DNA from: Amycolatopsis alkalitolerans | GTDB taxonomy: Bacteria > Actinomycetota > Actinomycetes > Mycobacteriales > Pseudonocardiaceae | Length of the DNA: 64,000 nucleotides | Reading direction: 5' to 3' | Assembly: GCF_006152065.1 (NCBI RefSeq) | Contig: NZ_VDFW01000009.1 | Location: 1 to 64,000 of the forward strand | Part shown: piece after piece, positions 1 through 64,000 of the stretch | Layout of the letters: the number at the start of each line of letters is the position of its first letter | How positions within the stretch are numbered: the stretch's first letter is position 1 | Notes under the pieces: generated by a model | Database searches by the model: none | What the model was told of the DNA's origin: nothing | What the model saw: only the letters and a program-made list of their open reading frames with translations | Made by a program: the position numbers and the translations under genes

Positions 1-57
1 CACGGCGCGCTCCAACGCCACACCACGCCCACCGCAGCATGATTTCGACCTTGAGGT

Positions 58-74
58 TGACACAGGGGGTGTCA
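58..74. promoter_or_regulatory. Inverted repeat, possible operator, in the gene-free left edge
   Basis: TGACAC and GTGTCA flank a 5-base spacer. The first 121 bases of the window hold no reading frame I can support on either strand, so this perfect 6-bp inverted repeat stands in non-coding sequence beyond the stop codon of the small gene that follows. It could be an operator for a gene left of the window or a weak hairpin. Nothing identifies the binding protein. Confidence 0.3.
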
Positions 75-121
75 TGCGGCCAGCTTGTCACGATCATCGG
101 CGACGCGGTGCCGACTGTGTG

Positions 122-247
122 TCACTCGGCCTGCTCTGCACCTTTGTCCGGCTCGGCCGGCTCGGCCAGCAGCCGCTCGAGGTCGAACTCCGCACTCAGC
201 TCGGCGAAGATCGGCGTGGGCTCCAGTTCCTTCTGGCGCACGCTCAT
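122..247 (-). CDS. Small acidic hypothetical protein (41 aa)
   Basis: A 41-residue frame reading MSVRQKELEPTPIFAELSAE, continuing FDLERLLAEPAEPDKGAEQAE. The ATG follows a GGGAGGGAGG purine run, which is a plausible ribosome-binding site. The product is strongly acidic, with an amphipathic stretch (FAELSAEFDLERLLAE), and has no membrane segment or signal peptide. I do not recognise the family. It is transcribed away from the DUF3040 gene, sharing a roughly 220-base intergenic region. The good ribosome-binding site and sensible composition are the reasons for calling it; length makes it uncertain. Confidence 0.55.
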   Translation of the reverse strand: MSVRQKELEPTPIFAELSAEFDLERLLAEPAEPDKGAEQAE

Positions 248-341
248 CTGTCCTTGCCTCCCTCCCCGCGCGAGCCCTCATCGCGCGGTTCCCGTTCCCC
301 GCCGGTAGAGCGCGTCCCCCTCGCTCCGTATTCCCACGGGA

Positions 342-377
342 GTGTTAACACGAGGTTATGTTACCTACTCACGGTAA
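342..377. promoter_or_regulatory. Shared upstream region with two inverted repeats
   Basis: The non-coding stretch 248-470 separates two divergent genes. It contains a perfect 10-bp palindrome GTGTTAACAC (342-351), and TTACC-N7-GGTAA (361-377). The second element reads TTACCGTGAGTA on the minus strand, close to sequences at 22632 and 60841 in this window, so it may be a site for a regulator that acts at several loci. No convincing -35/-10 pair was picked. Function is inferred only from symmetry and position. Confidence 0.35.
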
Positions 378-470
378 GCAATGGCCGGACAGCTGAATGA
401 TGTTCATACCGACAGCAGCGATGACAAGCGCCGTAACCGGGATCATAATGGGATCCGAAGGTGGTGCGGT

Positions 471-755
471 ATGGCACTTCACGGTGAAGAGCAGCGGCGG
501 CTGACCGAGATCGAGCGTCAGCTGGCCGAAGAGAATCCGCGCCTGGCCCAGCGACTGTCCGAGCTGCGGCCGATGCGGATTCCGAACGTGGTGTTCGCGA
601 TCATCGGCGGACTGTGCTCGATCGTGGCAGGCCTGTTCATCATGGTCGCGGGTGCGCAGGCACAATCGGGATTCCTGATCGTCTTCGGCACGATACTGAC
701 CGTCGCGGTGCCCACCGCGATCCTCTGGCGGACCTGGCTCTACCGGCTCCAGTGA
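471..755 (+). CDS. DUF3040 family small membrane protein
   Basis: A 94-aa protein beginning MALHGEEQRRLTEIERQLAE, which matches the short N-terminal signature of actinobacterial DUF3040 proteins (M-[AP]-L-x-E-x-E-Q-x-x-L-x-x-[IM]-E-x-x-L). The signature is followed by two hydrophobic segments (about residues 42-62 and 66-86) and a short basic tail. The start at 471 is chosen over an in-frame ATG at 381 because the family signature begins here and a GAAGGTGG ribosome-binding site precedes it. Role in the membrane is unknown. The end overlaps the convergent DUF6328 gene by 16 bases. Confidence 0.82.
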   Translation: MALHGEEQRRLTEIERQLAEENPRLAQRLSELRPMRIPNVVFAIIGGLCSIVAGLFIMVAGAQAQSGFLIVFGTILTVAVPTAILWRTWLYRLQ

Positions 756-1201
756 CCACGGCCTAGGAGCTTGGGCACGACGAACCACAGCAGCACGAAC
801 GCGATCGCCACCAGACCGCCCACGACGCCCATCGCCACCGGGCCGTAGACGACCTTCGCGATCAGGCAGACCACGTCGGAAACCGCGGCGGCGAGGCAGA
901 CCAGGCCGACGAGCACGATCCGGTTGCCCACGCGGAGGATGTCGGTGCGGCGGCCTGCCCGGAACAGGATCCGGTGCCACGCCGCGGGCGCGGCGAGCAG
1001 CGCCGTCGCGAGCGCGGTGAGGACGACCGCGACCAGGTGCATCCCCTTCTCGAAGCCGCTCGCCTCCCGGAACAGGCCGGTGAAAACGACCGAGAGCAGG
1101 AACCCGAAGAGGATCTGCACCCCCGCTTGCGCGACCCGCAGCTCGGCGAGCAGTTCGTTGAGGTTCCGGGCAAGGCGCTGGTCCTGCGTCTCCTCGTCCA
1201 T
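740..1201 (-). CDS. DUF6328 family four-helix membrane protein
   Basis: A 153-aa protein with an acidic cytoplasmic N terminus (MDEETQDQRLARNLNELLAE) and four predicted membrane helices, around residues 30-50, 58-80, 95-115 and 120-145. N-terminal sequence, length and four-helix layout fit DUF6328 proteins of actinobacteria; no biochemical role is known. It lies four bases beyond the stop of the LacI gene on the same strand, so it may be read through from that transcript. Its 3' end overlaps the DUF3040 gene, tail to tail. Confidence 0.8.
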   Translation of the reverse strand: MDEETQDQRLARNLNELLAELRVAQAGVQILFGFLLSVVFTGLFREASGFEKGMHLVAVVLTALATALLAAPAAWHRILFRAGRRTDILRVGNRIVLVGLVCLAAAVSDVVCLIAKVVYGPVAMGVVGGLVAIAFVLLWFVVPKLLGRGHWSR

Positions 1202-1205
1202 GGGG

Positions 1206-2207
1206 TCACCGCCGGCCGCGGCTGGAATCGCGGACCACGAGTTCGGGCGTGAACACGACCTGCTGATGTTCGACCGGTTCCTCGTCGCCCCCGGACTCGG
1301 CGATGAGCAGCTCCGCCGCGGTACGGCCGAGCCGTTTCGCCGGCTGGCGGACGGAGGTGAGCGGCACCGCCGCCGCGGCCGCGACCTCGATGTCGTCGTA
1401 GCCGACGATGGCCAGCTGCGCGGGTACCCGCACCCCGGCGGCGACCATCGACTGCAGCACGCCGAGCGCGAGCAGATCGTTGGCGCAGAACACCGCCGTA
1501 GGCCGGGGGCTCATCCCGAGGAGCCGGGCCCCGGCGTCCCGCCCGGACGCGACATCGAGCGCGCCGGTCTCCAGCACGGACAGCTCGGCATCGGAACCGT
1601 CGAGCGCGGACCGGACCCCGGCTTCGCGGTCACGGCACTGCGCGAGCACCTGCGGCCCGTTGACGAAGGCGATCCGCCGGTGTCCGGCTTCGAGCAGGTG
1701 CCCGGCCGCGAGCGCGCCGCCCGCCACGTCGTCCACGGAGACCGAGCTGGCCTCCTCCGGCGGCACCTTGCGGTCGACGACTACGTACGGGATTCGCCTG
1801 CGGCGGAAGGTTTCCAGCGCCTGGGCCGACGTGCCGACGGGACCGAGCAGCACCCCGCGCACGCGCTGTTCGGCGAACATGCCGAGGTACGAGGCCTCGA
1901 GATCCACCCGCTGCCCGCTGTTGCAGGTGATCACGTTGAGGCCGGCCTCATGCGCCGTCTCCTCCGCGCCGCGCACCACGTCGACGAAGAACGGGTTGCC
2001 CAGATCGAGCACCAGCAACGCCAGGATGCGGCTGCGGCCGGCGCGCAGCTGCCGCGCGGACTCGTCGCGAACGTACCCCAGCTCCTGGATGACCGACAGC
2101 ACGCGGGTCCGGGTCGCGGTCGAGACCATATGCGGCCGGTTGACCACATTGGACACCGTGCCGATGGAGACCCCGGCTTCCCGTGCCACGTCCTTGATGC
2201 CGACCAT
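1206..2207 (-). CDS. LacI/GalR-family transcriptional regulator
   Basis: A 333-aa repressor. The N terminus MVGIKDVAREAGVSIGTVSNVVN is a classical LacI helix-turn-helix, followed by the hinge (VRDESARQLRAGRSR) and a periplasmic-binding-protein-like effector domain beginning ILALLVLDLGNPFF. The start at MVGIKD is preferred to an in-frame codon five residues upstream because LacI proteins begin with this helix. It is divergent from a fumarylacetoacetase-family gene, with a perfect LacI-type palindrome between them, so it probably represses itself and that gene. Such operators and hydrolases occur together in acid-sugar (for example L-rhamnonate) pathways, but the effector here is not established. 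Confidence 0.93.
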   Translation of the reverse strand: MVGIKDVAREAGVSIGTVSNVVNRPHMVSTATRTRVLSVIQELGYVRDESARQLRAGRSRILALLVLDLGNPFFVDVVRGAEETAHEAGLNVITCNSGQRVDLEASYLGMFAEQRVRGVLLGPVGTSAQALETFRRRRIPYVVVDRKVPPEEASSVSVDDVAGGALAAGHLLEAGHRRIAFVNGPQVLAQCRDREAGVRSALDGSDAELSVLETGALDVASGRDAGARLLGMSPRPTAVFCANDLLALGVLQSMVAAGVRVPAQLAIVGYDDIEVAAAAAVPLTSVRQPAKRLGRTAAELLIAESGGDEEPVEHQQVVFTPELVVRDSSRGRR

Positions 2208-2226
2208 GGACCATGCTAGCACGGAA

Positions 2227-2238
2227 TGAAACGTTTCA
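2227..2238. promoter_or_regulatory. LacI-type operator TGAAACGTTTCA
   Basis: This perfect 12-bp palindrome with a central CG is the standard form of a LacI-family operator. It lies 19 bases upstream of the LacI start and about 70 bases upstream of the divergent hydrolase start, so it can control both genes. Symmetry and position are seen directly; the protein-DNA pairing is inferred from the adjacent repressor gene. Confidence 0.75.
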
Positions 2239-2270
2239 CGGGTCCGGGTGACCGTCGTTCGTGAGCAAGA

Positions 2271-2280
2271 CTAACGTTAG
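2271..2280. promoter_or_regulatory. Second palindrome CTAACGTTAG in the same intergenic region
   Basis: A perfect 10-bp palindrome, again centred on CG, 25 bases before the hydrolase start codon and 32 bases from the TGAAACGTTTCA site. It may be an auxiliary LacI site or the operator of another regulator. It occupies the region where the hydrolase transcript would start or lead. Confidence 0.4.
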
Positions 2281-2305
2281 GACCACGACGACGAGGAGGC
2301 TCCAC

Positions 2306-3148
2306 GTGGAACTGATGCGGCTGGGCGAATTCGGCGGCGAGCGGCCGGTGGTACGCCACGACGGGACGGTGTTCGACCTGAGCGGCCTGACGGCCGACAT
2401 CACCGGAGACTTCCTCGCCGGCGGCGGCCTTGCCCGGATCGCAGGCGCACTCGACGCCGGCTCTCTGTCCACTGTGGACGATTTCGGGCAGCGGATCGGC
2501 GCACCGGTGGCGAAGCCGGGCGCGGTGATCTGCATCGGGCAGAACTACGCCGCGCACGCCGCCGAGTCCGGTTCCGCGCCGCCCGAGCGGCCGATCATCT
2601 TCTTCAAGCACCCGAACACGGTCGTCGGCCCGAACGACGACGTGCTCATCCCCCCGGGCGCGACGAAGGTCGACTGGGAGGTCGAGCTCGCGGTCGTGCT
2701 CGGCAAGCAGGCGCGCTACCTGTCCTCGCCGGAGGAGGCGCTCGATTACGTCGCCGGGTACACGATCGGCAACGACGTGTCCGAGCGGGCGCTGCAGACC
2801 GAACTGTCGGGTGGGCAGTGGTCGAAGGGCAAGTCGGCGGAGACGTTCAACCCGCTCGGCCCGTGGTTGCTACCCGCCGCCGAACTGCCCGACCCGCAGA
2901 AGCTGGGCCTGCGCTCGTGGGTCAACGGGGAACCGCGCCAGGACTCGAACACCGCCGACATGATCTTCCCGGTGGCGCAGCTGATCTTCGACCTGTCCCA
3001 GTACCTGGTCCTGGACCCGGGCGACGTGGTGAACACGGGCACCCCGCAGGGCGTCGCGCTGTCCGGGAAGTACCCGTACCTGAAGGCGGGGGACGTCATG
3101 GAACTGGAGATCGACCAGCTGGGTCGCCAGCGCCAGCGGCTGCGGTGA
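2306..3148 (+). CDS. Fumarylacetoacetate hydrolase (FAH) family protein
   Basis: A 280-aa FAH-fold enzyme. It carries the N-terminal module RLGEFGGERPVV followed by the catalytic domain (ICIGQNYAAHAAESG, DWEVELAVVLGK with metal-binding acidic residues, GYTIGNDVSERALQ, GGQWSKGKSAETFNPLGPWL, LDPGDVVNTGTPQGV). Family members cleave C-C bonds of beta-diketo acids or oxaloacetate-like compounds with Mg2+ or Mn2+. This length and architecture match members often annotated as ureidoglycolate lyase or 2,4-didehydro-3-deoxy-L-rhamnonate hydrolase. GTG at 2306 is chosen because GAGGAGG sits seven bases upstream. Control by the divergent LacI protein supports a sugar-acid role; the substrate is inference. 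Confidence 0.9.
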   Translation: MELMRLGEFGGERPVVRHDGTVFDLSGLTADITGDFLAGGGLARIAGALDAGSLSTVDDFGQRIGAPVAKPGAVICIGQNYAAHAAESGSAPPERPIIFFKHPNTVVGPNDDVLIPPGATKVDWEVELAVVLGKQARYLSSPEEALDYVAGYTIGNDVSERALQTELSGGQWSKGKSAETFNPLGPWLLPAAELPDPQKLGLRSWVNGEPRQDSNTADMIFPVAQLIFDLSQYLVLDPGDVVNTGTPQGVALSGKYPYLKAGDVMELEIDQLGRQRQRLR

Positions 3149-3210
3149 GCGAAGTCGTCCTGACCCGACCCCGTCGCCGGTAACGGTCGTCACGGGTGAC
3201 AATGGAGCGC

Positions 3211-4347
3211 GTGACCCAGACCCTGACCAGGCCCGCCCTGAAGATCGGCCCGTACGAGGTCGATCCCCCGGTCGTGCTCGCGCCCATGGCGGGGATCACG
3301 AACGTCGCGTTCCGGCGGCTGTGCCAGGAGTACGGCGCCGGGATCTTTGTGTGCGAGATGATCACCGCCCGCGCCGTCGTCGAGCGGCATCCCGGCACGA
3401 TGCACATGATGACCTTCGGCGAACACGAAACGCCCAGGTCGATGCAGCTGTACGGGGTGGACCCGAAGACGATGGCCGAGGCCGTCCGGATCATCGTCGG
3501 CGAGGGCCTCGCCGATCACATCGACTCGAACTTCGGCTGCCCGGTGGCAAAGGTCACGCGCAAGGGCGGCGGGGCCGCGCTTCCCTACAAGCGCCACCTG
3601 TTCGCCGACATCGTCCGGGAGTCGGTCAAGGCCGCGGAGCCGGCCGGGGTGCCGTTCACCGTCAAGTTCCGCGTCGGCATCGACGACGATCATCACACCT
3701 ACCTCGACGCGGGCCGGATCGCCGAAGCCGAGGGCGCGGCGGCGGTCTCGCTGCACGCCCGCACCGCAGCCCAGCGCTACTCGGGCAAGGCCGACTGGAC
3801 CAGGATCGCCCGCCTGAAGGAGGCGGTGCGGACCATCCCCGTCCTGGGTAACGGCGACATCTTCACCGCGGGCGACGCACTGAGCATGATGGCCGAGACC
3901 GGCTGCGACGGCGTGGTCGTCGGGCGCGGTTGCCTCGGGCGGCCATGGTTGTTCGGTGAACTGGAGGCCGCGTTCGCCGGGCGCGAGATCCCGGCCGGCC
4001 CCTCGCTCGGCGAGGTCGCGCGGGTGCTGCGCCGCCACGCGGAACTGCTCGTCGAGCACGACGGGCCCACCAAGGCCATGCGTGACCTGCGCAAACATAT
4101 GGCCTGGTACTTCATGGGCTTCCCGGTCGGCTCGGACCTGCGCCGCCGGTTCGCGATGGTGTCCTCGCTCGACGAACTGGACGAGTTGATCACCCGTCTC
4201 GACCACGGCGCGCCCTTCCCGGCGGGCGCGCTCGGCCCGCGCGGGCGCCAGGGCTCGCCCGGCAAGGTCACCCTCCCGCACGGCTGGCTCGACAACCCGG
4301 ACGACGATCTCGTCCCCGAGGCCGAGGACATGCATTCGGGCGGCTGA
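3211..4347 (+). CDS. dusB: tRNA-dihydrouridine synthase (DusB type)
   Basis: A 378-aa TIM-barrel flavoenzyme that reduces uridines in tRNA D-loops with FMN and NADPH. Visible marks are the FMN-barrel start VVLAPMAGITNVAFRRLC, the catalytic cysteine in SNFGCPVAKVTRKGGGAALP (Cys about residue 110), and the phosphate-binding VLGNGDIFTAGDA and GVVVGRGCLGRPWLF. The start is uncertain: GTG at 3211 has a GACAAT -10-like element just before it, suggesting a leaderless message, while ATG at 3202 is in frame. A short hairpin follows the stop, so the gene is probably transcribed alone. Confidence 0.92.
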   Translation: MTQTLTRPALKIGPYEVDPPVVLAPMAGITNVAFRRLCQEYGAGIFVCEMITARAVVERHPGTMHMMTFGEHETPRSMQLYGVDPKTMAEAVRIIVGEGLADHIDSNFGCPVAKVTRKGGGAALPYKRHLFADIVRESVKAAEPAGVPFTVKFRVGIDDDHHTYLDAGRIAEAEGAAAVSLHARTAAQRYSGKADWTRIARLKEAVRTIPVLGNGDIFTAGDALSMMAETGCDGVVVGRGCLGRPWLFGELEAAFAGREIPAGPSLGEVARVLRRHAELLVEHDGPTKAMRDLRKHMAWYFMGFPVGSDLRRRFAMVSSLDELDELITRLDHGAPFPAGALGPRGRQGSPGKVTLPHGWLDNPDDDLVPEAEDMHSGG

Positions 4348-4348
4348 T

Positions 4349-4366
4349 CTGCCCGATTTCGGGCAG
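4349..4366 (+). terminator. Short hairpin after the dus gene
   Basis: CTGCCCG and CGGGCAG pair with a 4-base loop directly after the stop codon. There is no T-run, as is usual for high-GC actinobacterial terminators. It separates dus from the next small gene. Confidence 0.45.
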
Positions 4367-4406
4367 GAAACTTGCCGAGCAGGCAGCCAGCTGCGAACGT
4401 CGAAGG

Positions 4407-4664
4407 ATGGATCAGCAGCTGGTGCACCACATCGCGGGCTCCACGGGCCTGCCGGTGCTGGTCGCCGAGCGGGTGATCGCGGACGTCATCGCGTACTACC
4501 GCGAGACCGCCGAGGAGTTCGTCCGCCGCCGGCACGCGGAACTGCAACGGCGCGGGCGTAAGAACGCCGAGATCTGGCAGGTCATCACCGCTGAGCTCGC
4601 CGAACGCCCCGTCGGGGCCGGCGCGCTGACCGAGCGCCAGCTGCGGCGCATCGTCTACGGCTGA
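4407..4664 (+). CDS. Small conserved-looking helical protein upstream of glmS
   Basis: An 85-aa basic, mostly helical protein. Its core reads VIADVIAYYRETAEEFVRRR and it ends in LTERQLRRIVYG. It has no membrane segment or signal peptide. The pattern resembles small uncharacterised actinobacterial proteins with a YRETxEEFVRRRH helix and an RQLRRIVYG end, but I cannot assign a function. It lies 16 bases before glmS in the same direction, so the two are likely cotranscribed. Confidence 0.75.
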   Translation: MDQQLVHHIAGSTGLPVLVAERVIADVIAYYRETAEEFVRRRHAELQRRGRKNAEIWQVITAELAERPVGAGALTERQLRRIVYG

Positions 4665-4680
4665 AGGAAGGCGCGAAAGT

Positions 4681-6507
4681 ATGTGCGGAATCGTGGGTTA
4701 CGTGGGCAGACGGCCGGCCACGCCGATCCTGCTCGAGGGGCTGCACCGGCTGGAGTACCGCGGCTACGACTCGGCCGGGCTGGCCGTCGCGCAGCGGAAC
4801 CGCCTCAAGATCACGAAGGCCGCGGTGCGCGTGGATGAGCTGCGCGATCTCGTCGACGAGAGCCAACCGTCCACAGTGGGCATCGCGCACACGAGGTGGG
4901 CGACGCACGGTGAGCCGACGGACGCCAACGCGCATCCCCATGTGGACAGCGCGAAGCGGATTGCCGTGGTGCACAACGGGATCATCGAAAACGCGGGCCG
5001 GCTTCGCGCGCGGCTGACCGAAGAGGGCGTGGCGTTCGCGTCCGAAACGGACACCGAGGCGCTGGCGCATCTGATCGCACGGGCGCTGGCGGACGGTGCA
5101 TCGTCGCTGGAAGACGCGGTGCGGGCGACCCTGCGTGAGGTCAACGGCGCGTACGGGATCGTGGTGCTGGACGCGCGGAATCCGGGGCAGCTTGTGGTGG
5201 CACGCAACGGAAGCCCGATCGTGCTCGGCATCGGTGACGGCGAGATGTTCGTGGCCTCGGACGTGGCCGCGCTCGTGCGGTACACGCAGCGGGTGGTGTA
5301 TCTCGACGACGGCGAACTCGCGACGATCACGCCGGACGATTTCGTCACCAGCACGCTGCAGGCACACCGCACGGCGAAGACACCGACCACAGTGGACTTG
5401 AAGGATGCCGACTACGATCTCGGCAACTACGCGAACTTCATGCACAAGGAGATCTGGGAACAGCCGGAGTCGGTGCGGCGGACGCTGCTCGGCCGCCTCG
5501 ACGAGCGGTTCGGGACCGCCCGGCTCGGTGGGATCAACCTCGATCCCCGTGCGCTGCGGGCGATCCGCCGCGTGAAGTTCCTCGGCTGCGGATCGGCGTA
5601 CTACGCGGGGCAACTGGGCGCGAACCTCGTCGAGGAATGGGCGCGGCTGCCTGCGGACGCCGAACCGGCGTCGGAGCTGCGATACCGGAACCCGGTGGTC
5701 GAAGAGGAAACGCTGTACGTCGCGGTGAGCCAGTCGGGCGAGACGGCGGACACCCTCGCCGCGGTGCAAGAGTTGCGGCGCAAGGGCGGCCAGGTGATCG
5801 GGGTCGTCAACACGGTCGGCAGCGCGATCGCCCGCGAATGCGGCAGCGGGGTGTTCCTCCACGCGGGGCCGGAGGTCTCCGTCGCCTCGACCAAGGCGTA
5901 CACGAATATGGGTGTCGTCTTCGCGATGCTCGCGCTGGCGCTCGGGCGGGTCCGCGATCTATCCGTTTCGGACGGTGCGCGGATCGTCGCCGGCCTGGAC
6001 GCGCTGCCCGCGCGGATCGCGGAGGTCCTCGCGGCCGAGGACGAGATTTCCGCCGTGGCGAAGCAACACGGCTCGGCGGTGCGGATGTTCTTCATCGGCC
6101 GGGTGCGAGGCTGGCCGGTCGCACGCGAAGGCGCGCAGAAACTGAAGGAGATCTCGTACGTGCACGCGGAGGCGTACCAGGCGGGCGAGCTGAAACACGG
6201 GCCGCTGGCGCTGATCGACCCGTCGATGCCCTCGGTGGTCGTGGTCCCGGACGACGAGCTGCTGGCGAAGAACATCGGGACGATCGAACAGATCAAGGCC
6301 CGCGGCGGCCCGGTCATCGCGGTGACGAACGCGGCTTTGCCGTCCGGCCTGGCGGACTCGGTGATCCAGGTGCCGCGCAGCGAGCCGGAGCTGGACCCGA
6401 TCCTGTTCACGGTGCCGCTGCAGGTGTTCGCCTACCACCTGGCGCACCATCTGGGACGGGACATCGACAAGCCCCGGAACCTCGCGAAGAGCGTGACCGT
6501 GGAGTAG
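4681..6507 (+). CDS. glmS: Glutamine--fructose-6-phosphate aminotransferase (isomerizing)
   Basis: A 608-aa enzyme that makes glucosamine-6-phosphate from fructose-6-phosphate and glutamine, the entry step to cell-wall amino sugars. The start MCGIVGYVG places the catalytic cysteine directly after the removed Met. The glutaminase domain (about 1-240, with THTRWATHGEP-like TRWATHG and VVHNGIIEN) is followed by two SIS domains (GCGSAYYAG, SQSGETADT, VASTKAY) and the C-terminal DKPRNLAKSVTVE typical of GlmS. GAAGGAAGG precedes the ATG. No glmS ribozyme is visible upstream, as expected outside Firmicutes. nagA, the reverse amino-sugar step, is at 58058. Confidence 0.98.
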   Translation: MCGIVGYVGRRPATPILLEGLHRLEYRGYDSAGLAVAQRNRLKITKAAVRVDELRDLVDESQPSTVGIAHTRWATHGEPTDANAHPHVDSAKRIAVVHNGIIENAGRLRARLTEEGVAFASETDTEALAHLIARALADGASSLEDAVRATLREVNGAYGIVVLDARNPGQLVVARNGSPIVLGIGDGEMFVASDVAALVRYTQRVVYLDDGELATITPDDFVTSTLQAHRTAKTPTTVDLKDADYDLGNYANFMHKEIWEQPESVRRTLLGRLDERFGTARLGGINLDPRALRAIRRVKFLGCGSAYYAGQLGANLVEEWARLPADAEPASELRYRNPVVEEETLYVAVSQSGETADTLAAVQELRRKGGQVIGVVNTVGSAIARECGSGVFLHAGPEVSVASTKAYTNMGVVFAMLALALGRVRDLSVSDGARIVAGLDALPARIAEVLAAEDEISAVAKQHGSAVRMFFIGRVRGWPVAREGAQKLKEISYVHAEAYQAGELKHGPLALIDPSMPSVVVVPDDELLAKNIGTIEQIKARGGPVIAVTNAALPSGLADSVIQVPRSEPELDPILFTVPLQVFAYHLAHHLGRDIDKPRNLAKSVTVE

Positions 6508-6571
6508 TGACCAGGGCTCGAATCGCCGGTGCGCCAACGCCTTTCGGCCCGTCCTGTGTCATCCGCCGATC

Positions 6572-7843
6572 TTAGCCTCGCGCGATCGCGTCCAGTTCCG
6601 CGCGCAACGCGGCCGCCACGGTGTCGATCTCCGTGAAATGATCCGGATCCGCGATCACCGTGATCGTCAGGCAGCCGGCGTAGGACAGCACTTCGAAGTA
6701 GACGGTCACGTTCCCGCCCTCACCGATGCCGATCGGCACGGCCGAGCGAACGGGATGGCCGCCGAAGAAGACCGGTTCCGCCGGGCCGCGCACGTGGCTG
6801 ACCAGTGTGTGCAGCCGATGCTGGTGATTCATGTACCACCGGTACCCGCCGAGTGCGGCCAGACCGCGATAGGCCTTGCCCAGCAGCGCGAGCAGCGACG
6901 GGCCCGCCGCGGCCGCCTTGGTCTCCCGCACCTGCGCGGCGACCTGCCTCAGCCGCCACAGCAGATCGCCGCCGCCCGGCACCCGGATCAGCATCGGGGT
7001 CACGACGTTGCCGAGTCCATCTCCCTGCGGCCGCCCGGAGACCGGTACCGCGATGGCGAACGCCGGCTGGCTCACGACCCGATGCAGCGCGCCACCGACC
7101 GCGACGAGCACGGCGTCGTTTACCGTTGCGCCACAACGATGTGCGGCCTTTCGCAGTGGCTCCACCTCCACGCGGACGGCCCGGAGCACTCGCCGCGGCC
7201 CCGTCTTCCGCAGCAACGCCGACGGCGCGGCACGCGGCGGCCACAACCCGCCTCCCGCGGACAGTGCGGCGCGAAGCTGTCGCCAGAACTCGCGGGACCG
7301 CCGGAGCCGCGCGACGGCGCGTGCCAGGTTCTCGGCGGCGAGTTGCCTGTTCGCGGGCCATGGCCGCGGGAACGGCGTCTCCGGCGCGGCGGTGCCGGGA
7401 TCCAGCAGATGCGCCAGGACAGCGAGACCACCGACACCGTCGGCGAGCGCGTGGTGCAGCACGATCACCAGGCCCACCTCCCCGCCGGGCCCGGTCAGGA
7501 ACACCGCGGACCACAGCGGCGCGGTACGCGGCAGGGGGGTCGCGACGACCTCGAGCGCCGTGCTGAGCAGATCTTCACAAGGCATCGCCCGGACGTGCTG
7601 GTGCAGGTCGAACCCGGTGTCGTCGATCCAGATCGGTCCGCCGCAGCCGGCCGGCACGCGGACCAGCCGCTGGCGTAACCGCGGCAGAGCCGGGATCCGC
7701 TGGGCGAACAACCGCCGGGCGCGCGCCAGATCGAAGCCCGCCCAGTCGAGGGATAGCAGTACTCCGAACTGCTCGGGCATGGTCCTGCTGTCCATCGCGA
7801 GGAACGCCAGATCGCCCGGGCTCGCTCGCTCGATCGTGGGCAT
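6572..7843 (-). CDS. WS/DGAT-family O-acyltransferase (wax ester synthase-like)
   Basis: A 423-aa protein of the wax ester synthase/diacylglycerol acyltransferase family, which transfers acyl-CoA to alcohols or diacylglycerol. The catalytic motif HHALADG is at about residues 130-136. The N-terminal LAFLAMDSRTMPEQFGVLL and C-terminal VRGPAEPVFFGGHPVRSAVPIGIGEGGNVTVYFEVLSYAG with a conserved-looking ND pair (ATVNDAVLVAVGGAL) also fit. Length is slightly below the usual 450-480. It stands alone, convergent with glmS. Actinobacteria often have many paralogues, so the substrate (triacylglycerol, wax ester or other) is open. Confidence 0.92.
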   Translation of the reverse strand: MPTIERASPGDLAFLAMDSRTMPEQFGVLLSLDWAGFDLARARRLFAQRIPALPRLRQRLVRVPAGCGGPIWIDDTGFDLHQHVRAMPCEDLLSTALEVVATPLPRTAPLWSAVFLTGPGGEVGLVIVLHHALADGVGGLAVLAHLLDPGTAAPETPFPRPWPANRQLAAENLARAVARLRRSREFWRQLRAALSAGGGLWPPRAAPSALLRKTGPRRVLRAVRVEVEPLRKAAHRCGATVNDAVLVAVGGALHRVVSQPAFAIAVPVSGRPQGDGLGNVVTPMLIRVPGGGDLLWRLRQVAAQVRETKAAAAGPSLLALLGKAYRGLAALGGYRWYMNHQHRLHTLVSHVRGPAEPVFFGGHPVRSAVPIGIGEGGNVTVYFEVLSYAGCLTITVIADPDHFTEIDTVAAALRAELDAIARG

Positions 7844-7927
7844 ACCTCAGCGGACTCCTCGCCCGGCCCAACGGACCAGAGTCGAAGGGCCCATTTTCTG
7901 TCGGTGGCCGCCGGTAACGTTCCCCAG

Positions 7928-8560
7928 GTGACCGAACCTTCTTTCCTGCGCGAGATCCGCACGGCCTACGACGCCGTCGCCGCCGACTACGCCGAGCTGC
8001 TGCGCGACGCGCTCGCCGGCAGCCCGTTCGACCGCGCGATGCTCGGCGCTTTCGCCGAACTCGCCGACGGTCCCGTGGCCGATCTCGGCTGCGGCCCGGG
8101 CCGGATCACCGCGCACCTGGCTTCGCTGGGGACGGACGTGTTCGGCGTCGACCTGTCGCCGGAGATGATCGCGGTCGCGCGGCGGCTCCATCCGGGTCTG
8201 CGGTTCGAGGAAGGTTCGTTGCTGGGGCTGGATCTGCCGGACGCCGAACTGGCGGGCGCGGTGGCCTGGTACTCGATCATCCACACGCCGCCGGAGCACT
8301 TGCCGGCGGTCTTCGCGGAGTTCGCGCGCGTGCTGAAACCGGGCGGGCATCTGCTGCTCGCCTTCCAGACCGGTGAAGGCCAGCCGCGCCATCTTTCGCA
8401 CGCCTACGGTCACGACCTGTCGCTGGACGCCTACCGCCTCTCGCCCGGCAACGTCGTGAAGCTCTTGACGGAAGCCGGTTTCGCGATGCATGCCCAGCTG
8501 GTGCGCGAGCCGGAAGGGCCGGAGAAGACGCCGCAGGCGTACCTGCTCGCGCGCCACTGA
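7928..8560 (+). CDS. Class I SAM-dependent methyltransferase
   Basis: A 210-aa Rossmann methyltransferase. SAM-binding motif I is VADLGCGPGRIT (about 50-61), then VFGVDLSPEMIAVARRL (motif II), and a typical late segment FARVLKPGGHLLLAFQTGEG. The family acts on varied small molecules; nothing here fixes the acceptor. GTG at 7928 is preferred because a TAACGT -10-like hexamer lies seven bases before it, suggesting a leaderless transcript. A longer in-frame start at 7904 lacks support. It is divergent from the WS/DGAT gene across about 84 bases. Confidence 0.88.
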   Translation: MTEPSFLREIRTAYDAVAADYAELLRDALAGSPFDRAMLGAFAELADGPVADLGCGPGRITAHLASLGTDVFGVDLSPEMIAVARRLHPGLRFEEGSLLGLDLPDAELAGAVAWYSIIHTPPEHLPAVFAEFARVLKPGGHLLLAFQTGEGQPRHLSHAYGHDLSLDAYRLSPGNVVKLLTEAGFAMHAQLVREPEGPEKTPQAYLLARH

Positions 8561-8617
8561 CCCTTTCCCCGCGCCGAAGAAGACCGCCCGAAGTGCGCCC
8601 GCAACGACCTACAGACG

Positions 8618-9289
8618 TCATGGTCTGCCGATCAGTCGGTTCACGTAGCCGGCTCGGACCAAGTTGTCGTAGGCCCGGCGCGCGAGGGCGGTCAGCTCCA
8701 TGGGAGCCGCGAACCCTCGCTCGGCATAGACCGTGATTCGCTGCGTGTCCCCGACGAGCATGGTGATCACGCGGTCCGCGTCGCCGATGGACTCGACGTA
8801 CTCGTCGAGCGGTTGTGACCGGGAGGCACAGACGACGTCGACGTCGGGCCAGAGTTTCCGGCAGGTGGCGTAGGCGCGCCGCTGCTGGTACGGGCGGCTG
8901 ATCAGCGTCACCGACCGCACCGCGATCGCGCGCTCCTCGAGCAGCCGGCGGGTGAAGCCGATGTTGTCGCCGGTGTTGCGGGCTTCCGTCTCGACGAGGA
9001 TCGCCGCGTCCGGGACACCGAGTTCCACGGCATGTTCGCGGTAGTGGATCGCTTCCCCACGCGGGAAGTGTTCGACCGTGGTGGGTGCGTTGGCACCGGT
9101 GAAGACGATGAGCGGGAACATGGCTTGCCGGAACAACTCGGCGGTATAGGTGGCGACGCCGAGATCGTGGCTGCCGAGTCCGATGCCGACGTCGGTGGGC
9201 CGCGGTGCGTGGTGGAGGTTGTGGTAGTCCCAGAGCGTTTGGACGTCGGCGCGTAATTCGTCGGGAATGCGGGTCGAACGCTCGGGCAT
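8618..9289 (-). CDS. YdcF/DUF218-family protein
   Basis: A 223-aa protein of the YdcF-like DUF218 family. It has the Rossmann-like core GIGLGSHDLGVATYTAELF, LIVFTGANAPTTVEHFPRGEA, ILVETEARNTGDNIGFTRRLL and VTLISRPYQQRRAYATCRKL. The ARNTGDNIGFT segment corresponds to the family E-x-x-S/T-x-N-T-x-x-N signature. E. coli YdcF binds S-adenosylmethionine; the physiological reaction is unknown. Unlike membrane-anchored members it has no transmembrane segment, so it is probably cytoplasmic. ATG at 9289 has AGGAG eight bases upstream, better than GTG at 9295. Confidence 0.87.
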   Translation of the reverse strand: MPERSTRIPDELRADVQTLWDYHNLHHAPRPTDVGIGLGSHDLGVATYTAELFRQAMFPLIVFTGANAPTTVEHFPRGEAIHYREHAVELGVPDAAILVETEARNTGDNIGFTRRLLEERAIAVRSVTLISRPYQQRRAYATCRKLWPDVDVVCASRSQPLDEYVESIGDADRVITMLVGDTQRITVYAERGFAAPMELTALARRAYDNLVRAGYVNRLIGRP

Positions 9290-9338
9290 CGGCACAGCTC
9301 CTGATCGGGTGGAAAGTCCAGGTTAGCTGTAGGTTCCG

Positions 9339-9852
9339 GTGGTGGATGGCGACAACACGACCCTGATCCGGCTGGCCACGGGCGAGGACGCCGAACGTGA
9401 TTGCCCGCATCCACCTGGACTCGCGAGCTGCGACCATGCCCTGTCTGCCGGCACAGACATACACCCCGGGCGAGGTGACGGGCTGGATCAGCGAGGTGGT
9501 CCTGCGGACATGCCGGACCACGGTCGCGGTGCGGCGCCGCGAAGTCGTCGGCTACGCCGCACTGGACGGCGATGTGCTCGAACACCTATATGTGCGGGCA
9601 GATGTCCTGCGCCAAGGGATCGGCACGCTGCTCCTCGACGAGATCAAGACATTGAGCTCGGAACGCGTGTCGCTGCGCGTCTTCGCACAGAACACCGAAG
9701 CCCGCGCCTTCTACGAGCGCCATGGCTTCGCCGTGGTCCGCGCCAGCGACGGCAGTGACAACATGGAACGGCTGCCGGACCTGACGCTTCACTGGATACC
9801 AGTTCGCGAAAATCGTTCAGGTAAACCTCTATTGCCGGAAAACGGAGCATAG
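9339..9852 (+). pseudogene. GNAT-family N-acetyltransferase with a +1 frameshift near the N terminus
   Basis: The conserved part is read from 9397: VIARIHLDSRAATMPCLPAQ, then VAVRRREVVGYAALDGDVLEHLYVRADVLRQGIGTLLLDEI, the acetyl-CoA-binding R/Q-x-x-G-x-G/A region, and FYERHGFAVV. The expected first beta strand (TTLIRLATGEDAE) lies just upstream from GTG 9339 in another frame. Deleting one base at about 9396 joins GEDAE directly to VIARIHLD. The gene therefore carries a single-base insertion. GTG 9397 could still start a 151-aa protein lacking the first strand. A sequencing error is possible. The gene borders an accessory block. Confidence 0.75.
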
Positions 9853-9964
9853 CTTTCATCATTTTTGCTTGTTATGTTCGCTTTGATTCTCCGATTATCC
9901 GGTACCCGCGAGGATGCTTTGCTAGTTTTCGACCCGGCGACACACGGTCAAGAAGGAGAGCCGC

Positions 9965-10270
9965 ATGCTTTCTGTGCACCCGGGCGAATTGCAGCCGGGA
10001 TCGGGCAGAATTCTGAATATCGGCGATCAGACCAAAACGGTCGCGCAGAATCTGACCGAGACGCTCGGCAATATGGCGAGCGCCGCAGGGCACCCCGATT
10101 TGGCGAGCGCATTGTCGAAGGTCGGCGCCTCGGCCATGAAAGCAGCCATGGATACGGCTGCCGGCATCGAGTACCTCGGAAACCAGGCCGCCACGGCCGC
10201 GAAACAGTTCGACCAGACCGACGAGCAGGCGAAGAAGCACGTCGACAATGCGGCAGGCGGCGCGCGATAA
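9965..10270 (+). CDS. Small type VII secretion-associated protein (EspC-like)
   Basis: A 101-aa, almost wholly helical, alanine-rich protein with no signal peptide, membrane segment or cysteine. Layout (MLSVHPGELQPGSGRILNIG, long helix, GHPDLASALSKVG turn, second long helix ending FDQTDEQAKKHVDNAAGGAR) resembles small ESX/EspC-like helical-hairpin proteins secreted by type VII systems. It lacks a WXG motif itself; the next gene has one. AAGGAG lies seven bases before the ATG. It heads a four-gene operon, and its TAA stop overlaps the likely start of the next gene. Family assignment is by pattern only. Confidence 0.7.
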   Translation: MLSVHPGELQPGSGRILNIGDQTKTVAQNLTETLGNMASAAGHPDLASALSKVGASAMKAAMDTAAGIEYLGNQAATAAKQFDQTDEQAKKHVDNAAGGAR

Positions 10271-11388
10271 CGAACGATTTCGCGGCGCCACAAGGCGATC
10301 CGGCTGCGCTGCTACGGCTCGCCGATGAGCTGGACCGGCATGCCGGTACCCTCACACAGGTTTCCGGCGACACCGGACGGACGGCGTCGTCGGTGCAATC
10401 GCAGGCTCAGTGGCAGGGCGACGGCGCGAACGCCTACGCCGCGTTCGCCACCGGACTCAAGAACGGATCGGGCCTGATCCCACCGTCGCTGAGCCAGGTC
10501 TCGGGTGCGATTCGCAGCTACGCCACCACGTTGCAGGCCGCTCAGGAAAAGGTCGCGAGCGCCGGCACGAGCGCGCAGCACGCGTCGACGAACAACGATC
10601 AGAACGGTGTCGCCGCGGCGAAGGGCGACGCCGCGACGGCGAACAAGGAAGTAGAAGACTCGGCTCGCGAAACGTCGGGCAAGCTCGGCGAAGTCGAGGA
10701 GCAACTGAACAAGGTCTGGGAAGGCAGCGAACCCGTACGCGCGTGGCTCGAGAAGCTGCACGCTCCCTGGGACGTCGTCAACGCTGACAAGTGGCTCGAC
10801 ATGGCCGTCCAGAAGGGCGAGTCGGCCACCGAAGCGCTGGAAAAGTGGACCAAGGAGATGCCAGAGCACATCGGCAACTGGTGGCGGGAGATGAGTCCGA
10901 TCGCCCACGACGCGGAGAACGGCCTCATCTCGTGGGACGAGGTCGAGGCGGCCGCCGCGAAAGTCGGCACCAAGATCGATGCGGCCAAGGCGTTCACCCA
11001 GCAGTGGGCCCAGGACATCAAATGGGTCGCCCCCGCGACAAATCTCGGCAAGGCAGCCGGGTTCGGTATGGGGGTCGCCGGGATCGCCGGAGATGCGTTC
11101 ACGATGATCAGCCCGCCGGACAAGGGCGCCATGGGCAACGTCGACCGCGCGGCAGCCGGGGTCAACGGGGCGTTGCTGGTCGCGAACATGGCCACCGATG
11201 AGATTCCCGTCGCCGGTGAAGTCACCATGGCGGCTACCGGGATCTACCTCGGTGGCAATTACCTGTACCACCATTGGGGCGCCTTTCACGACGCGTGCAA
11301 TGCCGTGGGGCACGGCGCCGTCACCGCCGGCAAAGCCATCGGGCATGCCGCATCGTCCGCCTGGCACGCCGTTTCAAGCTGGCTCTGA
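10267..11388 (+). CDS. WXG-domain type VII secretion target, apparently starting with ATA
   Basis: A 373-aa protein. Residues 1-95 form a WXG100-like helical hairpin (FAAPQGDPAALLRLADELDR, then WQGDGANAYAAF with the WXG turn). Next comes a long polar coiled region (about 95-170), a Trp-rich middle (KWTKEMPEHIGNWWREM) and a hydrophobic glycine-rich C terminus (AAGFGMGVAGIAGDAF, EVTMAATGIYLGGNYLYHHWG). No known toxin domain is seen. No ATG, GTG or TTG lies near the domain start. The only well-placed codon is ATA at 10267, forming ATAA with the upstream stop, where neighbouring genes use ATGA. The start is thus inferred. Confidence 0.7.
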   Translation: MTNDFAAPQGDPAALLRLADELDRHAGTLTQVSGDTGRTASSVQSQAQWQGDGANAYAAFATGLKNGSGLIPPSLSQVSGAIRSYATTLQAAQEKVASAGTSAQHASTNNDQNGVAAAKGDAATANKEVEDSARETSGKLGEVEEQLNKVWEGSEPVRAWLEKLHAPWDVVNADKWLDMAVQKGESATEALEKWTKEMPEHIGNWWREMSPIAHDAENGLISWDEVEAAAAKVGTKIDAAKAFTQQWAQDIKWVAPATNLGKAAGFGMGVAGIAGDAFTMISPPDKGAMGNVDRAAAGVNGALLVANMATDEIPVAGEVTMAATGIYLGGNYLYHHWGAFHDACNAVGHGAVTAGKAIGHAASSAWHAVSSWL

Positions 11389-11405
11389 TCGAGGAGGGAG
11401 CCCCG

Positions 11406-12137
11406 ATGGACACGAACGCGAAACCCGGCCCACGCGCGGCCGACGTCGCGGAAGCCCGCCGACTCTTCGATGCCGCCGAACAGAACGGCTTAGCTCCGCT
11501 GCCGGATCTGCTGGCCACGGAACTGTGTGTGCTCGGCGCGCCCGCGCATTCGCTGTTCGACGAAGCGATCGTGCGCGCATGGGCAGAATTGCCCGAAGCG
11601 GCCCGGGAAGAGCTTGTCGTCAACGCGCTGAACGGCCTGCACCAACGGCGGCTGCTGGATCCGCCCGCGGATCCTGATGACCCCACCTTGCGCATGCACG
11701 CGCCGCTGGCGACGATCGTCACAGGGCGCGCACATCCGTCCTTCCTCGCTGTCTGCACTGCGGAGTGCGCGTCACAGGATGCGCCGCGCATGTACGGGGT
11801 CGCGGAACAAGGACGAGGTATTCGCGTCGTTCTCGTCGAACGCCCGAGCACTAATCGGTTGAATCCGCACACGGGCGACGTCGAAGAGCTGGCACCGGAA
11901 GAGGATGGCAATTTGAACCAGATCTACCAGTATCTGCTGGTTTCTCCCGGCGAGGCTGTCCGCGCGCTCGGTGCCTGGCTGCATTCGGATGCCGAGTACA
12001 GAGTGGAGTTCTTTCACAATCCCGAAGTCGGCAAGTTTCGCCGTGACACTATACGAGGCCGGGAGATCCTGTCTCTTGACGACGGTGCTGTCATGACGAA
12101 AATGAGGAACCTCATCGAGTCGGGAGTAACAACATGA
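11406..12137 (+). CDS. Uncharacterised cytoplasmic protein of the type VII module
   Basis: A 243-aa soluble protein without signal peptide or membrane segment. The N-terminal half is helical (AADVAEARRLFDAAEQNGLA, ELPEAAREELVVNALNGLHQRRLL); the C-terminal half is predicted alpha/beta with SPGEAVRALGAWLHSDAEYRVEFFHNP. I recognise no family. By position, directly after the WXG protein and before a membrane protein, it could be a chaperone of the EspG kind or an immunity-like partner, but sequence does not show this. GGAGGGAG precedes the ATG. Its stop overlaps the next start as ATGA. Confidence 0.75.
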   Translation: MDTNAKPGPRAADVAEARRLFDAAEQNGLAPLPDLLATELCVLGAPAHSLFDEAIVRAWAELPEAAREELVVNALNGLHQRRLLDPPADPDDPTLRMHAPLATIVTGRAHPSFLAVCTAECASQDAPRMYGVAEQGRGIRVVLVERPSTNRLNPHTGDVEELAPEEDGNLNQIYQYLLVSPGEAVRALGAWLHSDAEYRVEFFHNPEVGKFRRDTIRGREILSLDDGAVMTKMRNLIESGVTT

Positions 12138-12871
12138 ACGGGACGCCGCTCGGGCTTCGCGGGGTCGAGGCGTACGCCGAGGACCGCTGTTCCTGGCGCC
12201 CGCCGTTGGTCGTCCTCGGCATCGCGATGCCGGTCCTGGTGATCGCCGCTGTCGTGGCCGGGATGATCCTGCATGCGGAGGGATTCGCGCTGCTCGTCAT
12301 CCCGCCGCTGATCATCTGGCTGGCGACCGGAGCGCGCTACCTGCCGATGGTCTGGCCCACCGGTATCCGGATCGACGGCGACGGCGTCCGCATCGGCGCG
12401 GTGCGGCGCTGGGAACGCAAACCGGACCGCAAGCGACGTCGCAAGCCGCCGCCGGCGTCGTTCCAGCACTACCACGTGTTCTCGTGCCCGTGGCGCGGCA
12501 TCCTCGCGCTCGAGGTGACGACAGACCGCAAACGCATGCGCGAGCTGGACAAGACCGCGCACCGCGCACCGTCGAAGAATCTCCGGGCGACCGGTGGCCT
12601 TCCCGTCGCCGCGTTCTATCTGGGCATGCTCACCGCGCCGTTCGCGAAGGCGGAGCTGATCATCGAGATCGACCCCGAGTACGCCCAGTTCCCCACCTTC
12701 CGCGACGTGCAGGCGCTGTTCGCGGGCACATCGCAGGCCGGGACGCGCTCGACCACATGGGTCGTGCCGACTCGCCGGCCACGCGAGCTCACCCGGCTCG
12801 TCGCCGCCATCACCAGCACGCCCGAATGGAACAACCGCATCCTCACCGGCGGCGACGGCCCGAGCTGGTAA
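12134..12871 (+). CDS. Two-helix membrane protein at the end of the type VII module
   Basis: A 245-aa protein with two adjacent membrane helices (PPLVVLGIAMPVLVIAAVVA and ALLVIPPLIIWLATGARYL, within residues 24-75), a very basic stretch (RRWERKPDRKRRRKPPP) and a C-terminal soluble domain. This domain has alternating strands and a WVVPTRRPRELTRLVAAI helix and resembles a bacterial PH-like domain in layout, though I cannot confirm that. It starts inside the previous stop (ATGA), so it belongs to the same transcript as the WXG protein. Function is unknown. Confidence 0.75.
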   Translation: MNGTPLGLRGVEAYAEDRCSWRPPLVVLGIAMPVLVIAAVVAGMILHAEGFALLVIPPLIIWLATGARYLPMVWPTGIRIDGDGVRIGAVRRWERKPDRKRRRKPPPASFQHYHVFSCPWRGILALEVTTDRKRMRELDKTAHRAPSKNLRATGGLPVAAFYLGMLTAPFAKAELIIEIDPEYAQFPTFRDVQALFAGTSQAGTRSTTWVVPTRRPRELTRLVAAITSTPEWNNRILTGGDGPSW

Positions 12872-12932
12872 CCACGAGAACTCGATGGGGTCGCCGCCGG
12901 TCAGGCGCCCACGAGCTGCCCCGCGGCGACGC

Positions 12933-13127
12933 ATGTCGACCCGCGACCTCATGGCGCGGTTGGGATCCGACGACATGCTGGCCGCGCTGATCTACCAGCG
13001 GGCCACCAGCGACACGGACCGGCTTGCTGGCATGTTGCTGGAACCGTGGTTGACCGCTCCCAATGGCACGCTAATGGCACGGCGCGCCCGGTGCGGGGAG
13101 CCGACCACGAGGATCGCATTCCACTAG
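12933..13127 (+). pseudogene. C-terminal remnant of a tyrosine recombinase (phage/ICE integrase)
   Basis: The frame STRDLMARLGSDDMLAALIY, continuing QRATSDTDRLAGMLLEP and ending NGTLMARRAR, matches the last part of actinobacterial tyrosine integrases. In those, S/T-x-x-D-L-M-x-x-x-G-H-x-S-x-x-x-A-x-x-Y-Q-H-A-T contains the terminal catalytic residues, including the nucleophilic Tyr (here in ALIYQRAT). GH is replaced by GS. The rest of the gene (Arg/His catalytic box, DNA-binding part) is missing and no valid start is present. It lies about 600 bases from a tRNA-Gly 3' end, a typical integration target. Confidence 0.7.
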
Positions 13128-13137
13128 ACTGGCGGTC

Positions 13138-13389
13138 ATGAGCAGCGAGAGCAGCCGGGAACCTGCGGAGTCGCGTGAGGCTGCCCGCCGGCTGCTGGAA
13201 GCGGTACCCGATGAGCGCGTGTCGGCCGTGTTGAGCATGCTCCGACAGCTCGCCGATGAACCTGAGACCGAGCGGCCCCGTCGGCGGTTCCGGACAGTCG
13301 GCGTGCTCGACGCCGAACCCGACCTGGGTAGGCGCTCGAAGACGATCGCCCGTGACGAACTCGGTGGCGGATCGAGCAAGACAGCGTGA
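13138..13389 (+). CDS. Antitoxin of a VapBC-type pair
   Basis: An 83-aa acidic protein. Its N-terminal helix region (SREAARRLLEAVPDERVSAVLSMLRQL) is followed by the toxin-binding-like tail RRRFRTVGVLDAEPDLGRRSKTIARDELG, the usual arrangement of small actinobacterial antitoxins paired with PIN-domain RNases. A TAGACT -10-like element ends seven bases before the ATG, suggesting leaderless transcription. Its stop overlaps the toxin start as GTGA, so the pair is cotranscribed. The partner toxin is internally deleted, so the antitoxin may be a leftover. Confidence 0.78.
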   Translation: MSSESSREPAESREAARRLLEAVPDERVSAVLSMLRQLADEPETERPRRRFRTVGVLDAEPDLGRRSKTIARDELGGGSSKTA

Positions 13390-13664
13390 TCCTCGTCGAC
13401 ACCGGTGTCGTCGTTGCCATGGGCAATCGCCGCGACGAAGACCACAAACAATGCACCGAGTTGTTGGTCGACAAGTATGCCGACTTCCCGCTTGGCACCG
13501 CCGACGCCTGCGTCGTAGCACTGGCCGAACGCCTCGGCGTGACACGCGTGGCAACACTGGACACCCGGCATTTCTCCGTTGCACGGCCACGACACGTCGC
13601 TTCGTTCGAACTGCTGCCCTTACCGACGCCGCATGGCCGCCAATGGCCCGACGACCGGAGATGA
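13386..13664 (+). pseudogene. PIN-domain (VapC-like) toxin with an internal in-frame deletion
   Basis: The 92-aa frame begins MILVDTGVVVAMGNRRDEDH, the first strand with the conserved catalytic Asp, and jumps after CTELLVDKY directly to ADFPLGTADACVVALAERLG and TRVATLDTRHFSVARPRHVASFELLP, the C-terminal half with the acidic residues of the active site. Intact family members are about 130 aa; roughly 40 residues of the middle, including the usual conserved Glu region, are absent, although the frame stays open. The RNase is thus probably inactive. It could still be expressed as a small protein from the GTGA overlap with the antitoxin. Confidence 0.7.
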
Positions 13665-13677
13665 TCTAGATACGACG

Positions 13678-13718
13678 AAGGCCCGGGTCCCGAGGAAACC
13701 GCCTCTGACCTGGGCCTT
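13678..13718. terminator. Long hairpin beyond the tRNA-Gly gene
   Basis: AAGGCCCGGGT and ACCTGGGCCTT form an 11-bp stem with one mismatch around a 19-base loop containing a further GAGG/CCTC pairing. It lies 10 bases beyond the tRNA 3' end and after the toxin remnant, so it can end transcription from both directions. Confidence 0.65.
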
Positions 13719-13728
13719 TGCCGCGAAG

Positions 13729-13799
13729 AGCGGATGACGGGAATCGAACCCGCGTATTCAGCTTGGGAAGCTGATGTTCTACCATTGAACTACATCCGC
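13729..13799 (-). tRNA. tRNA-Gly (anticodon CCC)
   Basis: The minus strand folds as a full cloverleaf of 71 nt: acceptor GCGGATG/CATCCGC, D arm, anticodon arm TCAGC-TTCCCAA-GCTGA with anticodon CCC (reads GGG), and T arm CGGGTTCGATTCCCG. The discriminator base is T and CCA is not encoded. The 3' end points toward the integrase remnant and the degenerate toxin genes, making this a likely past attachment site. No second copy of its 3' end was found in the window. Confidence 0.95.
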
Positions 13800-13867
13800 A
13801 GCGTCTCAAAGCATACACGGTGCGCCCCAACTCCTTCGCGAGGCCTGCTTGACGTGCCGCGGGCAAC

Positions 13868-13885
13868 TGACAACACTTGTTGTCA
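13868..13885. promoter_or_regulatory. Operator-like inverted repeat overlapping a start codon
   Basis: TGACAACA and TGTTGTCA are perfect 8-bp arms separated by CT. The repeat ends on the A of the ATG of the oxygenase gene, so a bound repressor would cover the start of the message. The form suits a TetR- or MarR-type dimer. No regulator gene is adjacent. Confidence 0.6.
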
Positions 13886-15057
13886 TGGATGAGCGGCTTC
13901 CCGATCCCCAGCTCTTCCGCCAGGGCGGGTTCCGGCTGGCCGCGAAGTTGTTCGGGCCCAGTGACGATCTTCGCGCGACTGCGGAGCAGGTCCGGCAGTT
14001 CCGCGAGTACGCCAAGGCCGAGGACCCGCTCGCCGACGCGCTCGTCGCGAGTATGCCTGCCACCAGGCCCGCGTTCGAGGAGGCGCTCACCAAAGGCATC
14101 GACCACATGGCCGAACCGCCCGCAGAGGTTCGCGACTTCTTCGGGGCCGTCGACGCGACGCCCTACTGGCTCGACCACGACCGGCTCGAGCGGGGCGCCC
14201 GGGCGATCACGCGCACCGGACTGCTCGGCCTGTTCCCCCTTGGCGACATGTCGCTCATGGGCGGCTACCTCGCCTCCCGCGCGACGAAATCCCTTGTCGC
14301 GACCGGCGAGATCGAGCATATGGCCGGCCGCCGCCTCATCGAGACCGCCGCGTGGTGGATCGACGTCACCACGCCCGGCAACCTCCGGCGCGGCCGCAGC
14401 GGCTACGCGTCCGCCCTCCGCGTGCGGCTCGTGCACGCGCACGTCCGCGCGGCCATGAACCGCCGCCGCGACTGGGACTACGAGGCCTGGGACCGCCCGG
14501 TCAACCAGGTCCAGACGGCCGGCACCCTCCTGCTGTTCTCCCTCGTCTTTGTCGTCGGCACCCAGCTACTCGGCATCCGCTACACCGACCGCGAGCGCGC
14601 CGACATCCTTCACCTGTGGCGTTACGTCGGCTGGCTCATGGGCGTCGACGAAGGCCTCCTGCCCGCCGGCGAGAACGACGCCTGGCGCCTGCTCTGGCTG
14701 CTCGCCACCACCGAGTTCATCCCCGACGAGGACTCGAAGCGCCTGGCCAAGGCCCTGCGCGACACCCACGAGAGCGGGCCCATCGGCAAGGCGCTCGGGC
14801 GCGTGCACTCCTCGATCAGCCGCCTCGTGCTCGGCAAGGCCAACGCCGATTTCCTCGGCCTGCCCAACGACCTCCTCACCCAGGGCGCCGTGCTCACCGC
14901 GGCGGCGGTCAACTTCGCCGCCGAGACCGCCCGGCGCCGCATCCCCGGCGCCACCACGCTTCAGGAGCTCATCGGCACCCTCGAGCGCCGTCACTACGTC
15001 GACAGGCTCGGGAAGATTGTGCGGCTCGATCCCACCTACTCCCGGCACCTCCTCTAG
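13885..15057 (+). CDS. Oxygenase MpaB family (DUF2236) protein
   Basis: A 390-aa, mostly helical protein of the MpaB/latex-clearing-protein-like DUF2236 family, heme-containing oxygenases or related enzymes. Typical segments are GGFRLAAKLFGPSDDLRAT, the helical core YWLDHDRLERGARAITRTGL, RLVHAHVRAAMNRRRDWDYE with the family's conserved RxxHxxVR histidine, and LHLWRYVGWLMGVDEGLLP. ATG at 13885 gives the family N terminus (MDERLPDPQLFRQGGF); an earlier start at 13849 would run through the operator. The dCTP deaminase gene follows after nine bases, possibly cotranscribed. The substrate is unknown. Confidence 0.88.
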   Translation: MDERLPDPQLFRQGGFRLAAKLFGPSDDLRATAEQVRQFREYAKAEDPLADALVASMPATRPAFEEALTKGIDHMAEPPAEVRDFFGAVDATPYWLDHDRLERGARAITRTGLLGLFPLGDMSLMGGYLASRATKSLVATGEIEHMAGRRLIETAAWWIDVTTPGNLRRGRSGYASALRVRLVHAHVRAAMNRRRDWDYEAWDRPVNQVQTAGTLLLFSLVFVVGTQLLGIRYTDRERADILHLWRYVGWLMGVDEGLLPAGENDAWRLLWLLATTEFIPDEDSKRLAKALRDTHESGPIGKALGRVHSSISRLVLGKANADFLGLPNDLLTQGAVLTAAAVNFAAETARRRIPGATTLQELIGTLERRHYVDRLGKIVRLDPTYSRHLL

Positions 15058-15066
15058 GGTGGTCGG

Positions 15067-15648
15067 GTGCTGCTGAGTGACCGTGACCTCCGCAAAGAAG
15101 TCGAAGCCGGCCGGCTCGGGATCGATCCCTTCGACCCCGCCATGGTGCAACCGTCCAGCGTGGACGTGCGGCTCGACCGCTTCTTCCGGGTCTTCAACAA
15201 CAGCCAGTACACCCACATCGACCCGGCCAAGCAGCAGGACGAGCTGACCTCGCTGGTCGAGAAGCAGGGCGAGGACCCGTTCGTCCTGCACCCCGGCGAG
15301 TTCGTGCTCGCCTCGACCTTCGAACTGGTCAGCCTGCCCGACGACCTCGCGGGCCGGCTGGAGGGCAAGTCCTCCCTCGGCCGCCTCGGGCTGCTCACGC
15401 ACTCCACCGCCGGGTTCATCGACCCCGGGTTCACCGGGCACATCACCCTGGAACTGTCGAACGTCGCGAACCTGCCGATCACGCTCTGGCCCGGGATGAA
15501 GATCGGCCAGCTGTGCCTGTTCCGCCTCACCAGCGCCGCCGAGTTCCCGTACGGTTCGGCCGAGGTCGGCTCCCGCTACCAGGGCCAGCGCGGCCCGACG
15601 CCGAGCCGCGCCTACAAGAACTTCCATCGCGTGGACACCTGGCGCTGA
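15067..15648 (+). CDS. dcd: dCTP deaminase (probably bifunctional, dUMP-forming)
   Basis: A 193-aa trimeric nucleotide deaminase. Conserved segments are [55 protein letters not shown] with the catalytic Ser/Arg/Glu-bearing region, [16 protein letters not shown] and the C-terminal lid [19 protein letters not shown]. Actinobacterial enzymes of this length, such as the M. tuberculosis one, convert dCTP to dUMP, combining deaminase and dUTPase activity; assignment as bifunctional is by analogy. GTG at 15067 follows the oxygenase stop by nine bases. Confidence 0.97.
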
Positions 15649-15662
15649 AAGCCTAAGCCGAG

Positions 15663-15695
15663 TTCGCACTCCTTTCGCGCTGAGGTTCGTGCGAA
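15663..15695. terminator. Hairpin between convergent genes
   Basis: TTCGCAC and GTGCGAA form a 7-bp stem with a 19-base loop in the short gap between dcd and the convergent acyl-CoA dehydrogenase gene. It may end both transcripts. Confidence 0.4.
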
Positions 15696-15699
15696 GAGA

Positions 15700-17313
15700 T
15701 CAGCTGACGCGCGCCCGCCCGATGATGGCCTTGGTGTCCGCGGTGGACGGCAGCGTGCCGAACGCGATGCCCCAGTCACCACCGAGCCGCGAGGCGCAGA
15801 AGGCGTCGGACACCGCGGCCGGGGCATACCGGACCAGCAGTGAACCCTGCAGCACCAAGGCCATCATCTCGACCAGCCGCCGCGCGCGGAACTGAACGTC
15901 GTCCACATCGGACAGTTCCTTGCGCAGGGCGCCGACGGCGTCGTCCAGCCGCGCGTTCGCACCGGCCGCGAGTTCGACCTCACCGAAGAAGGCCTCCACA
16001 GTTTCCGGCTGCTTCCCCATGGCGCGCAACGCGTCCAGCGCGGCGACGTTGCCCGAACCCTCCCAGATGGACAGCAGCGGCGCCTCCCGGTAGAGCCGTG
16101 GCATACCCGATTCCTCGACGTATCCGTTGCCGCCAAGGCATTCGAGCGCTTCGGCCGTATGCGCGGGACCCCGCTTGCAGACCCAGTACTTGGTAACCGC
16201 CAGCGCGAGACGGCGGAAGGCTGCCTGCTCCGGATCACCGGTCGCGCGCGCGAGCCGCATCGCGACCGTGGTCGCGGCCTCCGACTCGACGACCAGATCG
16301 GCCAGCACGTTCGCCATCGCGGGCTGGTCGATGAGGTTCGCGCCGAACGCCCGGCGGTGCGCGGCGTGGTGCGTCGCGTACACGACTCCTTGGCGCATCA
16401 GGGAAGTCGTGCCGAGCACGCAGTCGAGCCGGGTGTTGTTGACCATCTCGATGATGGTCGGGACACCCCGGCCCTCCTCGCCGATCAGCCAGCCGAGCGC
16501 GCCGTCGTACTCGATCTCCGACGACGCGTTGGACTTGTTGCCCAGCTTGTCCTTCAGGCGCTGCAGGAAGATCCGGTTCCGCGAACCGTCCGGCAGCACG
16601 CGCGGGAGCAGGAAGCAGGACAGCCCGCCGGGCGCCTGGGCGAGCGTGAGGAACACGTCGGACATCGGCGCCGACGTGAACCACTTGTGCCCGGTCAGCA
16701 CGTAGCTCCCGTCACCGACGGGCTTCGCGGTGGTCGTGTTCGCGCGGACATCTGAGCCGCCCTGCTTCTCGGTCATCGACATGCCCGCGATGAGCCCGCG
16801 CTTGGTGGTCGGCACGCGCAGGCCGAAGTCGTACTCGGGCGCGGCGAGCAGCGGCTCGTACACGGCGGCGAGTTCGGGGTTGGCGCGCAGCGCGGGAACC
16901 GCCGAGTAGGTCATGGAGATCGGGCAGACGTGCCCGCCCTCGGCCTGGTTCCACACCAGCACTTTCGCCGCGCGCGCGACGTGCGCGCCCGGACGCTCGT
17001 CGCGCCACGGCGCGGCGTGCAGGCCGTGCCGGACCGCGACCGTCATCAGTTCGTGCCACGCCGGGTGGAACTCGACCTCGTCGATCCGGTGCCCGTACCG
17101 GTCGTGCGTATGCAGTACGGGCGGGTGCTCGTTGGCCTGGCGGCCCCATTCCTGGCCCTGTTCGCTGCCCGCGAGCCGGCCGATCTCGTGCACCTCGTCC
17201 TCGGCCCAGCCGGCACCTTCGCGGCGCAACCCTTCGAGCAGCGCGGCGTCCTCGGCGACGTCGTAACCGACCAGCGGCGGGGCCTGGTTGAAGACCTCGT
17301 GGGTGTCAGACAT
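15700..17313 (-). CDS. AidB-like acyl-CoA dehydrogenase family protein
   Basis: A 537-aa flavoprotein of the AidB branch of acyl-CoA dehydrogenases. It has the N-terminal NQAPPLVGYDVAEDAALLEG and ANEHPPVLHTHDRYGHRIDE. The FAD-binding middle is MSMTEKQGGSDVRANTTTAK and YVLTGHKWFTSAPMSDVFL. The C-terminal helical domain is LDCVLGTTSLMRQGVVYATHHAAHRRAFG and ALECLGGNGYVEESGMPRLYREAPLLSIWEGSGN. AidB is linked to alkylation-damage response in E. coli; in actinobacteria the substrate is unknown. It overlaps the TetR gene upstream by eight bases, so the two form an operon and the regulator probably controls both. Confidence 0.92.
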   Translation of the reverse strand: MSDTHEVFNQAPPLVGYDVAEDAALLEGLRREGAGWAEDEVHEIGRLAGSEQGQEWGRQANEHPPVLHTHDRYGHRIDEVEFHPAWHELMTVAVRHGLHAAPWRDERPGAHVARAAKVLVWNQAEGGHVCPISMTYSAVPALRANPELAAVYEPLLAAPEYDFGLRVPTTKRGLIAGMSMTEKQGGSDVRANTTTAKPVGDGSYVLTGHKWFTSAPMSDVFLTLAQAPGGLSCFLLPRVLPDGSRNRIFLQRLKDKLGNKSNASSEIEYDGALGWLIGEEGRGVPTIIEMVNNTRLDCVLGTTSLMRQGVVYATHHAAHRRAFGANLIDQPAMANVLADLVVESEAATTVAMRLARATGDPEQAAFRRLALAVTKYWVCKRGPAHTAEALECLGGNGYVEESGMPRLYREAPLLSIWEGSGNVAALDALRAMGKQPETVEAFFGEVELAAGANARLDDAVGALRKELSDVDDVQFRARRLVEMMALVLQGSLLVRYAPAAVSDAFCASRLGGDWGIAFGTLPSTADTKAIIGRARVS

Positions 17314-17902
17314 GGGAACCTCCTAGGGCACGCAGGATGAAGGTGCGCAGATCGGCGAGCACATCGGTGTTGTCGGTGGTCAGCGGGCCGACGAGCACTT
17401 CGGTGACGGCGCCGACGAGCGCCGCGGCGGTACGCCCGGAGTCCTGCTGCGGCAGCAGCCCCTTGGCGACGCCTTCCCGGATGTGCTTGGCGGCGACGTC
17501 CCGGAACACGCGGCGGAACACGATGCGCTCCGCCTCGACGGGGGCGTCGACGGGTTCGGCCAACAGCGCGTACGCCCGGCGCGGGGCTTTCAGCGCGCGA
17601 AGGGCGAAGGTCTCGAACGCGGCCACGACGCGTTCGTCCGGGTCCCCGGGCAACTCGGCCGCGGCGGTGACGGCTTCGACCTCATGGCCGACCACGGCAC
17701 GGAACAACTCGACGACCAGTTCGGCCTTACCGGGGAAGTGCTTGTAGACGCTGCCGGTGGCGACACCGGCCTTCGCCGCGACGGCTGCGACGGAGCAGCC
17801 CGCGTACCCGTGCTCGGCGAGCAGTTCACCGGCAGCGTCGAGGATCGCGGCGCGCTGGGCGTCCAGTCGCGCCTGGATCTTCGGCGTCCGGCGATACGGC
17901 AC
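17306..17902 (-). CDS. TetR/AcrR-family regulator
   Basis: A 198-aa regulator. The N-terminal helix-turn-helix is ILDAAGELLAEHGYAGCSVA, then AVAAKAGVATGSVYKHFPGKAELVVELF; the C-terminal ligand-binding domain is helical. It precedes and overlaps the AidB-like acyl-CoA dehydrogenase gene, its likely target. The 40 bases upstream contain TGAA and TTCA arms around a 7-base spacer, a possible weak autoregulatory site. The ligand may be an acyl-CoA, inferred from context only. Confidence 0.9.
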   Translation of the reverse strand: MPYRRTPKIQARLDAQRAAILDAAGELLAEHGYAGCSVAAVAAKAGVATGSVYKHFPGKAELVVELFRAVVGHEVEAVTAAAELPGDPDERVVAAFETFALRALKAPRRAYALLAEPVDAPVEAERIVFRRVFRDVAAKHIREGVAKGLLPQQDSGRTAAALVGAVTEVLVGPLTTDNTDVLADLRTFILRALGGSHV

Positions 17903-17942
17903 TCAAGAAGTGAACCACTGATTCAGCGCTTCACGCAATGGG

Positions 17943-19088
17943 TCACGCGGACCGGGCGGCGTTGAGCCGGGCCGCCTGGCGGGTGAGGTAATCGCGCTCG
18001 GCGAGGTTGGGCGCCTTGTGGGCCGCCTCGGCGTACAGCCGCGCCGCCGTTGCCGAGTCGCCGTCGCGTTCGTGGAGGTAGGCCGCCACCGCGGTGTGCC
18101 GGGGCAGCGAGTCGTCGAGCGCCGCGAGCGCCGTCAGCCCGGCGCGGGGACCGTCGGCCTCACCGACGGCCACCGCGCGGTTGAGCCGGACGATCGGACT
18201 GTCGGTCAGGCGCGCGAGCTCGTCGTACCACTCGACGATCTGCACCCAGTCGGTCTCGCCGGCGGTCGGCGCGTCCGCGTGCAGCGCCGCGATCGCCGCC
18301 TGGGCCTGGAACTCGCCCAGCCGGTCGCGAGCCAGCGCGGCCTGCAGGATGTCGACGCCCTCGGCGATCGCCGCGGTGTCCCACCGGCCGCGGTCCTGCT
18401 CGGCGAGCGGCACCAGGCTGCCGTCGGCCGCGGTCCGGGCGGCGCGGCGGGCGTGGTGGAGCAGCATGAGCGCGAGCAACCCCGCCACCTCGGGGTGGTC
18501 GATCGCGGCCGCGAGCTGCCGGGTGAGCCGGATGGCCTCGGCGGCGAGGTCGACGTCCCCGGAGTAGCCCTCGTTGAAGACCAGGTAGAGCACCCGCAGC
18601 ACGGTCGCGACGTCGCCGGGCTGGTCGAACCGCACACTGGAGACGGTGCGCTTGGCCCGGCTGATCCGCTGCGCCATGGTCGCCTCCGGCACCAGGTACG
18701 CCTGGGCGATCTGGCGAGTGGTCAGCCCGCCGACGGCGCGCAGCGTGAGCGCTACCGCGGACGAGGGCGTCAGCGACGGATGGGCGCACAGGAAGTACAG
18801 CCGGAGCGTGTCGTCCACCGCCGCCGCGGGACCGGGCTCCGGCTCCTCGTCGACGAGGTCCTCACGCCGGCGACGTGCGGCGTCCGCCCGGGTCGCGTCG
18901 AGGAACCGGTGCCACGCGACCGTGACGAGCCACGCCTTCGGATCACGCGGCGGGTCGTCGGCCCAGGTCTCCACCGCCCGGATCAGGGCATCCTGCACGG
19001 CGTCCTCGGCCGACGCGAAATCCGCTCCGCGTCGGACGAGGACGCCGATCACCGCAGGTACGAGCCCCCGCAGCAACGCCTCGTTCAC
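17943..19088 (-). CDS. ECF RNA polymerase sigma factor with C-terminal TPR-like domain (ECF42 type)
   Basis: A 381-aa sigma factor. Region 2 (SAEDAVQDALIRAVETWADD, then PKAWLVTVAWHRFLDATRAD) and region 4 (SAVALTLRAVGGLTTRQIAQ, AYLVPEATMAQRISRAKRTV) are followed by a 200-residue helical extension (LYLVFNEGYSG, LALMLLHHARRAAR, WVQIVEWYDELARLTDSPIVRLNRAVAVGE). This extension defines the group. Such sigma factors work without a classical anti-sigma and sit beside DGPF proteins, as here. GTG at 19088 overlaps the upstream DGPF stop by four bases, so the longer frame is rejected. Confidence 0.93.
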   Translation of the reverse strand: MNEALLRGLVPAVIGVLVRRGADFASAEDAVQDALIRAVETWADDPPRDPKAWLVTVAWHRFLDATRADAARRRREDLVDEEPEPGPAAAVDDTLRLYFLCAHPSLTPSSAVALTLRAVGGLTTRQIAQAYLVPEATMAQRISRAKRTVSSVRFDQPGDVATVLRVLYLVFNEGYSGDVDLAAEAIRLTRQLAAAIDHPEVAGLLALMLLHHARRAARTAADGSLVPLAEQDRGRWDTAAIAEGVDILQAALARDRLGEFQAQAAIAALHADAPTAGETDWVQIVEWYDELARLTDSPIVRLNRAVAVGEADGPRAGLTALAALDDSLPRHTAVAAYLHERDGDSATAARLYAEAAHKAPNLAERDYLTRQAARLNAARSA

Positions 19089-19492
19089 TCGGTCACCGTG
19101 GGCGGTTCGGTGAGGAACGGGCGCAGCTCGAGCCACTCGTGGATCGGCTTCCCGTCCGCACCGGGGGCGGCCGAAAGCTCCCCGGCCAGCTCGATGGCGC
19201 GCTCCTCGGTGTCGACGTCGATCACCATCCAGCCCGCGATCAGGTCCTTGGTCTCGGCGAACGGGCCGTCGGTGACCGGCGAGCGGCCCTCACCGTCGTA
19301 GCGGACGAACATCCCGTTCGGCGCCAGCGCCTGAGCGTCGACGAACTCGCCGGTCTCCTCGAGCCGGGCCGCGAAGTCGCGCATGTACTGCACATGCGCG
19401 GTGACCTCCTCCGGCGCCCACTGGTCCATGGGCACGTTGTTGACCGCGGCCGGCGCGCCGCGGTAGTGCTTGAGCAGCAGGTACTTGGCCAT
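19085..19492 (-). CDS. YCII/DGPF-domain protein, partner of the ECF sigma factor
   Basis: A 135-aa protein starting MAKYLLLKHYRGAPAAVNNV and carrying the DGPF motif in SPVTDGPFAETKDLIAGWMV, then IDVDTEERAIELAGELSAAPG. It has a ferredoxin-like alpha/beta fold typical of YCII-related domains. Family members are genetically linked to ECF42 sigma factors and thought to help signal or to be their target; the biochemical role is not settled. The gene precedes the sigma gene with a GTGA-type overlap, so translation is coupled. Confidence 0.93.
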   Translation of the reverse strand: MAKYLLLKHYRGAPAAVNNVPMDQWAPEEVTAHVQYMRDFAARLEETGEFVDAQALAPNGMFVRYDGEGRSPVTDGPFAETKDLIAGWMVIDVDTEERAIELAGELSAAPGADGKPIHEWLELRPFLTEPPTVTE

Positions 19493-19590
19493 CGTGTTCT
19501 CCTCGAAGCTGGGTGCGACCCATTCTGGTCACATTCACCGCGGGGACGGAGCCGTTCACGGATTCTCGACATCGCGGCCAGAACTTTTTC

Positions 19591-20232
19591 CTAGAGCCGC
19601 TGGAGGCCTGCCAGCACGCGGCGCATCAGCGCCATCGGGGGTCTTCCCTCGGCCGTCCGCTCGGTGCCGTGGATGTGCAGCAACCCGAGTTCGGCCATAT
19701 CGGACAGGAGCACCCTCGCCACGCCCAGCGGCATCGACAGCGTGGCCGCGACCTCCGCGACCGACACCGGCTGCCGGCACAACGCCCGCACCGGCTGGTA
19801 CTCGTTGTTCAGCGCCGCGCCGGTCCACCGCGCGTCGGCGCGGACGTTGACCATCGTTTCGAGCGCCAGCTCGTGCGTGGCCTGGGTGCGGCCCCTGGTC
19901 AGCACGTACGGGCGGACACGGGGGCCGACCGCGTCCTCGGTCGGGATGTCTTCGGCGAACCGGGGCAGCGGCGGCAGGACCGGCTCGTGCACCGGCCACT
20001 CCGGTTCCGGCTCCTCGGGTTCGGGTGGGGGCGCGACCGGCTCGTCGAACTTCTCCAGTTGCTTCTCGCTCGGGAACCGGGCACCGGAGGGGCGGGCCGC
20101 CTGCCGCTGCTCCTTCTGCTCGACCGGTGCTGCGTCCGAGAACCGTTCGAGATGCTTGGCCGACGGGAAGCGGGCACCGGCACGAGCGGCCGGCGGCTTG
20201 CCGGCCGGCTCGCCGTCAGCGGATGTGCCCAT
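19591..20232 (-). CDS. DUF742 protein (CvnC-like), orphan
   Basis: A 213-aa protein with a C-terminal DUF742 domain (VRPYVLTRGRTQATHELALE, VRALCRQPVSVAEVAATLSMPLGVARVLLSDMAELGLLHIH), a winged-helix-like module. It is normally the third member of conservon operons with a sensor-kinase-like protein, a roadblock protein and a Ras-like GTPase. None of these partners is nearby. The disordered N-terminal half carries a duplicated motif, GARFPSAKHLERF and GARFPSEKQLEKF, within a Pro/Glu-rich linker. ATG 20232 is chosen because the upstream frame has low-complexity sequence and no good start; GCAGAAGA is a weak ribosome-binding site. Confidence 0.85.
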   Translation of the reverse strand: MGTSADGEPAGKPPAARAGARFPSAKHLERFSDAAPVEQKEQRQAARPSGARFPSEKQLEKFDEPVAPPPEPEEPEPEWPVHEPVLPPLPRFAEDIPTEDAVGPRVRPYVLTRGRTQATHELALETMVNVRADARWTGAALNNEYQPVRALCRQPVSVAEVAATLSMPLGVARVLLSDMAELGLLHIHGTERTAEGRPPMALMRRVLAGLQRL

Positions 20233-20338
20233 TCTTCTGCCCCGTTCGCGCAGGTCACGGTAGTGCTCGCGGACATCTGTGGCGGCGAGGAAGTCAAGAA
20301 TAACCCGGCTGTCGACCCCTGTTCGGCGGTAAGCGCGA

Positions 20339-22579
20339 TTAATCGACCTCCAGCGGGTCCGCGCCCACTTCGGGTAACGACTCCGGCACAGCGACCGGCG
20401 CCGGCCGCGAGGGCCGCTTGACCGCCTCGAGCAGCAGCTGTGAGACGTCCACGACCTCGACCTTCTCGCTCGCCTGCCCGTCGTTCTGGCGTGCGGTGAC
20501 ACCGTCGGTGAGCATCACGCGGCAGAAGGGGCAGCCGGTGGCGATCTTCGACGGTGCGGTGCCGAGCGCCTCGTCGACGCGGTCGAGGTTGATCCGCTTG
20601 CCGATCTTCTCTTCCATCCACATGCGGGCACCGCCGGCCCCGCAGCACATCGACCGGTCGCCGTGCCGCGGCATCTCGCGATACTGCGCGCCGGACGCGC
20701 CGACCAGTTCACGCGGCGCCTCGTAGATCTTGTTGTGGCGGCCCAGGTAGCACGGGTCGTGGTAGGTCACGTCCGCGGCGATCGGCGCCACCGGCACCAG
20801 CCGCTTCTCGCGCACCAGCCGGTTGAGCAGCTGGGTGTGGTGCACGACCTCGTACGTGCCGCCCAGCTCCGGGTACTCGTTCGCGAGCGTGTTGAAGCAG
20901 TGCGCGCAGGTGACGACGATCTTGCGCTGGTCCCGGTCCTCGAACACCGAGTTGAGCACCTCGACGTTCTGCCGCGCGAGCATCTGGAACAGGAACTCGT
21001 TGCCCGCGCGACGCGCCGGGTCGCCGGTGCAGGATTCCTCCGGGCCGAGCACGGTGTACTTGACGCCGGCCAGGTGCAGCAGTTCGGCGACCGCCCGCGT
21101 GGTCTTCTTCGCACGGTCCTCGAAGGCACCGGCGCAGCCGACCCAGAACAGGTATTCAGTGTCAGGGGCCAGCTCAGCAGAATCTTCACCGAATACCGGG
21201 ACCTCGAAGTCGAGGTCGTCTGCCCAGGCCAGCCGGTCCTTCGCGTTCTGGCCCCACGGGTTGCCCTTGTTCTCCAGGTTCTTGAACATCCCGTTCAGCT
21301 CGGACGGGAAGTTCGACTCGATCATCACCTGGTAGCGGCGCATGTCGACGATGTGGTCGACGTGCTCGATGTCCACCGGGCACTGCTCGACGCAGGCGCC
21401 ACAGGTGGTGCACGACCACAGCACGTCCGGGTCGATCACCGCGCCGTCGTTGCCCACCAGGGCCCGGTCGGCTTCGGCGATCGCGAGCACGTCGATCCCC
21501 GCGTACGGGTTGTCCCCGGTGAGACCGACCTCGTCGCCCGCCATGTCCTTCTTGCCGCCCGCGAGCAGGTACGGCGCCTTCGCGTAGGCGTGGTCGCGCA
21601 GCTGCGCGATGACCAGCTTGGGGGACAAGGGTTTCCCGGTGTTCCACGCGGGACACTGCGACTGGCAGCGGCCGCATTCGGTGCAGGTGGTGAAGTCCAG
21701 CCAGCCCTTCCAGCTGAAGTCCTCGATCTTGCCGGCGCCGAAGACGTCCTTCTCCGGGTCGGCCTCTTCGAAGTCGAGCGGCTTGCCCTCGCTCATCATC
21801 GGCTTGAGCGCGCCGAGCGCGACCCCGCCGTCGTCTTCACGCTTGAAGTAGATGTTGAAGAACGCGCTGAACCGGTGCCAGGCCACGCCCATCGTGAGGT
21901 TCCGGCCGACCACGTAGAGCCAGACCATCCCCGACAGCAGCTTGAGCAGCGCGGTGATGGTGACCGCAGCGGTGCTCGCCGGCAGCAGTTCGGCGATGCC
22001 CTTGGTGACGAAGCTGCTCCACCAGGACGGGTCCTCGATCCCGCTGGAGATCTTGAACGCCTTCACCGCGAGGATGCCGAGGCCCTCGATGATCACCACG
22101 GCCTCGACGAAATACGCCTGCCCGAGGTTCGATCCGGCGAAGCGCGATTGGCGGTCCGCCCGCCGCGGGTGGTTGAGCTGGCGGATGACCATCAGCGCGA
22201 GCCCGCCGATCACGGTGCCGAGGCCGAGCAGTTCGGTGAGCAGCAGCCACGGCTCCCAGGCGCCGAAGACGGGCCAGTGGAAGTGCGGGTCGAACGTCTC
22301 GCCGTAGGCCTCGAACCACGCCAGCGAGCCGAGCAGGAAACCCCACATCACCATCCAGTGCCAGGGGCCGACGTGGCGGACCTTGTTCATCCGCGTATGC
22401 GCCGCGAACTCCCTGACGAGCGTGCCGAAGCGCGACCGGAAGGGGCCGTTGCGGGTCGGGTCCGGTTGTCCGAGGCGGATGATGCGCACCATGCGCCGGA
22501 CGCCGGCGACGAACATGGTCCAAGCGACGATGCTTATGGCGACGCCGACCACACCGAGCGTGATCTGCAGAGCACCCAT
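20339..22579 (-). CDS. etfD: EtfD-type membrane iron-sulfur reductase (EtfAB:menaquinone oxidoreductase)
   Basis: A 746-aa protein. The N-terminal third has about six membrane helices (ITLGVVGVAISIVAWTMFVA, WHWMVMWGFLLGSLAWF, LLLTELLGLGTVIGGLALMV and others) resembling nitrate-reductase gamma subunits. Two 4Fe-4S motifs follow, CTECGRCQSQCPAW and CTTCGACVEQCPVD. Two CCG heterodisulfide-reductase-like domains come last (VGCAGAFEDRAKKT; DPCYLGRHNKIYEAPRELVG ending CCGAGGARMW). It corresponds to M. tuberculosis Rv0338c, EtfD, which passes electrons from acyl-CoA dehydrogenases via EtfAB to menaquinone in beta-oxidation. ATG 22579 (MGALQITLG) begins the first helix; the longer frame adds an implausible basic leader. 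Confidence 0.92.
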   Translation of the reverse strand: MGALQITLGVVGVAISIVAWTMFVAGVRRMVRIIRLGQPDPTRNGPFRSRFGTLVREFAAHTRMNKVRHVGPWHWMVMWGFLLGSLAWFEAYGETFDPHFHWPVFGAWEPWLLLTELLGLGTVIGGLALMVIRQLNHPRRADRQSRFAGSNLGQAYFVEAVVIIEGLGILAVKAFKISSGIEDPSWWSSFVTKGIAELLPASTAAVTITALLKLLSGMVWLYVVGRNLTMGVAWHRFSAFFNIYFKREDDGGVALGALKPMMSEGKPLDFEEADPEKDVFGAGKIEDFSWKGWLDFTTCTECGRCQSQCPAWNTGKPLSPKLVIAQLRDHAYAKAPYLLAGGKKDMAGDEVGLTGDNPYAGIDVLAIAEADRALVGNDGAVIDPDVLWSCTTCGACVEQCPVDIEHVDHIVDMRRYQVMIESNFPSELNGMFKNLENKGNPWGQNAKDRLAWADDLDFEVPVFGEDSAELAPDTEYLFWVGCAGAFEDRAKKTTRAVAELLHLAGVKYTVLGPEESCTGDPARRAGNEFLFQMLARQNVEVLNSVFEDRDQRKIVVTCAHCFNTLANEYPELGGTYEVVHHTQLLNRLVREKRLVPVAPIAADVTYHDPCYLGRHNKIYEAPRELVGASGAQYREMPRHGDRSMCCGAGGARMWMEEKIGKRINLDRVDEALGTAPSKIATGCPFCRVMLTDGVTARQNDGQASEKVEVVDVSQLLLEAVKRPSRPAPVAVPESLPEVGADPLEVD

Positions 22580-22626
22580 GAACGAAGCCTTTCGTCCGAA
22601 TGTCGTTGTGGGGCGGGAGCCCAACC

Positions 22627-22645
22627 GTTGCTACCGATGAGTAAC
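22627..22645. promoter_or_regulatory. Imperfect inverted repeat upstream of the etfD-like gene
   Basis: GTTGCTACCGATGAGTAAC has matching outer arms (GTT..CT and AG.AAC) and lies 48 bases upstream of the etfD start, on the side shared with the divergent SMR gene. Its core TACCGATGAGTA resembles sequences at 366-377 and 60841-60852. A fatty-acid-responsive repressor would fit the EtfD role, but no regulator is assigned. Confidence 0.4.
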
Positions 22646-22726
22646 CCATGACTGGGCCTTAAGTCCCACCGATGTGGTGTACGACTCCCTAGAAATCGGG
22701 ACGATCGTTCAGGTAGTTTTGGCCTT

Positions 22727-23053
22727 GTGGCCGCCTACCTTCTCCTCGCCCTGGCCATCGCGGCCGAGGTCACCGGCACCGTTTCACTCAAGCTCTCCGA
22801 GGGGTTCTCGAAGCTCACCCCGTCGCTCGTCGTGGTCGCCGGATACGCGGTGGCGTTCGTCGCGCTTTCCCTGGTACTGAAAATGGGTCTGCCGGTCGGG
22901 GTCGCGTACGCCATCTGGGCGGCGGCGGGCGTGGCCGCGGTGGCGCTGATCGGGGTGCTGTTCCTCGGTGAGCACATCAGTGTCGCCATGGTCGCCGGGC
23001 TGGTGCTGGTCATCGGTGGCGTGGTGCTGATCGAACTAGGGTCGGCGCGATGA
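22727..23053 (+). CDS. SMR-family multidrug efflux protein (QacE/EmrE type)
   Basis: A 108-aa protein with four membrane helices and the small-multidrug-resistance pattern. AAYLLLALAIAAEVTGTVSLK contains the conserved membrane-embedded Glu (Glu14 equivalent), followed by VAYAIWAAAGVAAVALIGVLFLGEHISVAM and VLIELGS. It exports quaternary cations in exchange for protons. A TAGTTT -10-like hexamer lies nine bases before the GTG, so the message may be leaderless. The start codon of the TetR gene overlaps its stop (ATGA), suggesting the regulator controls this pump. Confidence 0.93.
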   Translation: MAAYLLLALAIAAEVTGTVSLKLSEGFSKLTPSLVVVAGYAVAFVALSLVLKMGLPVGVAYAIWAAAGVAAVALIGVLFLGEHISVAMVAGLVLVIGGVVLIELGSAR

Positions 23054-23610
23054 GGGTCCAGCGGGACGGCCGCAAGGCGCGCGGCGAGCGGCGGCGGCAC
23101 GACATCGTCGAGGCGACGCTGCGGGTGATCGAACGCGACGGGGTCGCTGGCGTGACGCACCGCACCGTGGCGGCGGAGGCGGGTGTGCCGACGACGTCGA
23201 CCACGTATCACTTCGCGAACCTCGACGAACTGCTCATCGCGACGCTCATCTCATGCGCGCAGGACATGGCGACCGAGGTCTACTGGACGATCGACCGCGC
23301 CCGCTCGCGGGGCAGCCTCGGCGCGGCGGAGGTCGCGGGCCTGCTCGCCGAGGCGCTGGGCCCGCGCCGCGGCCGCACCATGGCCGAGTACGAGCTGTAC
23401 CTGCTCGCTGCCCGCCGCCCCGAACTGCGCCCGGCGGCGCGGCGGTGGCTCGACGTGCTCACGTCGATGGTCCGGCCCGACGATCTCGTTGCGCTGCGGG
23501 CCTTTCTGGCCGGGATCGACGGGCTGCTGATCCAGGGCCTGATCGACGACGAACCGCCGACCGCGGAGGAGCTCAAGCCCGTCGTCGAGTACCTGCTGCG
23601 GCCGCACTGA
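23050..23610 (+). CDS. TetR-family regulator coupled to an SMR pump
   Basis: A 186-aa protein. The DNA-binding domain is HDIVEATLRVIERDGVAGVT followed by HRTVAAEAGVPTTSTTYHFA, with a helical effector domain containing RGRTMAEYELYLLAARRPELRP. The ATGA overlap with the SMR gene means the two are translated together. It most likely represses the pump operon in response to a cationic drug or metabolite. No clear inverted repeat was located in the promoter region, so the operator is unknown. Confidence 0.9.
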   Translation: MRVQRDGRKARGERRRHDIVEATLRVIERDGVAGVTHRTVAAEAGVPTTSTTYHFANLDELLIATLISCAQDMATEVYWTIDRARSRGSLGAAEVAGLLAEALGPRRGRTMAEYELYLLAARRPELRPAARRWLDVLTSMVRPDDLVALRAFLAGIDGLLIQGLIDDEPPTAEELKPVVEYLLRPH

Positions 23611-23648
23611 GGCAGGTGCGCCGCCTCATACCGGGACAGGTTGAGACT

Positions 23649-24191
23649 TCAGCCCTTCTCCTCGTAGACGGGCACGATGGCCGCGCGGGCGAGGGTGTGG
23701 CCGAACAGGTTGAAGCCGAGGAACGCCGGGGTCGCGTCCCCTGGCACGTGGAGCGACTCCACGTCGAGCGCGTGCACCACGAAGAAGTAGCGGTGCGGCC
23801 CGTGCCCGGCCGGCGGGGCCGCGCCGAGGAAGTGCTTCACGCCGCCGTCGTTCTTCAGCGTGACCGCGCCCGCGGGCAGCCCTTCGCCGCTCGGTCCGCC
23901 CGCTCCCGAGGGCAGCTCGGTGACCGACGCCGGGATGTTGAACACCGCCCAGTGCCAGAAGCCGCTCGCGGTCGGCGCGTCAGGGTCGTAGCAGGTGACC
24001 GCGAAGCTCCTCGTCTCCGCCGGGAAGCCCGACCAGGACAGCTGCGGCGAACGGTCCTCACCGCCGGGCACCCCGAAGATGCCGCTCCGGTGGTGGGAGG
24101 CGAGCGTTTCGCCGTCTCGCATGTCGGAACTCGTGAGCGTGAAACCGGGCACGGGGGGCAGAAAGTCGTACGGGTTCGGTGACTGCGCCAT
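23649..24191 (-). CDS. YbhB/YbcL family Raf-kinase-inhibitor-like protein
   Basis: A 180-aa PEBP-fold protein without signal peptide. Conserved parts are [35 protein letters not shown] (the D-P-D-A-P anion-binding motif and the H-W-x-V strand), [13 protein letters not shown] and the C-terminal [14 protein letters not shown]. Members bind phosphate-like ligands; their role in bacteria is unknown. ATG 24191 has GGAGGATCG immediately upstream. The longer upstream frame is rejected. It stands between the TetR gene (convergent) and a divergent DUF4097 gene. Confidence 0.93.
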
Positions 24192-24336
24192 CGATCCTCC
24201 TTGTCCGCGAACAAGATCAGGTCTGCAGCGTAGGTAGGGGACACCCCAGGGTCGAACCGGGGGCGTTCCCTGATGTCCTCCAGGTCTACCCGGCCTTAGC
24301 GTCTCCTGCACACCTAAGTTGTCTGGGGAGGACGCA

Positions 24337-24996
24337 ATGGGCAGACCGGCACTCGCGGTCGGAGGAACAGCCCTCATCGGCGCGGGGGTCGCCATCGCCG
24401 TCGGCTGGTGGTGGCCGCACACCGGAGAGTCGGTCCACCAGATCGCCCAGCCCATCCACACCGTCCGGCTCGACACCAGTTCGGGCGACGTCCGGATCAG
24501 CGCCGCCGACACGACGACGACCTCAGTCCGCGAGCGTTTCCACTACGCCGGTTCCCACCCGGACGAGGCCTACCGGATCGCCGACGGCCGGCTCCTGCTG
24601 AACGGCTGCGGGCGCAACTGCACGGTGGACTACGAACTCGTCGTCCCGCGCGGCACGACGATCACCGGCGGCGGCACGTCCGGCGACGTGCGCCTCGACG
24701 GGGTCGCCGCCGACGTGACGAGCAACTCGGGAAAGCTCACGGTGGAGAACGCGCCGGGGCCGGTGAAGGCGCATACGACCTCCGGCGACATCAAGATCAG
24801 CCTCAGCACCGCGCAGGACGTGACCGCGGACGTGACGAGCGGCGATGTCGAGGTCACGGTGCCCGACGACCGCTACCGGGTGAACGCGCGGACGACGTCC
24901 GGCGATCAGGACATCGAGGTCCCGACCGATCCCGCCGCCCTGCACGTGCTCGACCTGCAGGCCACGAGCGGGGACATCAAGGTCCGGCACGACTAG
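24337..24996 (+). CDS. DUF4097 beta-strand-repeat protein with N-terminal membrane anchor
   Basis: A 219-aa protein. An N-terminal hydrophobic segment ([22 protein letters not shown]) acts as membrane anchor or uncleaved signal. The rest is a beta-solenoid-like run with a T/S-S-G-D motif recurring at nearly regular spacing ([53 protein letters not shown]). This is the hallmark of DUF4097 (adhesin-like) proteins. GGGGAGGACGCA precedes the ATG. Two cysteines (CGRNC) in the external part may form a disulfide. Function unknown. Its stop lies only a few bases from the dnaK promoter region. Confidence 0.88.
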
Positions 24997-24998
24997 CG

Positions 24999-25024
24999 GG
25001 AACAACCGCGCGGACCCGGTCGTT
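24999..25024 (+). promoter_or_regulatory. Sigma-R/sigma-H-type promoter upstream of dnaK
   Basis: GGAAC and GTT are separated by exactly 18 bases, the consensus form recognised by actinobacterial SigR/SigH thiol-stress sigma factors. It starts 3 bases after the DUF4097 stop and about 140 bases before the dnaK ATG; both HAIR operators lie downstream of it. The clpB region carries the same element with the same spacing. Confidence 0.6.
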
Positions 25025-25038
25025 GGACCGGCAGGAAG

Positions 25039-25059
25039 GTTGAGCGCCCCAGGCTCAAG
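25039..25059. promoter_or_regulatory. HAIR operator 1 (HspR site) of dnaK
   Basis: GTTGAGC-N7-GCTCAAG matches the HspR-associated inverted repeat CTTGAGT-N7-ACTCAAG with one arm mismatch. It lies just after the GGAAC-N18-GTT promoter and ahead of the vegetative-type promoter. hspR is the last gene of this operon, giving a feedback loop. Confidence 0.85.
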
Positions 25060-25065
25060 TCTGGT

Positions 25066-25094
25066 TTGACGAACCCGGAACCAGAGGATAGAAC
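25066..25094 (+). promoter_or_regulatory. Vegetative-type promoter of the dnaK operon
   Basis: TTGACG (25066-25071) and TAGAAC (25089-25094) are 17 bases apart, close to the principal-sigma consensus. The -10 directly abuts HAIR operator 2, so HspR bound there would block initiation. Confidence 0.7.
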
Positions 25095-25114
25095 TTGAGC
25101 GAGCCCCGCTCAAG
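25094..25114. promoter_or_regulatory. HAIR operator 2 (HspR site) of dnaK
   Basis: CTTGAGC-N7-GCTCAAG is a perfect inverted repeat overlapping the last base of the -10 and the start-point region. A further half-site, AGCTCAAG, sits at 25131-25138 in the leader. Confidence 0.92.
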
Positions 25115-25164
25115 GCGGGCGCGACACCCCAGCTCAAGCAGCGTATATCAGGAGGAGAACCACC

Positions 25165-27021
25165 ATGGCGCGAGCGGTCGGCATCGACCTCGGCACGACC
25201 AACTCGGTCGTCGCCGTCCTTGAGGGCGGCGAGCCGACGGTCATCGCCAACTCCGAAGGCTCCCGAACCACCCCGTCCATCGTCGCCTTCGCCAAGAACG
25301 GCGAAGTGCTGACCGGGCAGCCTGCCAAGAACCAGTCGGTCACCAACGTGGACCGCACGATCCGTTCGGTCAAGCGGCACATCGGTACCGACTGGAAGAC
25401 CGAGGTCGACGGCAAGACGTACACGGCGCAGGAGATCAGCGCCCGCGTGCTGATGAAGCTCAAGCGCGACGCGGAGGCGTACCTCGGCGAGGAGATCACC
25501 GACGCGGTCATCACCGTTCCGGCGTACTTCGAGGACGCGCAGCGCCAGGCCACCAAGGAGGCCGGCCAGATCGCGGGCCTGAACGTGCTCCGCATCGTCA
25601 ACGAGCCCACCGCGGCCGCCCTGGCCTACGGCCTGGACAAGGGCGAGAAGGAGCAGACCATCCTGGTCTTCGACCTCGGTGGTGGCACCTTCGACGTCTC
25701 GCTGCTGGAGATCGGCGAGGGCGTCGTCGAGGTCCGCGCCACCAGCGGTGACAACCACCTCGGTGGTGACGACTGGGACGAGCGCATCGTCAAGTGGCTG
25801 GTGGACAAGTTCAAGGCGAGCCACGGCATCGACCTGACCAAGGACCGGATGGCACTGCAGCGCATCCGCGAGGCGGCGGAGAAGGCGAAGATCGAGCTGT
25901 CCAGCTCGAACTCGGCCAGCATCAACCTGCCGTACATCACGGTCGACGCGGACAAGAACCCGCTGTTCCTCGACGAGACCCTGTCGCGCGCGGAGTTCCA
26001 GCGGATCACCTCGGACCTGCTCGACCGCACCAAGGCGCCGTTCAACAACGTCATCCGTGACGCGGGCATCTCGGTCGGCCAGATCGACCACGTGGTGCTC
26101 GTCGGCGGTTCCACCCGGATGCCGGCCGTGTCCGACCTGGTCAAGGAGCTGACCGGCGGCAAGGAGCCGAACAAGGGCGTGAACCCGGACGAGGTCGTCG
26201 CGGTCGGCGCGGCGCTGCAGGCCGGTGTGCTCAAGGGTGAGGTCAAGGACGTCCTGCTGCTCGACGTGACCCCATTGTCGCTGGGCATCGAGACCAAGGG
26301 CGGCGTGTTCACCAAGCTCATCGAGCGCAACACGACCATCCCCACCAAGCGGTCGGAGATCTTCTCCACGGCCGACGACAACCAGCCCTCGGTGCAGATC
26401 CAGGTGTTCCAGGGTGAGCGCGAGATCGCCGCGCACAACAAGAAGCTCGGCATGTTCGAGCTGACCGGGCTGCCCCCGGCGCCGCGTGGCGTGCCGCAGA
26501 TCGAGGTCACCTTCGATATCGACGCGAACGGCATCGTGCACGTGACCGCGAAGGACCTCGGCACGAACAAGGAACAGTCGATGACCATCACCGGTGGCTC
26601 CGCGCTGCCGAAGGACGACATCGACCGGATGGTCAAGGACGCCGAGGCGCACGCCGAGGAGGACCGCAAGCGCCGCGAGGAGGCGGAGACCCGCAACCAG
26701 GCGGAGACGCTGGTCTACCAGACCGAGAAGTTCGTCAAGGACAACGAGGACAAGCTGCCCGAGGACGTCAAGGGCAAGGTCAAGACCGCGATCGACGAGG
26801 CCAACGAGGCCCTGAAGGGCACCGACTCGGCGAAGATCAAGGAAGCGATCGAGAAGCTGAACACCGCTTCGCAGGAGCTGGGCACCGCCCTGTACGCGAA
26901 CGCGCAGCAGCCGGGTGCCGGTGCGGACGCCGGTGCGGCGGGTGGCGAGAGCGCCGGCTCCGCCAAGCCGCAGGAGGACGTCGTGGACGCCGAGATCGTG
27001 GACGAGGACGAGAAGAAGTGA
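25165..27021 (+). CDS. dnaK: Chaperone DnaK (Hsp70)
   Basis: A 618-aa Hsp70 that folds and protects proteins through ATP-driven cycles with DnaJ and GrpE. The nucleotide-binding domain begins [17 protein letters not shown] and includes [17 protein letters not shown] and [18 protein letters not shown]. The substrate domain contains [18 protein letters not shown] and [20 protein letters not shown]. The C-terminal tail is Ala/Gly-rich and ends in the acidic [13 protein letters not shown]. The length and lack of a loop in the N domain match actinobacterial DnaK. AGGAGGAG precedes the ATG. First gene of the dnaK-grpE-dnaJ-hspR operon. Confidence 0.99.
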
Positions 27022-27707
27022 CGGGCAAGCACTTCAGGGACACGGAAGAGCGGGAACAGGAGGTAACGGAGCCGGTGGTGGTACGGGATCGTCGCAAGAT
27101 CGACCCCGAGACCGGTCAGGTACGGCCACAGGCTCCGGAACCGGCTGACGAAGAGTCCGGCCCGTCGCTCGGTGAATCCATTGTGGATGATGCCGTCGGC
27201 GTCGAGTCCGATCTCGAGAAGCAGCTCGCGGAACGCACCGCAGATCTGCAGCGGCTGCAGGCGGAGTACGCCAACTACCGCAAGCGGGTCGACCGGGACC
27301 GTGAGGCCGTCGTCGCCGGGGCGAAGGCCTCCGTGGTGAACGACCTGCTGCCGCTGCTCGACGATCTCGAGCGGGCGGAGCAGCACGGCGACCTCACCGG
27401 TGCGTTCAAGTCGGTGGCGGACAAGCTCGTCGCAGGCCTGCAGCGAGCGGGCCTCGAGCCGTTCGGCGCGGAGGGCGAGCCCTTCGACCCGAGCGTGCAC
27501 GAGGCGGTGCAGCACAGCACTTCGCCCGAGGTCGCGGGCCCGACGGTGACCGCGGTGCTGCGCCGCGGCTATCGCTTCGGCGAGCGCACGTTGCGGGCCG
27601 CGCTGGTCGGCGTCACCGACCACGAGCCGGGCGGCGCCCCGCCGGTGGACGAGCCGGTCGAGGGTGAGCTACCGGTGGAGCAACTGTCGGATGAGAACAA
27701 CCGATAA
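27018..27707 (+). CDS. grpE: Nucleotide exchange factor GrpE
   Basis: A 229-aa GrpE, the exchange factor for DnaK. An unstructured acidic N-terminal region is followed by a long coiled coil ([30 protein letters not shown]), the helical [17 protein letters not shown] segment and the C-terminal beta wing ([43 protein letters not shown]). An additional acidic tail of about 25 residues extends beyond the wing. GTG at 27018 overlaps the dnaK stop (GTGA), so translation is coupled. Confidence 0.98.
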
Positions 27708-27731
27708 CGAACGGAAAGGAGGGGACGTCCG

Positions 27732-28910
27732 GTGAGTGCACGGGAGTGGATAGGCAAGGACTTCTACCGCGAACTGGGCGTCTCCTCCGACGCGTCGCAG
27801 GACGAGATCAAGAAGGCGTACCGCAAGCTGGCCCGGGCGAACCACCCGGACGCCAACCCGGGCAACGCCGAGGCCGAGCAGAAGTTCAAGGCGGTGTCCG
27901 AGGCCTACGGCGTGCTGTCGGATGCCGCCAAGCGCAAGGAGTACGACGAGGCGCGGCGGCTGTTCGGGGCCGGCGCCGGGGGCGGCTTCGGCTTCCCCGG
28001 CGGCGGTGGCGGCGGCGGGACGTTCGACATGAGCGACCTGTTCGGCCAGACAGCCGGTGCCGGCGGTGGTGGTTTCGGCGGGCTCGGTGACATCCTGGGC
28101 GGTCTGTTCGGCCGTCGTGGTGGTGCGCCCGGCGCGACGAACGCCCGCGCGCAGCGGGGTGCCGACGTCGAGACCGACGTCCGGATCGATTTCGCAGAGG
28201 CGGTCAAGGGCGCGACCCTGCCGCTGCGGCTGTCGAGCCCGGCCACGTGCAAGACCTGTGGTGGCAACGGCGCCAAGCCCGGCACCAGCCCGCGGACGTG
28301 CCCGATCTGCCAGGGTTCGGGTCTGGTGAGCCGCAGCCAGGGGGCCTTCGCGTTCTCCGAGCCGTGCCGCGAATGCCGCGGCCGCGGCAAGATCATCGAC
28401 AACCCGTGTCCCGAATGCGGTGGCGAGGGCATCAGCACGCAGACCAGGACGCTGACCGTGCGGGTGCCGGCCGGGGTCGACGACAACCAGCGGATCAGGC
28501 TGGCCGGGCAGGGCGAGCCGGGCCGGGGCGGGGCCTCGGCGGGTGACCTGTACGTCCGGGTGCACGTGAGCCCGCACCCGGTGTTCGGCCGGTCGGGCAA
28601 CGATCTGACGATCACTGTGCCGGTGAGCTTCCCCGAGGTGACCTTGGGTGCGACGATCAAGGTGCCCACGCTGGACGGAACGGTCTCGCTGAAGGTGCCG
28701 GCCGGCACGAACAACGGCCGGGTGCTGCGCGTGCGCGGCAAGGGCATCACGAAGCGGGACGGCTCGCAGGGTGACCTGCTGGTGACCCTGCAGGTCGCGG
28801 TCCCGTCCAAACTGGACGGAACGGAGAAGCAGGCGCTCGAGGCGTTCGCCGAGGCGTCGGCGAAGCACGATCCGAGGCCCGAGATCACACGGATGCTCAA
28901 GGAGCGGTGA
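27732..28910 (+). CDS. dnaJ: Chaperone DnaJ (type I, with zinc finger)
   Basis: A 392-aa Hsp40. The J domain ([20 protein letters not shown]) has HPD at residues 38-40. A long Gly/Phe-rich region follows (about 80-130), then four CxxCxGxG zinc motifs ([32 protein letters not shown]) and two C-terminal substrate domains ([39 protein letters not shown]). The N-terminal [17 protein letters not shown] is typical of the actinobacterial DnaJ1. AAAGGAGGGGAC precedes the GTG. It overlaps hspR at its stop. Confidence 0.98.
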
Positions 28911-29341
28911 TGGCGTTCGGCGGCTTGCCACACGGGGCGGACGAGGACACCCCGGTCTTCGTGATCTCGGTGGCGGCGCAGCTGTCCGGGCTGCATGCCC
29001 AGACGTTGCGCGCGTATGACCGGCAGGGGCTCGTCTCACCAGGCCGCACGTCCGGCGGCGGGCGGCGGTACTCCATGCGGGATATCGCGCTGCTGCGCGA
29101 AGTGCAGCGGCTCTCGCAGGAGGCCGGCGTCAACCTCGCCGGGATCAAGCGGATCATCGAACTGGAGAACCAGGTCGATGCCCTGCGGGCCAGAGTCGCG
29201 GAACTGACCGAGGAACTGGCCGCCGCGTACGCCGCCGCCGAACAAGCCGCCGCCGCGGTGCACGCCTCCTACCGGAAGGACCTCGTGCCCATCCGGCAGG
29301 AGACATCGCTGGTGGTGTGGAAGCCGAAGCGCAGGTCCTAG
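28910..29341 (+). CDS. hspR: HspR, MerR-family heat-shock repressor
   Basis: A 143-aa repressor. The MerR-type DNA-binding domain VFVISVAAQLSGLHAQTLRA, YDRQGLVSPGRTSGGGRRYS is followed by a helical coiled segment (VDALRARVAELTEELAAAYA) and a basic tail ending VVWKPKRRS. HspR binds HAIR sites with DnaK as corepressor. Sites are present before dnaK and clpB in this window. The start is ATG 28910 or the GTG three bases before; both overlap the dnaJ stop. Its end overlaps the convergent hydrolase gene by four bases. Confidence 0.97.
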   Translation: MAFGGLPHGADEDTPVFVISVAAQLSGLHAQTLRAYDRQGLVSPGRTSGGGRRYSMRDIALLREVQRLSQEAGVNLAGIKRIIELENQVDALRARVAELTEELAAAYAAAEQAAAAVHASYRKDLVPIRQETSLVVWKPKRRS

Positions 29342-30036
29342 CGCAGGTGCCGCGCGAAGAAGGCGAGGACGCGCCGCCACGCGTCCTCGCTGGACTCGCG
29401 GTGGTAGCCCACTCCGGCGTACCTGGCCAGCACGTTCAGCGGCCCGATCGGGAACTGGTTCGCGAAGCTGTGCCCGGCGTCCGGGTATTCCTTGATGTCG
29501 TGGGGAATCCCGCGGTCGGTCAGCTCCTGTTCGAGTTTGGCCGCGGTGCCCTTCAACGACGGGTCCCGCTTGCCGAAGCTCGCCACGACCGGGCAAGCTT
29601 CGTCCAAAATAGACAAGTCCTTCGGCAGCTGCCCGTAGTACGGGGCGGAGGCGTCGAAACCCTGCGTCGCGGCGACGAGTGCGAAACCGCCCCCCATGCA
29701 GAACCCGACGACGCCGACCTTCCCCGTGCAGTCGGCTCGCTCCGCGAGGAGCCGCCGGGCGGCGGAGATGTCCTCGAACGCGCGCCCCTTCGCCGTCGCG
29801 AGCTCCCGGAAAACCGTCTTCACACAGCGAAAGAGCCCGCCGCGCGAGAACAGGTCCGGGGCCAACGCCAGATAGCCGGCGGTGGCGAACCGCTCGGTGA
29901 TGTTGCGCGCGTCCTCGGTCAGGCCCACCGCGTCATGGATGACCACGACCCCCGGCCGCGGCGGTTCGCCCGAGACCTCGGTCTGGGGCCTGGCCAGGTA
30001 ACCGCGAATGGTGCCGTCCGCCACAGGAATATCCAT
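29338..30036 (-). CDS. Dienelactone hydrolase family protein
   Basis: A 232-aa alpha/beta hydrolase. The nucleophile is the cysteine in VGVVGFCMGGGFAL (G-x-C-x-G-G), as in dienelactone hydrolases, with Asp in KEYPDAGHSFANQ and the His in the same segment completing the triad. VVVIHDAVGLTEDARNITER is the oxyanion-side motif. ATG at 30036 is chosen: a TACCCT -10-like hexamer lies six bases before it, suggesting a leaderless message, and the longer frame runs through the divergent ArsR gene. It shares the short promoter region with ArsR, whose operator may affect it. Confidence 0.92.
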   Translation of the reverse strand: MDIPVADGTIRGYLARPQTEVSGEPPRPGVVVIHDAVGLTEDARNITERFATAGYLALAPDLFSRGGLFRCVKTVFRELATAKGRAFEDISAARRLLAERADCTGKVGVVGFCMGGGFALVAATQGFDASAPYYGQLPKDLSILDEACPVVASFGKRDPSLKGTAAKLEQELTDRGIPHDIKEYPDAGHSFANQFPIGPLNVLARYAGVGYHRESSEDAWRRVLAFFARHLR

Positions 30037-30062
30037 GGGGGCAGGGTAGCGAATGCGCCACG

Positions 30063-30092
30063 TTGACAGGCAAGTGACTACTTGCCTATTAT
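30063..30092 (+). promoter_or_regulatory. Consensus promoter with an embedded ArsR-type operator
   Basis: TTGACA (30063-30068) and TATTAT (30087-30092) are 18 bases apart, close to ideal. The spacer carries AGGCAAGT-GACT-ACTTGCCT (30068-30087), a perfect 8-bp inverted repeat, so a bound repressor would cover the -35/-10 spacer. Transcription would start at or next to the GTG at 30100, giving a leaderless message. Confidence 0.85.
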
Positions 30093-30099
30093 TCCGTCC

Positions 30100-30396
30100 G
30101 TGGGCGCCGAACCGGACCTGTTCAAGGCGATCGGCGACGCGACCCGGCGCACCATCCTGGATGAACTGACCGAAAAGGACGGTCAGACACTGTTCGAGAT
30201 CTGCGGCCGGCTGACCATGCGGCATGGCCTTGCCTCCTCGCGCCAGGCCATCTCGCAACACCTCGCGGTGCTCGAGCAGGCCGGCCTGGTGCACACCCGG
30301 CGGCAGGGCCGGTACAAGTTCCACCACATCGACACGAGCCCGCTGCGCTCGATCGTCGAGCGGTGGCCCATCGACCGAGAGGAACCGAACCCGTGA
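30100..30396 (+). CDS. ArsR-family winged-helix regulator
   Basis: A 98-aa repressor: DLFKAIGDATRRTILDELTE, then LTMRHGLASSRQAISQHLAV, LEQAGLVHTRRQGRYKFHHID (the wing). It has no cysteine pair of the metal-sensing kind, only one Cys (EICGRL), so it probably does not sense arsenic. GTG at 30100 is preferred over the upstream TTG at 30082 because the promoter's -10 lies over the latter. Its stop overlaps the start of the VOC gene (GTGA). ArsR-VOC pairs of this type are common and may respond to a toxic electrophile. Confidence 0.9.
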   Translation: MGAEPDLFKAIGDATRRTILDELTEKDGQTLFEICGRLTMRHGLASSRQAISQHLAVLEQAGLVHTRRQGRYKFHHIDTSPLRSIVERWPIDREEPNP

Positions 30397-30782
30397 TCCG
30401 CATCAACATCACCAGCGTGCTCGTCGACGACCAGGCCAAGGCGCTCGCCTTCTACACCGAGAAGCTGGGGTTCATCAAGAAGACCGACGTGCCCGCGGGC
30501 GGCGCCCGCTGGCTCACCGTGGTCTCCCCGGCCGACCCGGAGGGGGTCGAGCTGTTGCTGGAGCCGGACGGCCACCCGGCCGCGGACCCGTTCAAGAAGG
30601 CCCTGGTCTCCGACGGCATCCCGTTCACGCAGTTCGCCGTGGACGACGTGTACGCCGAGGTCGAGCGACTCAAGGGGCTGGGCGTCGAGTTCACTCAGGA
30701 CGCGACCGACCTGGGGCCGGTGGTCACCGCCGTCCTCGACGACACCTGTGGCAACCTGATCCAGCTCGCCACCATGAAGTAG
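30393..30782 (+). CDS. VOC/glyoxalase-family protein
   Basis: A 129-aa vicinal-oxygen-chelate protein with two beta-alpha-beta-beta-beta modules: INITSVLVDDQAKALAFYTE, KLGFIKKTDVPAGGARWLTV and the second half TQFAVDDVYAEVERLKGLGV, TAVLDDTCGNLIQLATMK. The usual metal ligand His/Glu positions are not complete: the first strand lacks the common His, while the final segment lacks a clear Glu (GNLIQL). It may therefore bind rather than transform its ligand. Translationally coupled to ArsR. The flavohemoglobin gene ends immediately beyond, convergent, with no gap. Confidence 0.9.
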   Translation: MIRINITSVLVDDQAKALAFYTEKLGFIKKTDVPAGGARWLTVVSPADPEGVELLLEPDGHPAADPFKKALVSDGIPFTQFAVDDVYAEVERLKGLGVEFTQDATDLGPVVTAVLDDTCGNLIQLATMK

Positions 30783-31955
30783 TCAGTCGATGGTGAACGG
30801 GTCGTACCTGATCTGATCGAGCGCCGTCCCGGCCACGAGCATCCGTGACACGGTCGCCCGGATCATCGCGGGCGAGCCCGACACCAGCACGTCGCGCCCC
30901 GGCCAGGCGCCGTGGCCGGTGACCACGTCCGCGAGCGTGCCCTGCTCGCACCCCGACAGCCCCGGCCCGCCCTCGATCACCGGCGTCACCGTCAGCCACG
31001 GGTTGCACGAAGCGATCATCCGCAGGCCCTCCAGCGCGTACAGGTCTTCGCGTGTCCGGCCGCCGTAGAACAGGTGGACCTTCGGGTTCTCGCCCCACTG
31101 CGCCAGATCGTCGAGCATCGCGTGCAGCGGCGCGACCCCGGTGCCGCCGGCGACCATCAGGACGTCCCGCCCGGACGGGCGGTCGATGTGCAGGCGCCCG
31201 AGCGGCGGGCCGAACCGCCACACGTCGCCCTTCTGCGTGTGGCTCACGATCGCGCGCGAGACCCAGCCGCCGTCGACGGCACGGACGTGGAACTCCAGCG
31301 AGCCGTCCTCGCGCGGCGCGTTGGCCGGCGACAGGTAGCGCCACAACCGCGGCCGCTGCGGCACCTCGACGCTCAGGTACTGACCGGCCCGGAACGGGAT
31401 GTCCGAATCCGGTTCGACCCGGATCATCGCGAGATCCCAGCTCAGCCGCCGGTGCTCGGCGACCATCGCCGACCAGCTCGCCGGGTTGGTGTCCGAGGCC
31501 GCCGCCTCCTGCATCTGGCGGGCGATGATCGTGAACGCCTCCGCCCAGGCGCGCTCGACCTCCGGGGTCCAGTCAAGGCCGAGCTGCGAGCGCATCGCGG
31601 CGAGCAGCGCCGTGCCGATCGCCTCGTAGTGCTTCGGGATCACGCCGAACTTGCGATGGTCGCGGCCCAGCTGGCGCAGGAACGGGACGAGGTCGTCGGG
31701 CTGGTCGACCATCTGCACGACGTGCACGAGGGCCCGCACCATCCGGTTGCGCTGGACCTCCATGTTGATGGGGAAGAAGTCGCGCGTCGCGGGGGCGAGC
31801 GTGAAGAGCATGCCGTAGAAGAACTGCGTCACTTCGGGTAAGTACGGCTCCGCCTTGGCCCAGGAATCCTGGATCAGCCGCACCATGGCGGTGACGGCTG
31901 GAGGCGCCTCCCGGCGGACGGACCGGGGGACGGGACTGACGGGTTCGGCGGTCAT
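30783..31955 (-). CDS. Globin-FAD/NAD reductase (flavohemoglobin-like)
   Basis: A 390-aa fusion. The N-terminal globin domain (about 20-150) has RLIQDSWAKAEPYLPEVTQF, a distal region and the proximal His in FGVIPKHYEAIGTALLAAM. The C-terminal ferredoxin-NADP reductase-like part has FRAGQYLSVEVPQRPRLWRY with the FAD motif RYLSPAN, and the NAD-binding VLMVAGGTGVAPLHAMLDDL. Flavohemoglobins oxidise nitric oxide to nitrate. This shorter linker and RYLSPAN (instead of RQYS) fit the actinobacterial branch, so substrate could differ. An inverted repeat lies about 35 bases upstream of the start. Confidence 0.92.
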   Translation of the reverse strand: MTAEPVSPVPRSVRREAPPAVTAMVRLIQDSWAKAEPYLPEVTQFFYGMLFTLAPATRDFFPINMEVQRNRMVRALVHVVQMVDQPDDLVPFLRQLGRDHRKFGVIPKHYEAIGTALLAAMRSQLGLDWTPEVERAWAEAFTIIARQMQEAAASDTNPASWSAMVAEHRRLSWDLAMIRVEPDSDIPFRAGQYLSVEVPQRPRLWRYLSPANAPREDGSLEFHVRAVDGGWVSRAIVSHTQKGDVWRFGPPLGRLHIDRPSGRDVLMVAGGTGVAPLHAMLDDLAQWGENPKVHLFYGGRTREDLYALEGLRMIASCNPWLTVTPVIEGGPGLSGCEQGTLADVVTGHGAWPGRDVLVSGSPAMIRATVSRMLVAGTALDQIRYDPFTID

Positions 31956-32236
31956 CGGGTTCGGGGTGCTCCGGGGTGCGAGTTCATGCTCGGGCTCGAT
32001 TATTCACGAACGCGCAATAGCACGAGCCCGGAATGCACGACCAGGCCACAGGGGTCGTCACTGCGTGAAATGATCACGAATATTCCACCCCATCCAGTCA
32101 AGCGTAATCCTGAAAGTGGGACACATTTGGACCGCAGAGTAACTGCTTTCGGCCAGAATCCCCCTATGGTTGCTCCGTCCGGGTGGTAAGTGCGCCCCCT
32201 ACTGAGTGGTCCGACTCACGCGTTTGATCCTTGTTT
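31956..32236. other. Intergenic region between flavohemoglobin and MarR genes
   Basis: About 280 bases without a convincing gene, noticeably less GC-rich than its surroundings. It holds an inverted repeat of CGGGCTCG (31991-31998) and CGAGCCCG (32023-32030) with a 24-base AT-richer loop, which may be an operator of the flavohemoglobin gene or a hairpin. Short open frames here lack ribosome-binding sites and conserved sequence. Confidence 0.5.
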
Positions 32237-32265
32237 CAAACAACTACCGTGCGTATAGTTGTTTG
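32237..32265. promoter_or_regulatory. MarR autoregulatory operator
   Basis: CAAACAACTA and TAGTTGTTTG are perfect 10-bp arms around a 9-base spacer, 25 bases upstream of the marR start. The length and symmetry match a MarR dimer site. The TAGTTGTT arm resembles the TAGTTGC found upstream of the other MarR gene at 54794. Confidence 0.8.
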
Positions 32266-32290
32266 CCACAACCAATCAGAAGGAACCCCG

Positions 32291-32746
32291 ATGACCCTGA
32301 GCGAACAGGCCGGGATCGAACTCCTGCAGCAGCTGCGGACCGCGAGCCAGCTTCTGCAGGCGTGGGTCACCGCCTCCTGGCAGCGCGGTGAGCCAGGCCT
32401 GCATCCCGCCGCGGCCATGGTATTGCACGATCTCGCCGCGAACGGTGAATCGCGCCCGTCCGACCTGGCCAAGCGCAAGATGGTGGACGTCTCGGTGATC
32501 AGCAGGCAGATCGCGCAACTGGTCGCGGCCGGGCTCGTCGAGCGGAGGCCCGCGCCCGAGGACGGGCGCGCGGCCCTCGTGCGGGTGTCCGAGCAGGGTC
32601 GCGCCGAACTCCAACGCTGGCGCGAGAACCACGTCGAGTTCGTGCGCATGGCGTTGGGCGAGTGGACCGAGGACGAGGTCACCGCGCTGACCGAGCGTCT
32701 GAGGTCGATGAACGACGCGATGCGCAATACGTTCGACACGAACTGA
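32291..32746 (+). CDS. MarR-family regulator
   Basis: A 151-aa winged-helix protein: LHPAAAMVLHDLAANGESRPSDLAKRKMVDVSVISRQIAQLVAAGLVERRPAPEDGRAAL contains the recognition helix and wing (D-G-R-A). ATG 32291 with GAAGGAA upstream is chosen; the longer frame reads through the operator. It is not obviously cotranscribed with another gene and is separated from the Efe genes by an iron box. The likely target is itself and genes elsewhere. Confidence 0.9.
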   Translation: MTLSEQAGIELLQQLRTASQLLQAWVTASWQRGEPGLHPAAAMVLHDLAANGESRPSDLAKRKMVDVSVISRQIAQLVAAGLVERRPAPEDGRAALVRVSEQGRAELQRWRENHVEFVRMALGEWTEDEVTALTERLRSMNDAMRNTFDTN

Positions 32747-32831
32747 GCCCATTCGCCCGTTCTGCCCGAAATGCGGTGTGACCTGGGCAAACTTAGGAAT
32801 GCCTAGGCTATTTTCACCGGCTCGGCGCGCC

Positions 32832-32850
32832 TAAAGTAAGGCTAACCAGA
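32832..32850. promoter_or_regulatory. IdeR/DtxR-type iron box before the Efe operon
   Basis: The 19 bases TAAAGTAAGGCTAACCAGA match 14 positions of the classical iron box TTAGGTTAGGCTAACCTAA, including the whole core AGGCTAACC. The box is 25 bases upstream of the efeUO start. A poorer TTAGG-containing match starts at 32793. IdeR with Fe2+ would repress this iron-uptake operon. Confidence 0.75.
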
Positions 32851-32875
32851 CTCGCCGAAGCCGAAGGAGTACCGC

Positions 32876-34867
32876 GTGTGGGCCGATGGCGTCCCGAACC
32901 TGCTGATCGGGCTGCGGGAAGGGCTGGAAGCCGGGCTCGTGGTGAGCATCCTGCTCGCCGCGCTGCGCCGCGCTGACGAGAAGGCGTCTTCCTCTCCCAT
33001 CTGGCTCGGCGTGCTCGCCGCGGTCCTGCTCGCCGCCGGATTCGGCGCCGTCCTCACGTTCTCGCGGTCGGAGCTGTCGACCACCGCGCAGGAGGCGTTC
33101 GGCGGGATCCTCAGCATCATCGCCGTCTGCCTCGTGACCGCCATGGTGTTCTGGATGCGCCGGACCGCGCGCAACCTCTCCGGCGAGCTGTCGGCGAAGG
33201 TCAGCGGCGCGGCGGCGATCGGTACCGGTGCCCTCGCGCTGACCGCGTTCCTCGCCGTGGGCCGCGAAGGCCTCGAAACCGCGCTGTTCCTCTGGACCAC
33301 CGTGCAGGCCGCGGGCGAGTCGGCGGCGCCACTGGTCGGCGCGGCGCTGGGCATCGCGATCGCCGCGCTGCTGTGCTGGCTGCTCTACCGCAGCGCGATC
33401 CGGATCAACCTCGGCAAGTTCTTCTCGCGCACCGCCGTGCTGCTCGTCGTGATCGCGGCCGGGGTGCTCGCCTACGGCCTCGGTGACCTGCAGGATGCCG
33501 GGCTGCTGCCGGGCCACACGTGGCTCGCCTTCGACCTGTCCGGTTCGATCTCCGCGGACGCGTGGTGGGTCACGGTCATCCGCGGCGTCACGAACCTCTC
33601 CCCGACGATGACCTGGCTGCAGGTGATCGCCTACGTCGCCTACCTCGCCGCGGTGCTGACCGTGTTCTACGCGCGCAAGCCGGCCGCGCCGGTCAAGGTC
33701 AGGCGCGAGCGCAAGCCGGTCAGGCGCTGGGTGTGGATCACCGCCGCCATCGCCGTGCCGCCCGCCGCGGCCGGGGTGTTCGCATTCGTCGTGCCGTCCT
33801 CGCCGGCGAGCACGCAGCAGGTGACCATCACCGCGTCGGCGTGCGCGCCCGACTTCCACTCGCTGGCCGCGGGGCGGCAGGAGTTCACCGTGGTCAACAA
33901 GTCGGGGCGCAGCGGCGAGATCTATCTCGTGCGCGCGACCGATGACGGTGTCATCGGCGAACTCGAAGGCCTCGGCCCCGGCACGCGGCGCACCATGCCG
34001 GCGAACCTGCCCGCCGGGCAGTACGCGTGGCGGTGCGAGATGTCCGGTGCACCCGAGCAGCGGTCGGCGGCCGTGGCCGTGGCCGCGACCGGCGGTGGCG
34101 GGACCGCGCCCCCGGTCGTGCTCCCGGTGTCCGAACAGGATCTCGCCGGTCCGTTGAAGCAGTACCAGGCTTATGTCGCGCCACAACTGGCCACGCTGGC
34201 CGGGCAGGTGGACACGCTGCGCGGGGCGCTCGCGGCCGGGAATCTCGACGCCGCGAAGGCGGACTGGCTTCCGGCGCAGCTCACCTGGGAGCGGGTGGGC
34301 GCCGCCTACGGCAGCTTCGGCGACCTCGCCGACGCCATCGACGGGCAGCCCGACGGCTTCCCGGATGGTGTGCAGGACAAGGACTTCACGGGCCTGCGGC
34401 GGCTCGAGTACGGCCTGTGGCACGGCCAGGGCGCGGCCGAACTGACCCCGATCGCGGACAAGCTGGCCCGGGACGTCGCGAGCCTGCGCCAGCAACTGCC
34501 GACGGTCACCGCCGACCCGGCCGACCTGCCGGTACGCGCGCACGAGATCCTCGAAGACGCGTCGCGCGACAAGCTCTCCGGCATGTCCGACCAGGGCGCG
34601 GGCACCGGCTACCAGGAGACGCTGGCCGACGTCGACGGCACGCGGGTCGTGCTCGACGAACTGGCACCGCTGATCGAGCAGCGGCGGCCGGGACTCGTGG
34701 CGACCGCGAAGGCCCAGTTGAGCACCCTCGAACAGGCGCTGGAGGCCACCAGCGGCAGCCCGGAAACCGCGCCGCTGAGCCGGCGCCAGCACGTGAACGC
34801 GGCGATCGGGCAGGTACTGGAAACGCTTTCCCTCATCCCCGACCTTCTCGAGATCAGGCAGAGTTGA
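32876..34867 (+). CDS. EfeU-EfeO fusion: iron permease joined to its extracytoplasmic iron-binding partner
   Basis: A 663-aa fusion. Residues 1-270 form an FTR1-type permease with two R-E-G-L-E iron motifs (14-18 and 130-134) in seven helices. After a further helix (VWITAAIAVPPAAAGVFAFV, about 282-302) comes a cupredoxin-like domain (VTITASACAPDFHSLAAGRQ). An M75/imelysin-like EfeO domain follows from about 410 (YQAYVAPQLATLAGQVDTLR, LEYGLWHGQ, HEILEDASRDKLSG). In most bacteria EfeU and EfeO are separate. The helix before the cupredoxin would place EfeO outside, next to the pore. GAAGGAG precedes the GTG. Confidence 0.93.
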   Translation: MWADGVPNLLIGLREGLEAGLVVSILLAALRRADEKASSSPIWLGVLAAVLLAAGFGAVLTFSRSELSTTAQEAFGGILSIIAVCLVTAMVFWMRRTARNLSGELSAKVSGAAAIGTGALALTAFLAVGREGLETALFLWTTVQAAGESAAPLVGAALGIAIAALLCWLLYRSAIRINLGKFFSRTAVLLVVIAAGVLAYGLGDLQDAGLLPGHTWLAFDLSGSISADAWWVTVIRGVTNLSPTMTWLQVIAYVAYLAAVLTVFYARKPAAPVKVRRERKPVRRWVWITAAIAVPPAAAGVFAFVVPSSPASTQQVTITASACAPDFHSLAAGRQEFTVVNKSGRSGEIYLVRATDDGVIGELEGLGPGTRRTMPANLPAGQYAWRCEMSGAPEQRSAAVAVAATGGGGTAPPVVLPVSEQDLAGPLKQYQAYVAPQLATLAGQVDTLRGALAAGNLDAAKADWLPAQLTWERVGAAYGSFGDLADAIDGQPDGFPDGVQDKDFTGLRRLEYGLWHGQGAAELTPIADKLARDVASLRQQLPTVTADPADLPVRAHEILEDASRDKLSGMSDQGAGTGYQETLADVDGTRVVLDELAPLIEQRRPGLVATAKAQLSTLEQALEATSGSPETAPLSRRQHVNAAIGQVLETLSLIPDLLEIRQS

Positions 34868-36054
34868 TGGACATCTCCAGGCGCAGGTTCCTGCAGGGCA
34901 CGGGTGCGGGCGTGGCGGGCACCGCGCTCGCCGGCGGGCTGGTCGCGGCCGGCGCGTACGCCGACGACCGGTCGAAGGGCACCGAAAGCGTCGCCCAGAG
35001 CTTCGCCTTCCATGGTGCGAACCAGGCAGGCGTGTTCACCCCGCAGCAGGCCGCGGCCGCGTTCGCCGCGTTCGACGTGACCGCGGCCGACCGGCCCGGG
35101 CTCACCGACCTGTTCCGCACGCTGACCGACCGCGCCCGGTTCCTGACCGCCGGCGGCACCCCGCCGGATCTGGGTGTGGGCTCGCCGCCGTCGGACAGCG
35201 CGATCCTCGGTTCCGACGTACCCGCCGACGGGCTGACCGTGACGCTCGGCGTCGGCTCCTCGCTGTTCGACGACCGGTTCGGGCTCGCCGCGAAGAAGCC
35301 AGGGAAGCTCAAGCCGATGCGCACTTTCCCGAACGACTCGCTCGAGCCCAAGTGGTGCCACGGCGACCTGATGCTGCAGTTGTGCGCCAACAACGCGGAC
35401 ACCGTGCAGCACGCGCTGCGGGACATCGCCAAGCACACGCGCGGTGCGATGCAGTTGCGGTACCGGATCAACGGCTTCCATTCGCCGCCGCGACCATCGG
35501 GGACACCGCGGAACCTGATGGGTTTCAAGGACGGGATCGCGAACCCGACCGCGGCGGACGAGCTGATCTGGACCCCAGAGGGTGGTTCGTACCAGGTGGT
35601 GCGGCTCATCCGGATGCTCGTCGAATTCTGGGACCGGGTGTCGATCACCGAGCAGGAGAACATGTTCGGCCGCAAGCGCGACAGCGGCGCCCCGCTGGAC
35701 GGGGCGGGCGAGTTCGACACGCCGGACTACGCCGCCGATCCCGACGGCAAGACCATTCCGCTCGACTCGCACATCCGGATGGCCAACCCGCGCACGCCGG
35801 AGACGAACCCGAGCCGCCTGCTCCGGCGCGGCTACAACTACGACCTCGGGGTGGACCTGAACGGCGACATCGACGTCGGGCTGATCTTCTCCTCTTACCA
35901 GCAGGACCTGGAACGCCAGTTCGAGACGGTGCAGACCCGGCTGATCAACGAGCCGCTGGTCGACTACATCCAGCCCTACGGCGGCGGGTACTTCTACGTC
36001 CTCCCCGGCGTGCGGGACACGCAGGACTGGTTCGCCCGGAGCTTAATGGCCTAA
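34867..36054 (+). CDS. efeB: EfeB, Tat-exported DyP-type peroxidase/deferrochelatase
   Basis: A 395-aa heme peroxidase. It begins with a twin-arginine signal (SRRRFLQ followed by a hydrophobic [19 protein letters not shown]). The DyP signature GFKDGIANP (G-x-x-D-G) provides the distal Asp, and [10 protein letters not shown] and [11 protein letters not shown] are typical EfeB segments, with the proximal His in the HIR region. EfeB oxidises Fe2+ or extracts iron from heme outside the membrane, feeding EfeU. The ATG shares one base with the efeUO stop (TGATG), so the two are translationally coupled. Confidence 0.96.
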
Positions 36055-36062
36055 CGCGCAGA

Positions 36063-36095
36063 CTTGAGCGGAACACACTCAACTTTTCTGACGTT
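36063..36095 (+). promoter_or_regulatory. clpB control region: HAIR operator overlapping a sigma-R/sigma-H promoter
   Basis: CTTGAGC-N7-ACTCAAC (36063-36083) is a HAIR element with one arm mismatch. GGAAC (36070-36074) and GTT (36093-36095) are exactly 18 bases apart and overlap it. HspR binding would therefore occlude the stress-sigma promoter. The same combination is present at dnaK. Confidence 0.82.
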
Positions 36096-36158
36096 GTGCT
36101 TATCGACGGCCCATGCGGGAGGCTGTCCTCAGACAGGCGTTGAGACATGGAGTGTGGG

Positions 36159-38768
36159 ATGGACGCTTTCAACCCGACGACGAAGACCCAGCAGGCGATC
36201 TCGTCGGCGGCGCAGGCGGCGACCGTGGCGGGCAACCCGAGCATCGCCCCGGCGCACCTGCTGGGCGCGTTGCTCGCGCAGAGCGACGGTATCGCCGGCC
36301 CGCTGCTGACGGCTGTGGGCGCGGACCCGGCGCAGGTGCGCACGGAGCTCGAGCCGATCACCAACGGGCTGCCCTCGGCCACCGGCGCGACGGTGTCCAC
36401 CCCGCAGTTCGACACCGCGGCGCTGAAGTCGCTGACGCATGCCCAGAAGCTCGCGACCGAGATGGGCGACGAGTTCGTCTCGACCGAGCACCTGCTGGTG
36501 GGCCTCGCCATGGAAGACGCTGGGGGCGGTTCCGTTGGCACTCTGCTCAAACGGCACGGCGCGACCGCCGAGGCGCTGCGCGAGGCGTTCACCAAGGTGC
36601 GCGGCTCGGCGCGGATCACCAGCCCCGATCCGGAGGGCACGTTCAAGGCCCTGGAGAAGTACGGCGTCGACCTCACCGGGCGCGCCCGCCAGGGCGAGCT
36701 GGATCCGGTGATCGGGCGCGACACCGAGATCCGCCGCGTCGTGCAGGTGCTTTCGCGGCGGACCAAGAACAACCCGGTGCTGATCGGCGAGCCGGGCGTC
36801 GGCAAGACCGCGATCGTCGAGGGGCTCGCCCAGCGCATCGTCGCGGGCGACGTGCCGGAATCCTTGCGGGGCAAGCGAGTTGTCGCGCTCGACCTCGGTT
36901 CGATGGTCGCCGGCGCGAAGTACCGCGGTGAGTTCGAGGAGCGGCTGAAGGCCGTCCTCAAGGAGATCACCGACTCGGCCGGTCAGGTCATCACGTTCAT
37001 CGACGAGCTGCACACGATCGTCGGCGCCGGTGCGACCGGTGAGGGCGCGATGGACGCCGGCAACATGATCAAGCCGATGCTCGCTCGCGGTGAGCTGCGC
37101 ATGGTCGGCGCCACCACGCTCGACGAGTACCGCCAGCACATCGAGAAGGACGCGGCGCTGGAGCGGCGCTTCCAGCAGGTGCTGGTCGGCGAGCCGTCGG
37201 TCGAGGACACGATCGGCATCCTCCGCGGCCTCAAGGAGCGCTACGAAGTGCACCACGGTGTCCGGATCACGGACGCCGCGCTGGTGTCCGCCGCGACGCT
37301 GTCCGATCGCTACATCACCGCCCGGTTCCTGCCGGACAAGGCGATCGACCTGGTCGACGAGGCCGCGTCCCGGCTGCGCATGGAGATCGACTCACGGCCC
37401 GTCGAGATCGACGAGGTCGAGCGGGCCGTCCGCCGCCTCGAGATCGAGGAGATGGCGCTCGCGAAGGAAGAAGACGTCGCCTCGAAGGAGCGGCTGGACG
37501 CGCTGCGCGCCGAGCTGGCGGAGAAGCGCGAGGAGCTCTCTGCGCTGACCGCCCGCTGGCAGAACGAGAAGGGCTCGATCGAGAAGGTCCGTGACCTCAA
37601 GGAACAGCTGGAAGGGCTCCGCGGCGAGGCGGACCGCGCCGAGCGCGACGCCGACCTCGGCCGTGCCGCGGAGTTGCGCTACGGCCGGATTCCCGCGCTG
37701 GAAAAGGAACTCGAGGCCGCCCAGCAGAGCACGGCGTCCAGCTCGTCGGGCGCGGACGTGATGTTGAAGGAGGAGGTCGGTGCGGACGATGTCGCCGACG
37801 TCGTGAGCGCGTGGACGGGCATTCCCGCGGGCCGGTTGCTCGAAGGTGAGACCGGCAAGCTCCTGCGCATGGAAGAGGAGCTGGGCAAGCGCGTGGTCGG
37901 CCAGGCCGAAGCCGTCACCGCCGTTTCCGACGCCGTGCGCCGGACGCGCGCCGGTGTCGCCGACCCGGACCGCCCGACGGGCTCCTTCCTGTTCCTCGGC
38001 CCGACCGGTGTCGGCAAGACGGAGCTGGCGAAGGGGCTGGCGGAGTTCCTGTTCGACGACGAGCGGGCGATGACCCGGATCGACATGAGCGAGTACTCGG
38101 AGAAGCACAGCGTCGCCCGGCTGGTCGGCGCGCCGCCCGGCTACGTCGGCTACGACCAGGGCGGCCAGCTGACCGAGGCCGTCCGCCGGCGGCCGTACTC
38201 GGTGGTCCTGCTGGACGAGGTCGAGAAGGCGCACCCCGACGTGTTCGACGTGCTGCTGCAGGTCCTCGACGACGGGCGGCTGACCGACGGCCAGGGCCGG
38301 ACGGTCGACTTCCGGAACACGATCCTGGTGCTGACCTCGAACCTCGGTTCGCAGGCCATCGCGGACGCGGGGCTCGACGAGCAGCAGCGGCGGGACGCGG
38401 TGCTGTCGACGGTGCAGCGGCACTTCAAGCCCGAGTTCCTGAACCGGCTCGACGACATCGTGGTGTTCCACTCGCTCGGCACCGAGCAGCTGACCTCCAT
38501 TGTGGACATCCAGGTCGACCGCCTCGCCCAGCGCCTCGCGCAGCGGCGGCTCACCCTGGACGTCACGCCCGGCGCCCGGGAATGGCTGGCCCTCAACGGT
38601 TTCGACCCGATCTACGGAGCACGGCCGCTACGCCGTCTGGTCCAGTCCGCGATCGGCGACCAGCTGGCGAAGAAGCTGCTGTCCGGCGAGATCCGCGACG
38701 GGGACACCGTCCGGGTCGACATCCCGTACCTGGAGGCCGGGAACGCGCTGACGGTCACCAAGGGCTGA
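36159..38768 (+). CDS. clpB: ATP-dependent disaggregase ClpB (Hsp100)
   Basis: An 869-aa AAA+ chaperone that extracts polypeptides from aggregates with DnaK. The N-terminal double repeat ([40 protein letters not shown]) is followed by the first AAA+ domain (Walker [29 protein letters not shown]). The coiled-coil middle domain specific to ClpB (about 405-525, [20 protein letters not shown]) separates it from the second AAA+ domain ([36 protein letters not shown]). ATG 36159 (MDAFNPTTK) is the family start and is preceded by GGAGTG. A strong hairpin follows. Confidence 0.98.
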
Positions 38769-38789
38769 ACCCGAACGGGTGGTAACGAC

Positions 38790-38820
38790 ACGGGCCGCTG
38801 ATCTTGGTTCAGCGGCCCGT
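38790..38820 (+). terminator. Terminator of clpB
   Basis: ACGGGCCGCTGA and TCAGCGGCCCGT form a perfect 12-bp stem with a 7-base loop, 22 bases past the clpB stop and before the next promoter. There is no T-run. It should separate clpB from the membrane-protein gene. Confidence 0.85.
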
Positions 38821-38837
38821 GACGATACCCTGAGCGC

Positions 38838-39530
38838 GTGGGTATGCCTGCGTGGGTTTGGTTCGTCATCGCCGCCGTCGCACTGGCGGCAGGCCTCGTG
38901 CTGCTCTTCGCCGACCGGACGAGAGAGGGCTCCCGCAACCGGGAGCGCATGCGATGGGCCGACCTGCGCGGCTGGCAGTTCGTCGAGGAGGACGAGAGGC
39001 TGGCCAAACAGTGGTCCGGCGGCGCGCTCGGCTACTTCGGCGCGGAGACGGCGGTCAACGTCGTCGCCGGTTCGACGTTCACCTCTGACGGGCGCCGCCC
39101 GGTGTTCGTGTTCGACATCGAGGCGGGCGGGCAGATCCCCGCCGTCGTGGTCGCCGTCCGGTGCAACCGCGTGCATCCCGCGCTCGTCGAGCTGTGGCTG
39201 GCGAGCGTCCCCTTCCAGCGCGCCGACATGCCCGAACTGCTCGGCCCGGTCGGCTCGCGCTACGCGTTCGCCGACGAGCCCGAAGCCGCCCGCCGCGTGA
39301 TCACCCAGGAGCTGGTCGACGCCGCGGACGCGCTCGGCGGTGACGTCGGGGTCGCCTGGCTGGAGAACGAGTGGGTGCTCGCGAGCGCGGCCCCGCAGGC
39401 CGGCCCGTCGCGGCTCGAACGGCTGCTGCGCGACCTCGGCGAGATCGCCGACATCGTCGACCCTTTCGATGAGGAAGCCACCTCGGGCGGCCGGCACTCG
39501 AACGCGCCTGGGCAACAGGACCAGGCGTGA
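38838..39530 (+). CDS. Hypothetical protein with one N-terminal membrane helix
   Basis: A 230-aa protein. One membrane helix ([20 protein letters not shown], residues 5-25) anchors a soluble domain with a repeated alpha/beta pattern ([57 protein letters not shown]) and an acidic disordered tail. I recognise no family. A TACCCT -10-like element shortly before GTG 38838 suggests a leaderless message. Its stop overlaps the following SDR start (GTGA), so the two are coupled and may act on the same envelope-related process. Confidence 0.8.
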
Positions 39531-40288
39531 ACACCGCGCTCGTCACGGGCGCGACGGCGGGCCTCGGGGCGGCTTTCGCCCGCAGGCTCGCGCGCGAGGG
39601 GTACGACGTGGTGCTCGTCGCCCGAGACGAGGCGCGCCTGGCGAGTACGGCGAGGGAGCTGTCGGACCGGTACGGGGTCACGGTCGCCGTGCTCCCGGCC
39701 GACCTCGCCACCTTGGAGGGCCGCGCGGCCGTCGAGGAACGGCTCGGGCAGGAGCCGGTGGACGTGCTGATCAACAACGCCGGGATCGGCCTCGGCGCCG
39801 AGTTCCTGGAGCTGACCCCGGACCACCTGCAGCGCCAGCTCGACGTCAACGTCACCGCCGTGCTGCGGCTGACCCGCGCCGCGCTGCCCGGCATGATCGA
39901 GCGCGGCACCGGCGACATCGTCAACGTGTCGAGCGTGGCGTCCTTCTTTCCCGGCCCCGGCTCCACCTATGCCGCGACCAAGAGGTGGGTGAGCGCGTTC
40001 ACCGAGGACATCGGGGTCACCCTCCCGCGCGGCGTGCGCCTGATGGCCCTGTGCCCCGGGTTCGTCCGCACCGAGTTCCACCAGCGCGCCGGCATCTCGC
40101 CCTCGGCCCCGAACGCGTTCTGGCTCGACGCCGACCGGGTCGCCGCCGCCGGCCTCGCGGATCTGCGCCGCGGCAAGCTCGTCTCGGTGCCGGGTATGCA
40201 GTACAAGGCGCTCGTCGCGCTCGGCCGGCTCCTCCCGGGCGGGCTGATCCGGCGGATCAGCGGCATCGTGACCGGGCCTCGTGTGTAA
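39527..40288 (+). CDS. Short-chain dehydrogenase/reductase
   Basis: A 253-aa SDR. The dinucleotide motif [20 protein letters not shown] (T-G-x-x-x-G-x-G), the NNAG-type segment [11 protein letters not shown] and the active site [22 protein letters not shown] (Ser, Tyr-x-x-x-Lys) are all present. The C-terminal part ([25 protein letters not shown]) resembles lipid- or mycolate-type SDRs with a hydrophobic end, which may contact the membrane. It is coupled to the preceding membrane protein by overlap. Substrate unknown. Confidence 0.92.
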
Positions 40289-40298
40289 GACTCTCCGC

Positions 40299-40862
40299 GT
40301 GGCGAAACCGGGGATTGACCAAGACGCGAAATTCGAACTGGCACGGCTGATCACGGATCTGGCCGTGGTGCACAGCAAGGTCACGCTGTCCTCGAGCAAG
40401 GAAGCCGACTACTACATCGACCTGCGGCGGGCGACGCTGCACCACGCGGCGGCCCCGCTCATCGGCAGGCTGATGCGTCAGCTGACGGCCGACTGGAGTT
40501 ACGTCGCCGTCGGTGGGCTGACGCTCGGCGCGGACCCGGTCGCCACCGCGATGCTGCACTCGGCGGCGTCCGACGGCCTGGTGCTCGACGCGTTCGTGGT
40601 CCGCAAAGCCACCAAGCAGCACGGGATGCAGCGCCGGATCGAGGGCATCGAGGTCTCCGGACAGCGCGTGCTGGCCGTCGAGGACACCTCCACGACGGGT
40701 GCGAGCGTGCTCACCGCGGTCGAATCGCTGCGCGAGGCCGGTGCGACGGTGGTGGGTGTGGCGACGATCGTCGACCGCGACACGGGAGCGCGCGAGGCGA
40801 TCGAGAAGGAAGGGCTGCCCTACCGGTACCTCCTGACCTCCGATGATCTCGGGCTGGCCTGA
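40299..40862 (+). CDS. pyrE: Orotate phosphoribosyltransferase
   Basis: A 187-aa enzyme that makes orotidine-5'-phosphate from orotate and PRPP in pyrimidine synthesis. The PRPP loop is VLAVEDTSTTGASVLTAVE, with VVRKATKQHGMQRRIEG supplying the catalytic lysines and YVAVGGLTLGADPVATAM near the orotate site. GTG 40299 is preferred over 40281 because a TAAGAC -10-like hexamer lies eight bases before it, again suggesting leaderless transcription. It is monocistronic here, apart from other pyr genes. Confidence 0.95.
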   Translation: MAKPGIDQDAKFELARLITDLAVVHSKVTLSSSKEADYYIDLRRATLHHAAAPLIGRLMRQLTADWSYVAVGGLTLGADPVATAMLHSAASDGLVLDAFVVRKATKQHGMQRRIEGIEVSGQRVLAVEDTSTTGASVLTAVESLREAGATVVGVATIVDRDTGAREAIEKEGLPYRYLLTSDDLGLA

Positions 40863-41038
40863 GCGGAGCAAACCGTTCCAGAACGGCGCGTTCGATTCGG
40901 CACGGAAGGTGGTCACCGCGTTGCACTCGCGCGTCCGGGCGGGTGGTTGATCACGCGTCACACCTTCTCGACCCCGCTTTCTCAGGAAACCCGGAGTATT
41001 TTCGGATGTGAGGGTGCTGTGAAACGGGGAGGTCACAG

Positions 41039-41422
41039 GTGTCGATGTGGAGAGTACTGGCCGACATCACGGTCGGGATTCACCTGATCGCGCTGCTGTA
41101 CATCGGTCTCGGCGGCTTTCTCGCCTGGCGCTGGCCGAGGAGCATTTTCGTGCACGTCTTCTTCGCGCTTTGGGGGGTCGCGGTGAACGTGTTCCCGATC
41201 CCGTGCCCGCTGACCGCCCTCGAGGACTTCTTCCGCGAAAAGCAGGGCCTCGGCATGCTGCCCGGCGGGTTCAACGCGTACTACATCTACGACACCGTGT
41301 TCCCGCGCGCGATGTTGCCGCTGGTGGCGATCCTCTCGCTCGCGATCGTGGTGTTCTCCTACGTCGGCGCCTGGCTCCGCTACCGCCACCACGCGCCGAC
41401 GCACCGCGCGCGCCAGGCCTGA
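41039..41422 (+). CDS. DUF2784 family membrane protein
   Basis: A 127-aa protein with about four hydrophobic helices (WRVLADITVGIHLIALLYIG, IFVHVFFALWGVAVNVF, AMLPLVAILSLAIVVFSYVG). It carries the DUF2784 pattern of a CPLT motif (FPIPCPLTALEDFFREKQGL) and F-N-A-Y-Y-I-Y-D. The function of the family is unknown. GTG 41039 has GGGAGG six bases upstream. The 176-base region before it has CCGTTC-CA-GAACGG at 40873-40886, possibly a hairpin after pyrE. Confidence 0.88.
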   Translation: MSMWRVLADITVGIHLIALLYIGLGGFLAWRWPRSIFVHVFFALWGVAVNVFPIPCPLTALEDFFREKQGLGMLPGGFNAYYIYDTVFPRAMLPLVAILSLAIVVFSYVGAWLRYRHHAPTHRARQA

Positions 41423-41436
41423 GCGAAAATCGCGGA

Positions 41437-42090
41437 GTGGAACTGGACGAAACTGGGCCGACCGAGTGGACGGCGCGTGAAGAGGTCGGCGTCGGGCCGT
41501 GGCCGGGCGAGCGGCCCACCGATCCCCGCTACGACCCGGAACTGCTCGCGCAGGGCGACCGCCGCAACGTGGTGGACGCGTACCGCTACTGGCGGCGTGA
41601 AGCGATCGTCGCGGACGTGGACCGGCGACGGCATCCTTTCCATGTGGCCATCGAGAACTTCCAGCACGATCACAACATCGGCACGGTGGTCCGCACGGCG
41701 AACGCGTTCGCCGCGGCCGCCGTGCACATCGTCGGGCGGCGCCGCTGGAACCGGCGCGGCGCGATGGTGACCGACCGGTACCAGCATCTCGAGCACCATG
41801 CGGATGTCGCGTCGTTGAAGGAATTCGCGGTGGCACGGGGGCTGGCCGTGGTCGCGGTCGACAACACGCCGGGTTCGCGCCCGGTGGAAACCGTCGAGTT
41901 GCCACGGGAGTGCGTGCTGCTGTTCGGGCAGGAGGGCCCGGGGTTGTCCGTCGAGGCGCAGGAGGCGGCGTCGCTGGTGGTGTCGATCGCACAGTTCGGC
42001 ACGACGCGGTCGATCAATGCGGGGGTCGCCGCCGGGATCGTGATGCACGCGTGGATCCGTCAGCACGCCGACCTGTCCCGGGCCTGGTGA
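41437..42090 (+). CDS. TrmH/SpoU-family RNA methyltransferase
   Basis: A 217-aa SPOUT methyltransferase acting on rRNA or tRNA ribose 2'-OH groups. Motif 1 is FHVAIENFQHDHNIGTVVRT (N-x-G-x-x-x-R), motif 2 is LLFGQEGPGLS, and motif 3 is VVSIAQFGTTRSINAGVAAGIVMHAW (S-x-N-x-x-x-A). The target base cannot be told from sequence. GTG 41437 is close to the preceding DUF2784 gene (14 bases). It overlaps the GH76 gene start. Confidence 0.92.
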   Translation: MELDETGPTEWTAREEVGVGPWPGERPTDPRYDPELLAQGDRRNVVDAYRYWRREAIVADVDRRRHPFHVAIENFQHDHNIGTVVRTANAFAAAAVHIVGRRRWNRRGAMVTDRYQHLEHHADVASLKEFAVARGLAVVAVDNTPGSRPVETVELPRECVLLFGQEGPGLSVEAQEAASLVVSIAQFGTTRSINAGVAAGIVMHAWIRQHADLSRAW

Positions 42091-43058
42091 TGTACCGGGA
42101 GTGGGCCGCCGCGGCGGAGCGGGCGATCACGACGCGGCATCTGCGCCGGGTCTGGGCGCTGCCGCGCACCGTGCTCGGCCGCAGCGGCTGGCCGCCGACC
42201 CCGGACCAGCGCGTGCACTGGCACTGGAACTACTGGTGGCAGGCGCATCTGCTCGACTGCCTCATCGACGCCCAGCTTCGTGAGCCCACGCCGGCGCGCT
42301 CGGTGACCATCGACCGGTTCATGCGGACTGTGCGGCTGCGTAATTTCGGGCGCTGGACCAACGAGTACTACGACGACATGGCCTGGCTCGGGCTCGCGAT
42401 GCAGCGCGCGGGCCGTGACGTTTCGGTGCTGCTGGCCGAGTTGCGCGGTGCGTGGACCGCCGAGGGTGGCGGCGGGATCTGGTGGCATAAGGGGGACCGG
42501 TTCAAGAACGCGCCGTCCAACGGTCCGGCCGCGATCCTCCACGCGCGTGCCGGTGAGACCGAGCGCGCGCGGGAGCTGTTCGAGTGGATGGACGCGACGC
42601 TCGTCGACCCCGCGACCGGTCTCGTATGGGACGGCCTGCGGGTGGACGACGGCGAGCTGGTGAAGGCGATTTACACGTATTGCCAAGGGGTTTTCCTGGG
42701 CACCTGCCTTGAGCTGTCCGAAGTGGACGCTGCCGCGCGGACCGTGCGGGCGGTCGCCGCGCACTGCGCGCCGGGCGGGGTGCTGCGCGGCCAGGGCGGC
42801 GGGGACGGTGGGTTGTTCGCCGGGATCCTGGCGCGGTACCTGGCGCTCGCCGCCGGCCGGTTGCCCGCCCCGGGGGGCGACGCGGCTCGGTCTCTGGTCC
42901 TGGACTCGGCGCAGGCCGCCTGGTCCGGCGCGACAGAAGCCCCCGGCGGCCCGCTGTTCAGCTCCGAATGGTCCGAACCAGCCCCGGACGAAGCCTCCCG
43001 CGACCTGTCCGTCCAGGTCGGCGCCTGGCTCCTGCTGGAAGCCGCCGCCACCCTCTGA
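42090..43058 (+). CDS. Glycoside hydrolase family 76 protein, without signal peptide
   Basis: A 322-aa (alpha/alpha)6-barrel protein of GH76, known for endo-alpha-1,6-mannanases. The N-terminal HWHWNYWWQAHLLDCLIDAQ and the catalytic Asp pair in FGRWTNEYYDDMAWLGLAMQ (the D-D motif) are visible, as is GGGIWWHKGDRFKNAPSNGP. There is no signal peptide or membrane anchor, so the protein is predicted to be cytoplasmic, unusual for a mannanase. The ATG overlaps the TrmH stop (TGATG-type). It ends before a repeat array and a convergent LacI gene. Confidence 0.9.
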   Translation: MYREWAAAAERAITTRHLRRVWALPRTVLGRSGWPPTPDQRVHWHWNYWWQAHLLDCLIDAQLREPTPARSVTIDRFMRTVRLRNFGRWTNEYYDDMAWLGLAMQRAGRDVSVLLAELRGAWTAEGGGGIWWHKGDRFKNAPSNGPAAILHARAGETERARELFEWMDATLVDPATGLVWDGLRVDDGELVKAIYTYCQGVFLGTCLELSEVDAAARTVRAVAAHCAPGGVLRGQGGGDGGLFAGILARYLALAAGRLPAPGGDAARSLVLDSAQAAWSGATEAPGGPLFSSEWSEPAPDEASRDLSVQVGAWLLLEAAATL

Positions 43059-43138
43059 CCCCGCGACGAGCAAACTCACCCGCGCCACGCGCCAACTCAC
43101 GAGCGCAGCGGGCAAACACGCCGGGCCCGCCCCCCCAC

Positions 43139-43243
43139 GTCGGCGTGTTGGCCCGGGGCGTCGGCGTGTTGGCCAGACGCGGCGGCGAGTTGGCCCGGGG
43201 CGGCGGCGTGTTGGCCCGAGGCGGCGGCGTGTTGGCCCGAGGC
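43139..43243. repeat. Five tandem copies of a 21-bp repeat between convergent genes
   Basis: Units close to GGCGGCGTGTTGGCCCGAGGC occur five times head to tail at 43139, 43160, 43181, 43202 and 43223. The last two are identical; the others differ at two to five positions (for example GAGTT for GTGTT, or a GTC start). Just upstream, 43067-43122 contains inverted relatives (GGCAAACACGCC, GCCAACTCAC), so the whole can fold into alternative hairpins. The array fills the gap between the stops of GH76 and LacI. It could act as a bidirectional terminator, or be a mobile intergenic repeat. On the minus strand it would encode PPPRANT heptapeptides, but no gene is there. Confidence 0.85.
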
Positions 43244-43250
43244 GGCGGGG

Positions 43251-44267
43251 TTAGCAACCGCAGGAGTGGCGGTGCATCAGGTGGGGTGGGAGGCGGATAG
43301 TTTCGGGGCGGCGGTCCGGATCGGTGATCCGGGCCAGGAGCAGGCGCACCGCCTGGCGGCCGATCTCCTCGGTCGGCTGCGCCATGGTCGTCAGGGGCGG
43401 GTCGACGAGATCGGCCCATTCGGCGTCGTCGTAGCCGGCGATCGCGAACTCCCGGCCGACGCGCAGGCCACGCCGCCGCGCCTCGTGCAGCGCGCCGACC
43501 ATCATCGCGTCGTTGGCGACCACCAGCGCCGAAGGCGGCTCGGACAGCTCCATCAACCGGCGCAGCGCGGCTGCGCCACCCTCTTTCGAGGAATGCCCGG
43601 TCACCACCAGTTCCGGCTGCCACGTCAGCCCACCGCGGCCCAGCCCGAGCCGGTAACCGAGTATCCGCTCCTCGCTCGTGCTCAGCCCGGGCACACCGCT
43701 GATCAGCCCGATCCGCCGGTGCCCCAGCGACGCCAGATGCTCGGTGAGCGCCGAGGTCGACTGGATGTTCTCCGAGCCGACCTGGTCCACGTCGGTCCGC
43801 GTGGTCAACCGGTCGACGAGGACGACCGGCACGCCGAGCGACACCAACTCGCTGATCACCGCCCCGTCGCCGGGCGCGGGAGTCAGCAACAGACCTTCGA
43901 CGCGGCGGGAGCGAAGCGCGCGTACGGTGTCCTGCTCGGTTGCGACCGCGTCGTGGGTATCGGCGAGCAGCACCGTGTACCCCGCTTCGGCGGCTTCGCG
44001 CTCGACAGCCTGCATCAGCGCCGCGAAGTAGGGGTTGGCGAGCAACGAGATCGCGACCCCGATCGAGCGCGTGCCGCCGGTGACGAGCGAGCGGGCGATG
44101 ACGTCACCCGTGTAGCCCGTCTTCTCGATCGCCGCGAGCACCGCGGCCTTCGTCTCCGGCGCCACCGCCCGCGTCCCGTTCACGACATGCGACACGGTGG
44201 TGATGGACACCCCGGCCAGCTCCGCGATATCCCGCTGAGTGGGCCTGACAGATCTTTGCCGCGACAT
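43251..44267 (-). CDS. LacI-family regulator of the sugar ABC operon
   Basis: A 338-aa repressor. The helix-turn-helix is PTQRDIAELAGVSITTVSHVVNGTRAV and the hinge region GDVIARSLVTGGTRSIGV, followed by a type I periplasmic-binding-like domain (ISLLANPYFAALMQAVEREA, VGSENIQSTSALTEHLASLG, FAIAGYDDAEWADLVDPPLT). It ends HRHSCGC. ATG 44267 has GGGAGCG upstream; a longer frame adds MTGAF. It is divergent from the ABC transporter operon with a 24-bp LacI-type palindrome between, which it presumably binds to repress both in the absence of sugar. Confidence 0.93.
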   Translation of the reverse strand: MSRQRSVRPTQRDIAELAGVSITTVSHVVNGTRAVAPETKAAVLAAIEKTGYTGDVIARSLVTGGTRSIGVAISLLANPYFAALMQAVEREAAEAGYTVLLADTHDAVATEQDTVRALRSRRVEGLLLTPAPGDGAVISELVSLGVPVVLVDRLTTRTDVDQVGSENIQSTSALTEHLASLGHRRIGLISGVPGLSTSEERILGYRLGLGRGGLTWQPELVVTGHSSKEGGAAALRRLMELSEPPSALVVANDAMMVGALHEARRRGLRVGREFAIAGYDDAEWADLVDPPLTTMAQPTEEIGRQAVRLLLARITDPDRRPETIRLPPHLMHRHSCGC

Positions 44268-44291
44268 GAACGCTCCCGTCAATGCTTACCG

Positions 44292-44315
44292 GCAAGCGTT
44301 TGCGCAAACGCTTGC
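44292..44315. promoter_or_regulatory. 24-bp perfect palindrome, LacI operator of the sugar operon
   Basis: Each half reads GCAAGCGTTTGC and its complement, so the site contains two overlapping LacI-type cores (AAGCGTTT and AAACGCTT) back to back. It is 24 bases from the LacI start and 63 bases from the ABC lipoprotein start. Two LacI dimers could bind on adjacent turns, giving tighter control than the single 12-bp site at 2227. Confidence 0.85.
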
Positions 44316-44378
44316 GAGATCAGGATAGAGATCTCTACCGTCCGGGCAGCAAGGTCCCAGCCTCGATGGGGAGGTCCC

Positions 44379-45395
44379 GTGAGACATCGCAGTCTCCTGT
44401 GCCTGCTTGTGGCCGCCGCAGTGACGGTCAGCGGGTGCACGGTCGAACGGCACTGGGGTGGCAGCGCCAGCACAGGAGCTGGCGGCGACGGCAATGCTGC
44501 TGCCAAGATCGGCCTGGTCACCAAAACCAACACGAACCCGTATTTCGTCGAACTGCGCAACGCCGCGAGCGCGGCCGCGCAAGCTCAGGGCGCCGACTTC
44601 GTCGCGCTCGCCGGGCAGTTCGACGGCGACAACGACGGCCAGGTCCGCGCCATCGAGAACCTCATGCAACAGGGCGCGACCACGATCCTGATCACGCCGA
44701 ACTCCTCCACCGGCGTGCTGGACGCGATCGACCGGGCGCGCAAGGCCGGCATCATGGTGATCGCGCTCGACACCGCGACCGATCCGGCGAGCGCCGTCGA
44801 CGCCACGTTCGCCACGGACAATCTCGCCGCCGGCCGCCAGCAGGGCCAGTACGTCAAGGCCGCGCTCGGCGGCGCCGCACCGAAGCTGATCATGATCGAC
44901 GGCACCGCGGGCAGCACCGTGGACACCTTCCGCCACAACGGTTTCCTCGAAGGAATCGGGCTCAAGGACGGCGACCCGGCGATCGTCGGGCGCGAGCCGG
45001 CGAACGGGGATCAGAGCACCGCGCAGCAGAAGATGGAGAACCTGCTGCAGCGTTCGAGCGATGTCGACGCCGTCTACACGATGAACGAACCCACCGCGCG
45101 TGGTGCGTTCGCGGCACTGCAGGCGCGGGGGCTGCACGTCGTGATGGGCTCGATCGACGGCGGCTGCCAGGGTGTGGAGAACGTGCGCGACGGCGAGTAC
45201 GCGGCGACGGTCATGCAGTTCCCGCGCAAGATGGCCCAGGAGGGCGTGCACGCGGCCGTCGAATACGCGAAGACCGGCAAGAAGCCGAGCGGGTTCATCG
45301 ACACCGGATCCGTCGTGATCACCGACCAACCGATGCCCGGTGTGCCCAGCCACGACACCCGATGGGGCCTGCAGAACTGCTGGGGGACGAAATGA
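44379..45395 (+). CDS. Sugar ABC transporter substrate-binding lipoprotein (FrcB-like)
   Basis: A 338-aa lipoprotein. The signal peptide LLCLLVAAAVTVSGC ends in a lipobox cysteine at about residue 20, tethering the protein outside the membrane. The type I binding fold follows: KIGLVTKTNTNPYFVELRNA, LMQQGATTILITPNSSTGVL, KAGIMVIALDTATDPA, VYTMNEPTARGAFAALQARG. This is the ribose/fructose-binding (RbsB/FrcB) class. GTG 44379 follows GGGGAGG. It is first in a chain of overlapping genes for permease, ATPase and two kinases; the ligand is probably a hexose such as fructose, by comparison with frc operons. Confidence 0.93.
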   Translation: MRHRSLLCLLVAAAVTVSGCTVERHWGGSASTGAGGDGNAAAKIGLVTKTNTNPYFVELRNAASAAAQAQGADFVALAGQFDGDNDGQVRAIENLMQQGATTILITPNSSTGVLDAIDRARKAGIMVIALDTATDPASAVDATFATDNLAAGRQQGQYVKAALGGAAPKLIMIDGTAGSTVDTFRHNGFLEGIGLKDGDPAIVGREPANGDQSTAQQKMENLLQRSSDVDAVYTMNEPTARGAFAALQARGLHVVMGSIDGGCQGVENVRDGEYAATVMQFPRKMAQEGVHAAVEYAKTGKKPSGFIDTGSVVITDQPMPGVPSHDTRWGLQNCWGTK

Positions 45396-46381
45396 CCGCC
45401 GTAACCGCGGAACGCCGGACACACGACAGCGCTGGTGAGTTCTTCCTGCGCGCGCCCGCCGCCGGGCCCGCGCTCGCGCTCATCCTCGCGATGATCATCT
45501 TTTCGCTGTCCACCAGCAGGTTCCTCGAACTGGACAACCTGTCGCTGATGGTCGACCAGGCGCTCGTGGTCGGCACGCTCGCGCTCGGCCAGACGCTGAT
45601 CATCCTCACCGCCGGGATCGACCTGTCCAATGCCTCGGCCATGGTGCTGGGCACCCTGATCATGGCGAAGCTGTTCGCCGGCGGCATGCCGGGGCCGGCC
45701 GCGCTGATCCTCGGCGTGCTCGTCACGATCGGCATCGGGCTGGTGATCGGCTCGCTGGTCACGAAGGTCAAGCTGCCGCCGTTCATCGTGACGCTGGGCT
45801 TCTTCACGATGCTCACCGCGGCGGACAAGCTCGTCGCGAGCGGCCAGGCCGTGCCGGTGACCGAGCACGGCGTACTCACCTGGCTCGGCACCCAGCGCTA
45901 CCTGTTCGGCGGTATCCCCGTCACCTACGGCATGACCGTGGCACTCGTGATGTACCTGGTCGTGTGGTACGCGCTCACGCGAACGGCGTGGGGCAAGCAC
46001 GTCTACGCCGTCGGCGACAACGCCGAGGCGGCACGGCTGTCCGGGATCGAGGTGAACCGCACGGTGATCTCGGTGTACGTCGTCGCCGGGCTGATCTTCG
46101 GCCTCGCCGCGTGGCAGGCCCTCGGCCGGATCCCGAACGCCGACCCGAACGCGTTCCAGCTGGGCAACCTGCAGTCGATCACCGCGGTGGTGCTCGGCGG
46201 CACGAGCCTGTTCGGCGGCCGCGGTTCGGTGCTCGGCACGATGGTCGGCGCGCTGATCGTGACCGTGCTGCAGTCCGGTCTGTCCCAACTCGGCGTCGAC
46301 TCGCTGTACCAGGACCTCGCGACGGGTGCCCTGGTCATCGCCGCCGTCATCGTCGACCGTCTGGCGAGGAGGAAGTCATGA
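45392..46381 (+). CDS. Sugar ABC transporter permease (FrcC-like)
   Basis: A 329-aa RbsC/FrcC-type permease with about nine to ten helices. Typical parts are LSLMVDQALVVGTLALGQTLIILTAGIDLSNASAM (the G-I-D-L-S signature), KVKLPPFIVTLGFFTMLTAADKL, TAWGKHVYAVGDNAEAARLSGIEVNR and ITAVVLGGTSLFGGRGSVLGT. ATG 45392 overlaps the stop of the binding-protein gene (ATGA). It forms a homodimeric pore with the ATPase encoded next. Confidence 0.95.
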   Translation: MTAVTAERRTHDSAGEFFLRAPAAGPALALILAMIIFSLSTSRFLELDNLSLMVDQALVVGTLALGQTLIILTAGIDLSNASAMVLGTLIMAKLFAGGMPGPAALILGVLVTIGIGLVIGSLVTKVKLPPFIVTLGFFTMLTAADKLVASGQAVPVTEHGVLTWLGTQRYLFGGIPVTYGMTVALVMYLVVWYALTRTAWGKHVYAVGDNAEAARLSGIEVNRTVISVYVVAGLIFGLAAWQALGRIPNADPNAFQLGNLQSITAVVLGGTSLFGGRGSVLGTMVGALIVTVLQSGLSQLGVDSLYQDLATGALVIAAVIVDRLARRKS

Positions 46382-47187
46382 CCACTCCCACCCTGTCCGC
46401 GCGCGGGCTGGTCAAACGCTACGGACACGTCACCGCGATCGACGGCGCCGACTTCGACCTCTACCCGGGCGAAGTGCTCGCCGTGGTCGGCGACAACGGG
46501 GCCGGGAAGTCCAGCCTGATCAAGGCGTTGTCGGGCGCTCTCGTGCCCGACGCCGGCGAGATCAAAGTGGACGGTGAGACCGTGCACCTGCGCACTCCGA
46601 TCGACGCCCGCCGCATCGGCATCGAGACCGTGTACCAGGATCTGGCGCTCTCGCCGGCACAGGACATCGCGGCGAACATGTTCCTGGGCCGGGAAGTCCG
46701 GCGCACCGGCCCGCTCCGGCTCGTCCGCAAGCTGGACACGGCGAAAATGCGCACCGAGGCCCAGCGCGTCCTCGACGAGCTGGACATCAAGGTCAAGTCG
46801 ATCACGCAGCCGGTCGAGACGCTGTCGGGCGGGCAGCGTCAGGGTGTCGCGGTCGCGCGGGCGGCGGCGTTCGGCAGCAAGGCGGTGATCATGGACGAGC
46901 CGACCGCGGCGCTCGGCGTCGCCGAATCCGGGCGAGTGCTCGCGCTGATCCACCGGATCCGCGAGCGCGGCCTGCCGGTGGTGCTGATCAGCCACAACAT
47001 GCCGCACGTGTTCGAGCTCGCCGACCGGATCCACGTGCACCGGCTCGGCAGGCGCGTCGCGGTCGTGTCGCCGGAGACGACGTCGATGAACGAAGTCGTC
47101 GGGCTGATCACCGGTGCGCTGGAGGTCGGCGAAAACGGTGCGGTGCGCGAGGTCGAAGCGGCTGTCCACACGGGACTGTCGGCATGA
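46378..47187 (+). CDS. Sugar ABC transporter ATPase, single-domain (FrcA-like)
   Basis: A 269-aa ATPase: Walker A GDNGAGKSSLIKAL, Q-loop region ETVYQDLALSPAQDIAANMF, signature LSGGQRQGVAVARA, Walker B KAVIMDEPTAAL and H-loop VVLISHN. Unlike RbsA/XylG, which carry two ATPase domains, it has one, as in FrcA of rhizobial fructose importers, with the typical VYQDLAL and NMPHVFELADRI. It is coupled to the permease by an ATGA overlap and to the following kinase. Confidence 0.95.
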   Translation: MTTPTLSARGLVKRYGHVTAIDGADFDLYPGEVLAVVGDNGAGKSSLIKALSGALVPDAGEIKVDGETVHLRTPIDARRIGIETVYQDLALSPAQDIAANMFLGREVRRTGPLRLVRKLDTAKMRTEAQRVLDELDIKVKSITQPVETLSGGQRQGVAVARAAAFGSKAVIMDEPTAALGVAESGRVLALIHRIRERGLPVVLISHNMPHVFELADRIHVHRLGRRVAVVSPETTSMNEVVGLITGALEVGENGAVREVEAAVHTGLSA

Positions 47188-48017
47188 CCGTCCTTCTCGC
47201 CGGCCTCTGTACGATCGATGTGGTGCAGCGGGTGGCCGAACTGCCCGCGCCCGGCGAGAAGGTGCAGTCCTTGTCGGTGGACGTGGCCGCGGGCGGGCCG
47301 GCGGCCAATGCGGCGGTGACGGTCGCCGCGCTCGGGGGCCGGGCGCGGTTGCTGACGGTCCTCGGTTCGCACCCGCTCGCCGGCCTCGCCCGTGCCGACC
47401 TTTCCGCCTGCGGGGTGGATTTCGTCGATATCGCGCCATCCGTCGCGGACCCGCCAGCGTTGAGTGCCGTCGCGGTCAGGGATCGCGACGGCGAACGCAC
47501 GGTGGTCTCCCGCAACGCGGCGAACAGTCCCGCCTTCTCCGGCGCGCCCTGGGAGCTGGACGGGGTGAGCGCGGTCCTGGTCGACGGTCACCACCCGGAA
47601 CTGGCGCTGGGCACCGCGCGCTGGGCCCGCGCACAGGGGATTCCGGTCGTGCTGGACGCGGGAAGCTGGAAACCGGTGCTCGACGAACTGCTGCCGCTGG
47701 TCGACATCGCCGCCTGCTCGGCGCATTTCCGCGCGCCCGGGCCGGATCTGCTCGACCGCGGGGTTGCCACGGTGATCACGACGGCGGGCGCGGACCCGGT
47801 GCGCTGGCGAACGGCGTCCGCCGCGGGCGAGGTGCCAGTCCCGGCCACCGAAGCGCGGGACACCCTGGGCGCGGGCGATGTCTGGCACGGCGCGCTCGCA
47901 TACGGTGTCGGGAGGTTCGAGTTACCGGAGCTGATCCGGTACGCCAACGAGGTGGCCGCGCGGCGGGTGCGGTACGCCGGGCCGCGGGCCTGGGTGATGA
48001 GGATGGGAATGCCATGA
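47184..48017 (+). CDS. PfkB-family carbohydrate kinase
   Basis: A 277-aa ribokinase-fold kinase. The N-terminal GLCTIDVVQRVAELPAPGEKVQS and AAGGPAANAAVTVAALGGRA (substrate GG switch) and the catalytic DTLGAGDVWHGALAYG with the base Asp are present. It is shorter than most PfkB kinases (about 310 aa). It probably phosphorylates the imported sugar or a derivative. It overlaps both neighbours (ATGA), so it is a regular part of the ABC operon, next to a second, unrelated kinase. Confidence 0.92.
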   Translation: MTVLLAGLCTIDVVQRVAELPAPGEKVQSLSVDVAAGGPAANAAVTVAALGGRARLLTVLGSHPLAGLARADLSACGVDFVDIAPSVADPPALSAVAVRDRDGERTVVSRNAANSPAFSGAPWELDGVSAVLVDGHHPELALGTARWARAQGIPVVLDAGSWKPVLDELLPLVDIAACSAHFRAPGPDLLDRGVATVITTAGADPVRWRTASAAGEVPVPATEARDTLGAGDVWHGALAYGVGRFELPELIRYANEVAARRVRYAGPRAWVMRMGMP

Positions 48018-48649
48018 CGTCGTTCGACGACCTGCTGGAACGCGCGGAATCGCTGGTGGCGCGCGGTGAGCGGACACTGCTCGGGATCGTGGGCGCGCCC
48101 GCTTCGGGCAAGACCACACTCGCGTGGGCGCTCGCGAACGCGCTCGGCAACCGGGCGGCGGTGGTCGGGATGGACGGGTTCCACCTCGCCCAGGTCGAGC
48201 TGCGCAGGCTGGGCCGGGCCGAACGCAAGGGCGCGCCCGACACGTTCGACGCGCACGGTTACGTGCATTTGCTCGGCCGGCTCAAGGCCGGGCGGGAAAC
48301 CGTGTACGCGCCGGAGTTCCGGCGTGAGATCGAGGAACCGATCGCAGGGGCCGTCCCGGTCTCGGCGGACGTGCCGCTCGTCATCACCGAGGGCAACTAT
48401 CTGTTGCTGGACTCGCCACCGTGGGCCGCGGTGCGCGGACTGCTGGACGAGGTGTGGTTTCTCGCGCCCGACGAGCATGAGCGGGTCGAGCGGCTCGTGA
48501 CCCGGCACCGCCTGTACGGCCGGTCGCTCGTCGAGGCGCGGCGCCGGGCGCTGGGCAGCGACCAGCGGAACGCCGATCTGATCGTGCCGAGCGCGGCGCG
48601 CGCGGATCTCGTGCTGGAGAATATGCCGCTGGCCAACTTCGCCATATGA
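48014..48649 (+). CDS. FrcK-like P-loop kinase (uridine-kinase/PanK superfamily)
   Basis: A 211-aa P-loop kinase: Walker A LGIVGAPASGKTTLAWALAN, then AVVGMDGFHLAQVELRRLGR, ERKGAPDTFDAHGYVHLLGR, VYAPEFRREIEEPIAGAV and VITEGNYLLL. This pattern marks the nucleoside/nucleotide-kinase-family proteins that include FrcK of the Sinorhizobium fructose importer, of unproved substrate. The gene is coupled to the PfkB kinase by an ATGA overlap. Having both kinases suggests two phosphorylation steps or a regulatory role for one. The following SDR is broken. Confidence 0.9.
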   Translation: MTSFDDLLERAESLVARGERTLLGIVGAPASGKTTLAWALANALGNRAAVVGMDGFHLAQVELRRLGRAERKGAPDTFDAHGYVHLLGRLKAGRETVYAPEFRREIEEPIAGAVPVSADVPLVITEGNYLLLDSPPWAAVRGLLDEVWFLAPDEHERVERLVTRHRLYGRSLVEARRRALGSDQRNADLIVPSAARADLVLENMPLANFAI

Positions 48650-49437
48650 CGCTGATCGTGACCGGCGGGAGCCGGGGGATCGGGGCCGCGGTATGTCTGC
48701 TGGCGGCTTCCCACGGGTACGACGTGGTGATCAACTACGCGTCGGACGGGGTCGCGGCCCAGGAAGTGGCGTCGCAGGTGCGGGCGCTCGGCCGGCGGGC
48801 GCTGACGGTGCGCGGCGACGTCTCGGCCGAAGAGGACGTGACGGAACTGTTCGACGCGGCCACGGAGTTCGGGCCGCTGATCGGAGTCGTCAACAACGCG
48901 GCGATCACCGGCAACACCCCGGGCCGTCTCGACGAGCAGAGCGCCGAGACGGTGAAGAGGGTGCTGGACGTCAACGTCGGCGGGGTGTTCCTGTGCTGCC
49001 GCGAGGCGGTGCGGCGGATGTCCACGCGGTACGGCGGTTCGGGCGGCGTGATCGTGAACATCTCCTCGACGGCCGCGCGGACCGCTTCGGCTTCAGCGCT
49101 GCGGCGCGGAGCGCCTCGATCAGGGGTGGTGGTCGGGCGACGGGCGGGCGGGTGCATTACGCGGCGACGAAGGCCGCCGTGGAGACGATGACCGTCGGCC
49201 TGGCGCAGGAGGTCGCGCGTGAGGGCATCCGGGTGAACGCTGTCGCGCCGGGCATGGTCGAAACGGGCCTGCACGAGGCGGCCGGTCTGCCGGACCGGCT
49301 CGAAAGGCTCGCGCCGGGCATCCCGCTCGGGCGCGCGGGCCGGCCCGAAGAGATCGCCGAAGCCGTGCTGTGGGCTGCTCTCCCGAGCGTCGTCGTACGC
49401 CACCGGCTCGGTACTCACCGTGGGCGGCGGGCGTTGA
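48646..49437 (+). pseudogene. SDR oxidoreductase gene broken by two frame changes
   Basis: The first part reads normally (MTLIVTGGSRGIGAAVCLLA, VVNNAAITGNTP, VIVNISSTAARTAS). The catalytic YAATKAAVETMTVGLAQEVA, REGIRVNAVAPGMVETGLHE and GRPEEIAEAVLW are in a different frame from 49158 on. After Trp codon 49371-49373 an extra G (49374) restores the first frame for LLSRASSYATGSVLTVGGGR and the TGA at 49435. Between the catalytic Ser (49066) and Tyr (49158) are 92 bases instead of about 39, so roughly 53 extra bases (3n+2) are present. It overlaps the FrcK-like gene (ATGA). Sequencing error is possible for the single G. Confidence 0.82.
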
Positions 49438-49440
49438 AAG

Positions 49441-49479
49441 TTGTCCACAGGCTGTGAGCAATTCGCTGAGTTGTCCACA
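49441..49479 (+). promoter_or_regulatory. Two perfect DnaA-box sequences 30 bp apart
   Basis: TTGTCCACA occurs at 49441-49449 and 49471-49479, same orientation, centre distance 30 bp (about three helical turns). This is the preferred DnaA box of high-GC actinobacteria. The gap between the broken SDR and the VOC gene also contains AAGCGTTT at about 49491, identical to the core of the LacI operator at 44292. Only two boxes and no AT-rich unwinding element are seen, so this is not an origin; a DnaA-titration or regulatory site is possible. Confidence 0.5.
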
Positions 49480-49554
49480 GATTCACGAGAAAGCGTTTAC
49501 TCAGCGCGAGCGTCGGTAGCCTTGCCGTGGGGAACACGAAAGGACGGCTGCCGT

Positions 49555-49968
49555 ATGTCCACGCTGACCGGCGTGCATCACCTGGCGCTCACGGTGACGG
49601 ACGTGGATCGCAGTGTCCCGTGGTATGAGCGGGTGCTGGATCTGAAGGAGGTCGCCCGCCGCGAGGACGCGGAGACCGGGATCCGGAAGGTGGTGCTGTG
49701 CGGGCGGGCCGAGGCGTTCTCGGTGATCCTGGTCCAGCATCCGGACACCGAGTTGGGCGACTTCGACGAGCGGCGCGCGGGTCTCGACCACGTGGCGTTC
49801 ACGGTGGACTCCTACGCCGAACTCAAGGAATGGGAGAGCCGGCTCGTGGAGTACGGCGTCACCCACTCCCCGGCCAAGGCGTCCCGCACGCTGCCCGGCT
49901 CCGCCGTCGTGGTCTTCCGCGATCCGGACGGGATCCAGCTCGAGGTCTGGGCGGATCCGACCTCCTGA
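49555..49968 (+). CDS. VOC/glyoxalase-family protein
   Basis: A 137-aa vicinal-oxygen-chelate protein. The first module begins TGVHHLALTVTDVDRSVPWYERVLDLKEVA with the metal-ligand His; the second has RAGLDHVAFTVDSYAELKEWESRL and ends VVVFRDPDGIQLEVWAD with the Glu ligand. This complete ligand set suggests a metalloenzyme such as a lyase, dioxygenase or resistance-type protein; substrate unknown. ATG 49555 with AAGGA upstream is used; the frame open from 49441 would run through the DnaA boxes. Confidence 0.92.
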   Translation: MSTLTGVHHLALTVTDVDRSVPWYERVLDLKEVARREDAETGIRKVVLCGRAEAFSVILVQHPDTELGDFDERRAGLDHVAFTVDSYAELKEWESRLVEYGVTHSPAKASRTLPGSAVVVFRDPDGIQLEVWADPTS

Positions 49969-50063
49969 AGCGGACGCGCGTTGCCGACGCTCTTGACGTC
50001 CTCCCGCACCTGCGCGCCGGCCTCGAAGCTGCTTGCGCGTGGCTCCACCACCGCGAAGGAGGG

Positions 50064-50753
50064 TCAGGCGGCTTCGGGGAGTTCTGTGTCGTGCTCGCGA
50101 CGCGTGTCGTCGACCGGGCGGCGCATCTCCTGGCGGTACCGCACGATGCCGAAAGTCGTACCCCCGATGAAGAACGCCACCGAAAGCCAGACGAGCACCG
50201 TCTTCACCCAGGGGATCACTTCCAGCAACCCGGCGCCGTAGTAGCCGAGCAGCACCAGTGTCGGCACCCACAGCAGCCCGCCGAGCGTCGTCGCGAGCAG
50301 GAACCGCCGCGGGTTCATCCGGGCGGCGCCCGCGATGAGCGGCGCCAGCGTGCGCACCCACGGGATCCACCGCGCGGCCACGACGGCGAAGAACCCCCTG
50401 CGGTCGAGGAACGCGCGCGCCCGCTCGAGGTTGGCTCTGTTCAGCACGCGCCCGCCGCGGCGGGCGATGAACCGGGTGCCCGTATGCCTGCCTATGTAGT
50501 ACCCGGCCTGGTTCCCGACGACGGCGACCACCAGCGCGGCCACCGACAGCAGCCAGGCGTTGGCGTCGGCGCCGTGCGAGGCCAGCACGACCCCGGCGGC
50601 GAACAGCAGCGAATCGCCCGGGAGGAACAGGCCGACGATCAGCGCGCATTCCACGAACACGAAACTGAGCACGATCACCCAGACCAGCACCGGGCCCGCG
50701 GTGTCCAGCCAGCTGACACCAAGGCCTGACGAGGCGGCGTTCACGACACTCAC
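50064..50753 (-). CDS. DedA-family membrane protein
   Basis: A 229-aa DedA/VTT-domain protein with several membrane helices. Marks are VIVLSFVFVECALIVGLFLPGDSLLFAAGVV (the E-x-x-x-x-x-x-x-P-G-E/D region), GNQAGYYIGRHTG and FFAVVAARWIPWVRTLAPLIAGAARM (the F/R-x-x-P-x-x-R motif). DedA proteins are thought to move phospholipid carriers or undecaprenyl phosphate. GTG 50753 is chosen because a TAGGCT -10-like hexamer lies seven bases before it; a start at 50819 is possible. A second DedA gene is at 56994. Confidence 0.87.
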   Translation of the reverse strand: MSVVNAASSGLGVSWLDTAGPVLVWVIVLSFVFVECALIVGLFLPGDSLLFAAGVVLASHGADANAWLLSVAALVVAVVGNQAGYYIGRHTGTRFIARRGGRVLNRANLERARAFLDRRGFFAVVAARWIPWVRTLAPLIAGAARMNPRRFLLATTLGGLLWVPTLVLLGYYGAGLLEVIPWVKTVLVWLSVAFFIGGTTFGIVRYRQEMRRPVDDTRREHDTELPEAA

Positions 50754-50844
50754 CCGCCGAAGCCTACGTGGCGAACGCAAGCCGCGGTCAGCCGAAGGGG
50801 TATTCGCCGTATCCGTCAACCACTCGGAGCCCTCGAACGGGTGC

Positions 50845-51666
50845 TCACATCTGCGGCAGCGACTCGCCTTGAACGGCCTCGACGTCGATTTCGATCTTCA
50901 CCGTGGTGCCGATCGCGGCGACCCCGGCCCGGACCATCGCGTTGTAGTTGATCGCGAACTCGTTCCGGTGCAACTGGGTCTCGGCGTGGAACGCGGCGCG
51001 CACGCCGCCCCACGGGTCCGGGCCCCAGCCGCCGTAGGTCAGGTCCAGCTCGACCGGCCGCCGCTCACCGTGCAGGGTGAGCTCGCCCGCCAGCGTCCAC
51101 GTGTCCGCGCCGCGCTGGCGCAGGCCCGTGCTGGCGAAGCTGATCGTCGGGAAGGTGTCGACGTCCAGGAAGTCCGGCGAGCGGAGGTGGTCGTCCCGCA
51201 TCTTGATCCCGCTGTCGAGGCTCGCGGCCTTGATCTCGGCCGCGACCGAGGACTGCTCGACCGGCCTTCCGATCACGATCCGGCCGTTGACCTCGCTGAA
51301 CCGGGCCCGGATGCTCGCGATGCCCAGATGCCGCGCGGTCGCGACGACCGTGGTGTGCACCGGGTCGATCGTCCACGGCCCCGGCGGCGGCGGTTCGACC
51401 GAACCGGCCACCGGCTGCAGCGGGATCTCCCCGAGGGAGCCGGTGCCGTCCGAGCCGATCTGCGCCGTACGGGCGACCGGGTTGTACCCGGCCGCGGTGA
51501 GCACGGCGGTGTAGACCCCGGGGGGCAGTGGCTGAGTGTCCACCGCCCCCTTCGCGTCCGAGACCGCGCGAGCCACCTGGTGGCCGGACATGTCGGTCAC
51601 GGTGAGCACCGTGCCCTCGACCGCCCAGCCTTCGGCGGTCTGGATCCGCGCGTTCAGGCCCGTCAT
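50845..51666 (-). CDS. Transthyretin-like repeat fused to a YceI domain
   Basis: A 273-aa two-domain protein. Residues 1-85 are a carboxypeptidase-regulatory/transthyretin-like beta sandwich (VEGTVLTVTDMSGHQVARAV, LPPGVYTAVLTAAGY). Residues 95-270 are a YceI lipocalin-like domain (GPWTIDPVHTTVVATARHLG, ARFSEVNGRIVIG, DDHLRSPDFLDVDTFPTISF, LTLHGERRPVELDLTYGGWG). YceI proteins bind isoprenoid or fatty ligands and are normally exported, yet no signal peptide is seen. The first domain continues the repeats ending the upstream MFS gene, with which it overlaps (ATGA). Confidence 0.9.
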   Translation of the reverse strand: MTGLNARIQTAEGWAVEGTVLTVTDMSGHQVARAVSDAKGAVDTQPLPPGVYTAVLTAAGYNPVARTAQIGSDGTGSLGEIPLQPVAGSVEPPPPGPWTIDPVHTTVVATARHLGIASIRARFSEVNGRIVIGRPVEQSSVAAEIKAASLDSGIKMRDDHLRSPDFLDVDTFPTISFASTGLRQRGADTWTLAGELTLHGERRPVELDLTYGGWGPDPWGGVRAAFHAETQLHRNEFAINYNAMVRAGVAAIGTTVKIEIDVEAVQGESLPQM

Positions 51667-54272
51667 GACCGCTCGCCGCCGAACTGGTCGATCACCTGCT
51701 CGTACCCGAGCCGCACGTCGTGGACCGCCTCCCCACCCGGCAGCTCGACCTGGCTCGTCGCCGGCGGGTATCCGCTGGCCACCACGGTGTAGCTGCCCTC
51801 GGGCAGATCGCTCACCAGGTACCGGCCTTCGGCGTCGGTCCTCGCCACCGCGGCCACGTTGCCGTTCCCGTCGAGCACCGTGATGCGGGCATCGGGGACC
51901 GCGCGATCGCCGTCCGTGCGGGCCGTGCCGGAGAGCACGACCGCCGAGGACAACTCGAGGTCGTGCCGCAGCACGCCGCTGTCGGGCACGGTCAGCATCT
52001 CCGCGACCGGGCGCATCCGCTCGGCACTCGCGACCAGCGTGTACGTCCCGGCGCCGACGCCGTGGAAGGTGTACGCGCCTTCCGTCGTGGTGATCGACGC
52101 GCCGGTGACCTCACCGCGCGAGTCGGTCAGGGTGACCGTCGCGCCCGCGAACGGCGTGCCCTGCCCGGCGATCCGGACGGTGCCGCTCAACTCTCCGGAA
52201 CCGACCAGCGTGAGGTCCAACTGGGCGGGGCCGTGCCCGACCACGACGCTGGAGGCCTGCGGCTGGTGGCCGCTCGCCGAAACGATCAGCACGTACGTGC
52301 CCGCGCCAGGAGCGTTGATGGTGTACGCACCGTCGCTGCCCGCCGTGCCCCGCGCGACCTGGCGGCCGCGCTGGTCGATCAGGGTCAGCGCCGCGCCGAG
52401 CACCGAGGAACCGTCCTGCCTGCGGATATGCCCGCTGATCGGCTGGCCGTCGGTGTCGACGGGGCTGCTCATCCCGGCCGTCGCCGTGGCGAACGGCGCT
52501 GTCTGCGTGGCGAGTTCGTAGTTGCCGTGCCCGTTGGTCTCACCTGGCGCCGCATGGCGGCCGGCGCCGACGAGCGCCGGTTCGGGCTCCGGCTCGGCCA
52601 GCGCCGCCTCGGCGTCGGCCCAGTTCTCCGATTCGGCGCTGGCCTCGTCCGGCAGCAGCGCCTCGCCGCCCTCCATGGCCGGGGCCGACGGGCCGGGCCT
52701 GTCCTGGAGCGGGATCTCCCGCATGAACAGCAGCACGATGGTGGCCAGCAGAGCCACGCCGGCGGCCACGTAGAACACGCCGTGCATCGAGTTGGTGAAG
52801 CCGGTCAGCACCGGGTCCTTGATGGCCGCGGGCAGGCTGTGCAAACCGCTCGTGTTCGACTGCAACTGGTTCAGCGCGCCGGCGTTGAACCCGGCCGGCA
52901 GGTGGCCGCCGAAGGCGTCCGAGATCCTGGTCGGCAGCAGGTTGAACAGGATCGTCAGGAAGACCGCGACACCCAGCGTGCCGCCCATCTGGCGGAAGAA
53001 CGTCGCGGACGCGGTGGACACACCCATGTCACTGCGCGGACCGGCGTTCTGCGCAGCGATGATCAGCGTCTGCATACAGCCACCGAGGCCGAGGCCGATG
53101 ACCAGCGTGTACACGAGCGGCTGCCACGCCGGGCTGTCGAAGTGCACCTGCGCGAAGAGCACCGTGCCAGCCGCGATGACGAACGTGCCGACGATCGGCA
53201 GGATCTTGTACCGGCCGGTCTTCGCGGTGATCTGGCCCGAGATCTGCGAGCCGATCATGATGCCCAGCACCAGTGGCAGCATCAGCAGGCCGGCCTCGGT
53301 CGGCGAGTAGCCGCGGACCACCTGGTAGTACTGCGGCACCATGGTGATGCTGCCGAACATCGCGACACCGACGATCGTGCCGGCGATGATGACCAGGCTG
53401 AACGTCGAGTTCTTGAACAACCGCAACGGGATGAGCGCCGCGTCCTTCATGACGTACTCGACGAAGATGAACAGGATCACGCCGAACGCCGCGACCGCGT
53501 AGCAGATCACCGACCGGGTCGAGCCCCAGCCCCAGGTGCGGCCCTGCTCCGCGACCAGCAGCAGCGGCACGACGGCCACCGCGAGCGAGAGCGCGCCCCA
53601 CCAGTCGATCTTCTGCGGCTGCTTGAGGTGCGGGACGTTGAGCACCCTGAACACGACGAACAGGGCGACGATGCCGATCGGCACGTTGATCAGGAAGACC
53701 CAGCGCCAGCCGTGCAGCCCGCCGAGGGTGGTCAGGCCGGAGAAGAACCCGCCGAGCACCGGGCCGAGGACGGTCGCCGAACCGAAGACCATCATGAAGT
53801 AGCCCTGGTACTTCACCCGCTCACGCGGGGGCACGATGTCACCGATGATCGTCATGGCCAGCGACATCAGGCCACCGGCGCCAAGGCCCTGGAACGCCCG
53901 GAAGGCCGCCAGCTCGTACATCGAGGTGGCGAACGTACAGGCGGCCGAACCGATCACGAAGATCGCGATCGCGGCCAGGAAGAACGGTTTGCGCCCGTAG
54001 ATGTCGGACAGCTTGCCGTACAGCGGGGTCGCGATCGTCGCGGTGATCAGGTACGCCGTGGTGGCCCAGGCCTGCTCGCTGAACCCGTTCAGGTCGTTCG
54101 CGATCTTGACGATCGCCACGCTGACGATGTTCTGGTCGAGCGCGGCGAGGAACATGCCCAGCATCAGGCCCGACAGCACGGTCATGATCTGCCGGTGTGA
54201 CAGCCGCGGCATCTCCGCCACCGGCGCGGCTCCCCCCGCCGCCGCCGCGGGTTGTCTGGTGGAACTCGTCAT
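51663..54272 (-). CDS. DHA2-type MFS drug exporter with C-terminal transthyretin-like repeats
   Basis: An 869-aa fusion. About residues 25-520 form a 14-helix EmrB/QacA-type exporter (MLGMFLAALDQNIVSVAIVK, ITATIATPLYGKLSDIYGRK, GWRWVFLINVPIGIVAL). After a Glu/Pro-rich linker come three carboxypeptidase-regulatory/transthyretin-like repeats of about 75-80 residues (ISGHIRRQDGSSVLGAALTL; LSGTVRIAGQGTPFAGATVT; LSGTARTDGDRAVPDARITV), each ending G-x-Y-x-x-x-A/V-S/A-G. In a 14-helix exporter these would lie in the cytoplasm, which is unusual for such domains. It lies between MarR (3 bases away) and the YceI fusion gene, forming an operon. Confidence 0.93.
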   Translation of the reverse strand: MTSSTRQPAAAAGGAAPVAEMPRLSHRQIMTVLSGLMLGMFLAALDQNIVSVAIVKIANDLNGFSEQAWATTAYLITATIATPLYGKLSDIYGRKPFFLAAIAIFVIGSAACTFATSMYELAAFRAFQGLGAGGLMSLAMTIIGDIVPPRERVKYQGYFMMVFGSATVLGPVLGGFFSGLTTLGGLHGWRWVFLINVPIGIVALFVVFRVLNVPHLKQPQKIDWWGALSLAVAVVPLLLVAEQGRTWGWGSTRSVICYAVAAFGVILFIFVEYVMKDAALIPLRLFKNSTFSLVIIAGTIVGVAMFGSITMVPQYYQVVRGYSPTEAGLLMLPLVLGIMIGSQISGQITAKTGRYKILPIVGTFVIAAGTVLFAQVHFDSPAWQPLVYTLVIGLGLGGCMQTLIIAAQNAGPRSDMGVSTASATFFRQMGGTLGVAVFLTILFNLLPTRISDAFGGHLPAGFNAGALNQLQSNTSGLHSLPAAIKDPVLTGFTNSMHGVFYVAAGVALLATIVLLFMREIPLQDRPGPSAPAMEGGEALLPDEASAESENWADAEAALAEPEPEPALVGAGRHAAPGETNGHGNYELATQTAPFATATAGMSSPVDTDGQPISGHIRRQDGSSVLGAALTLIDQRGRQVARGTAGSDGAYTINAPGAGTYVLIVSASGHQPQASSVVVGHGPAQLDLTLVGSGELSGTVRIAGQGTPFAGATVTLTDSRGEVTGASITTTEGAYTFHGVGAGTYTLVASAERMRPVAEMLTVPDSGVLRHDLELSSAVVLSGTARTDGDRAVPDARITVLDGNGNVAAVARTDAEGRYLVSDLPEGSYTVVASGYPPATSQVELPGGEAVHDVRLGYEQVIDQFGGERS

Positions 54273-54275
54273 GCG

Positions 54276-54794
54276 TCAGGCCCCCTTTGCCTCGGCCGAC
54301 CCGTGGTCGGCCATCTGCAGAATGCTTGTCTCGATGCCGGAGTTGAGCCGGGCCAGCAGCCGGTTCAGCGTCAGCCTGTCCTCCTCCGGCCAGTCGGCCA
54401 GCACCTCGGCCAGCCATTGGTTGCGCTGCCGCCGGTTCTCCTCGAAGACCCGCAGCCCCTCGCTGGTGGGAGCGAGCAGGCACGCCCGGCCGTCCTCGGG
54501 GTCGGCCTGGCGCTCGACCAGGCCGTGCTGCACCAGGGAGCTGCTCTGCCTGCTGATCGTGGAGATCTCGGCATGCAACGACTCGGCGAGCTTGCTGGTG
54601 CGCTGCGGGCCGTCGTGGATCAGGTGGAACAGGATCGCGTAGGCGGCGCGCTCGATCCCGTCCTGCCCGTGCGTGACCACCCCGGCCTTGGCCTTGTGCA
54701 CGGCGCGCATGAAGCGGACCAACTGCATCCCCAACTCGTCCGCGAGGTCGAGTTCGCCTGCCGTGATGGCTACCTCGCGCGTGGCGGCTGCCAT
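54276..54794 (-). CDS. MarR-family regulator of the MFS operon
   Basis: A 172-aa winged-helix protein: IERAAYAILFHLIHDGPQRTSKLAESLHAEISTISRQSSSLVQHGLVERQADPEDGRACLLAP contains recognition helix and wing. ATG 54794 has AAGG eight bases upstream; ATG 54800 and GTG 54803 are alternatives. It precedes the MFS exporter by three bases and presumably represses the operon until a drug or metabolite binds. A GCAACTAGTTGC palindrome lies 32 bases upstream. Confidence 0.91.
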   Translation of the reverse strand: MAAATREVAITAGELDLADELGMQLVRFMRAVHKAKAGVVTHGQDGIERAAYAILFHLIHDGPQRTSKLAESLHAEISTISRQSSSLVQHGLVERQADPEDGRACLLAPTSEGLRVFEENRRQRNQWLAEVLADWPEEDRLTLNRLLARLNSGIETSILQMADHGSAEAKGA

Positions 54795-54825
54795 GGTCAT
54801 CACCTTCTTCGCTTAATTGGCGCCT

Positions 54826-54837
54826 GCAACTAGTTGC
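54826..54837. promoter_or_regulatory. MarR operator palindrome GCAACTAGTTGC
   Basis: A perfect 12-bp palindrome 31 bases upstream of the marR start. Related half-sites follow (CAACTGGTTG near 54857 and TAGTTGCC near 54910), so several dimers may bind across the region to the divergent F420-type gene. Confidence 0.7.
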
Positions 54838-55012
54838 CCTAAGCAAGGATGCACCTCAACTGGTTGGTTGCGCCAGTCAAATAACTCCCCATGTGTCGTA
54901 AAACACTTTAGTTGCCAAAGGCAAGTGAATTACCCTGGGTCGCTCTGTCCGGTTCGCACCGTTCACTCCCCGCGCATATCGAAACTACGCCCGGGGTACG
55001 ACAATTCCTGGC

Positions 55013-55438
55013 ATGACCGATGACGCTGCCCTGCTCGAGCTTCTCGCCGACCGCCCGTTCGGAGTGCTGGTGACCCTCAGGCGCGACGGCAGGCCCCAAC
55101 TGTCCAACGTGACCCATTTGTACGACGCCGGAACCGGCCGGATCCTGGTGTCGATCACGGACGGCAGGGCGAAGACGCGGAACCTCCGTCGCGATCCGCG
55201 CGCGACCTACCACGTGACCAGCACGGACGGCTGGTCCTACGCCGTCGCCGAGGGCACCGCCGAACTCTCAGCCGTCGCGCGGGATCCGCACGACGAAGCG
55301 GTCGAGGAACTCATCGACCTCTACCGCAAGGTCGCCGGCGAGCATCCGGACTGGGACGAATACCGCGCCGCGATGGTGACCGACAAACGGCTCGTACTGC
55401 GCATACCGGTCGACCGGATCATCGGGATGACACGCTGA
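55013..55438 (+). CDS. PPOX-class F420-dependent oxidoreductase
   Basis: A 141-aa split-barrel flavin/deazaflavin-binding protein: LLELLADRPFGVLVTLRRDGRPQLSNVTHLYD (first strand pair), RILVSITDGRAKTRNLRRDPRATYHV (the K-x-x-N-x-x-x-D-P pattern for cofactor phosphate) and a helix VEELIDLYRKVAGEHPDWDEYRAAM. The family includes F420H2-dependent reductases of actinobacteria. An ACAATT -10-like element lies shortly upstream. It is divergent from marR and may share its control. Confidence 0.9.
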   Translation: MTDDAALLELLADRPFGVLVTLRRDGRPQLSNVTHLYDAGTGRILVSITDGRAKTRNLRRDPRATYHVTSTDGWSYAVAEGTAELSAVARDPHDEAVEELIDLYRKVAGEHPDWDEYRAAMVTDKRLVLRIPVDRIIGMTR

Positions 55439-55494
55439 TCAAATTCGGAAAACTTGTTCCGCAGTGTGGAGAAGACAGCCTTACGATATGAGCC

Positions 55495-56886
55495 ATGGGC
55501 AATGACGCACTGCTGACCAAGCTCCGGAAAGCGGCCGGCGACGAAGCCGTCCTGACCGACCCCGACGTGATCGACAGCTACTCGCGCGACATGATGCCGC
55601 TGGCCCCGTCCGGCCGGCCACTGGCGGTGGTGAAGCCCTCCGAGGTCGAACAGGTCCAGGCGATCGTGCGAGCGTGCGCCGAGGCGAAGGTGCCGATCGT
55701 CCCGCGCGGCGCCGGCAGCGGGCTGTCCGGTGCCGCGAACGCCATCGACGGCTGCGTGATGCTCGTGATGACGAAGTTCGACCAGGTGCTGGAGATCGAC
55801 GCCGGTAACCGGCTCGCGGTCGTGCAGCCCGGCGTGGTGAACCTCGACTTCCGCAACGCGGTCGAGAAGCATGGCCTGTTCTATCCGCCCGACCCGTCGA
55901 GCTACGACTGGTGCACGATCGGCGGCAACCTGTCGACGAACGCCGGCGGGCTGTGCTGTGTGAAGTACGGGGTCACCACGGATTCCGTGCTGGGGCTGGA
56001 AGTCGTACTCGCCGACGGCTCGCTGCTCAGGACAGGGCGGCGCACCGTGAAGGGCGTGGCCGGCTACGATCTGACCAAGCTCTTCATCGGCAGCGAGGGC
56101 ACGCTCGGCGTCATCACGAAGGCGACCGTCGCGCTGCGCCCGCTGCCGCAGGCACCCGCCACGCTCGTCGCCGGGTTCGATCACACGGACAAGGCGGGCG
56201 AGGCCGTCGCCCGGATCGTCCGCGAGGGACTTGTGCCCTCGCTGATGGAGATCATGGACGCGAGTTCCATCAAGGCGGCCGAGCACCATCTCAACACCGA
56301 CCTCGGCGCGGGCTCGGACTGCCAGGCGCTGCTGCTGTGCCAGTCGGACTCCGGTGCCGAGGTGGCCAGGCGCGAACTCGCCGCGATCGAGCAGATCTGT
56401 TCCGACTGCGAGGCGACGATGACCTACGCGACCGAGGACCTGGCCGAGGGCAAGATGCTGCTACAGGCCAGGCGGGTCGTGCTCACCGCGCTGGAGGAGT
56501 ACGGCGTGTGGCTGACCGACGACGTGTCCGTCCCGCGGACCCGGATCGCCGAGCTCATCCAGGGTTGCGAGCGGATCAGCGACGAGGTCGGCCTGCGGAT
56601 CGCCGTCGTCGGGCACGCCGGCGACGGGAACATGCACCCGACGATCGTCTACCAAGCGGGGAACGAGGACGAGTTCGCGCGCGCCCGCACGGCTTTCGAC
56701 GCGATCCTCGACGTGGGCCTGTCGCTGGGCGGCACGGTCACGGGTGAGCACGGGGTCGGGAAGATCAAGAAGGACTGGCTCGCGCGCGAGATCGGCCCCG
56801 TCGGGATCCGGGTGCACCGGCAGATCAAGCAGGCGCTGGATCCGGACAACGTGTTCAACCCGGGCTCGATGTTCTCGATGACCTGA
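55495..56886 (+). CDS. FAD-linked oxidase, GlcD/D-lactate dehydrogenase type
   Basis: A 463-aa FAD-binding oxidoreductase. The PP-loop and FAD-binding part is VPIVPRGAGSGLSGAANAID, then YPPDPSSYDWCTIGGNLSTNAGGLCCVKYG and GVAGYDLTKLFIGSEGTLGVIT. The C-terminal domain has VVGHAGDGNMHPTI (His ligands of the GlcD/DLD type) and GEHGVGKIKKDWL, ending DPDNVFNPGSMF. It oxidises a 2-hydroxy acid such as glycolate or D-lactate; the exact substrate is not clear. No GlcE or GlcF partner is adjacent. The PIN-domain relic begins directly after its stop. Confidence 0.93.
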   Translation: MGNDALLTKLRKAAGDEAVLTDPDVIDSYSRDMMPLAPSGRPLAVVKPSEVEQVQAIVRACAEAKVPIVPRGAGSGLSGAANAIDGCVMLVMTKFDQVLEIDAGNRLAVVQPGVVNLDFRNAVEKHGLFYPPDPSSYDWCTIGGNLSTNAGGLCCVKYGVTTDSVLGLEVVLADGSLLRTGRRTVKGVAGYDLTKLFIGSEGTLGVITKATVALRPLPQAPATLVAGFDHTDKAGEAVARIVREGLVPSLMEIMDASSIKAAEHHLNTDLGAGSDCQALLLCQSDSGAEVARRELAAIEQICSDCEATMTYATEDLAEGKMLLQARRVVLTALEEYGVWLTDDVSVPRTRIAELIQGCERISDEVGLRIAVVGHAGDGNMHPTIVYQAGNEDEFARARTAFDAILDVGLSLGGTVTGEHGVGKIKKDWLAREIGPVGIRVHRQIKQALDPDNVFNPGSMFSMT

Positions 56887-56888
56887 GG

Positions 56889-56960
56889 TACTATCTCGAC
56901 ACGGCCGCGCTGGTGAAGCTGATCCGCGCGGAACCGGAAAGCGGCGCGCTGACGGACTGC
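56889..56960 (+). pseudogene. N-terminal fragment of a PIN-domain (VapC-like) toxin
   Basis: The frame from 56889 reads YYLDTAALVKLIRAEPESGA followed by LTDC, matching the start of VapC toxins (M-x-Y-L-D-T-S-A-L-V-K-L-x-x-x-E-x-E-S-x-A-L), including the first catalytic Asp. No start codon remains and sequence beyond is unrelated; no antitoxin is adjacent. It is a truncated relic between the FAD-oxidase stop and the convergent DedA gene. Confidence 0.65.
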
Positions 56961-56993
56961 CGACGCGGAGCCCCGGGGCCTGAGCCGGGACGG

Positions 56994-57698
56994 TCAGTGA
57001 TCGATCCGGGGGATCTGCTGGGTGACCTCCGGATCGGTCTCGGCCACGGCGCCGTTCTTGCGCTCGCGGCGCCTGCGGGCCCATTCGACGACCAGCGGCA
57101 CCACCGACACCAGCACGATCAGGACGAAGATCGCCTCGATGTTGTTCTTGATGAACGAGATGTTGCCGAGCAGGTGGCCGAGCGCGGTGATGCCGGCGGC
57201 CCAGGCGATACCGCCGATGATCGTGTAGGTGAAGTACTTCTTCGCGTCCATCCGGCCGACCCCGGCGATCCACGTGATGAACGTGCGCACGAAGGGCACG
57301 AACCGCGCCAGCACGACCGCCTTCGGGCCGTGCTTTTCCAGGAACGCGTGCGTCTTGTCGACGTACTCCTGCTTGAAGAACCGCGAGTCCGGCCGGTTGA
57401 ACAGCGCCGGGCCCGCCTTGTACCCGATGAGGTATCCGACCGCGTTGCCGAGCAGCGCCGCGACCGTCACCAGCAGGCAGACGAGCCACAGCGGGGCATG
57501 GATCGCGCCCTGCGCCACGAACAGGCCGGCGGTGAACAGCATCGAGTCACCGGGCAGGACCGGGAAGATGCTGCTTTCGATGAAGATGACCAGGCACAGC
57601 CCGACGATCACGTACGCGCCGAACTGGGTCAGCAGGTACTCCGGGTTGAGCCAGTTGGGCATCAAGGCGAGTGTGGTCGTCGTCGCGGCGAGGTACAC
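56994..57698 (-). CDS. DedA-family membrane protein
   Basis: A 234-aa DedA/VTT protein: YVIVGLCLVIFIESSIFPVLPGDSMLFTAGLF (E-x-x-x-x-x-x-x-P-G-D), GNAVGYLIGYKAGPALF, KAVVLARFVPFVRTFITWIAGVGRMDAKKY (the R-F-x-P-x-x-R-T motif) and two further helices, then a basic tail. It is about as long as E. coli DedA-family proteins. Start is GTG 57698, with TACCGT eight bases before it, or ATG 57662. It differs clearly from the DedA protein at 50064. Confidence 0.93.
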   Translation of the reverse strand: MYLAATTTTLALMPNWLNPEYLLTQFGAYVIVGLCLVIFIESSIFPVLPGDSMLFTAGLFVAQGAIHAPLWLVCLLVTVAALLGNAVGYLIGYKAGPALFNRPDSRFFKQEYVDKTHAFLEKHGPKAVVLARFVPFVRTFITWIAGVGRMDAKKYFTYTIIGGIAWAAGITALGHLLGNISFIKNNIEAIFVLIVLVSVVPLVVEWARRRRERKNGAVAETDPEVTQQIPRIDH

Positions 57699-57741
57699 AG
57701 CACAAAACGGTACAGGGTGACCCTGTGTGGTTTCAGCGACC

Positions 57742-58047
57742 TCACAGCAGCGTGATGAGCCCGATCACCGCGCCGGTCGCGAGCCCGAGGAGCACCGCGA
57801 GCAGCAGGATCCAGTAGGCGGGCAGCGGTCCGGACGGCAGCTTCGCCTGGACCTCCCGGTGGCGCACGGCCGGGGGCTCGAGCGCGGCCCTCTCGCGGGC
57901 CAGCGCGCCGTCGCCGGTGCCCGACAGCAGGCCGTACTGGGCCGGAAGGCTGGGCGAGGGTTCCGGCGTGGTGCCCGGCGGAGCATTCCGCGCCTGCGCA
58001 CGCAACGCCTCGGCCAGGAGGCGCTCCGGGTCCTGAAGCTCGCTCAC
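57742..58047 (-). CDS. Small hypothetical protein with C-terminal membrane helix
   Basis: A 101-aa protein. The N-terminal 75 residues are polar and Pro-rich (SELQDPERLLAEALRAQARN, then APPGTTPEPSPSLPAQYGLL); the C-terminal PAYWILLLAVLLGLATGAVIGLITLL is a single membrane helix, so it is probably tail-anchored. I do not recognise a family. GTG 58047 follows a TAAGCT -10-like hexamer by seven bases (leaderless). It lies 10 bases after nagA on the same strand and may be cotranscribed with it. Confidence 0.78.
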   Translation of the reverse strand: MSELQDPERLLAEALRAQARNAPPGTTPEPSPSLPAQYGLLSGTGDGALARERAALEPPAVRHREVQAKLPSGPLPAYWILLLAVLLGLATGAVIGLITLL

Positions 58048-58057
58048 CCTCTTCAGC

Positions 58058-59221
58058 TTAGTGGGCAATCCCGTGGCCGACCCACTCCCCACGACGCAGG
58101 ACCTTGGCCGGCCGCAGGTCGTCGTCGAGGATGACGAGATCCGCGGACAGGCCGGTTTCGAGGGAACCGGTGCGGTCTTCGATGCCGAGCAACTCCGCGG
58201 GCCGGCCGGAGGTCGCGCGCACCGCGTCCGGGATGCTCAGCCCGGCGCCGCGCACGAAGTTGCGGAACGCGACGTCCATGGTCAGCGTGCTGCCCGCGAG
58301 CGAGCCGGTGTCGGAGAGGGTCGCGACGCCGTCCCGCACGTCGACCTCGAGGCGGCCGAGCTGGTAACGACCGTCGGCGGCGTCGGTGGCCGACATCGCG
58401 TCGGTGATCAGCACCGTGCGGCCGCGGCCGGCGTACGTCGCGGCCAGGCGCAGGACGGTCGGGTGAACGTGCACGAGATCGCAGATCAGCTCGACGGTCA
58501 CCCGCTCGTCGTCCAGCAGCGCCCCGATCGGTCCCGGTTCGCGGTGGTGCAGCGGGCGCATGCCGTTGAACAGGTGTGTCCCCACGGTCGCACCGGCTTC
58601 GATCGCCGGGCGGATCTGTTCCTCCGTACCGTCCGTATGCCCGATCGCCGCGATGACGCCGAATTCGGTCAGCTGCCGCACGGCGCGAACCCCGCCGGCC
58701 AGCTCGGGGGCGAGCGTCACCATGCGTACGGCGCCGTGCCCGGCCCGCAGCAGCGCGTCGACGGATGCGGTGTCGGGTTCGAGCAGGACGGCGGGATCGT
58801 GCGCGCCACAGCGGGCTTCGGCGATGAACGGACCTTCGAGGTGCACACCGGCGAGCTCACCGTCCTCGACCAGCTCACGAAGCGCGGCCAGCTGGTTCAC
58901 CAGCGTCCGGATCGGCTCGGAGACCAGGCTGGCCATCATCGTGGTCGTGCCGTGCCGCCGGTGCGCGGCGATGGCGCGCCGCAGCTCCTTCGCTTCGGCG
59001 CTGGAGAACGAGCCGCCCCCGCCACCGTGGCAGTGCGCGTCGATGAACCCGGGCACCACGAGGCCACCGGCCAGCTCGAGGTGGTCGCCCGGTGGTGGGG
59101 TGCCGGTGCCGATGCCGGATATCCGCCCATCGGCGACGGCGAGCCAGCCGTCGTCGACGAGTCCTTCGGGTAGCGCCAGTCGGCCGCCGGTCAGCACGAA
59201 GTCCGTCACGTACTCCAGCAT
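58058..59221 (-). CDS. nagA: N-acetylglucosamine-6-phosphate deacetylase
   Basis: A 387-aa amidohydrolase that removes acetate from GlcNAc-6-phosphate in chitin and cell-wall sugar recycling. Seen are VVPGFIDAHCHGGGGGSFSS, VHLEGPFIAEARCGAH (metal Glu), VIAAIGHTDGTEEQI, GTHLFNGMRPLHHREPGPIG, VLITDAMSATDAADG (catalytic Asp) and the C-terminal RPAELLGIEDRTGSLETGLSADLVILD. ATG 59221 lies five bases after a TAGACC hexamer that overlaps a DasR-like site, so the message may be leaderless and DasR-controlled. glmS at 4681 catalyses the opposing anabolic step. Confidence 0.96.
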   Translation of the reverse strand: MLEYVTDFVLTGGRLALPEGLVDDGWLAVADGRISGIGTGTPPPGDHLELAGGLVVPGFIDAHCHGGGGGSFSSAEAKELRRAIAAHRRHGTTTMMASLVSEPIRTLVNQLAALRELVEDGELAGVHLEGPFIAEARCGAHDPAVLLEPDTASVDALLRAGHGAVRMVTLAPELAGGVRAVRQLTEFGVIAAIGHTDGTEEQIRPAIEAGATVGTHLFNGMRPLHHREPGPIGALLDDERVTVELICDLVHVHPTVLRLAATYAGRGRTVLITDAMSATDAADGRYQLGRLEVDVRDGVATLSDTGSLAGSTLTMDVAFRNFVRGAGLSIPDAVRATSGRPAELLGIEDRTGSLETGLSADLVILDDDLRPAKVLRRGEWVGHGIAH

Positions 59222-59224
59222 ATA

Positions 59225-59238
59225 TTGGTCTAAACCAC
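59225..59238. promoter_or_regulatory. DasR-like (dre) site overlapping the nagA promoter
   Basis: The minus strand reads GTGGTTTAGACCAA, matching the dre consensus with core TGGTCTAGACCA at 11 of 12 positions. It overlaps the presumed -10 of nagA, four bases from the start codon, so the GlcNAc-responsive GntR regulator DasR would block initiation. DasR itself is not encoded in the window. Confidence 0.72.
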
Positions 59239-59249
59239 GAGTGGCAAGG

Positions 59250-59819
59250 TCAACCGCTCATCGCCTTCTGCAGCGATTCCAGGGCCCGGCTCGCGGTGGA
59301 CTTGACGGTACCCTTGGAAATCCCGGCGGCCTCGGAGATCTCCGCCTCCGAAAGCCCGCCGTAGTAACGCAGTACGAGCACCTCCCGCTGGCGCGGCGGG
59401 AGTTTCGACAGCGCGCTGACCACGGCCTGGTGTTCGTTGGAGAGCATCGCGAGGCTTTCCGCCGACCGTGCGTTCACCGCATGCGGCGGTACGTACTCGC
59501 GTGCGGTCTTCCGGCGGCGCAGCACGCTGCGCGAGCCGTTGACGACCGCGGTGCGCAGGTAGCCGACGGCGGCCTGCGCGTCGCGCAGCCGGGCCCAGTT
59601 GCGATACAGCCCGGTGAACGCCTCCTGCACGACGTCCTCCGCGGTCGCGGGCTCGTCGACCAGCAGGATGGCCAGCCGGACAAGGCGCATGCGATGCGTG
59701 CGGTACAGATCCTCGAGCGTCAGCGGCGCGGACTGCGTGGGCGTCTCTCCCGCCCCGTCGATCGTGCGCAAATGCCCCAGCGTGCGCTCGACACTACGCT
59801 CCGCATTGCCCTCCGGCAT
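59250..59819 (-). CDS. SigE-family RNA polymerase sigma factor
   Basis: A 189-aa ECF-like sigma factor. Region 2 is LEDLYRTHRMRLVRLAILLV, DEPATAEDVVQEAFTGLYRN and region 4 is LSKLPPRQREVLVLRYYGGL, SEAEISEAAGISKGTVKSTA. This matches the SigE-family group, common in actinobacteria and lacking an adjacent simple anti-sigma. A 35-residue acidic N-terminal extension precedes region 2. ATG 59819 has GAGGAG four bases before it; GTG 59852 is possible. No target promoter could be assigned. Confidence 0.92.
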   Translation of the reverse strand: MPEGNAERSVERTLGHLRTIDGAGETPTQSAPLTLEDLYRTHRMRLVRLAILLVDEPATAEDVVQEAFTGLYRNWARLRDAQAAVGYLRTAVVNGSRSVLRRRKTAREYVPPHAVNARSAESLAMLSNEHQAVVSALSKLPPRQREVLVLRYYGGLSEAEISEAAGISKGTVKSTASRALESLQKAMSG

Positions 59820-59941
59820 GTACTCCTCGACCCTCGTCCGCGTGTTCGCCACGACTGTTCCAACGCGCGCCCAGCGTATCGGGTTGCCGGAGCGCGCCAT
59901 AGTCGCGAGCGGGCAGAGGTTGGGGCTTGCCGGGTACGTCC

Positions 59942-60820
59942 CTAGCGAATCGCGGCCTTCCCGCCGTTGCCGACGACAGCGGCGGCGCGCGAGCCCCGCG
60001 CGTCGATGTCCTCGATCGCGGCCCGGTCCGCGGCCGGGACCCGGAACCGCGAGCCGAGTTCGATGATCGGTGGCAGGAACAAGCGCACCAACTTCAGCGC
60101 GAGCACCCAGCGCGGGACGTGGATCGCCCGCGCCCGCTTCAGCACGCCCGCCTCGAGTTGATCGAGCGCGACGTCGAGCGGGTACGTCTTGCCGAGCGGG
60201 CCCGGCATCCCGCCGCGCAGCTTGCCGAACACCGGATGCGCGTCCGCACTGTCCACGAGGTCGGTCTTGATCCAGGTCGGGTGCGCGACGCCGACCCGCA
60301 CCCCGAGATGCGCGACCTCGGCGCGGAGGCTGTTGCAGAACGCCTCGACCCCGGCCTTGGCCGCGGAGTAGTTCGCCAGACCCGGGGCGTGCGTGATCGC
60401 CGCGAGCGAGGAGATCGCCAGCAGGTATCCCTTGCGCTCGATCACGTGCGGCAGCGTCACGCGGAACGTGCGCCACACGCCCAGCAGATCGACCTCGATC
60501 ACCTTCTCGAAGGCCACCCGGTCGACCGACCGGACGAACCCGGTGGTGGCGATCCCCGCGTTGGCGACCACGATGTCGATCCCGCCGAAGTGCTCGACCA
60601 CTTCCGCGGTGGCGCGCTCGAGCGCGTCCCAGTCGGTGACGTCGGCTTCCCAGGAGCGTGCCGACGCGCCAATCTGGTCGGCGACCTTGCGCTGCTCTTC
60701 GGCCTCCAGGCCCACGAGCGCCACCTTGGCTCCCTGGGCGGCGAGCCGCTGCGCCAGCCCCGCCCCGAGACCGCGCGCAGCTCCGGTGATGAGCACGACC
60801 TTGCCGTTCACGTTGGCCAT
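59942..60820 (-). CDS. Short-chain dehydrogenase/reductase
   Basis: A 292-aa SDR: VVLITGAARGLGAGLAQRLA (cofactor motif), IDIVVANAGIATTG, and active-site ISSLAAITHAPGLANYSAAKAGVE. The C-terminal extension (VLKRARAIHVPRWVLALKLV, RLFLPPIIELGSRF) is typical of SDRs near lipid metabolism with a hydrophobic lid. ATG 60820 (MANVNGKVVLITG) is chosen over 60838. Two inverted elements lie between it and the aldo/keto reductase stop and may carry its operator. Confidence 0.92.
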   Translation of the reverse strand: MANVNGKVVLITGAARGLGAGLAQRLAAQGAKVALVGLEAEEQRKVADQIGASARSWEADVTDWDALERATAEVVEHFGGIDIVVANAGIATTGFVRSVDRVAFEKVIEVDLLGVWRTFRVTLPHVIERKGYLLAISSLAAITHAPGLANYSAAKAGVEAFCNSLRAEVAHLGVRVGVAHPTWIKTDLVDSADAHPVFGKLRGGMPGPLGKTYPLDVALDQLEAGVLKRARAIHVPRWVLALKLVRLFLPPIIELGSRFRVPAADRAAIEDIDARGSRAAAVVGNGGKAAIR

Positions 60821-60840
60821 GGTCGAACCGTACCCCAACC

Positions 60841-60867
60841 TACCGCGAGTAAGCTACTACTGAGTAG
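60841..60867. promoter_or_regulatory. Tandem operator-like elements upstream of an SDR gene
   Basis: CTACT-ACTG-AGTAG (60854-60867) is a perfect 5-bp inverted repeat. It adjoins TACCGCGAGTAA (60841-60852), whose core recurs at 366-377 and 22632-22644. Both are about 20-45 bases upstream of the SDR start. They suggest one or two repressors, possibly acyl-CoA-responsive TetR proteins, by analogy only. Confidence 0.45.
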
Positions 60868-60871
60868 GTGA

Positions 60872-61801
60872 TTACGACGAGGCCTCGTCGAGGCTCGTCA
60901 ACTCGGCCGCGGTGAGCCGCAGCTCGACCGAGGCCAGCAGATCACGCAACTGATCGACATTGCGCGCGCTCGCGATCGGCGCGGCGACGGTCGGCCGCGC
61001 GGCCAGCCAGGCGAGCGCGACGGCCGCGGGCGACGTCTTGTGCGCGGCCGAAATGTCGTCCAGCGCCTCCAGCACGCGCTCGCCGCGATGGTCGAGGTAC
61101 GCGATCGCACCCTCATTGCGCGGGCTGCCCGTGTTCACCTCGCGGGAGCGGTACTTTCCGGTCAGGAAGCCCTTCGCCAGCGCGAAATAGGGCAATGTGG
61201 ACAGTCCTTCGCGCCGCACGAGCGGCAACAACTCGTCCTCGTACCCGCGCTCGACCAGATTGTAGTGCGGCTGTAGCGCGACATACCGGGCGAAGCCTTC
61301 ACGGTCCGAAATGGACAGTGCCTCGGCGAGCCGCTCCGCGCTGTAGTTGGACGCACCGAGGTAGCGGACCTTGCCGGCGCGCACGAGTTCGTCGAACGCG
61401 CCGAGCGTCTCCGCCAGGGGCACGTCCGCGACGTCCCGATGTGCGTAGTACAGGTCGATGTGGTCGGTTTGCAGGCGCCGCAAGGAATCCTCGGCCGCCT
61501 CGCGGATGTTCTTGGCGGAAACCCCGGGACGCGCCGGCCAACTGCCCACCTTCGTCGCGATCACGATGTCATCGCGACGGCCGCGCTTGGCGAGCCAGTT
61601 CCCGATGACGGTCTCCGATTCGCCGCCGGAATTGCCCGGAGCGCGGTGCATGTACGAATCGGCGGTGTCGATGAAGTTCCCGCCTGCCGCGGCGTAAGCG
61701 TCCAGTACCTCGAAGGACTGCCGCTCGTCGGCCGTCCAGCCGAACACGTTGCCGCCCAGGTTCAGGCCGTAGACGTCCAGTTCGCTGTTCCCGATCTTCA
61801 T
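60872..61801 (-). CDS. Aldo/keto reductase
   Basis: A 309-aa TIM-barrel NADPH oxidoreductase. The catalytic tetrad positions are visible: Asp in GGNFIDTADSYMHRAPGNSG, Tyr in the same segment, Lys in DIVIATKVGSW and His in DLYYAHRDVADVPL. GASNYSAERLAEAL and the C-terminal VAAPIASARNVDQLRDLL bind the cofactor. It belongs to the oxidoreductase branch acting on diverse carbonyls. A TAGCGT hexamer lies six bases before the ATG (leaderless). It is divergent from the F420-type gene. Confidence 0.95.
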   Translation of the reverse strand: MKIGNSELDVYGLNLGGNVFGWTADERQSFEVLDAYAAAGGNFIDTADSYMHRAPGNSGGESETVIGNWLAKRGRRDDIVIATKVGSWPARPGVSAKNIREAAEDSLRRLQTDHIDLYYAHRDVADVPLAETLGAFDELVRAGKVRYLGASNYSAERLAEALSISDREGFARYVALQPHYNLVERGYEDELLPLVRREGLSTLPYFALAKGFLTGKYRSREVNTGSPRNEGAIAYLDHRGERVLEALDDISAAHKTSPAAVALAWLAARPTVAAPIASARNVDQLRDLLASVELRLTAAELTSLDEASS

Positions 61802-61852
61802 GGTTCCACGCTAGCTCGGAATGCCAGGGCGGCGAGTGAAGTTGTGAGCGGC

Positions 61853-62680
61853 ATGGTGAACGCACTCGGCAAACTCGGTATCTGGCGGCACCCGAGCCAA
61901 ATGAGCACTGAGCTCGCGCAGGAGGTGGAGAAATTCGGCTACGGCGCGATCTGGCTCGGCGGCTCGCCCGACGCGGATCTCGCCGACGTCGACCGGCTGC
62001 TCGACGCGACCGAGCACGTCGTCGTCGCGACCGGCATCGTCAACATGTGGAAGGACGACGCGGCGCCCGTCGCCCGCTCCTATCACCGGATCGCCGGCAA
62101 GTACCCGGGACGCTTCCTGCTCGGCGTCGGGATCGGCCATCCGGAGGCGACCAAGACCTACCAGAAGCCCTACGAGAAGATGGTCGAATACCTCGACCAA
62201 CTCGACGCCGCCGGCGTCCCGGTCGAGGACAGGGCGCTCGCCGCGCTCGGCCCGAAGGTGCTGAAGCTGTCGGCCGACCGCACCGCGGGCGCGCACCCGT
62301 ACCTCACCACACCCGAGCACACCCGCCAGGCGCGCGAGATCCTCGGCGAAGGCAAGCTGCTCGTCCCCGAGCACAAGATCGTGCTGGAGTCCGACCCGGA
62401 GCGCGCCCGCGCGATCGGCAGGCCGCGCGTGGAGAACCCGTACCTGCACCTGGTCAACTACCGCAGCAACCTCAAGCGGCTGGGCTGGACCGACGAGGAC
62501 CTCGCCGACGGCGGCAGTGACGCGCTCGTCGACGCGCTCGCGCTGCACGGCACGGCGGCCCAGATCGCCGAGGGCCTGCAGGCGCATCTCGACGCGGGTG
62601 CGGACCAGGTCTGCGTCCAGGTGCTCGACGACGATCCGCTGCCGGCGTACCGGGCTGTGGCGGAGGTCCTGCTGTCGTAG
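61853..62680 (+). CDS. LLM-class F420-dependent oxidoreductase (TIGR03620-like)
   Basis: A 275-aa luciferase-like TIM-barrel protein: LGKLGIWRHPSQMSTELAQE, VEKFGYGAIWLGGSPDADLA, VATGIVNMWKDDAAPVARSY and RFLLGVGIGHPEATKTYQKP are typical of the F420-dependent subgroup rather than FMN luciferases. The C-terminal GTAAQIAEGLQAHLDAGADQVCVQVL is conserved. It carries out an F420H2-linked hydride transfer on an unknown substrate. ATG 61853 is used; GTG 61844 and GTG 61856 are in frame. With the PPOX protein at 55013 it implies F420 biosynthesis elsewhere. Confidence 0.93.
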   Translation: MVNALGKLGIWRHPSQMSTELAQEVEKFGYGAIWLGGSPDADLADVDRLLDATEHVVVATGIVNMWKDDAAPVARSYHRIAGKYPGRFLLGVGIGHPEATKTYQKPYEKMVEYLDQLDAAGVPVEDRALAALGPKVLKLSADRTAGAHPYLTTPEHTRQAREILGEGKLLVPEHKIVLESDPERARAIGRPRVENPYLHLVNYRSNLKRLGWTDEDLADGGSDALVDALALHGTAAQIAEGLQAHLDAGADQVCVQVLDDDPLPAYRAVAEVLLS

Positions 62681-62747
62681 TCGCGGCCCGGCGGACCTCG
62701 TACGATTCGGGCAAGAAGGCGCACCACCGTCCAGGAGGAGACCAACG

Positions 62748-63776
62748 ATGCCCATCGCCACCCCCGAGGTCTATGCCGAGATGCTCGACCGGGCCAAGGG
62801 AGGCGAGTTCGCCTACCCGGCCATCAACGTGACCTCGTCGGAAACCCTGAACGCGGCGCTGAAGGGGTTCGCCGACGCGGAGAGCGACGGCATCATCCAG
62901 GTGTCCACCGGCGGCGCGGAGTTCGCGTCCGGCCTCCATGTCAAGGACATGGTGACGGGCGCGACCGCGCTCGCCGAGTTCGCCCATGTCGTCGCGAAGA
63001 AGTACCCGGTCAACGTCGCGCTGCACACCGACCACTGCCCGAAGGACAAGCTGGACGGTTACGTCAACCCGCTCATCGCCATCTCGCAGGAGCGGGTCAA
63101 CCGCGGCGAGAACCCGCTGTTCCAGTCGCATATGTGGGACGGCTCGGCGATCGACCTCGACGAGAACCTCAAGATCGCGACCAACCTGCTGGAGAAGGCG
63201 GCCGCCGCGAAGATCGTCCTCGAGGTCGAGATCGGCGTCGTCGGTGGTGAGGAAGACGGCGTCTCGAACGAGATCAACGAGAAGCTGTACACCGCCGAGG
63301 GCGACTTCCTGAAGACGGTCGACGCGCTGGGCTCGGGCGAGAAGGGCCGCTACCTGCTGGCCGCCACCTTCGGCAACGTGCACGGCGCGTACAAGCCGGG
63401 CGCGGTCAAGCTGCGTCCGGACGTGCTGAAGCGGGGCCAGGCGGTCGCGTCGGAGAAGCTGGGCCTGCCCGCCGGTTCGAAGCCGTTCCAACTGGTGTTC
63501 CACGGCGGTTCCGGCTCGCTGCTGGAGGAGATCCACGAGGCGGTCTCGTACGGCGTGGTGAAGATGAACGTCGACACCGACACGCAGTACGCGTTCTCCC
63601 GCCCCATCGCGGACCACTTCTTCAAGAACTACGACGGCGTACTGAAGATCGACGGCGAGGTCGGCAACAAGAAGACCTACGACCCGCGCAGTTACCTCAA
63701 GAAGGCCGAGACTTCGATGGCCGCGCGGATCGTCGAGGCCGCGCAGGCGCTCAAGTCCGTGGGCACGAAGCTCTGA
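62748..63776 (+). CDS. fbaA: Class II fructose-bisphosphate aldolase
   Basis: A 342-aa zinc aldolase of glycolysis and gluconeogenesis. Seen are FAYPAINVTSSETLNAALKG, VALHTDHCPKDKLDGYVNPL (D-H-C, catalytic Asp and zinc His), FQSHMWDGSAIDLDENL, VLEVEIGVVGGEEDGV, AATFGNVHGAYKPG (zinc His) and LVFHGGSGSLLEEI. Length and the long Zn loop match the actinobacterial class IIA enzyme. AGGAGGAG lies seven bases before the ATG. A perfect 15-bp hairpin follows the stop; a DUF3151 gene lies downstream, its usual neighbour. Confidence 0.98.
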   Translation: MPIATPEVYAEMLDRAKGGEFAYPAINVTSSETLNAALKGFADAESDGIIQVSTGGAEFASGLHVKDMVTGATALAEFAHVVAKKYPVNVALHTDHCPKDKLDGYVNPLIAISQERVNRGENPLFQSHMWDGSAIDLDENLKIATNLLEKAAAAKIVLEVEIGVVGGEEDGVSNEINEKLYTAEGDFLKTVDALGSGEKGRYLLAATFGNVHGAYKPGAVKLRPDVLKRGQAVASEKLGLPAGSKPFQLVFHGGSGSLLEEIHEAVSYGVVKMNVDTDTQYAFSRPIADHFFKNYDGVLKIDGEVGNKKTYDPRSYLKKAETSMAARIVEAAQALKSVGTKL

Positions 63777-63800
63777 CTTCACCCGCGGGTGTACTTGCCG

Positions 63801-63842
63801 TGGGCATCACGGGCCCGGCATTGTGTCGGCCCGTGATGCCCA
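63801..63842 (+). terminator. Terminator hairpin of the aldolase gene
   Basis: TGGGCATCACGGGCC and GGCCCGTGATGCCCA are perfect 15-bp arms around a 12-base loop, 24 bases after the stop codon. It is the strongest hairpin in the window; the downstream side reads AAACGAATGG without a T-run. Its distal arm contains the ATG of the small frame that follows. Confidence 0.9.
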
Positions 63843-63919
63843 AACGAATGGTCGCCGCCGTGCTCGTCGCGTGCCTCGTCCTCCTCGGCAGCGGGGTGCT
63901 CGCCAGCTTCGTCTTCTGA
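63836..63919 (+). CDS. Possible 27-aa single-helix membrane peptide
   Basis: MPKRMVAAVLVACLVLLGSG followed by VLASFVF reads as two positive residues and one membrane helix, the form of small actinobacterial membrane peptides. The ATG lies inside the distal arm of the aldolase terminator and has no ribosome-binding site; an alternative start is ATG 63848. The next gene begins 17 bases after its stop. It could be a real small gene, or a leader-like sequence. Evidence is composition only. Confidence 0.3.
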   Translation: MPKRMVAAVLVACLVLLGSGVLASFVF

Positions 63920-63936
63920 CGAGGCAGGATGGCGGC

Positions 63937-64000
63937 ATGACGAACCTGCTGGAGCCGGAGCCCACCCGGCTCCCCGAACGCACCGACGCACAGGCCGCAC
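63937..64000 (+). CDS. DUF3151 family protein, 5' part only (runs off the window)
   Basis: The last 64 bases encode MTNLLEPEPTRLPERTDAQA, matching the N terminus of DUF3151 proteins (M-x-x-L-L-x-P-E-P-T-x-L-P), which in actinobacteria are commonly found directly downstream of the class II aldolase gene. The family is about 130-140 aa and of unknown function. The remaining part lies outside the window. GCAGGA about nine bases before the ATG is a weak ribosome-binding site. Confidence 0.8.
   Translation, partial: MTNLLEPEPTRLPERTDAQAA

Follow-up and report, generated by a model that had tools for sequence, protein, structure and literature searches.

A tail of three transthyretin-like repeats on an exporter of the major facilitator superfamily (MFS) may act as a cytoplasmic socket for the product of the next gene, T-YceI, a putative lipophile-binding lipocalin that would serve the pump; we give this reading, taken as a whole, a probability of roughly 0.45. 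Both genes lie in the 64,000-nucleotide stretch of Amycolatopsis alkalitolerans DNA analysed here (the window). The gene order and the domains are conserved among related loci, and the three-repeat tail (T3) shares its history with T-YceI and not with the pump body.

Gene order and domains

All parts of the locus are on the minus strand. The exporter P0001 (54272..51663; 869 aa) consists of a DHA2/EmrB-type body with 14 membrane helices (residues 1-520; 52713..54272), a disordered linker (residues 521-607; 52452..52712; pLDDT under 50 at 526-607), and a C-terminal tail in which the T3 profile match covers 51702-52439. Here, repeat 1 (residues about 610-690; 52203..52445; PF13620; model strands 610-678) is followed by repeat 2 (residues about 693-775; 51948..52196; model strands 693-774; best PF13620 stretch 695-774) and repeat 3 (residues about 778-857; 51702..51941; model strands 778-855). 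Through an ATGA stop-start overlap (51663..51666) the exporter gene runs into the T-YceI gene P0002 (50845..51666; 273 aa), which opens with a repeat of its own (residues 1-90; 51397..51666) and continues into a YceI domain (residues about 96-266).

The sequence-only reading had placed three repeats after the exporter, a fourth at the start of the next gene ahead of YceI, and an ATGA overlap between the two genes. The overlap is present as described, and the repeats are borne out by profiles, shuffles, and a fold match. The three CarboxypepD_reg (PF13620) stretches in P0001 score 122.5 bits against a cut-off of 32.3, and the P0002 repeat, at 30.5 bits, falls just below that cut-off. Despite this score the fourth repeat is genuine, since it aligns with each of the three P0001 repeats at z 7.1 to 12.4 against shuffles and its modelled fold resembles the TTR domain of human carboxypeptidase D (5aq0, TMt 0.82). 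The YceI domain (PF04264) gives 144.9 bits over a cut-off of 23.7, and in a Foldseek search the P0002 model (pLDDT 87.2) resembles antibiotic- and polyisoprenoid-binding YceI structures, with 7bwl (TMt 0.91), BcnA 5ixh_A (0.90), and 1wub (0.86) among the matches.

The MarR-family regulator P0003 (54276..54803; GTG start at 54803, or ATG just after; PF01047, 50.1 bits) lies upstream of the exporter, and an operator-like palindrome, GGCAACTAGTTGC, is found upstream of the regulator gene (54826..54838). Its core, GCAACTAGTTGC, recurs upstream of MarR in 9/9 aligned Amycolatopsis sequences, and the 13-mer itself has a single occurrence in the 6.78 Mb genome, at this locus, as likewise does its reversed control. 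P0003 probably binds this site. Downstream of T-YceI is a gene for a DedA-family membrane protein, P0006 (50064..50819; start uncertain, TTG at 50819 or GTG near 50744). Neither the palindrome nor the DedA-family gene figured in the sequence-only reading. A defence function was considered and set aside, with PADLOC returning no match for P0001, P0002, and P0006 and only weak ones (17-19 bits) for P0003.

Side of the membrane

The P0001 body matches TIGR00711 over its full length (residues 31-516; 266 bits, cut-off 230.2) and also scores for MFS_1; against the NCBIfam models for OtrB and Tcr3 it reaches 414.3 and 405.8 bits, where the cut-offs are 999 and 1000. Foldseek matches of the body include EmrB (8zal, TMt 0.84), EfpA (8x6x, TMt 0.86), and 8pnl, a homologue of Rv1410 (P55). 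The sequence-only reading had named 13 or 15 helices as the counts that would put the repeats outside the cell. In the AlphaFold model there are 14 long membrane helices, followed by the disordered linker and three beta domains; a hydropathy scan alone gave 13 peaks, missing the weak second helix. Motif A (GKLSDIYGRKP) is placed between helices 2 and 3, and the motif A loop of MFS pumps is cytoplasmic. From the even helix count and motif A, both termini of P0001 are probably cytoplasmic, and the exporter repeats are predicted to lie on the cytoplasmic side.

For the partner, the first beta strand of the P0002 model starts at residue 4, too early for a signal peptide to fit at the overlapping start. 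This agrees with the earlier description of the YceI protein as lacking one, and, together with the helix count and motif A, supports by prediction the cytoplasmic repeats proposed there. P0002 also has no cysteine and so is not a lipoprotein of the LprG-P55 type, and the modelled start likewise leaves no place for the secretion signal of BcnA-type lipocalins. N-terminal hydropathy was rejected as a signal-peptide test, as its maxima rose to 1.76 (36-row and 103-row runs) and a true pump membrane helix reaches 1.5 on this scale. As topology evidence we also dropped a winged-helix domain in the tails of homologous pumps, Pfam giving no match for the two C-tails searched (L228 and L229).

Alternatively, the repeats and YceI could be extracytoplasmic, with T3 facing outward and T-YceI acting as a secreted, BcnA-like, drug-capturing lipocalin. 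BcnA is reported to be secreted and to capture antibiotics (PMC5350466), both domain types are, according to the sequence-only reading, usually external, and the hydropathy measure does not discriminate. However, the 14 model helices, the cytoplasmic motif A loop, and the T-YceI strand at residue 4 all oppose this arrangement, as do the detached T3 gene of Prauserella rugosa and the repeats-only partners described below, which start near the first repeat with no visible leader. We consider it highly improbable.

Distribution and age of the layout

To place the locus among its relatives, we compared 103 distinct loci from Amycolatopsis, Prauserella, Nocardia, and other actinobacterial genomes, being the best matches of a 61-relative and a phylum-scale survey plus the best 80 of 150 others, minus 15 duplicates. 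Exactly three repeats precede T-YceI in 94/103. With the start codon closest to the repeat used for the call, the exporter and T-YceI genes overlap in 77 of the 103 loci (65 ATGA, 11 one-base, and 1 GTGA). A fused exporter-YceI gene occurs in 0/103, and two long frames that looked like candidates (1542 aa in G055 and 612 aa in G030) are not fusions: L114 has pump-T3 and T-YceI on opposite strands, and L115 has them in separate frames, with the pump body itself split over two. The recent fission suggested earlier is thus contradicted by this survey of fused and split forms, and the split layout is old.

T3 and T-YceI also occur together in genomes. Among the 61 relatives, T3 was found in 29/29 with a full T-YceI (defined as E<=1e-60) and in 3/32 without, and at phylum scale in 10/10 genomes with T-YceI and 2/286 without; both counts disregard relatedness, use thresholds set after the data had been seen, and score a capped number of candidates per genome (8 or 9 at phylum scale).

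Exchange of pump bodies

The 18 Nocardia rows fall into a single clade (100/100) in the T3 tree as well as in the T-YceI tree, and a grouping of class A Nocardia with the Amycolatopsis group of the window is rejected (p 1.3e-39 and p 2.7e-96, respectively). On the pump body, by contrast, a single Nocardia clade is rejected (p 4.5e-5 with the same rows and 7.2e-10 with 74 rows). All of these p values are optimistic, since the clades were named for testing after the trees had been inspected. The 38-row body tree joins class A Nocardia to the window group, though without support (56/0); the 74-row body tree, from which L101 was excluded, supports this grouping (29 rows, SH-aLRT 100). Rows were hand-picked for the T3, T-YceI, and 38-row body trees, as they were for the 39-row tree of T3 state, the second-swap trees, and the trees of unlinked Nocardia. 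Moreover, the identity profile breaks inside the P0001 linker, and MarR identity to P0003 is 65-66% in the four class A Nocardia checked and 31-39% in the six class B loci checked.

Judged from these trees and profiles, the regulator and pump body in Nocardia have a different history from T3 and T-YceI, with the breakpoint in the linker, and the MarR regulator travels with the pump body. The topologies of the three trees indicate that T3 tracks T-YceI and not the pump body to which it is attached. An exchange, as the sequence-only reading had supposed, therefore did occur, though at another joint: regulator and pump body were swapped, and T3 and T-YceI stayed together. A second body swap (A. 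acidicola and A. acididurans) had looked likely from identities, which were 77% for the body and 85-88% for T3 in a comparison limited to pumps whose body has at least 380 aa. It was rejected, for the topology of the body remains compatible with the module tree (p 0.42 and 0.136).

Natural variants of the pair

In Prauserella rugosa the pump body is absent, and T3 is a separate gene between MarR and T-YceI that starts near the first repeat. Between P. rugosa and P. cavernicola, T3 gives dN 0.343 and dS 0.795, against 0.067 and 0.351 for two pump-bearing Prauserella; the corresponding values for T-YceI are 0.227 and 0.579 against 0.066 and 0.468. By these estimates, the freed T3 is under weaker constraint than the pump-attached one, and its T-YceI likewise. 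In P. halophila, T-YceI is intact beside a decayed remnant of T3, and another pump-T3 is found in the genome (L169).

Six Nocardia carry T-YceI and pump-T3 at separate loci, with both kept (the T3 match in G358 is partial). In quick trees these are sister to L075/L086 on both components (SH-aLRT 87 with six T-YceI rows and 89 with five T3 rows). An operator-like site at the solo Nocardia T-YceI had prompted its reading as the relic of a class A deletion, which we discarded as the T-YceI tree groups it with class B and as each of these six genomes has a best MarR match of only 35-39% identity.

A second pump-T3 gene, in a 4-base overlap with a repeats-only partner, is present in 19/19 genomes of the Amycolatopsis genus, and seven pump-T3 loci (L163-L169) have no adjoining T-YceI. 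Conversely, six paralogous T-YceI genes (L111, L112, L116, L118, L119, and L120) have no T3-tailed pump in the stretch examined, L112 having an ordinary MFS gene two genes upstream, and two genomes (G024 and G031) have a paralogous T-YceI and no T3 match. Counting against the socket reading are P. halophila, these paralogues, the seven pump-T3 loci lacking a T-YceI neighbour, and the less constrained T3 of P. rugosa.

On another account, T3 serves the pump as an oligomerisation or stability tail, the T-YceI repeat is a common domain reused independently, and co-regulation alone explains the gene order. Short tails with no detected repeat are indeed seen in body relatives at 58-61% identity (L217-L220), the body tree (39 chosen rows, some on long branches) requires six or more changes of T3 state, and the T-YceI paralogues do without an adjoining T3-tailed pump. 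Yet a stability tail fits poorly with P. rugosa, where T3 is kept without a pump body, albeit under weaker constraint, or with the six Nocardia that keep T3 and T-YceI unlinked, and neither the agreement of the T3 tree with T-YceI instead of the pump body nor the repeats-only partner recurring throughout the genus would be expected from it. We regard this account as unlikely.

The DedA-family neighbour

P0006 matches PF09335 (VTT domain) with 83.4 bits (cut-off 33.9), and reaches 112 bits with NF008102, under its cut-off of 236. By eye, it has E and D in VECALIVGLFLPGDS (putative re-entrant helix 1) and two arginines in ARWIPWVR (putative re-entrant helix 2). The undecaprenyl phosphate (UndP)-flippase subfamily of DedA proteins (COG0586) is described as carrying acidic residues in the first re-entrant helix and basic ones in the second (PMC10127716).

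This neighbour raises the possibility that T3 together with T-YceI is a cytoplasmic carrier complex for lipids or isoprenoids that works chiefly for membrane lipid metabolism (with DedA), the pump being just one of its several membrane anchors. A DedA-family gene is downstream of T-YceI in 41/42 named Amycolatopsis and Prauserella loci, including both Prauserella without a pump body, and DedA proteins are reported as candidate UndP translocases (PMC9876793; PMC10127716). In addition, the titles of YceI structures 1wub and 2x34 mention polyisoprenoid binding, and a comparison of P. rugosa with P. halophila shows T-YceI still under constraint (dN 0.096, dS 0.615). However, a same-strand DedA gene downstream of T-YceI is missing from the named Nocardia loci that extend at least 5 kb in that direction (36 of 38), and likewise, over a span of 1.5 kb, from six remoter loci within the family of the window (L023, L024, L026, L027, L028, and L030). 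Gene adjacency may also last without function. The presence of a MarR regulator and the closeness of the exporter to OtrB/Tcr3 suggest drug-like compounds. On balance, a lipid-carrier role seems rather unlikely to be the main one.

Proposed mechanism

In the socket reading that we prefer, the locus would encode a MarR-controlled export unit of the DHA2 type, whose cytoplasmic C-terminus bears T3 on a flexible linker as a socket for a soluble repeat partner. Co-translated T-YceI would plug into T3 through its own repeat, and docking would station the lipophile-binding lipocalin at the pump's cytoplasmic opening, in place to capture hydrophobic compounds from the cytoplasm or the inner leaflet and to raise their local supply. 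That T3 and T-YceI stay together in evolution despite pump exchange suggests that they physically dock, and the partnership between repeats proposed in the sequence-only reading gains support from the T3 and T-YceI trees and from the recurring repeats-only partner. Even so, T3 adjoins T-YceI on the DNA, and thus a single crossover in the linker would keep both together without selection. More speculatively, the YceI pocket might bind ligand and transfer it to the pump. Since T-YceI was retained through changes of body and regulator, a general lipophile binder seems likelier than a lipocalin specific to a single pump substrate.

As a broader and doubtful extension, the locus could exemplify a modular actinobacterial export chassis, in which a cytoplasmic socket of transthyretin-like repeats is co-inherited with a lipocalin or a repeats-only plug, pump bodies are exchanged along with their own regulators, and one soluble lipophile-loading subunit serves different pumps. 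The substrates of MFS drug pumps are generally described as coming from the membrane or the cytoplasm, with no soluble helper on the inner side. If true, holding a conserved soluble lipocalin at the pump's cytoplasmic entrance would add a new mode of MFS pump loading, among bacteria that include many antibiotic producers. Docking can be tested directly with small soluble proteins thanks to the variants that occur naturally (swapped body, lost body, unlinked genes, or a repeats-only partner).

Comparison with known systems

Among the open-licence PMC matches listed, no title or abstract opening describes a T3-tailed MFS pump or an MFS pump with T-YceI. The nearest relatives of the P0001 body are the 14-helix EmrB/DHA2 pumps, whose closest named models are the tetracycline exporters OtrB and Tcr3. 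The body matches over its full length (OtrB, 414 bits) and shares the fold of EmrB and EfpA, but P0001 adds the C-terminal T3 tail and the T-YceI partner, and the OtrB and Tcr3 cut-offs are far off. P0006 matches the DedA family profile PF09335 and has, by eye, acidic residues and arginines that may correspond to those described for the UndP flippases; at this locus it is a neighbour only, in Amycolatopsis and Prauserella.

P0002 has the same fold as the YceI/BcnA lipocalins TT1927b, BcnA, BcnB, and PA0423 (TMt 0.84-0.91). BcnA is reported to bind hydrophobic antibiotics including rifampin, and octaprenyl pyrophosphate to be bound in BcnA and BcnB crystals (PMC5350466). In contrast, P0002 has no room for a signal peptide, carries an N-terminal transthyretin-like repeat, and is encoded beside a pump. 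An actinobacterial YceI gene next to drug-related genes is likewise described in sulfonamide-degradation (sad) clusters, where the authors suggest that it aids sulfonamide uptake, though the neighbours named there are monooxygenases and not a T3-tailed pump (PMC6868719).

A parallel in organisation is LprG-P55, in which LprG is extracytoplasmic and has a lipid pocket. In mycobacteria, toxic compounds are reported to be transported correctly only when this MFS pump and its co-encoded lipoprotein are both present (PMC4055363). Both systems thus pair an MFS pump with a co-encoded second protein, but in the present case the pocket protein is predicted to be cytoplasmic and shares repeats with the pump, which would make the two arrangements mirror images of one another.

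Gene order and predicted membrane side of the exporter repeats

The genes of this locus run on the minus strand of the window in the order MarR regulator, exporter, T-YceI and DedA-family membrane protein (50064-50819, downstream of T-YceI). The exporter (54272-51663, 869 residues) ends in three transthyretin-like repeats, here called T3, and overlaps by an ATGA (51663-51666) with T-YceI (51666-50845, 273 residues), in which one such repeat precedes a YceI domain. Upstream of the MarR gene, on the plus strand, there is an FAD-linked oxidase gene (PF02913, PF01565; 55495-56886). In profile searches, the pump part of the exporter (its body, residues 1-520) proved to be a DHA2/EmrB pump (TIGR00711, 266 bits against a cut-off of 230.2), the nearest models being OtrB and Tcr3, with scores far below both of their cut-offs. 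The mutual likeness of the four repeats lies far above that of shuffles (z 7.1 to 15.1).

Structures were modeled with AlphaFold2 from alignments built for this analysis. The exporter model (mean pLDDT 79.5) has the 14 membrane helices counted in the sequence-only reading, a disordered linker (526-607), and three beta domains. Because there are 14 helices, the model puts both termini on the same side of the membrane, and together with motif A (GKLSDIYGRKP), which we take to be the cytoplasmic loop 2-3 motif, this predicts cytoplasmic termini, and hence a cytoplasmic T3. In the T-YceI model (pLDDT 87.2, with residues 240-252 mostly below 50), a TTR-like domain is followed by the YceI barrel, and the first strand begins at residue 4, so that no space is left for a signal peptide at the overlapping start. 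That the repeats and the YceI domain lie outside the cytoplasm instead seems very improbable, if slightly less so since a hydropathy control failed: the N-terminal maximum across 103 loci is 1.76, yet a genuine pump membrane helix gives 1.5, and this measure is thus non-discriminating.

An old split and a second pump system with T3

The exporter/T-YceI split is old. Among 103 distinct T-YceI loci (best matches of the relative and phylum surveys and the best 80 of 150 of another list, after removal of 15 duplicates), a separate T3 gene of exactly three repeats stands upstream of T-YceI in 94 and is missing in nine, and a fused exporter-YceI gene was found in none of the 103. This survey of fused and split forms, proposed in the sequence-only reading, speaks against the recent fission suggested there. 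The 94 junctions comprise 65 ATGA, 11 one-base and one GTGA overlaps, three gaps of up to 30 bases, and 14 larger ones; gaps of 78-354 bases occur in eight genomes of one genus of the same class, presumably Streptomyces.

All 19 genomes examined from the window's genus have a second T3-tailed exporter that overlaps a repeats-only partner by ATGA or GTGA (L162:5689-9056, on contig C65 of the window's own genome, and L234-L251), although only two repeats were detected in the T3 tail at L246. With its start set at the start codon closest to the upstream stop, this partner has three repeats, 246-261 residues and no visible leader in the 19 genomes, which fits repeat-repeat binding. Where the body is 58-61% identical to that of the window (L217-L220), the tail is short and no repeat was detected in it. 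Across 39 selected bodies, the T3 state changed at least six times on their tree, which includes long branches. In two related DHA2 pumps (L228 and L229, 45-46% identical), the C-terminal tail is longer and of another kind, and Pfam returned no match for it.

Exchange of the pump body in Nocardia

Compared with the window, 30 Nocardia tree rows have 58-67% identity in T3 and 64-69% in T-YceI, and their bodies are either close (class A, 18 rows, 75-80%) or far (class B, 12 rows, 36-38%), piece-by-piece identity placing the shift between body and tail in the linker. In trees of 74 rows, the module of T3 plus T-YceI unites Nocardia as one clade (SH-aLRT 100), and the body nests class A Nocardia in the window's Amycolatopsis group (29 rows, SH-aLRT 100). 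A single Nocardia clade was rejected for the body (p 7.2e-10 with 74 rows, 4.5e-5 with 38), as was, for the 74-row module, a union of class A with the window's Amycolatopsis group (p 2e-56), these p values being optimistic in that the tested clades were named after the trees were viewed. With 38 rows, T3 alone and T-YceI alone each recovered the Nocardia clade (100/100) with the alternative grouping rejected, and in the body tree the node that joins class A to the window's group was unsupported by itself (56/0). MarR tracks the body in 10 of 10 loci checked. From the body, MarR and module results, a single exchange that would have swapped regulator and body, leaving T3 with its T-YceI, is well supported. 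Thus, the exchange raised earlier as an alternative to fission holds as an event, but not in what moved, as the break falls in the linker. DNA linkage could account for part of the co-retention of T3 and T-YceI. A second candidate body exchange failed its tree test.

A candidate operator, the palindrome GCAACTAGTTGC, precedes the MarR gene in all nine aligned Amycolatopsis sequences, recurs with at most one mismatch in four of four class A loci scanned, and was found in none of six class B loci scanned, even with two mismatches allowed. Its 13-mer GGCAACTAGTTGC is single-copy in the window's genome. Moreover, in six Nocardia with a stand-alone T-YceI it starts about 50 bases before that gene (L081:5950, L082:5950, L083:5950, L085:5950, L087:5595 and L096:5950), as the single exact genome copy in five and with one mismatch in L096; the reversed pattern, as control, gave 0 to 3 matches per genome. 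The nearest relative of the window's MarR in these six is 35-39% identical. This suggests MarR-type control of the stand-alone T-YceI. Prauserella rugosa has one exact copy (L279, G353:C24:17580-17592), on a different contig from its MarR gene, and the P. halophila genome has none.

Natural variants of T3 and T-YceI

In P. rugosa (L076), MarR is immediately followed by a separate T3 gene without a pump body and then by T-YceI; P. halophila (L090) keeps an intact T-YceI, with T3 only as a decayed remnant. T-YceI is constrained between the two (dN 0.096, dS 0.615). For P. rugosa T3 against P. cavernicola, dN is 0.343 and dS 0.795, compared with 0.067 and 0.351 in a pump-bearing Prauserella pair, and for its T-YceI the values are 0.227 and 0.579, compared with 0.066 and 0.468; constraint on both is thus weaker than in the pump-bearing pair. 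The six Nocardia with a stand-alone T-YceI all carry a class B pump-T3 elsewhere (partial in G358; T3 59-62% identical), and these unlinked T3 (five of six) and T-YceI occupy matching tree positions. By raw counts that ignore kinship, at thresholds of our choosing and among the matches listed, T3 is present in 29 of 29 relatives with a full T-YceI and in 3 of 32 without (61 relatives), and at phylum scale all 10 genomes with a full T-YceI fall among the 12 of 296 with T3. Counting against this co-occurrence, a paralogous T-YceI is present without any T3 match in G024 and G031.

Other repeat proteins were also seen. A T-YceI paralogue about 38% identical to the window's, without a T3-tailed pump, lies on contig C56 of the same genome (L111:7618-8472), downstream, by eye, of gyrB- and gyrA-like genes. 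Another (L112:7864-10251, minus) follows genes for a SpoIIE-type phosphatase and for an ordinary MFS protein that lacks repeats. Two Prauserella loci (L171:5109-6616 and L170:5966-7174) encode further repeat proteins without an exporter, a one-repeat frame immediately preceding a three-repeat frame at L171.

A putative cytoplasmic socket and its structural relatives

The likeliest reading is that T3 serves as a cytoplasmic socket by which T-YceI would be kept at the pump, the docking itself being putative. Because one T-YceI lineage goes with two pump bodies and two regulators, the data argue for a general lipophile binder more than a single-substrate carrier, with ligand binding and transfer putative. 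Alternatively, T3 and T-YceI may form a cytoplasmic lipid/isoprenoid-carrier complex for membrane lipid metabolism with DedA, the pump being one of several anchors. We consider this possible but rather unlikely. Of 42 named loci from Amycolatopsis and Prauserella, 41 have the DedA-family gene, which adjoins T-YceI even in both Prauserella without a pump body. It is found in none of 36 named Nocardia loci that have 5 kb or more of downstream sequence, nor, over a distance of 1.5 kb, in six loci of the window's family that are more distant. Proteins of the DedA family have been described as candidate undecaprenyl phosphate translocases (PMC9876793; PMC10127716), and YceI structures among the Foldseek matches carry "polyisoprenoid-binding" titles.

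Known structural counterparts of the parts come from the Foldseek searches. The pump model matches EmrB and EfpA, the T-YceI repeat matches the human carboxypeptidase D TTR domain, and the YceI domain matches PA0423, E. coli YceI, TT1927b, BcnA and BcnB.
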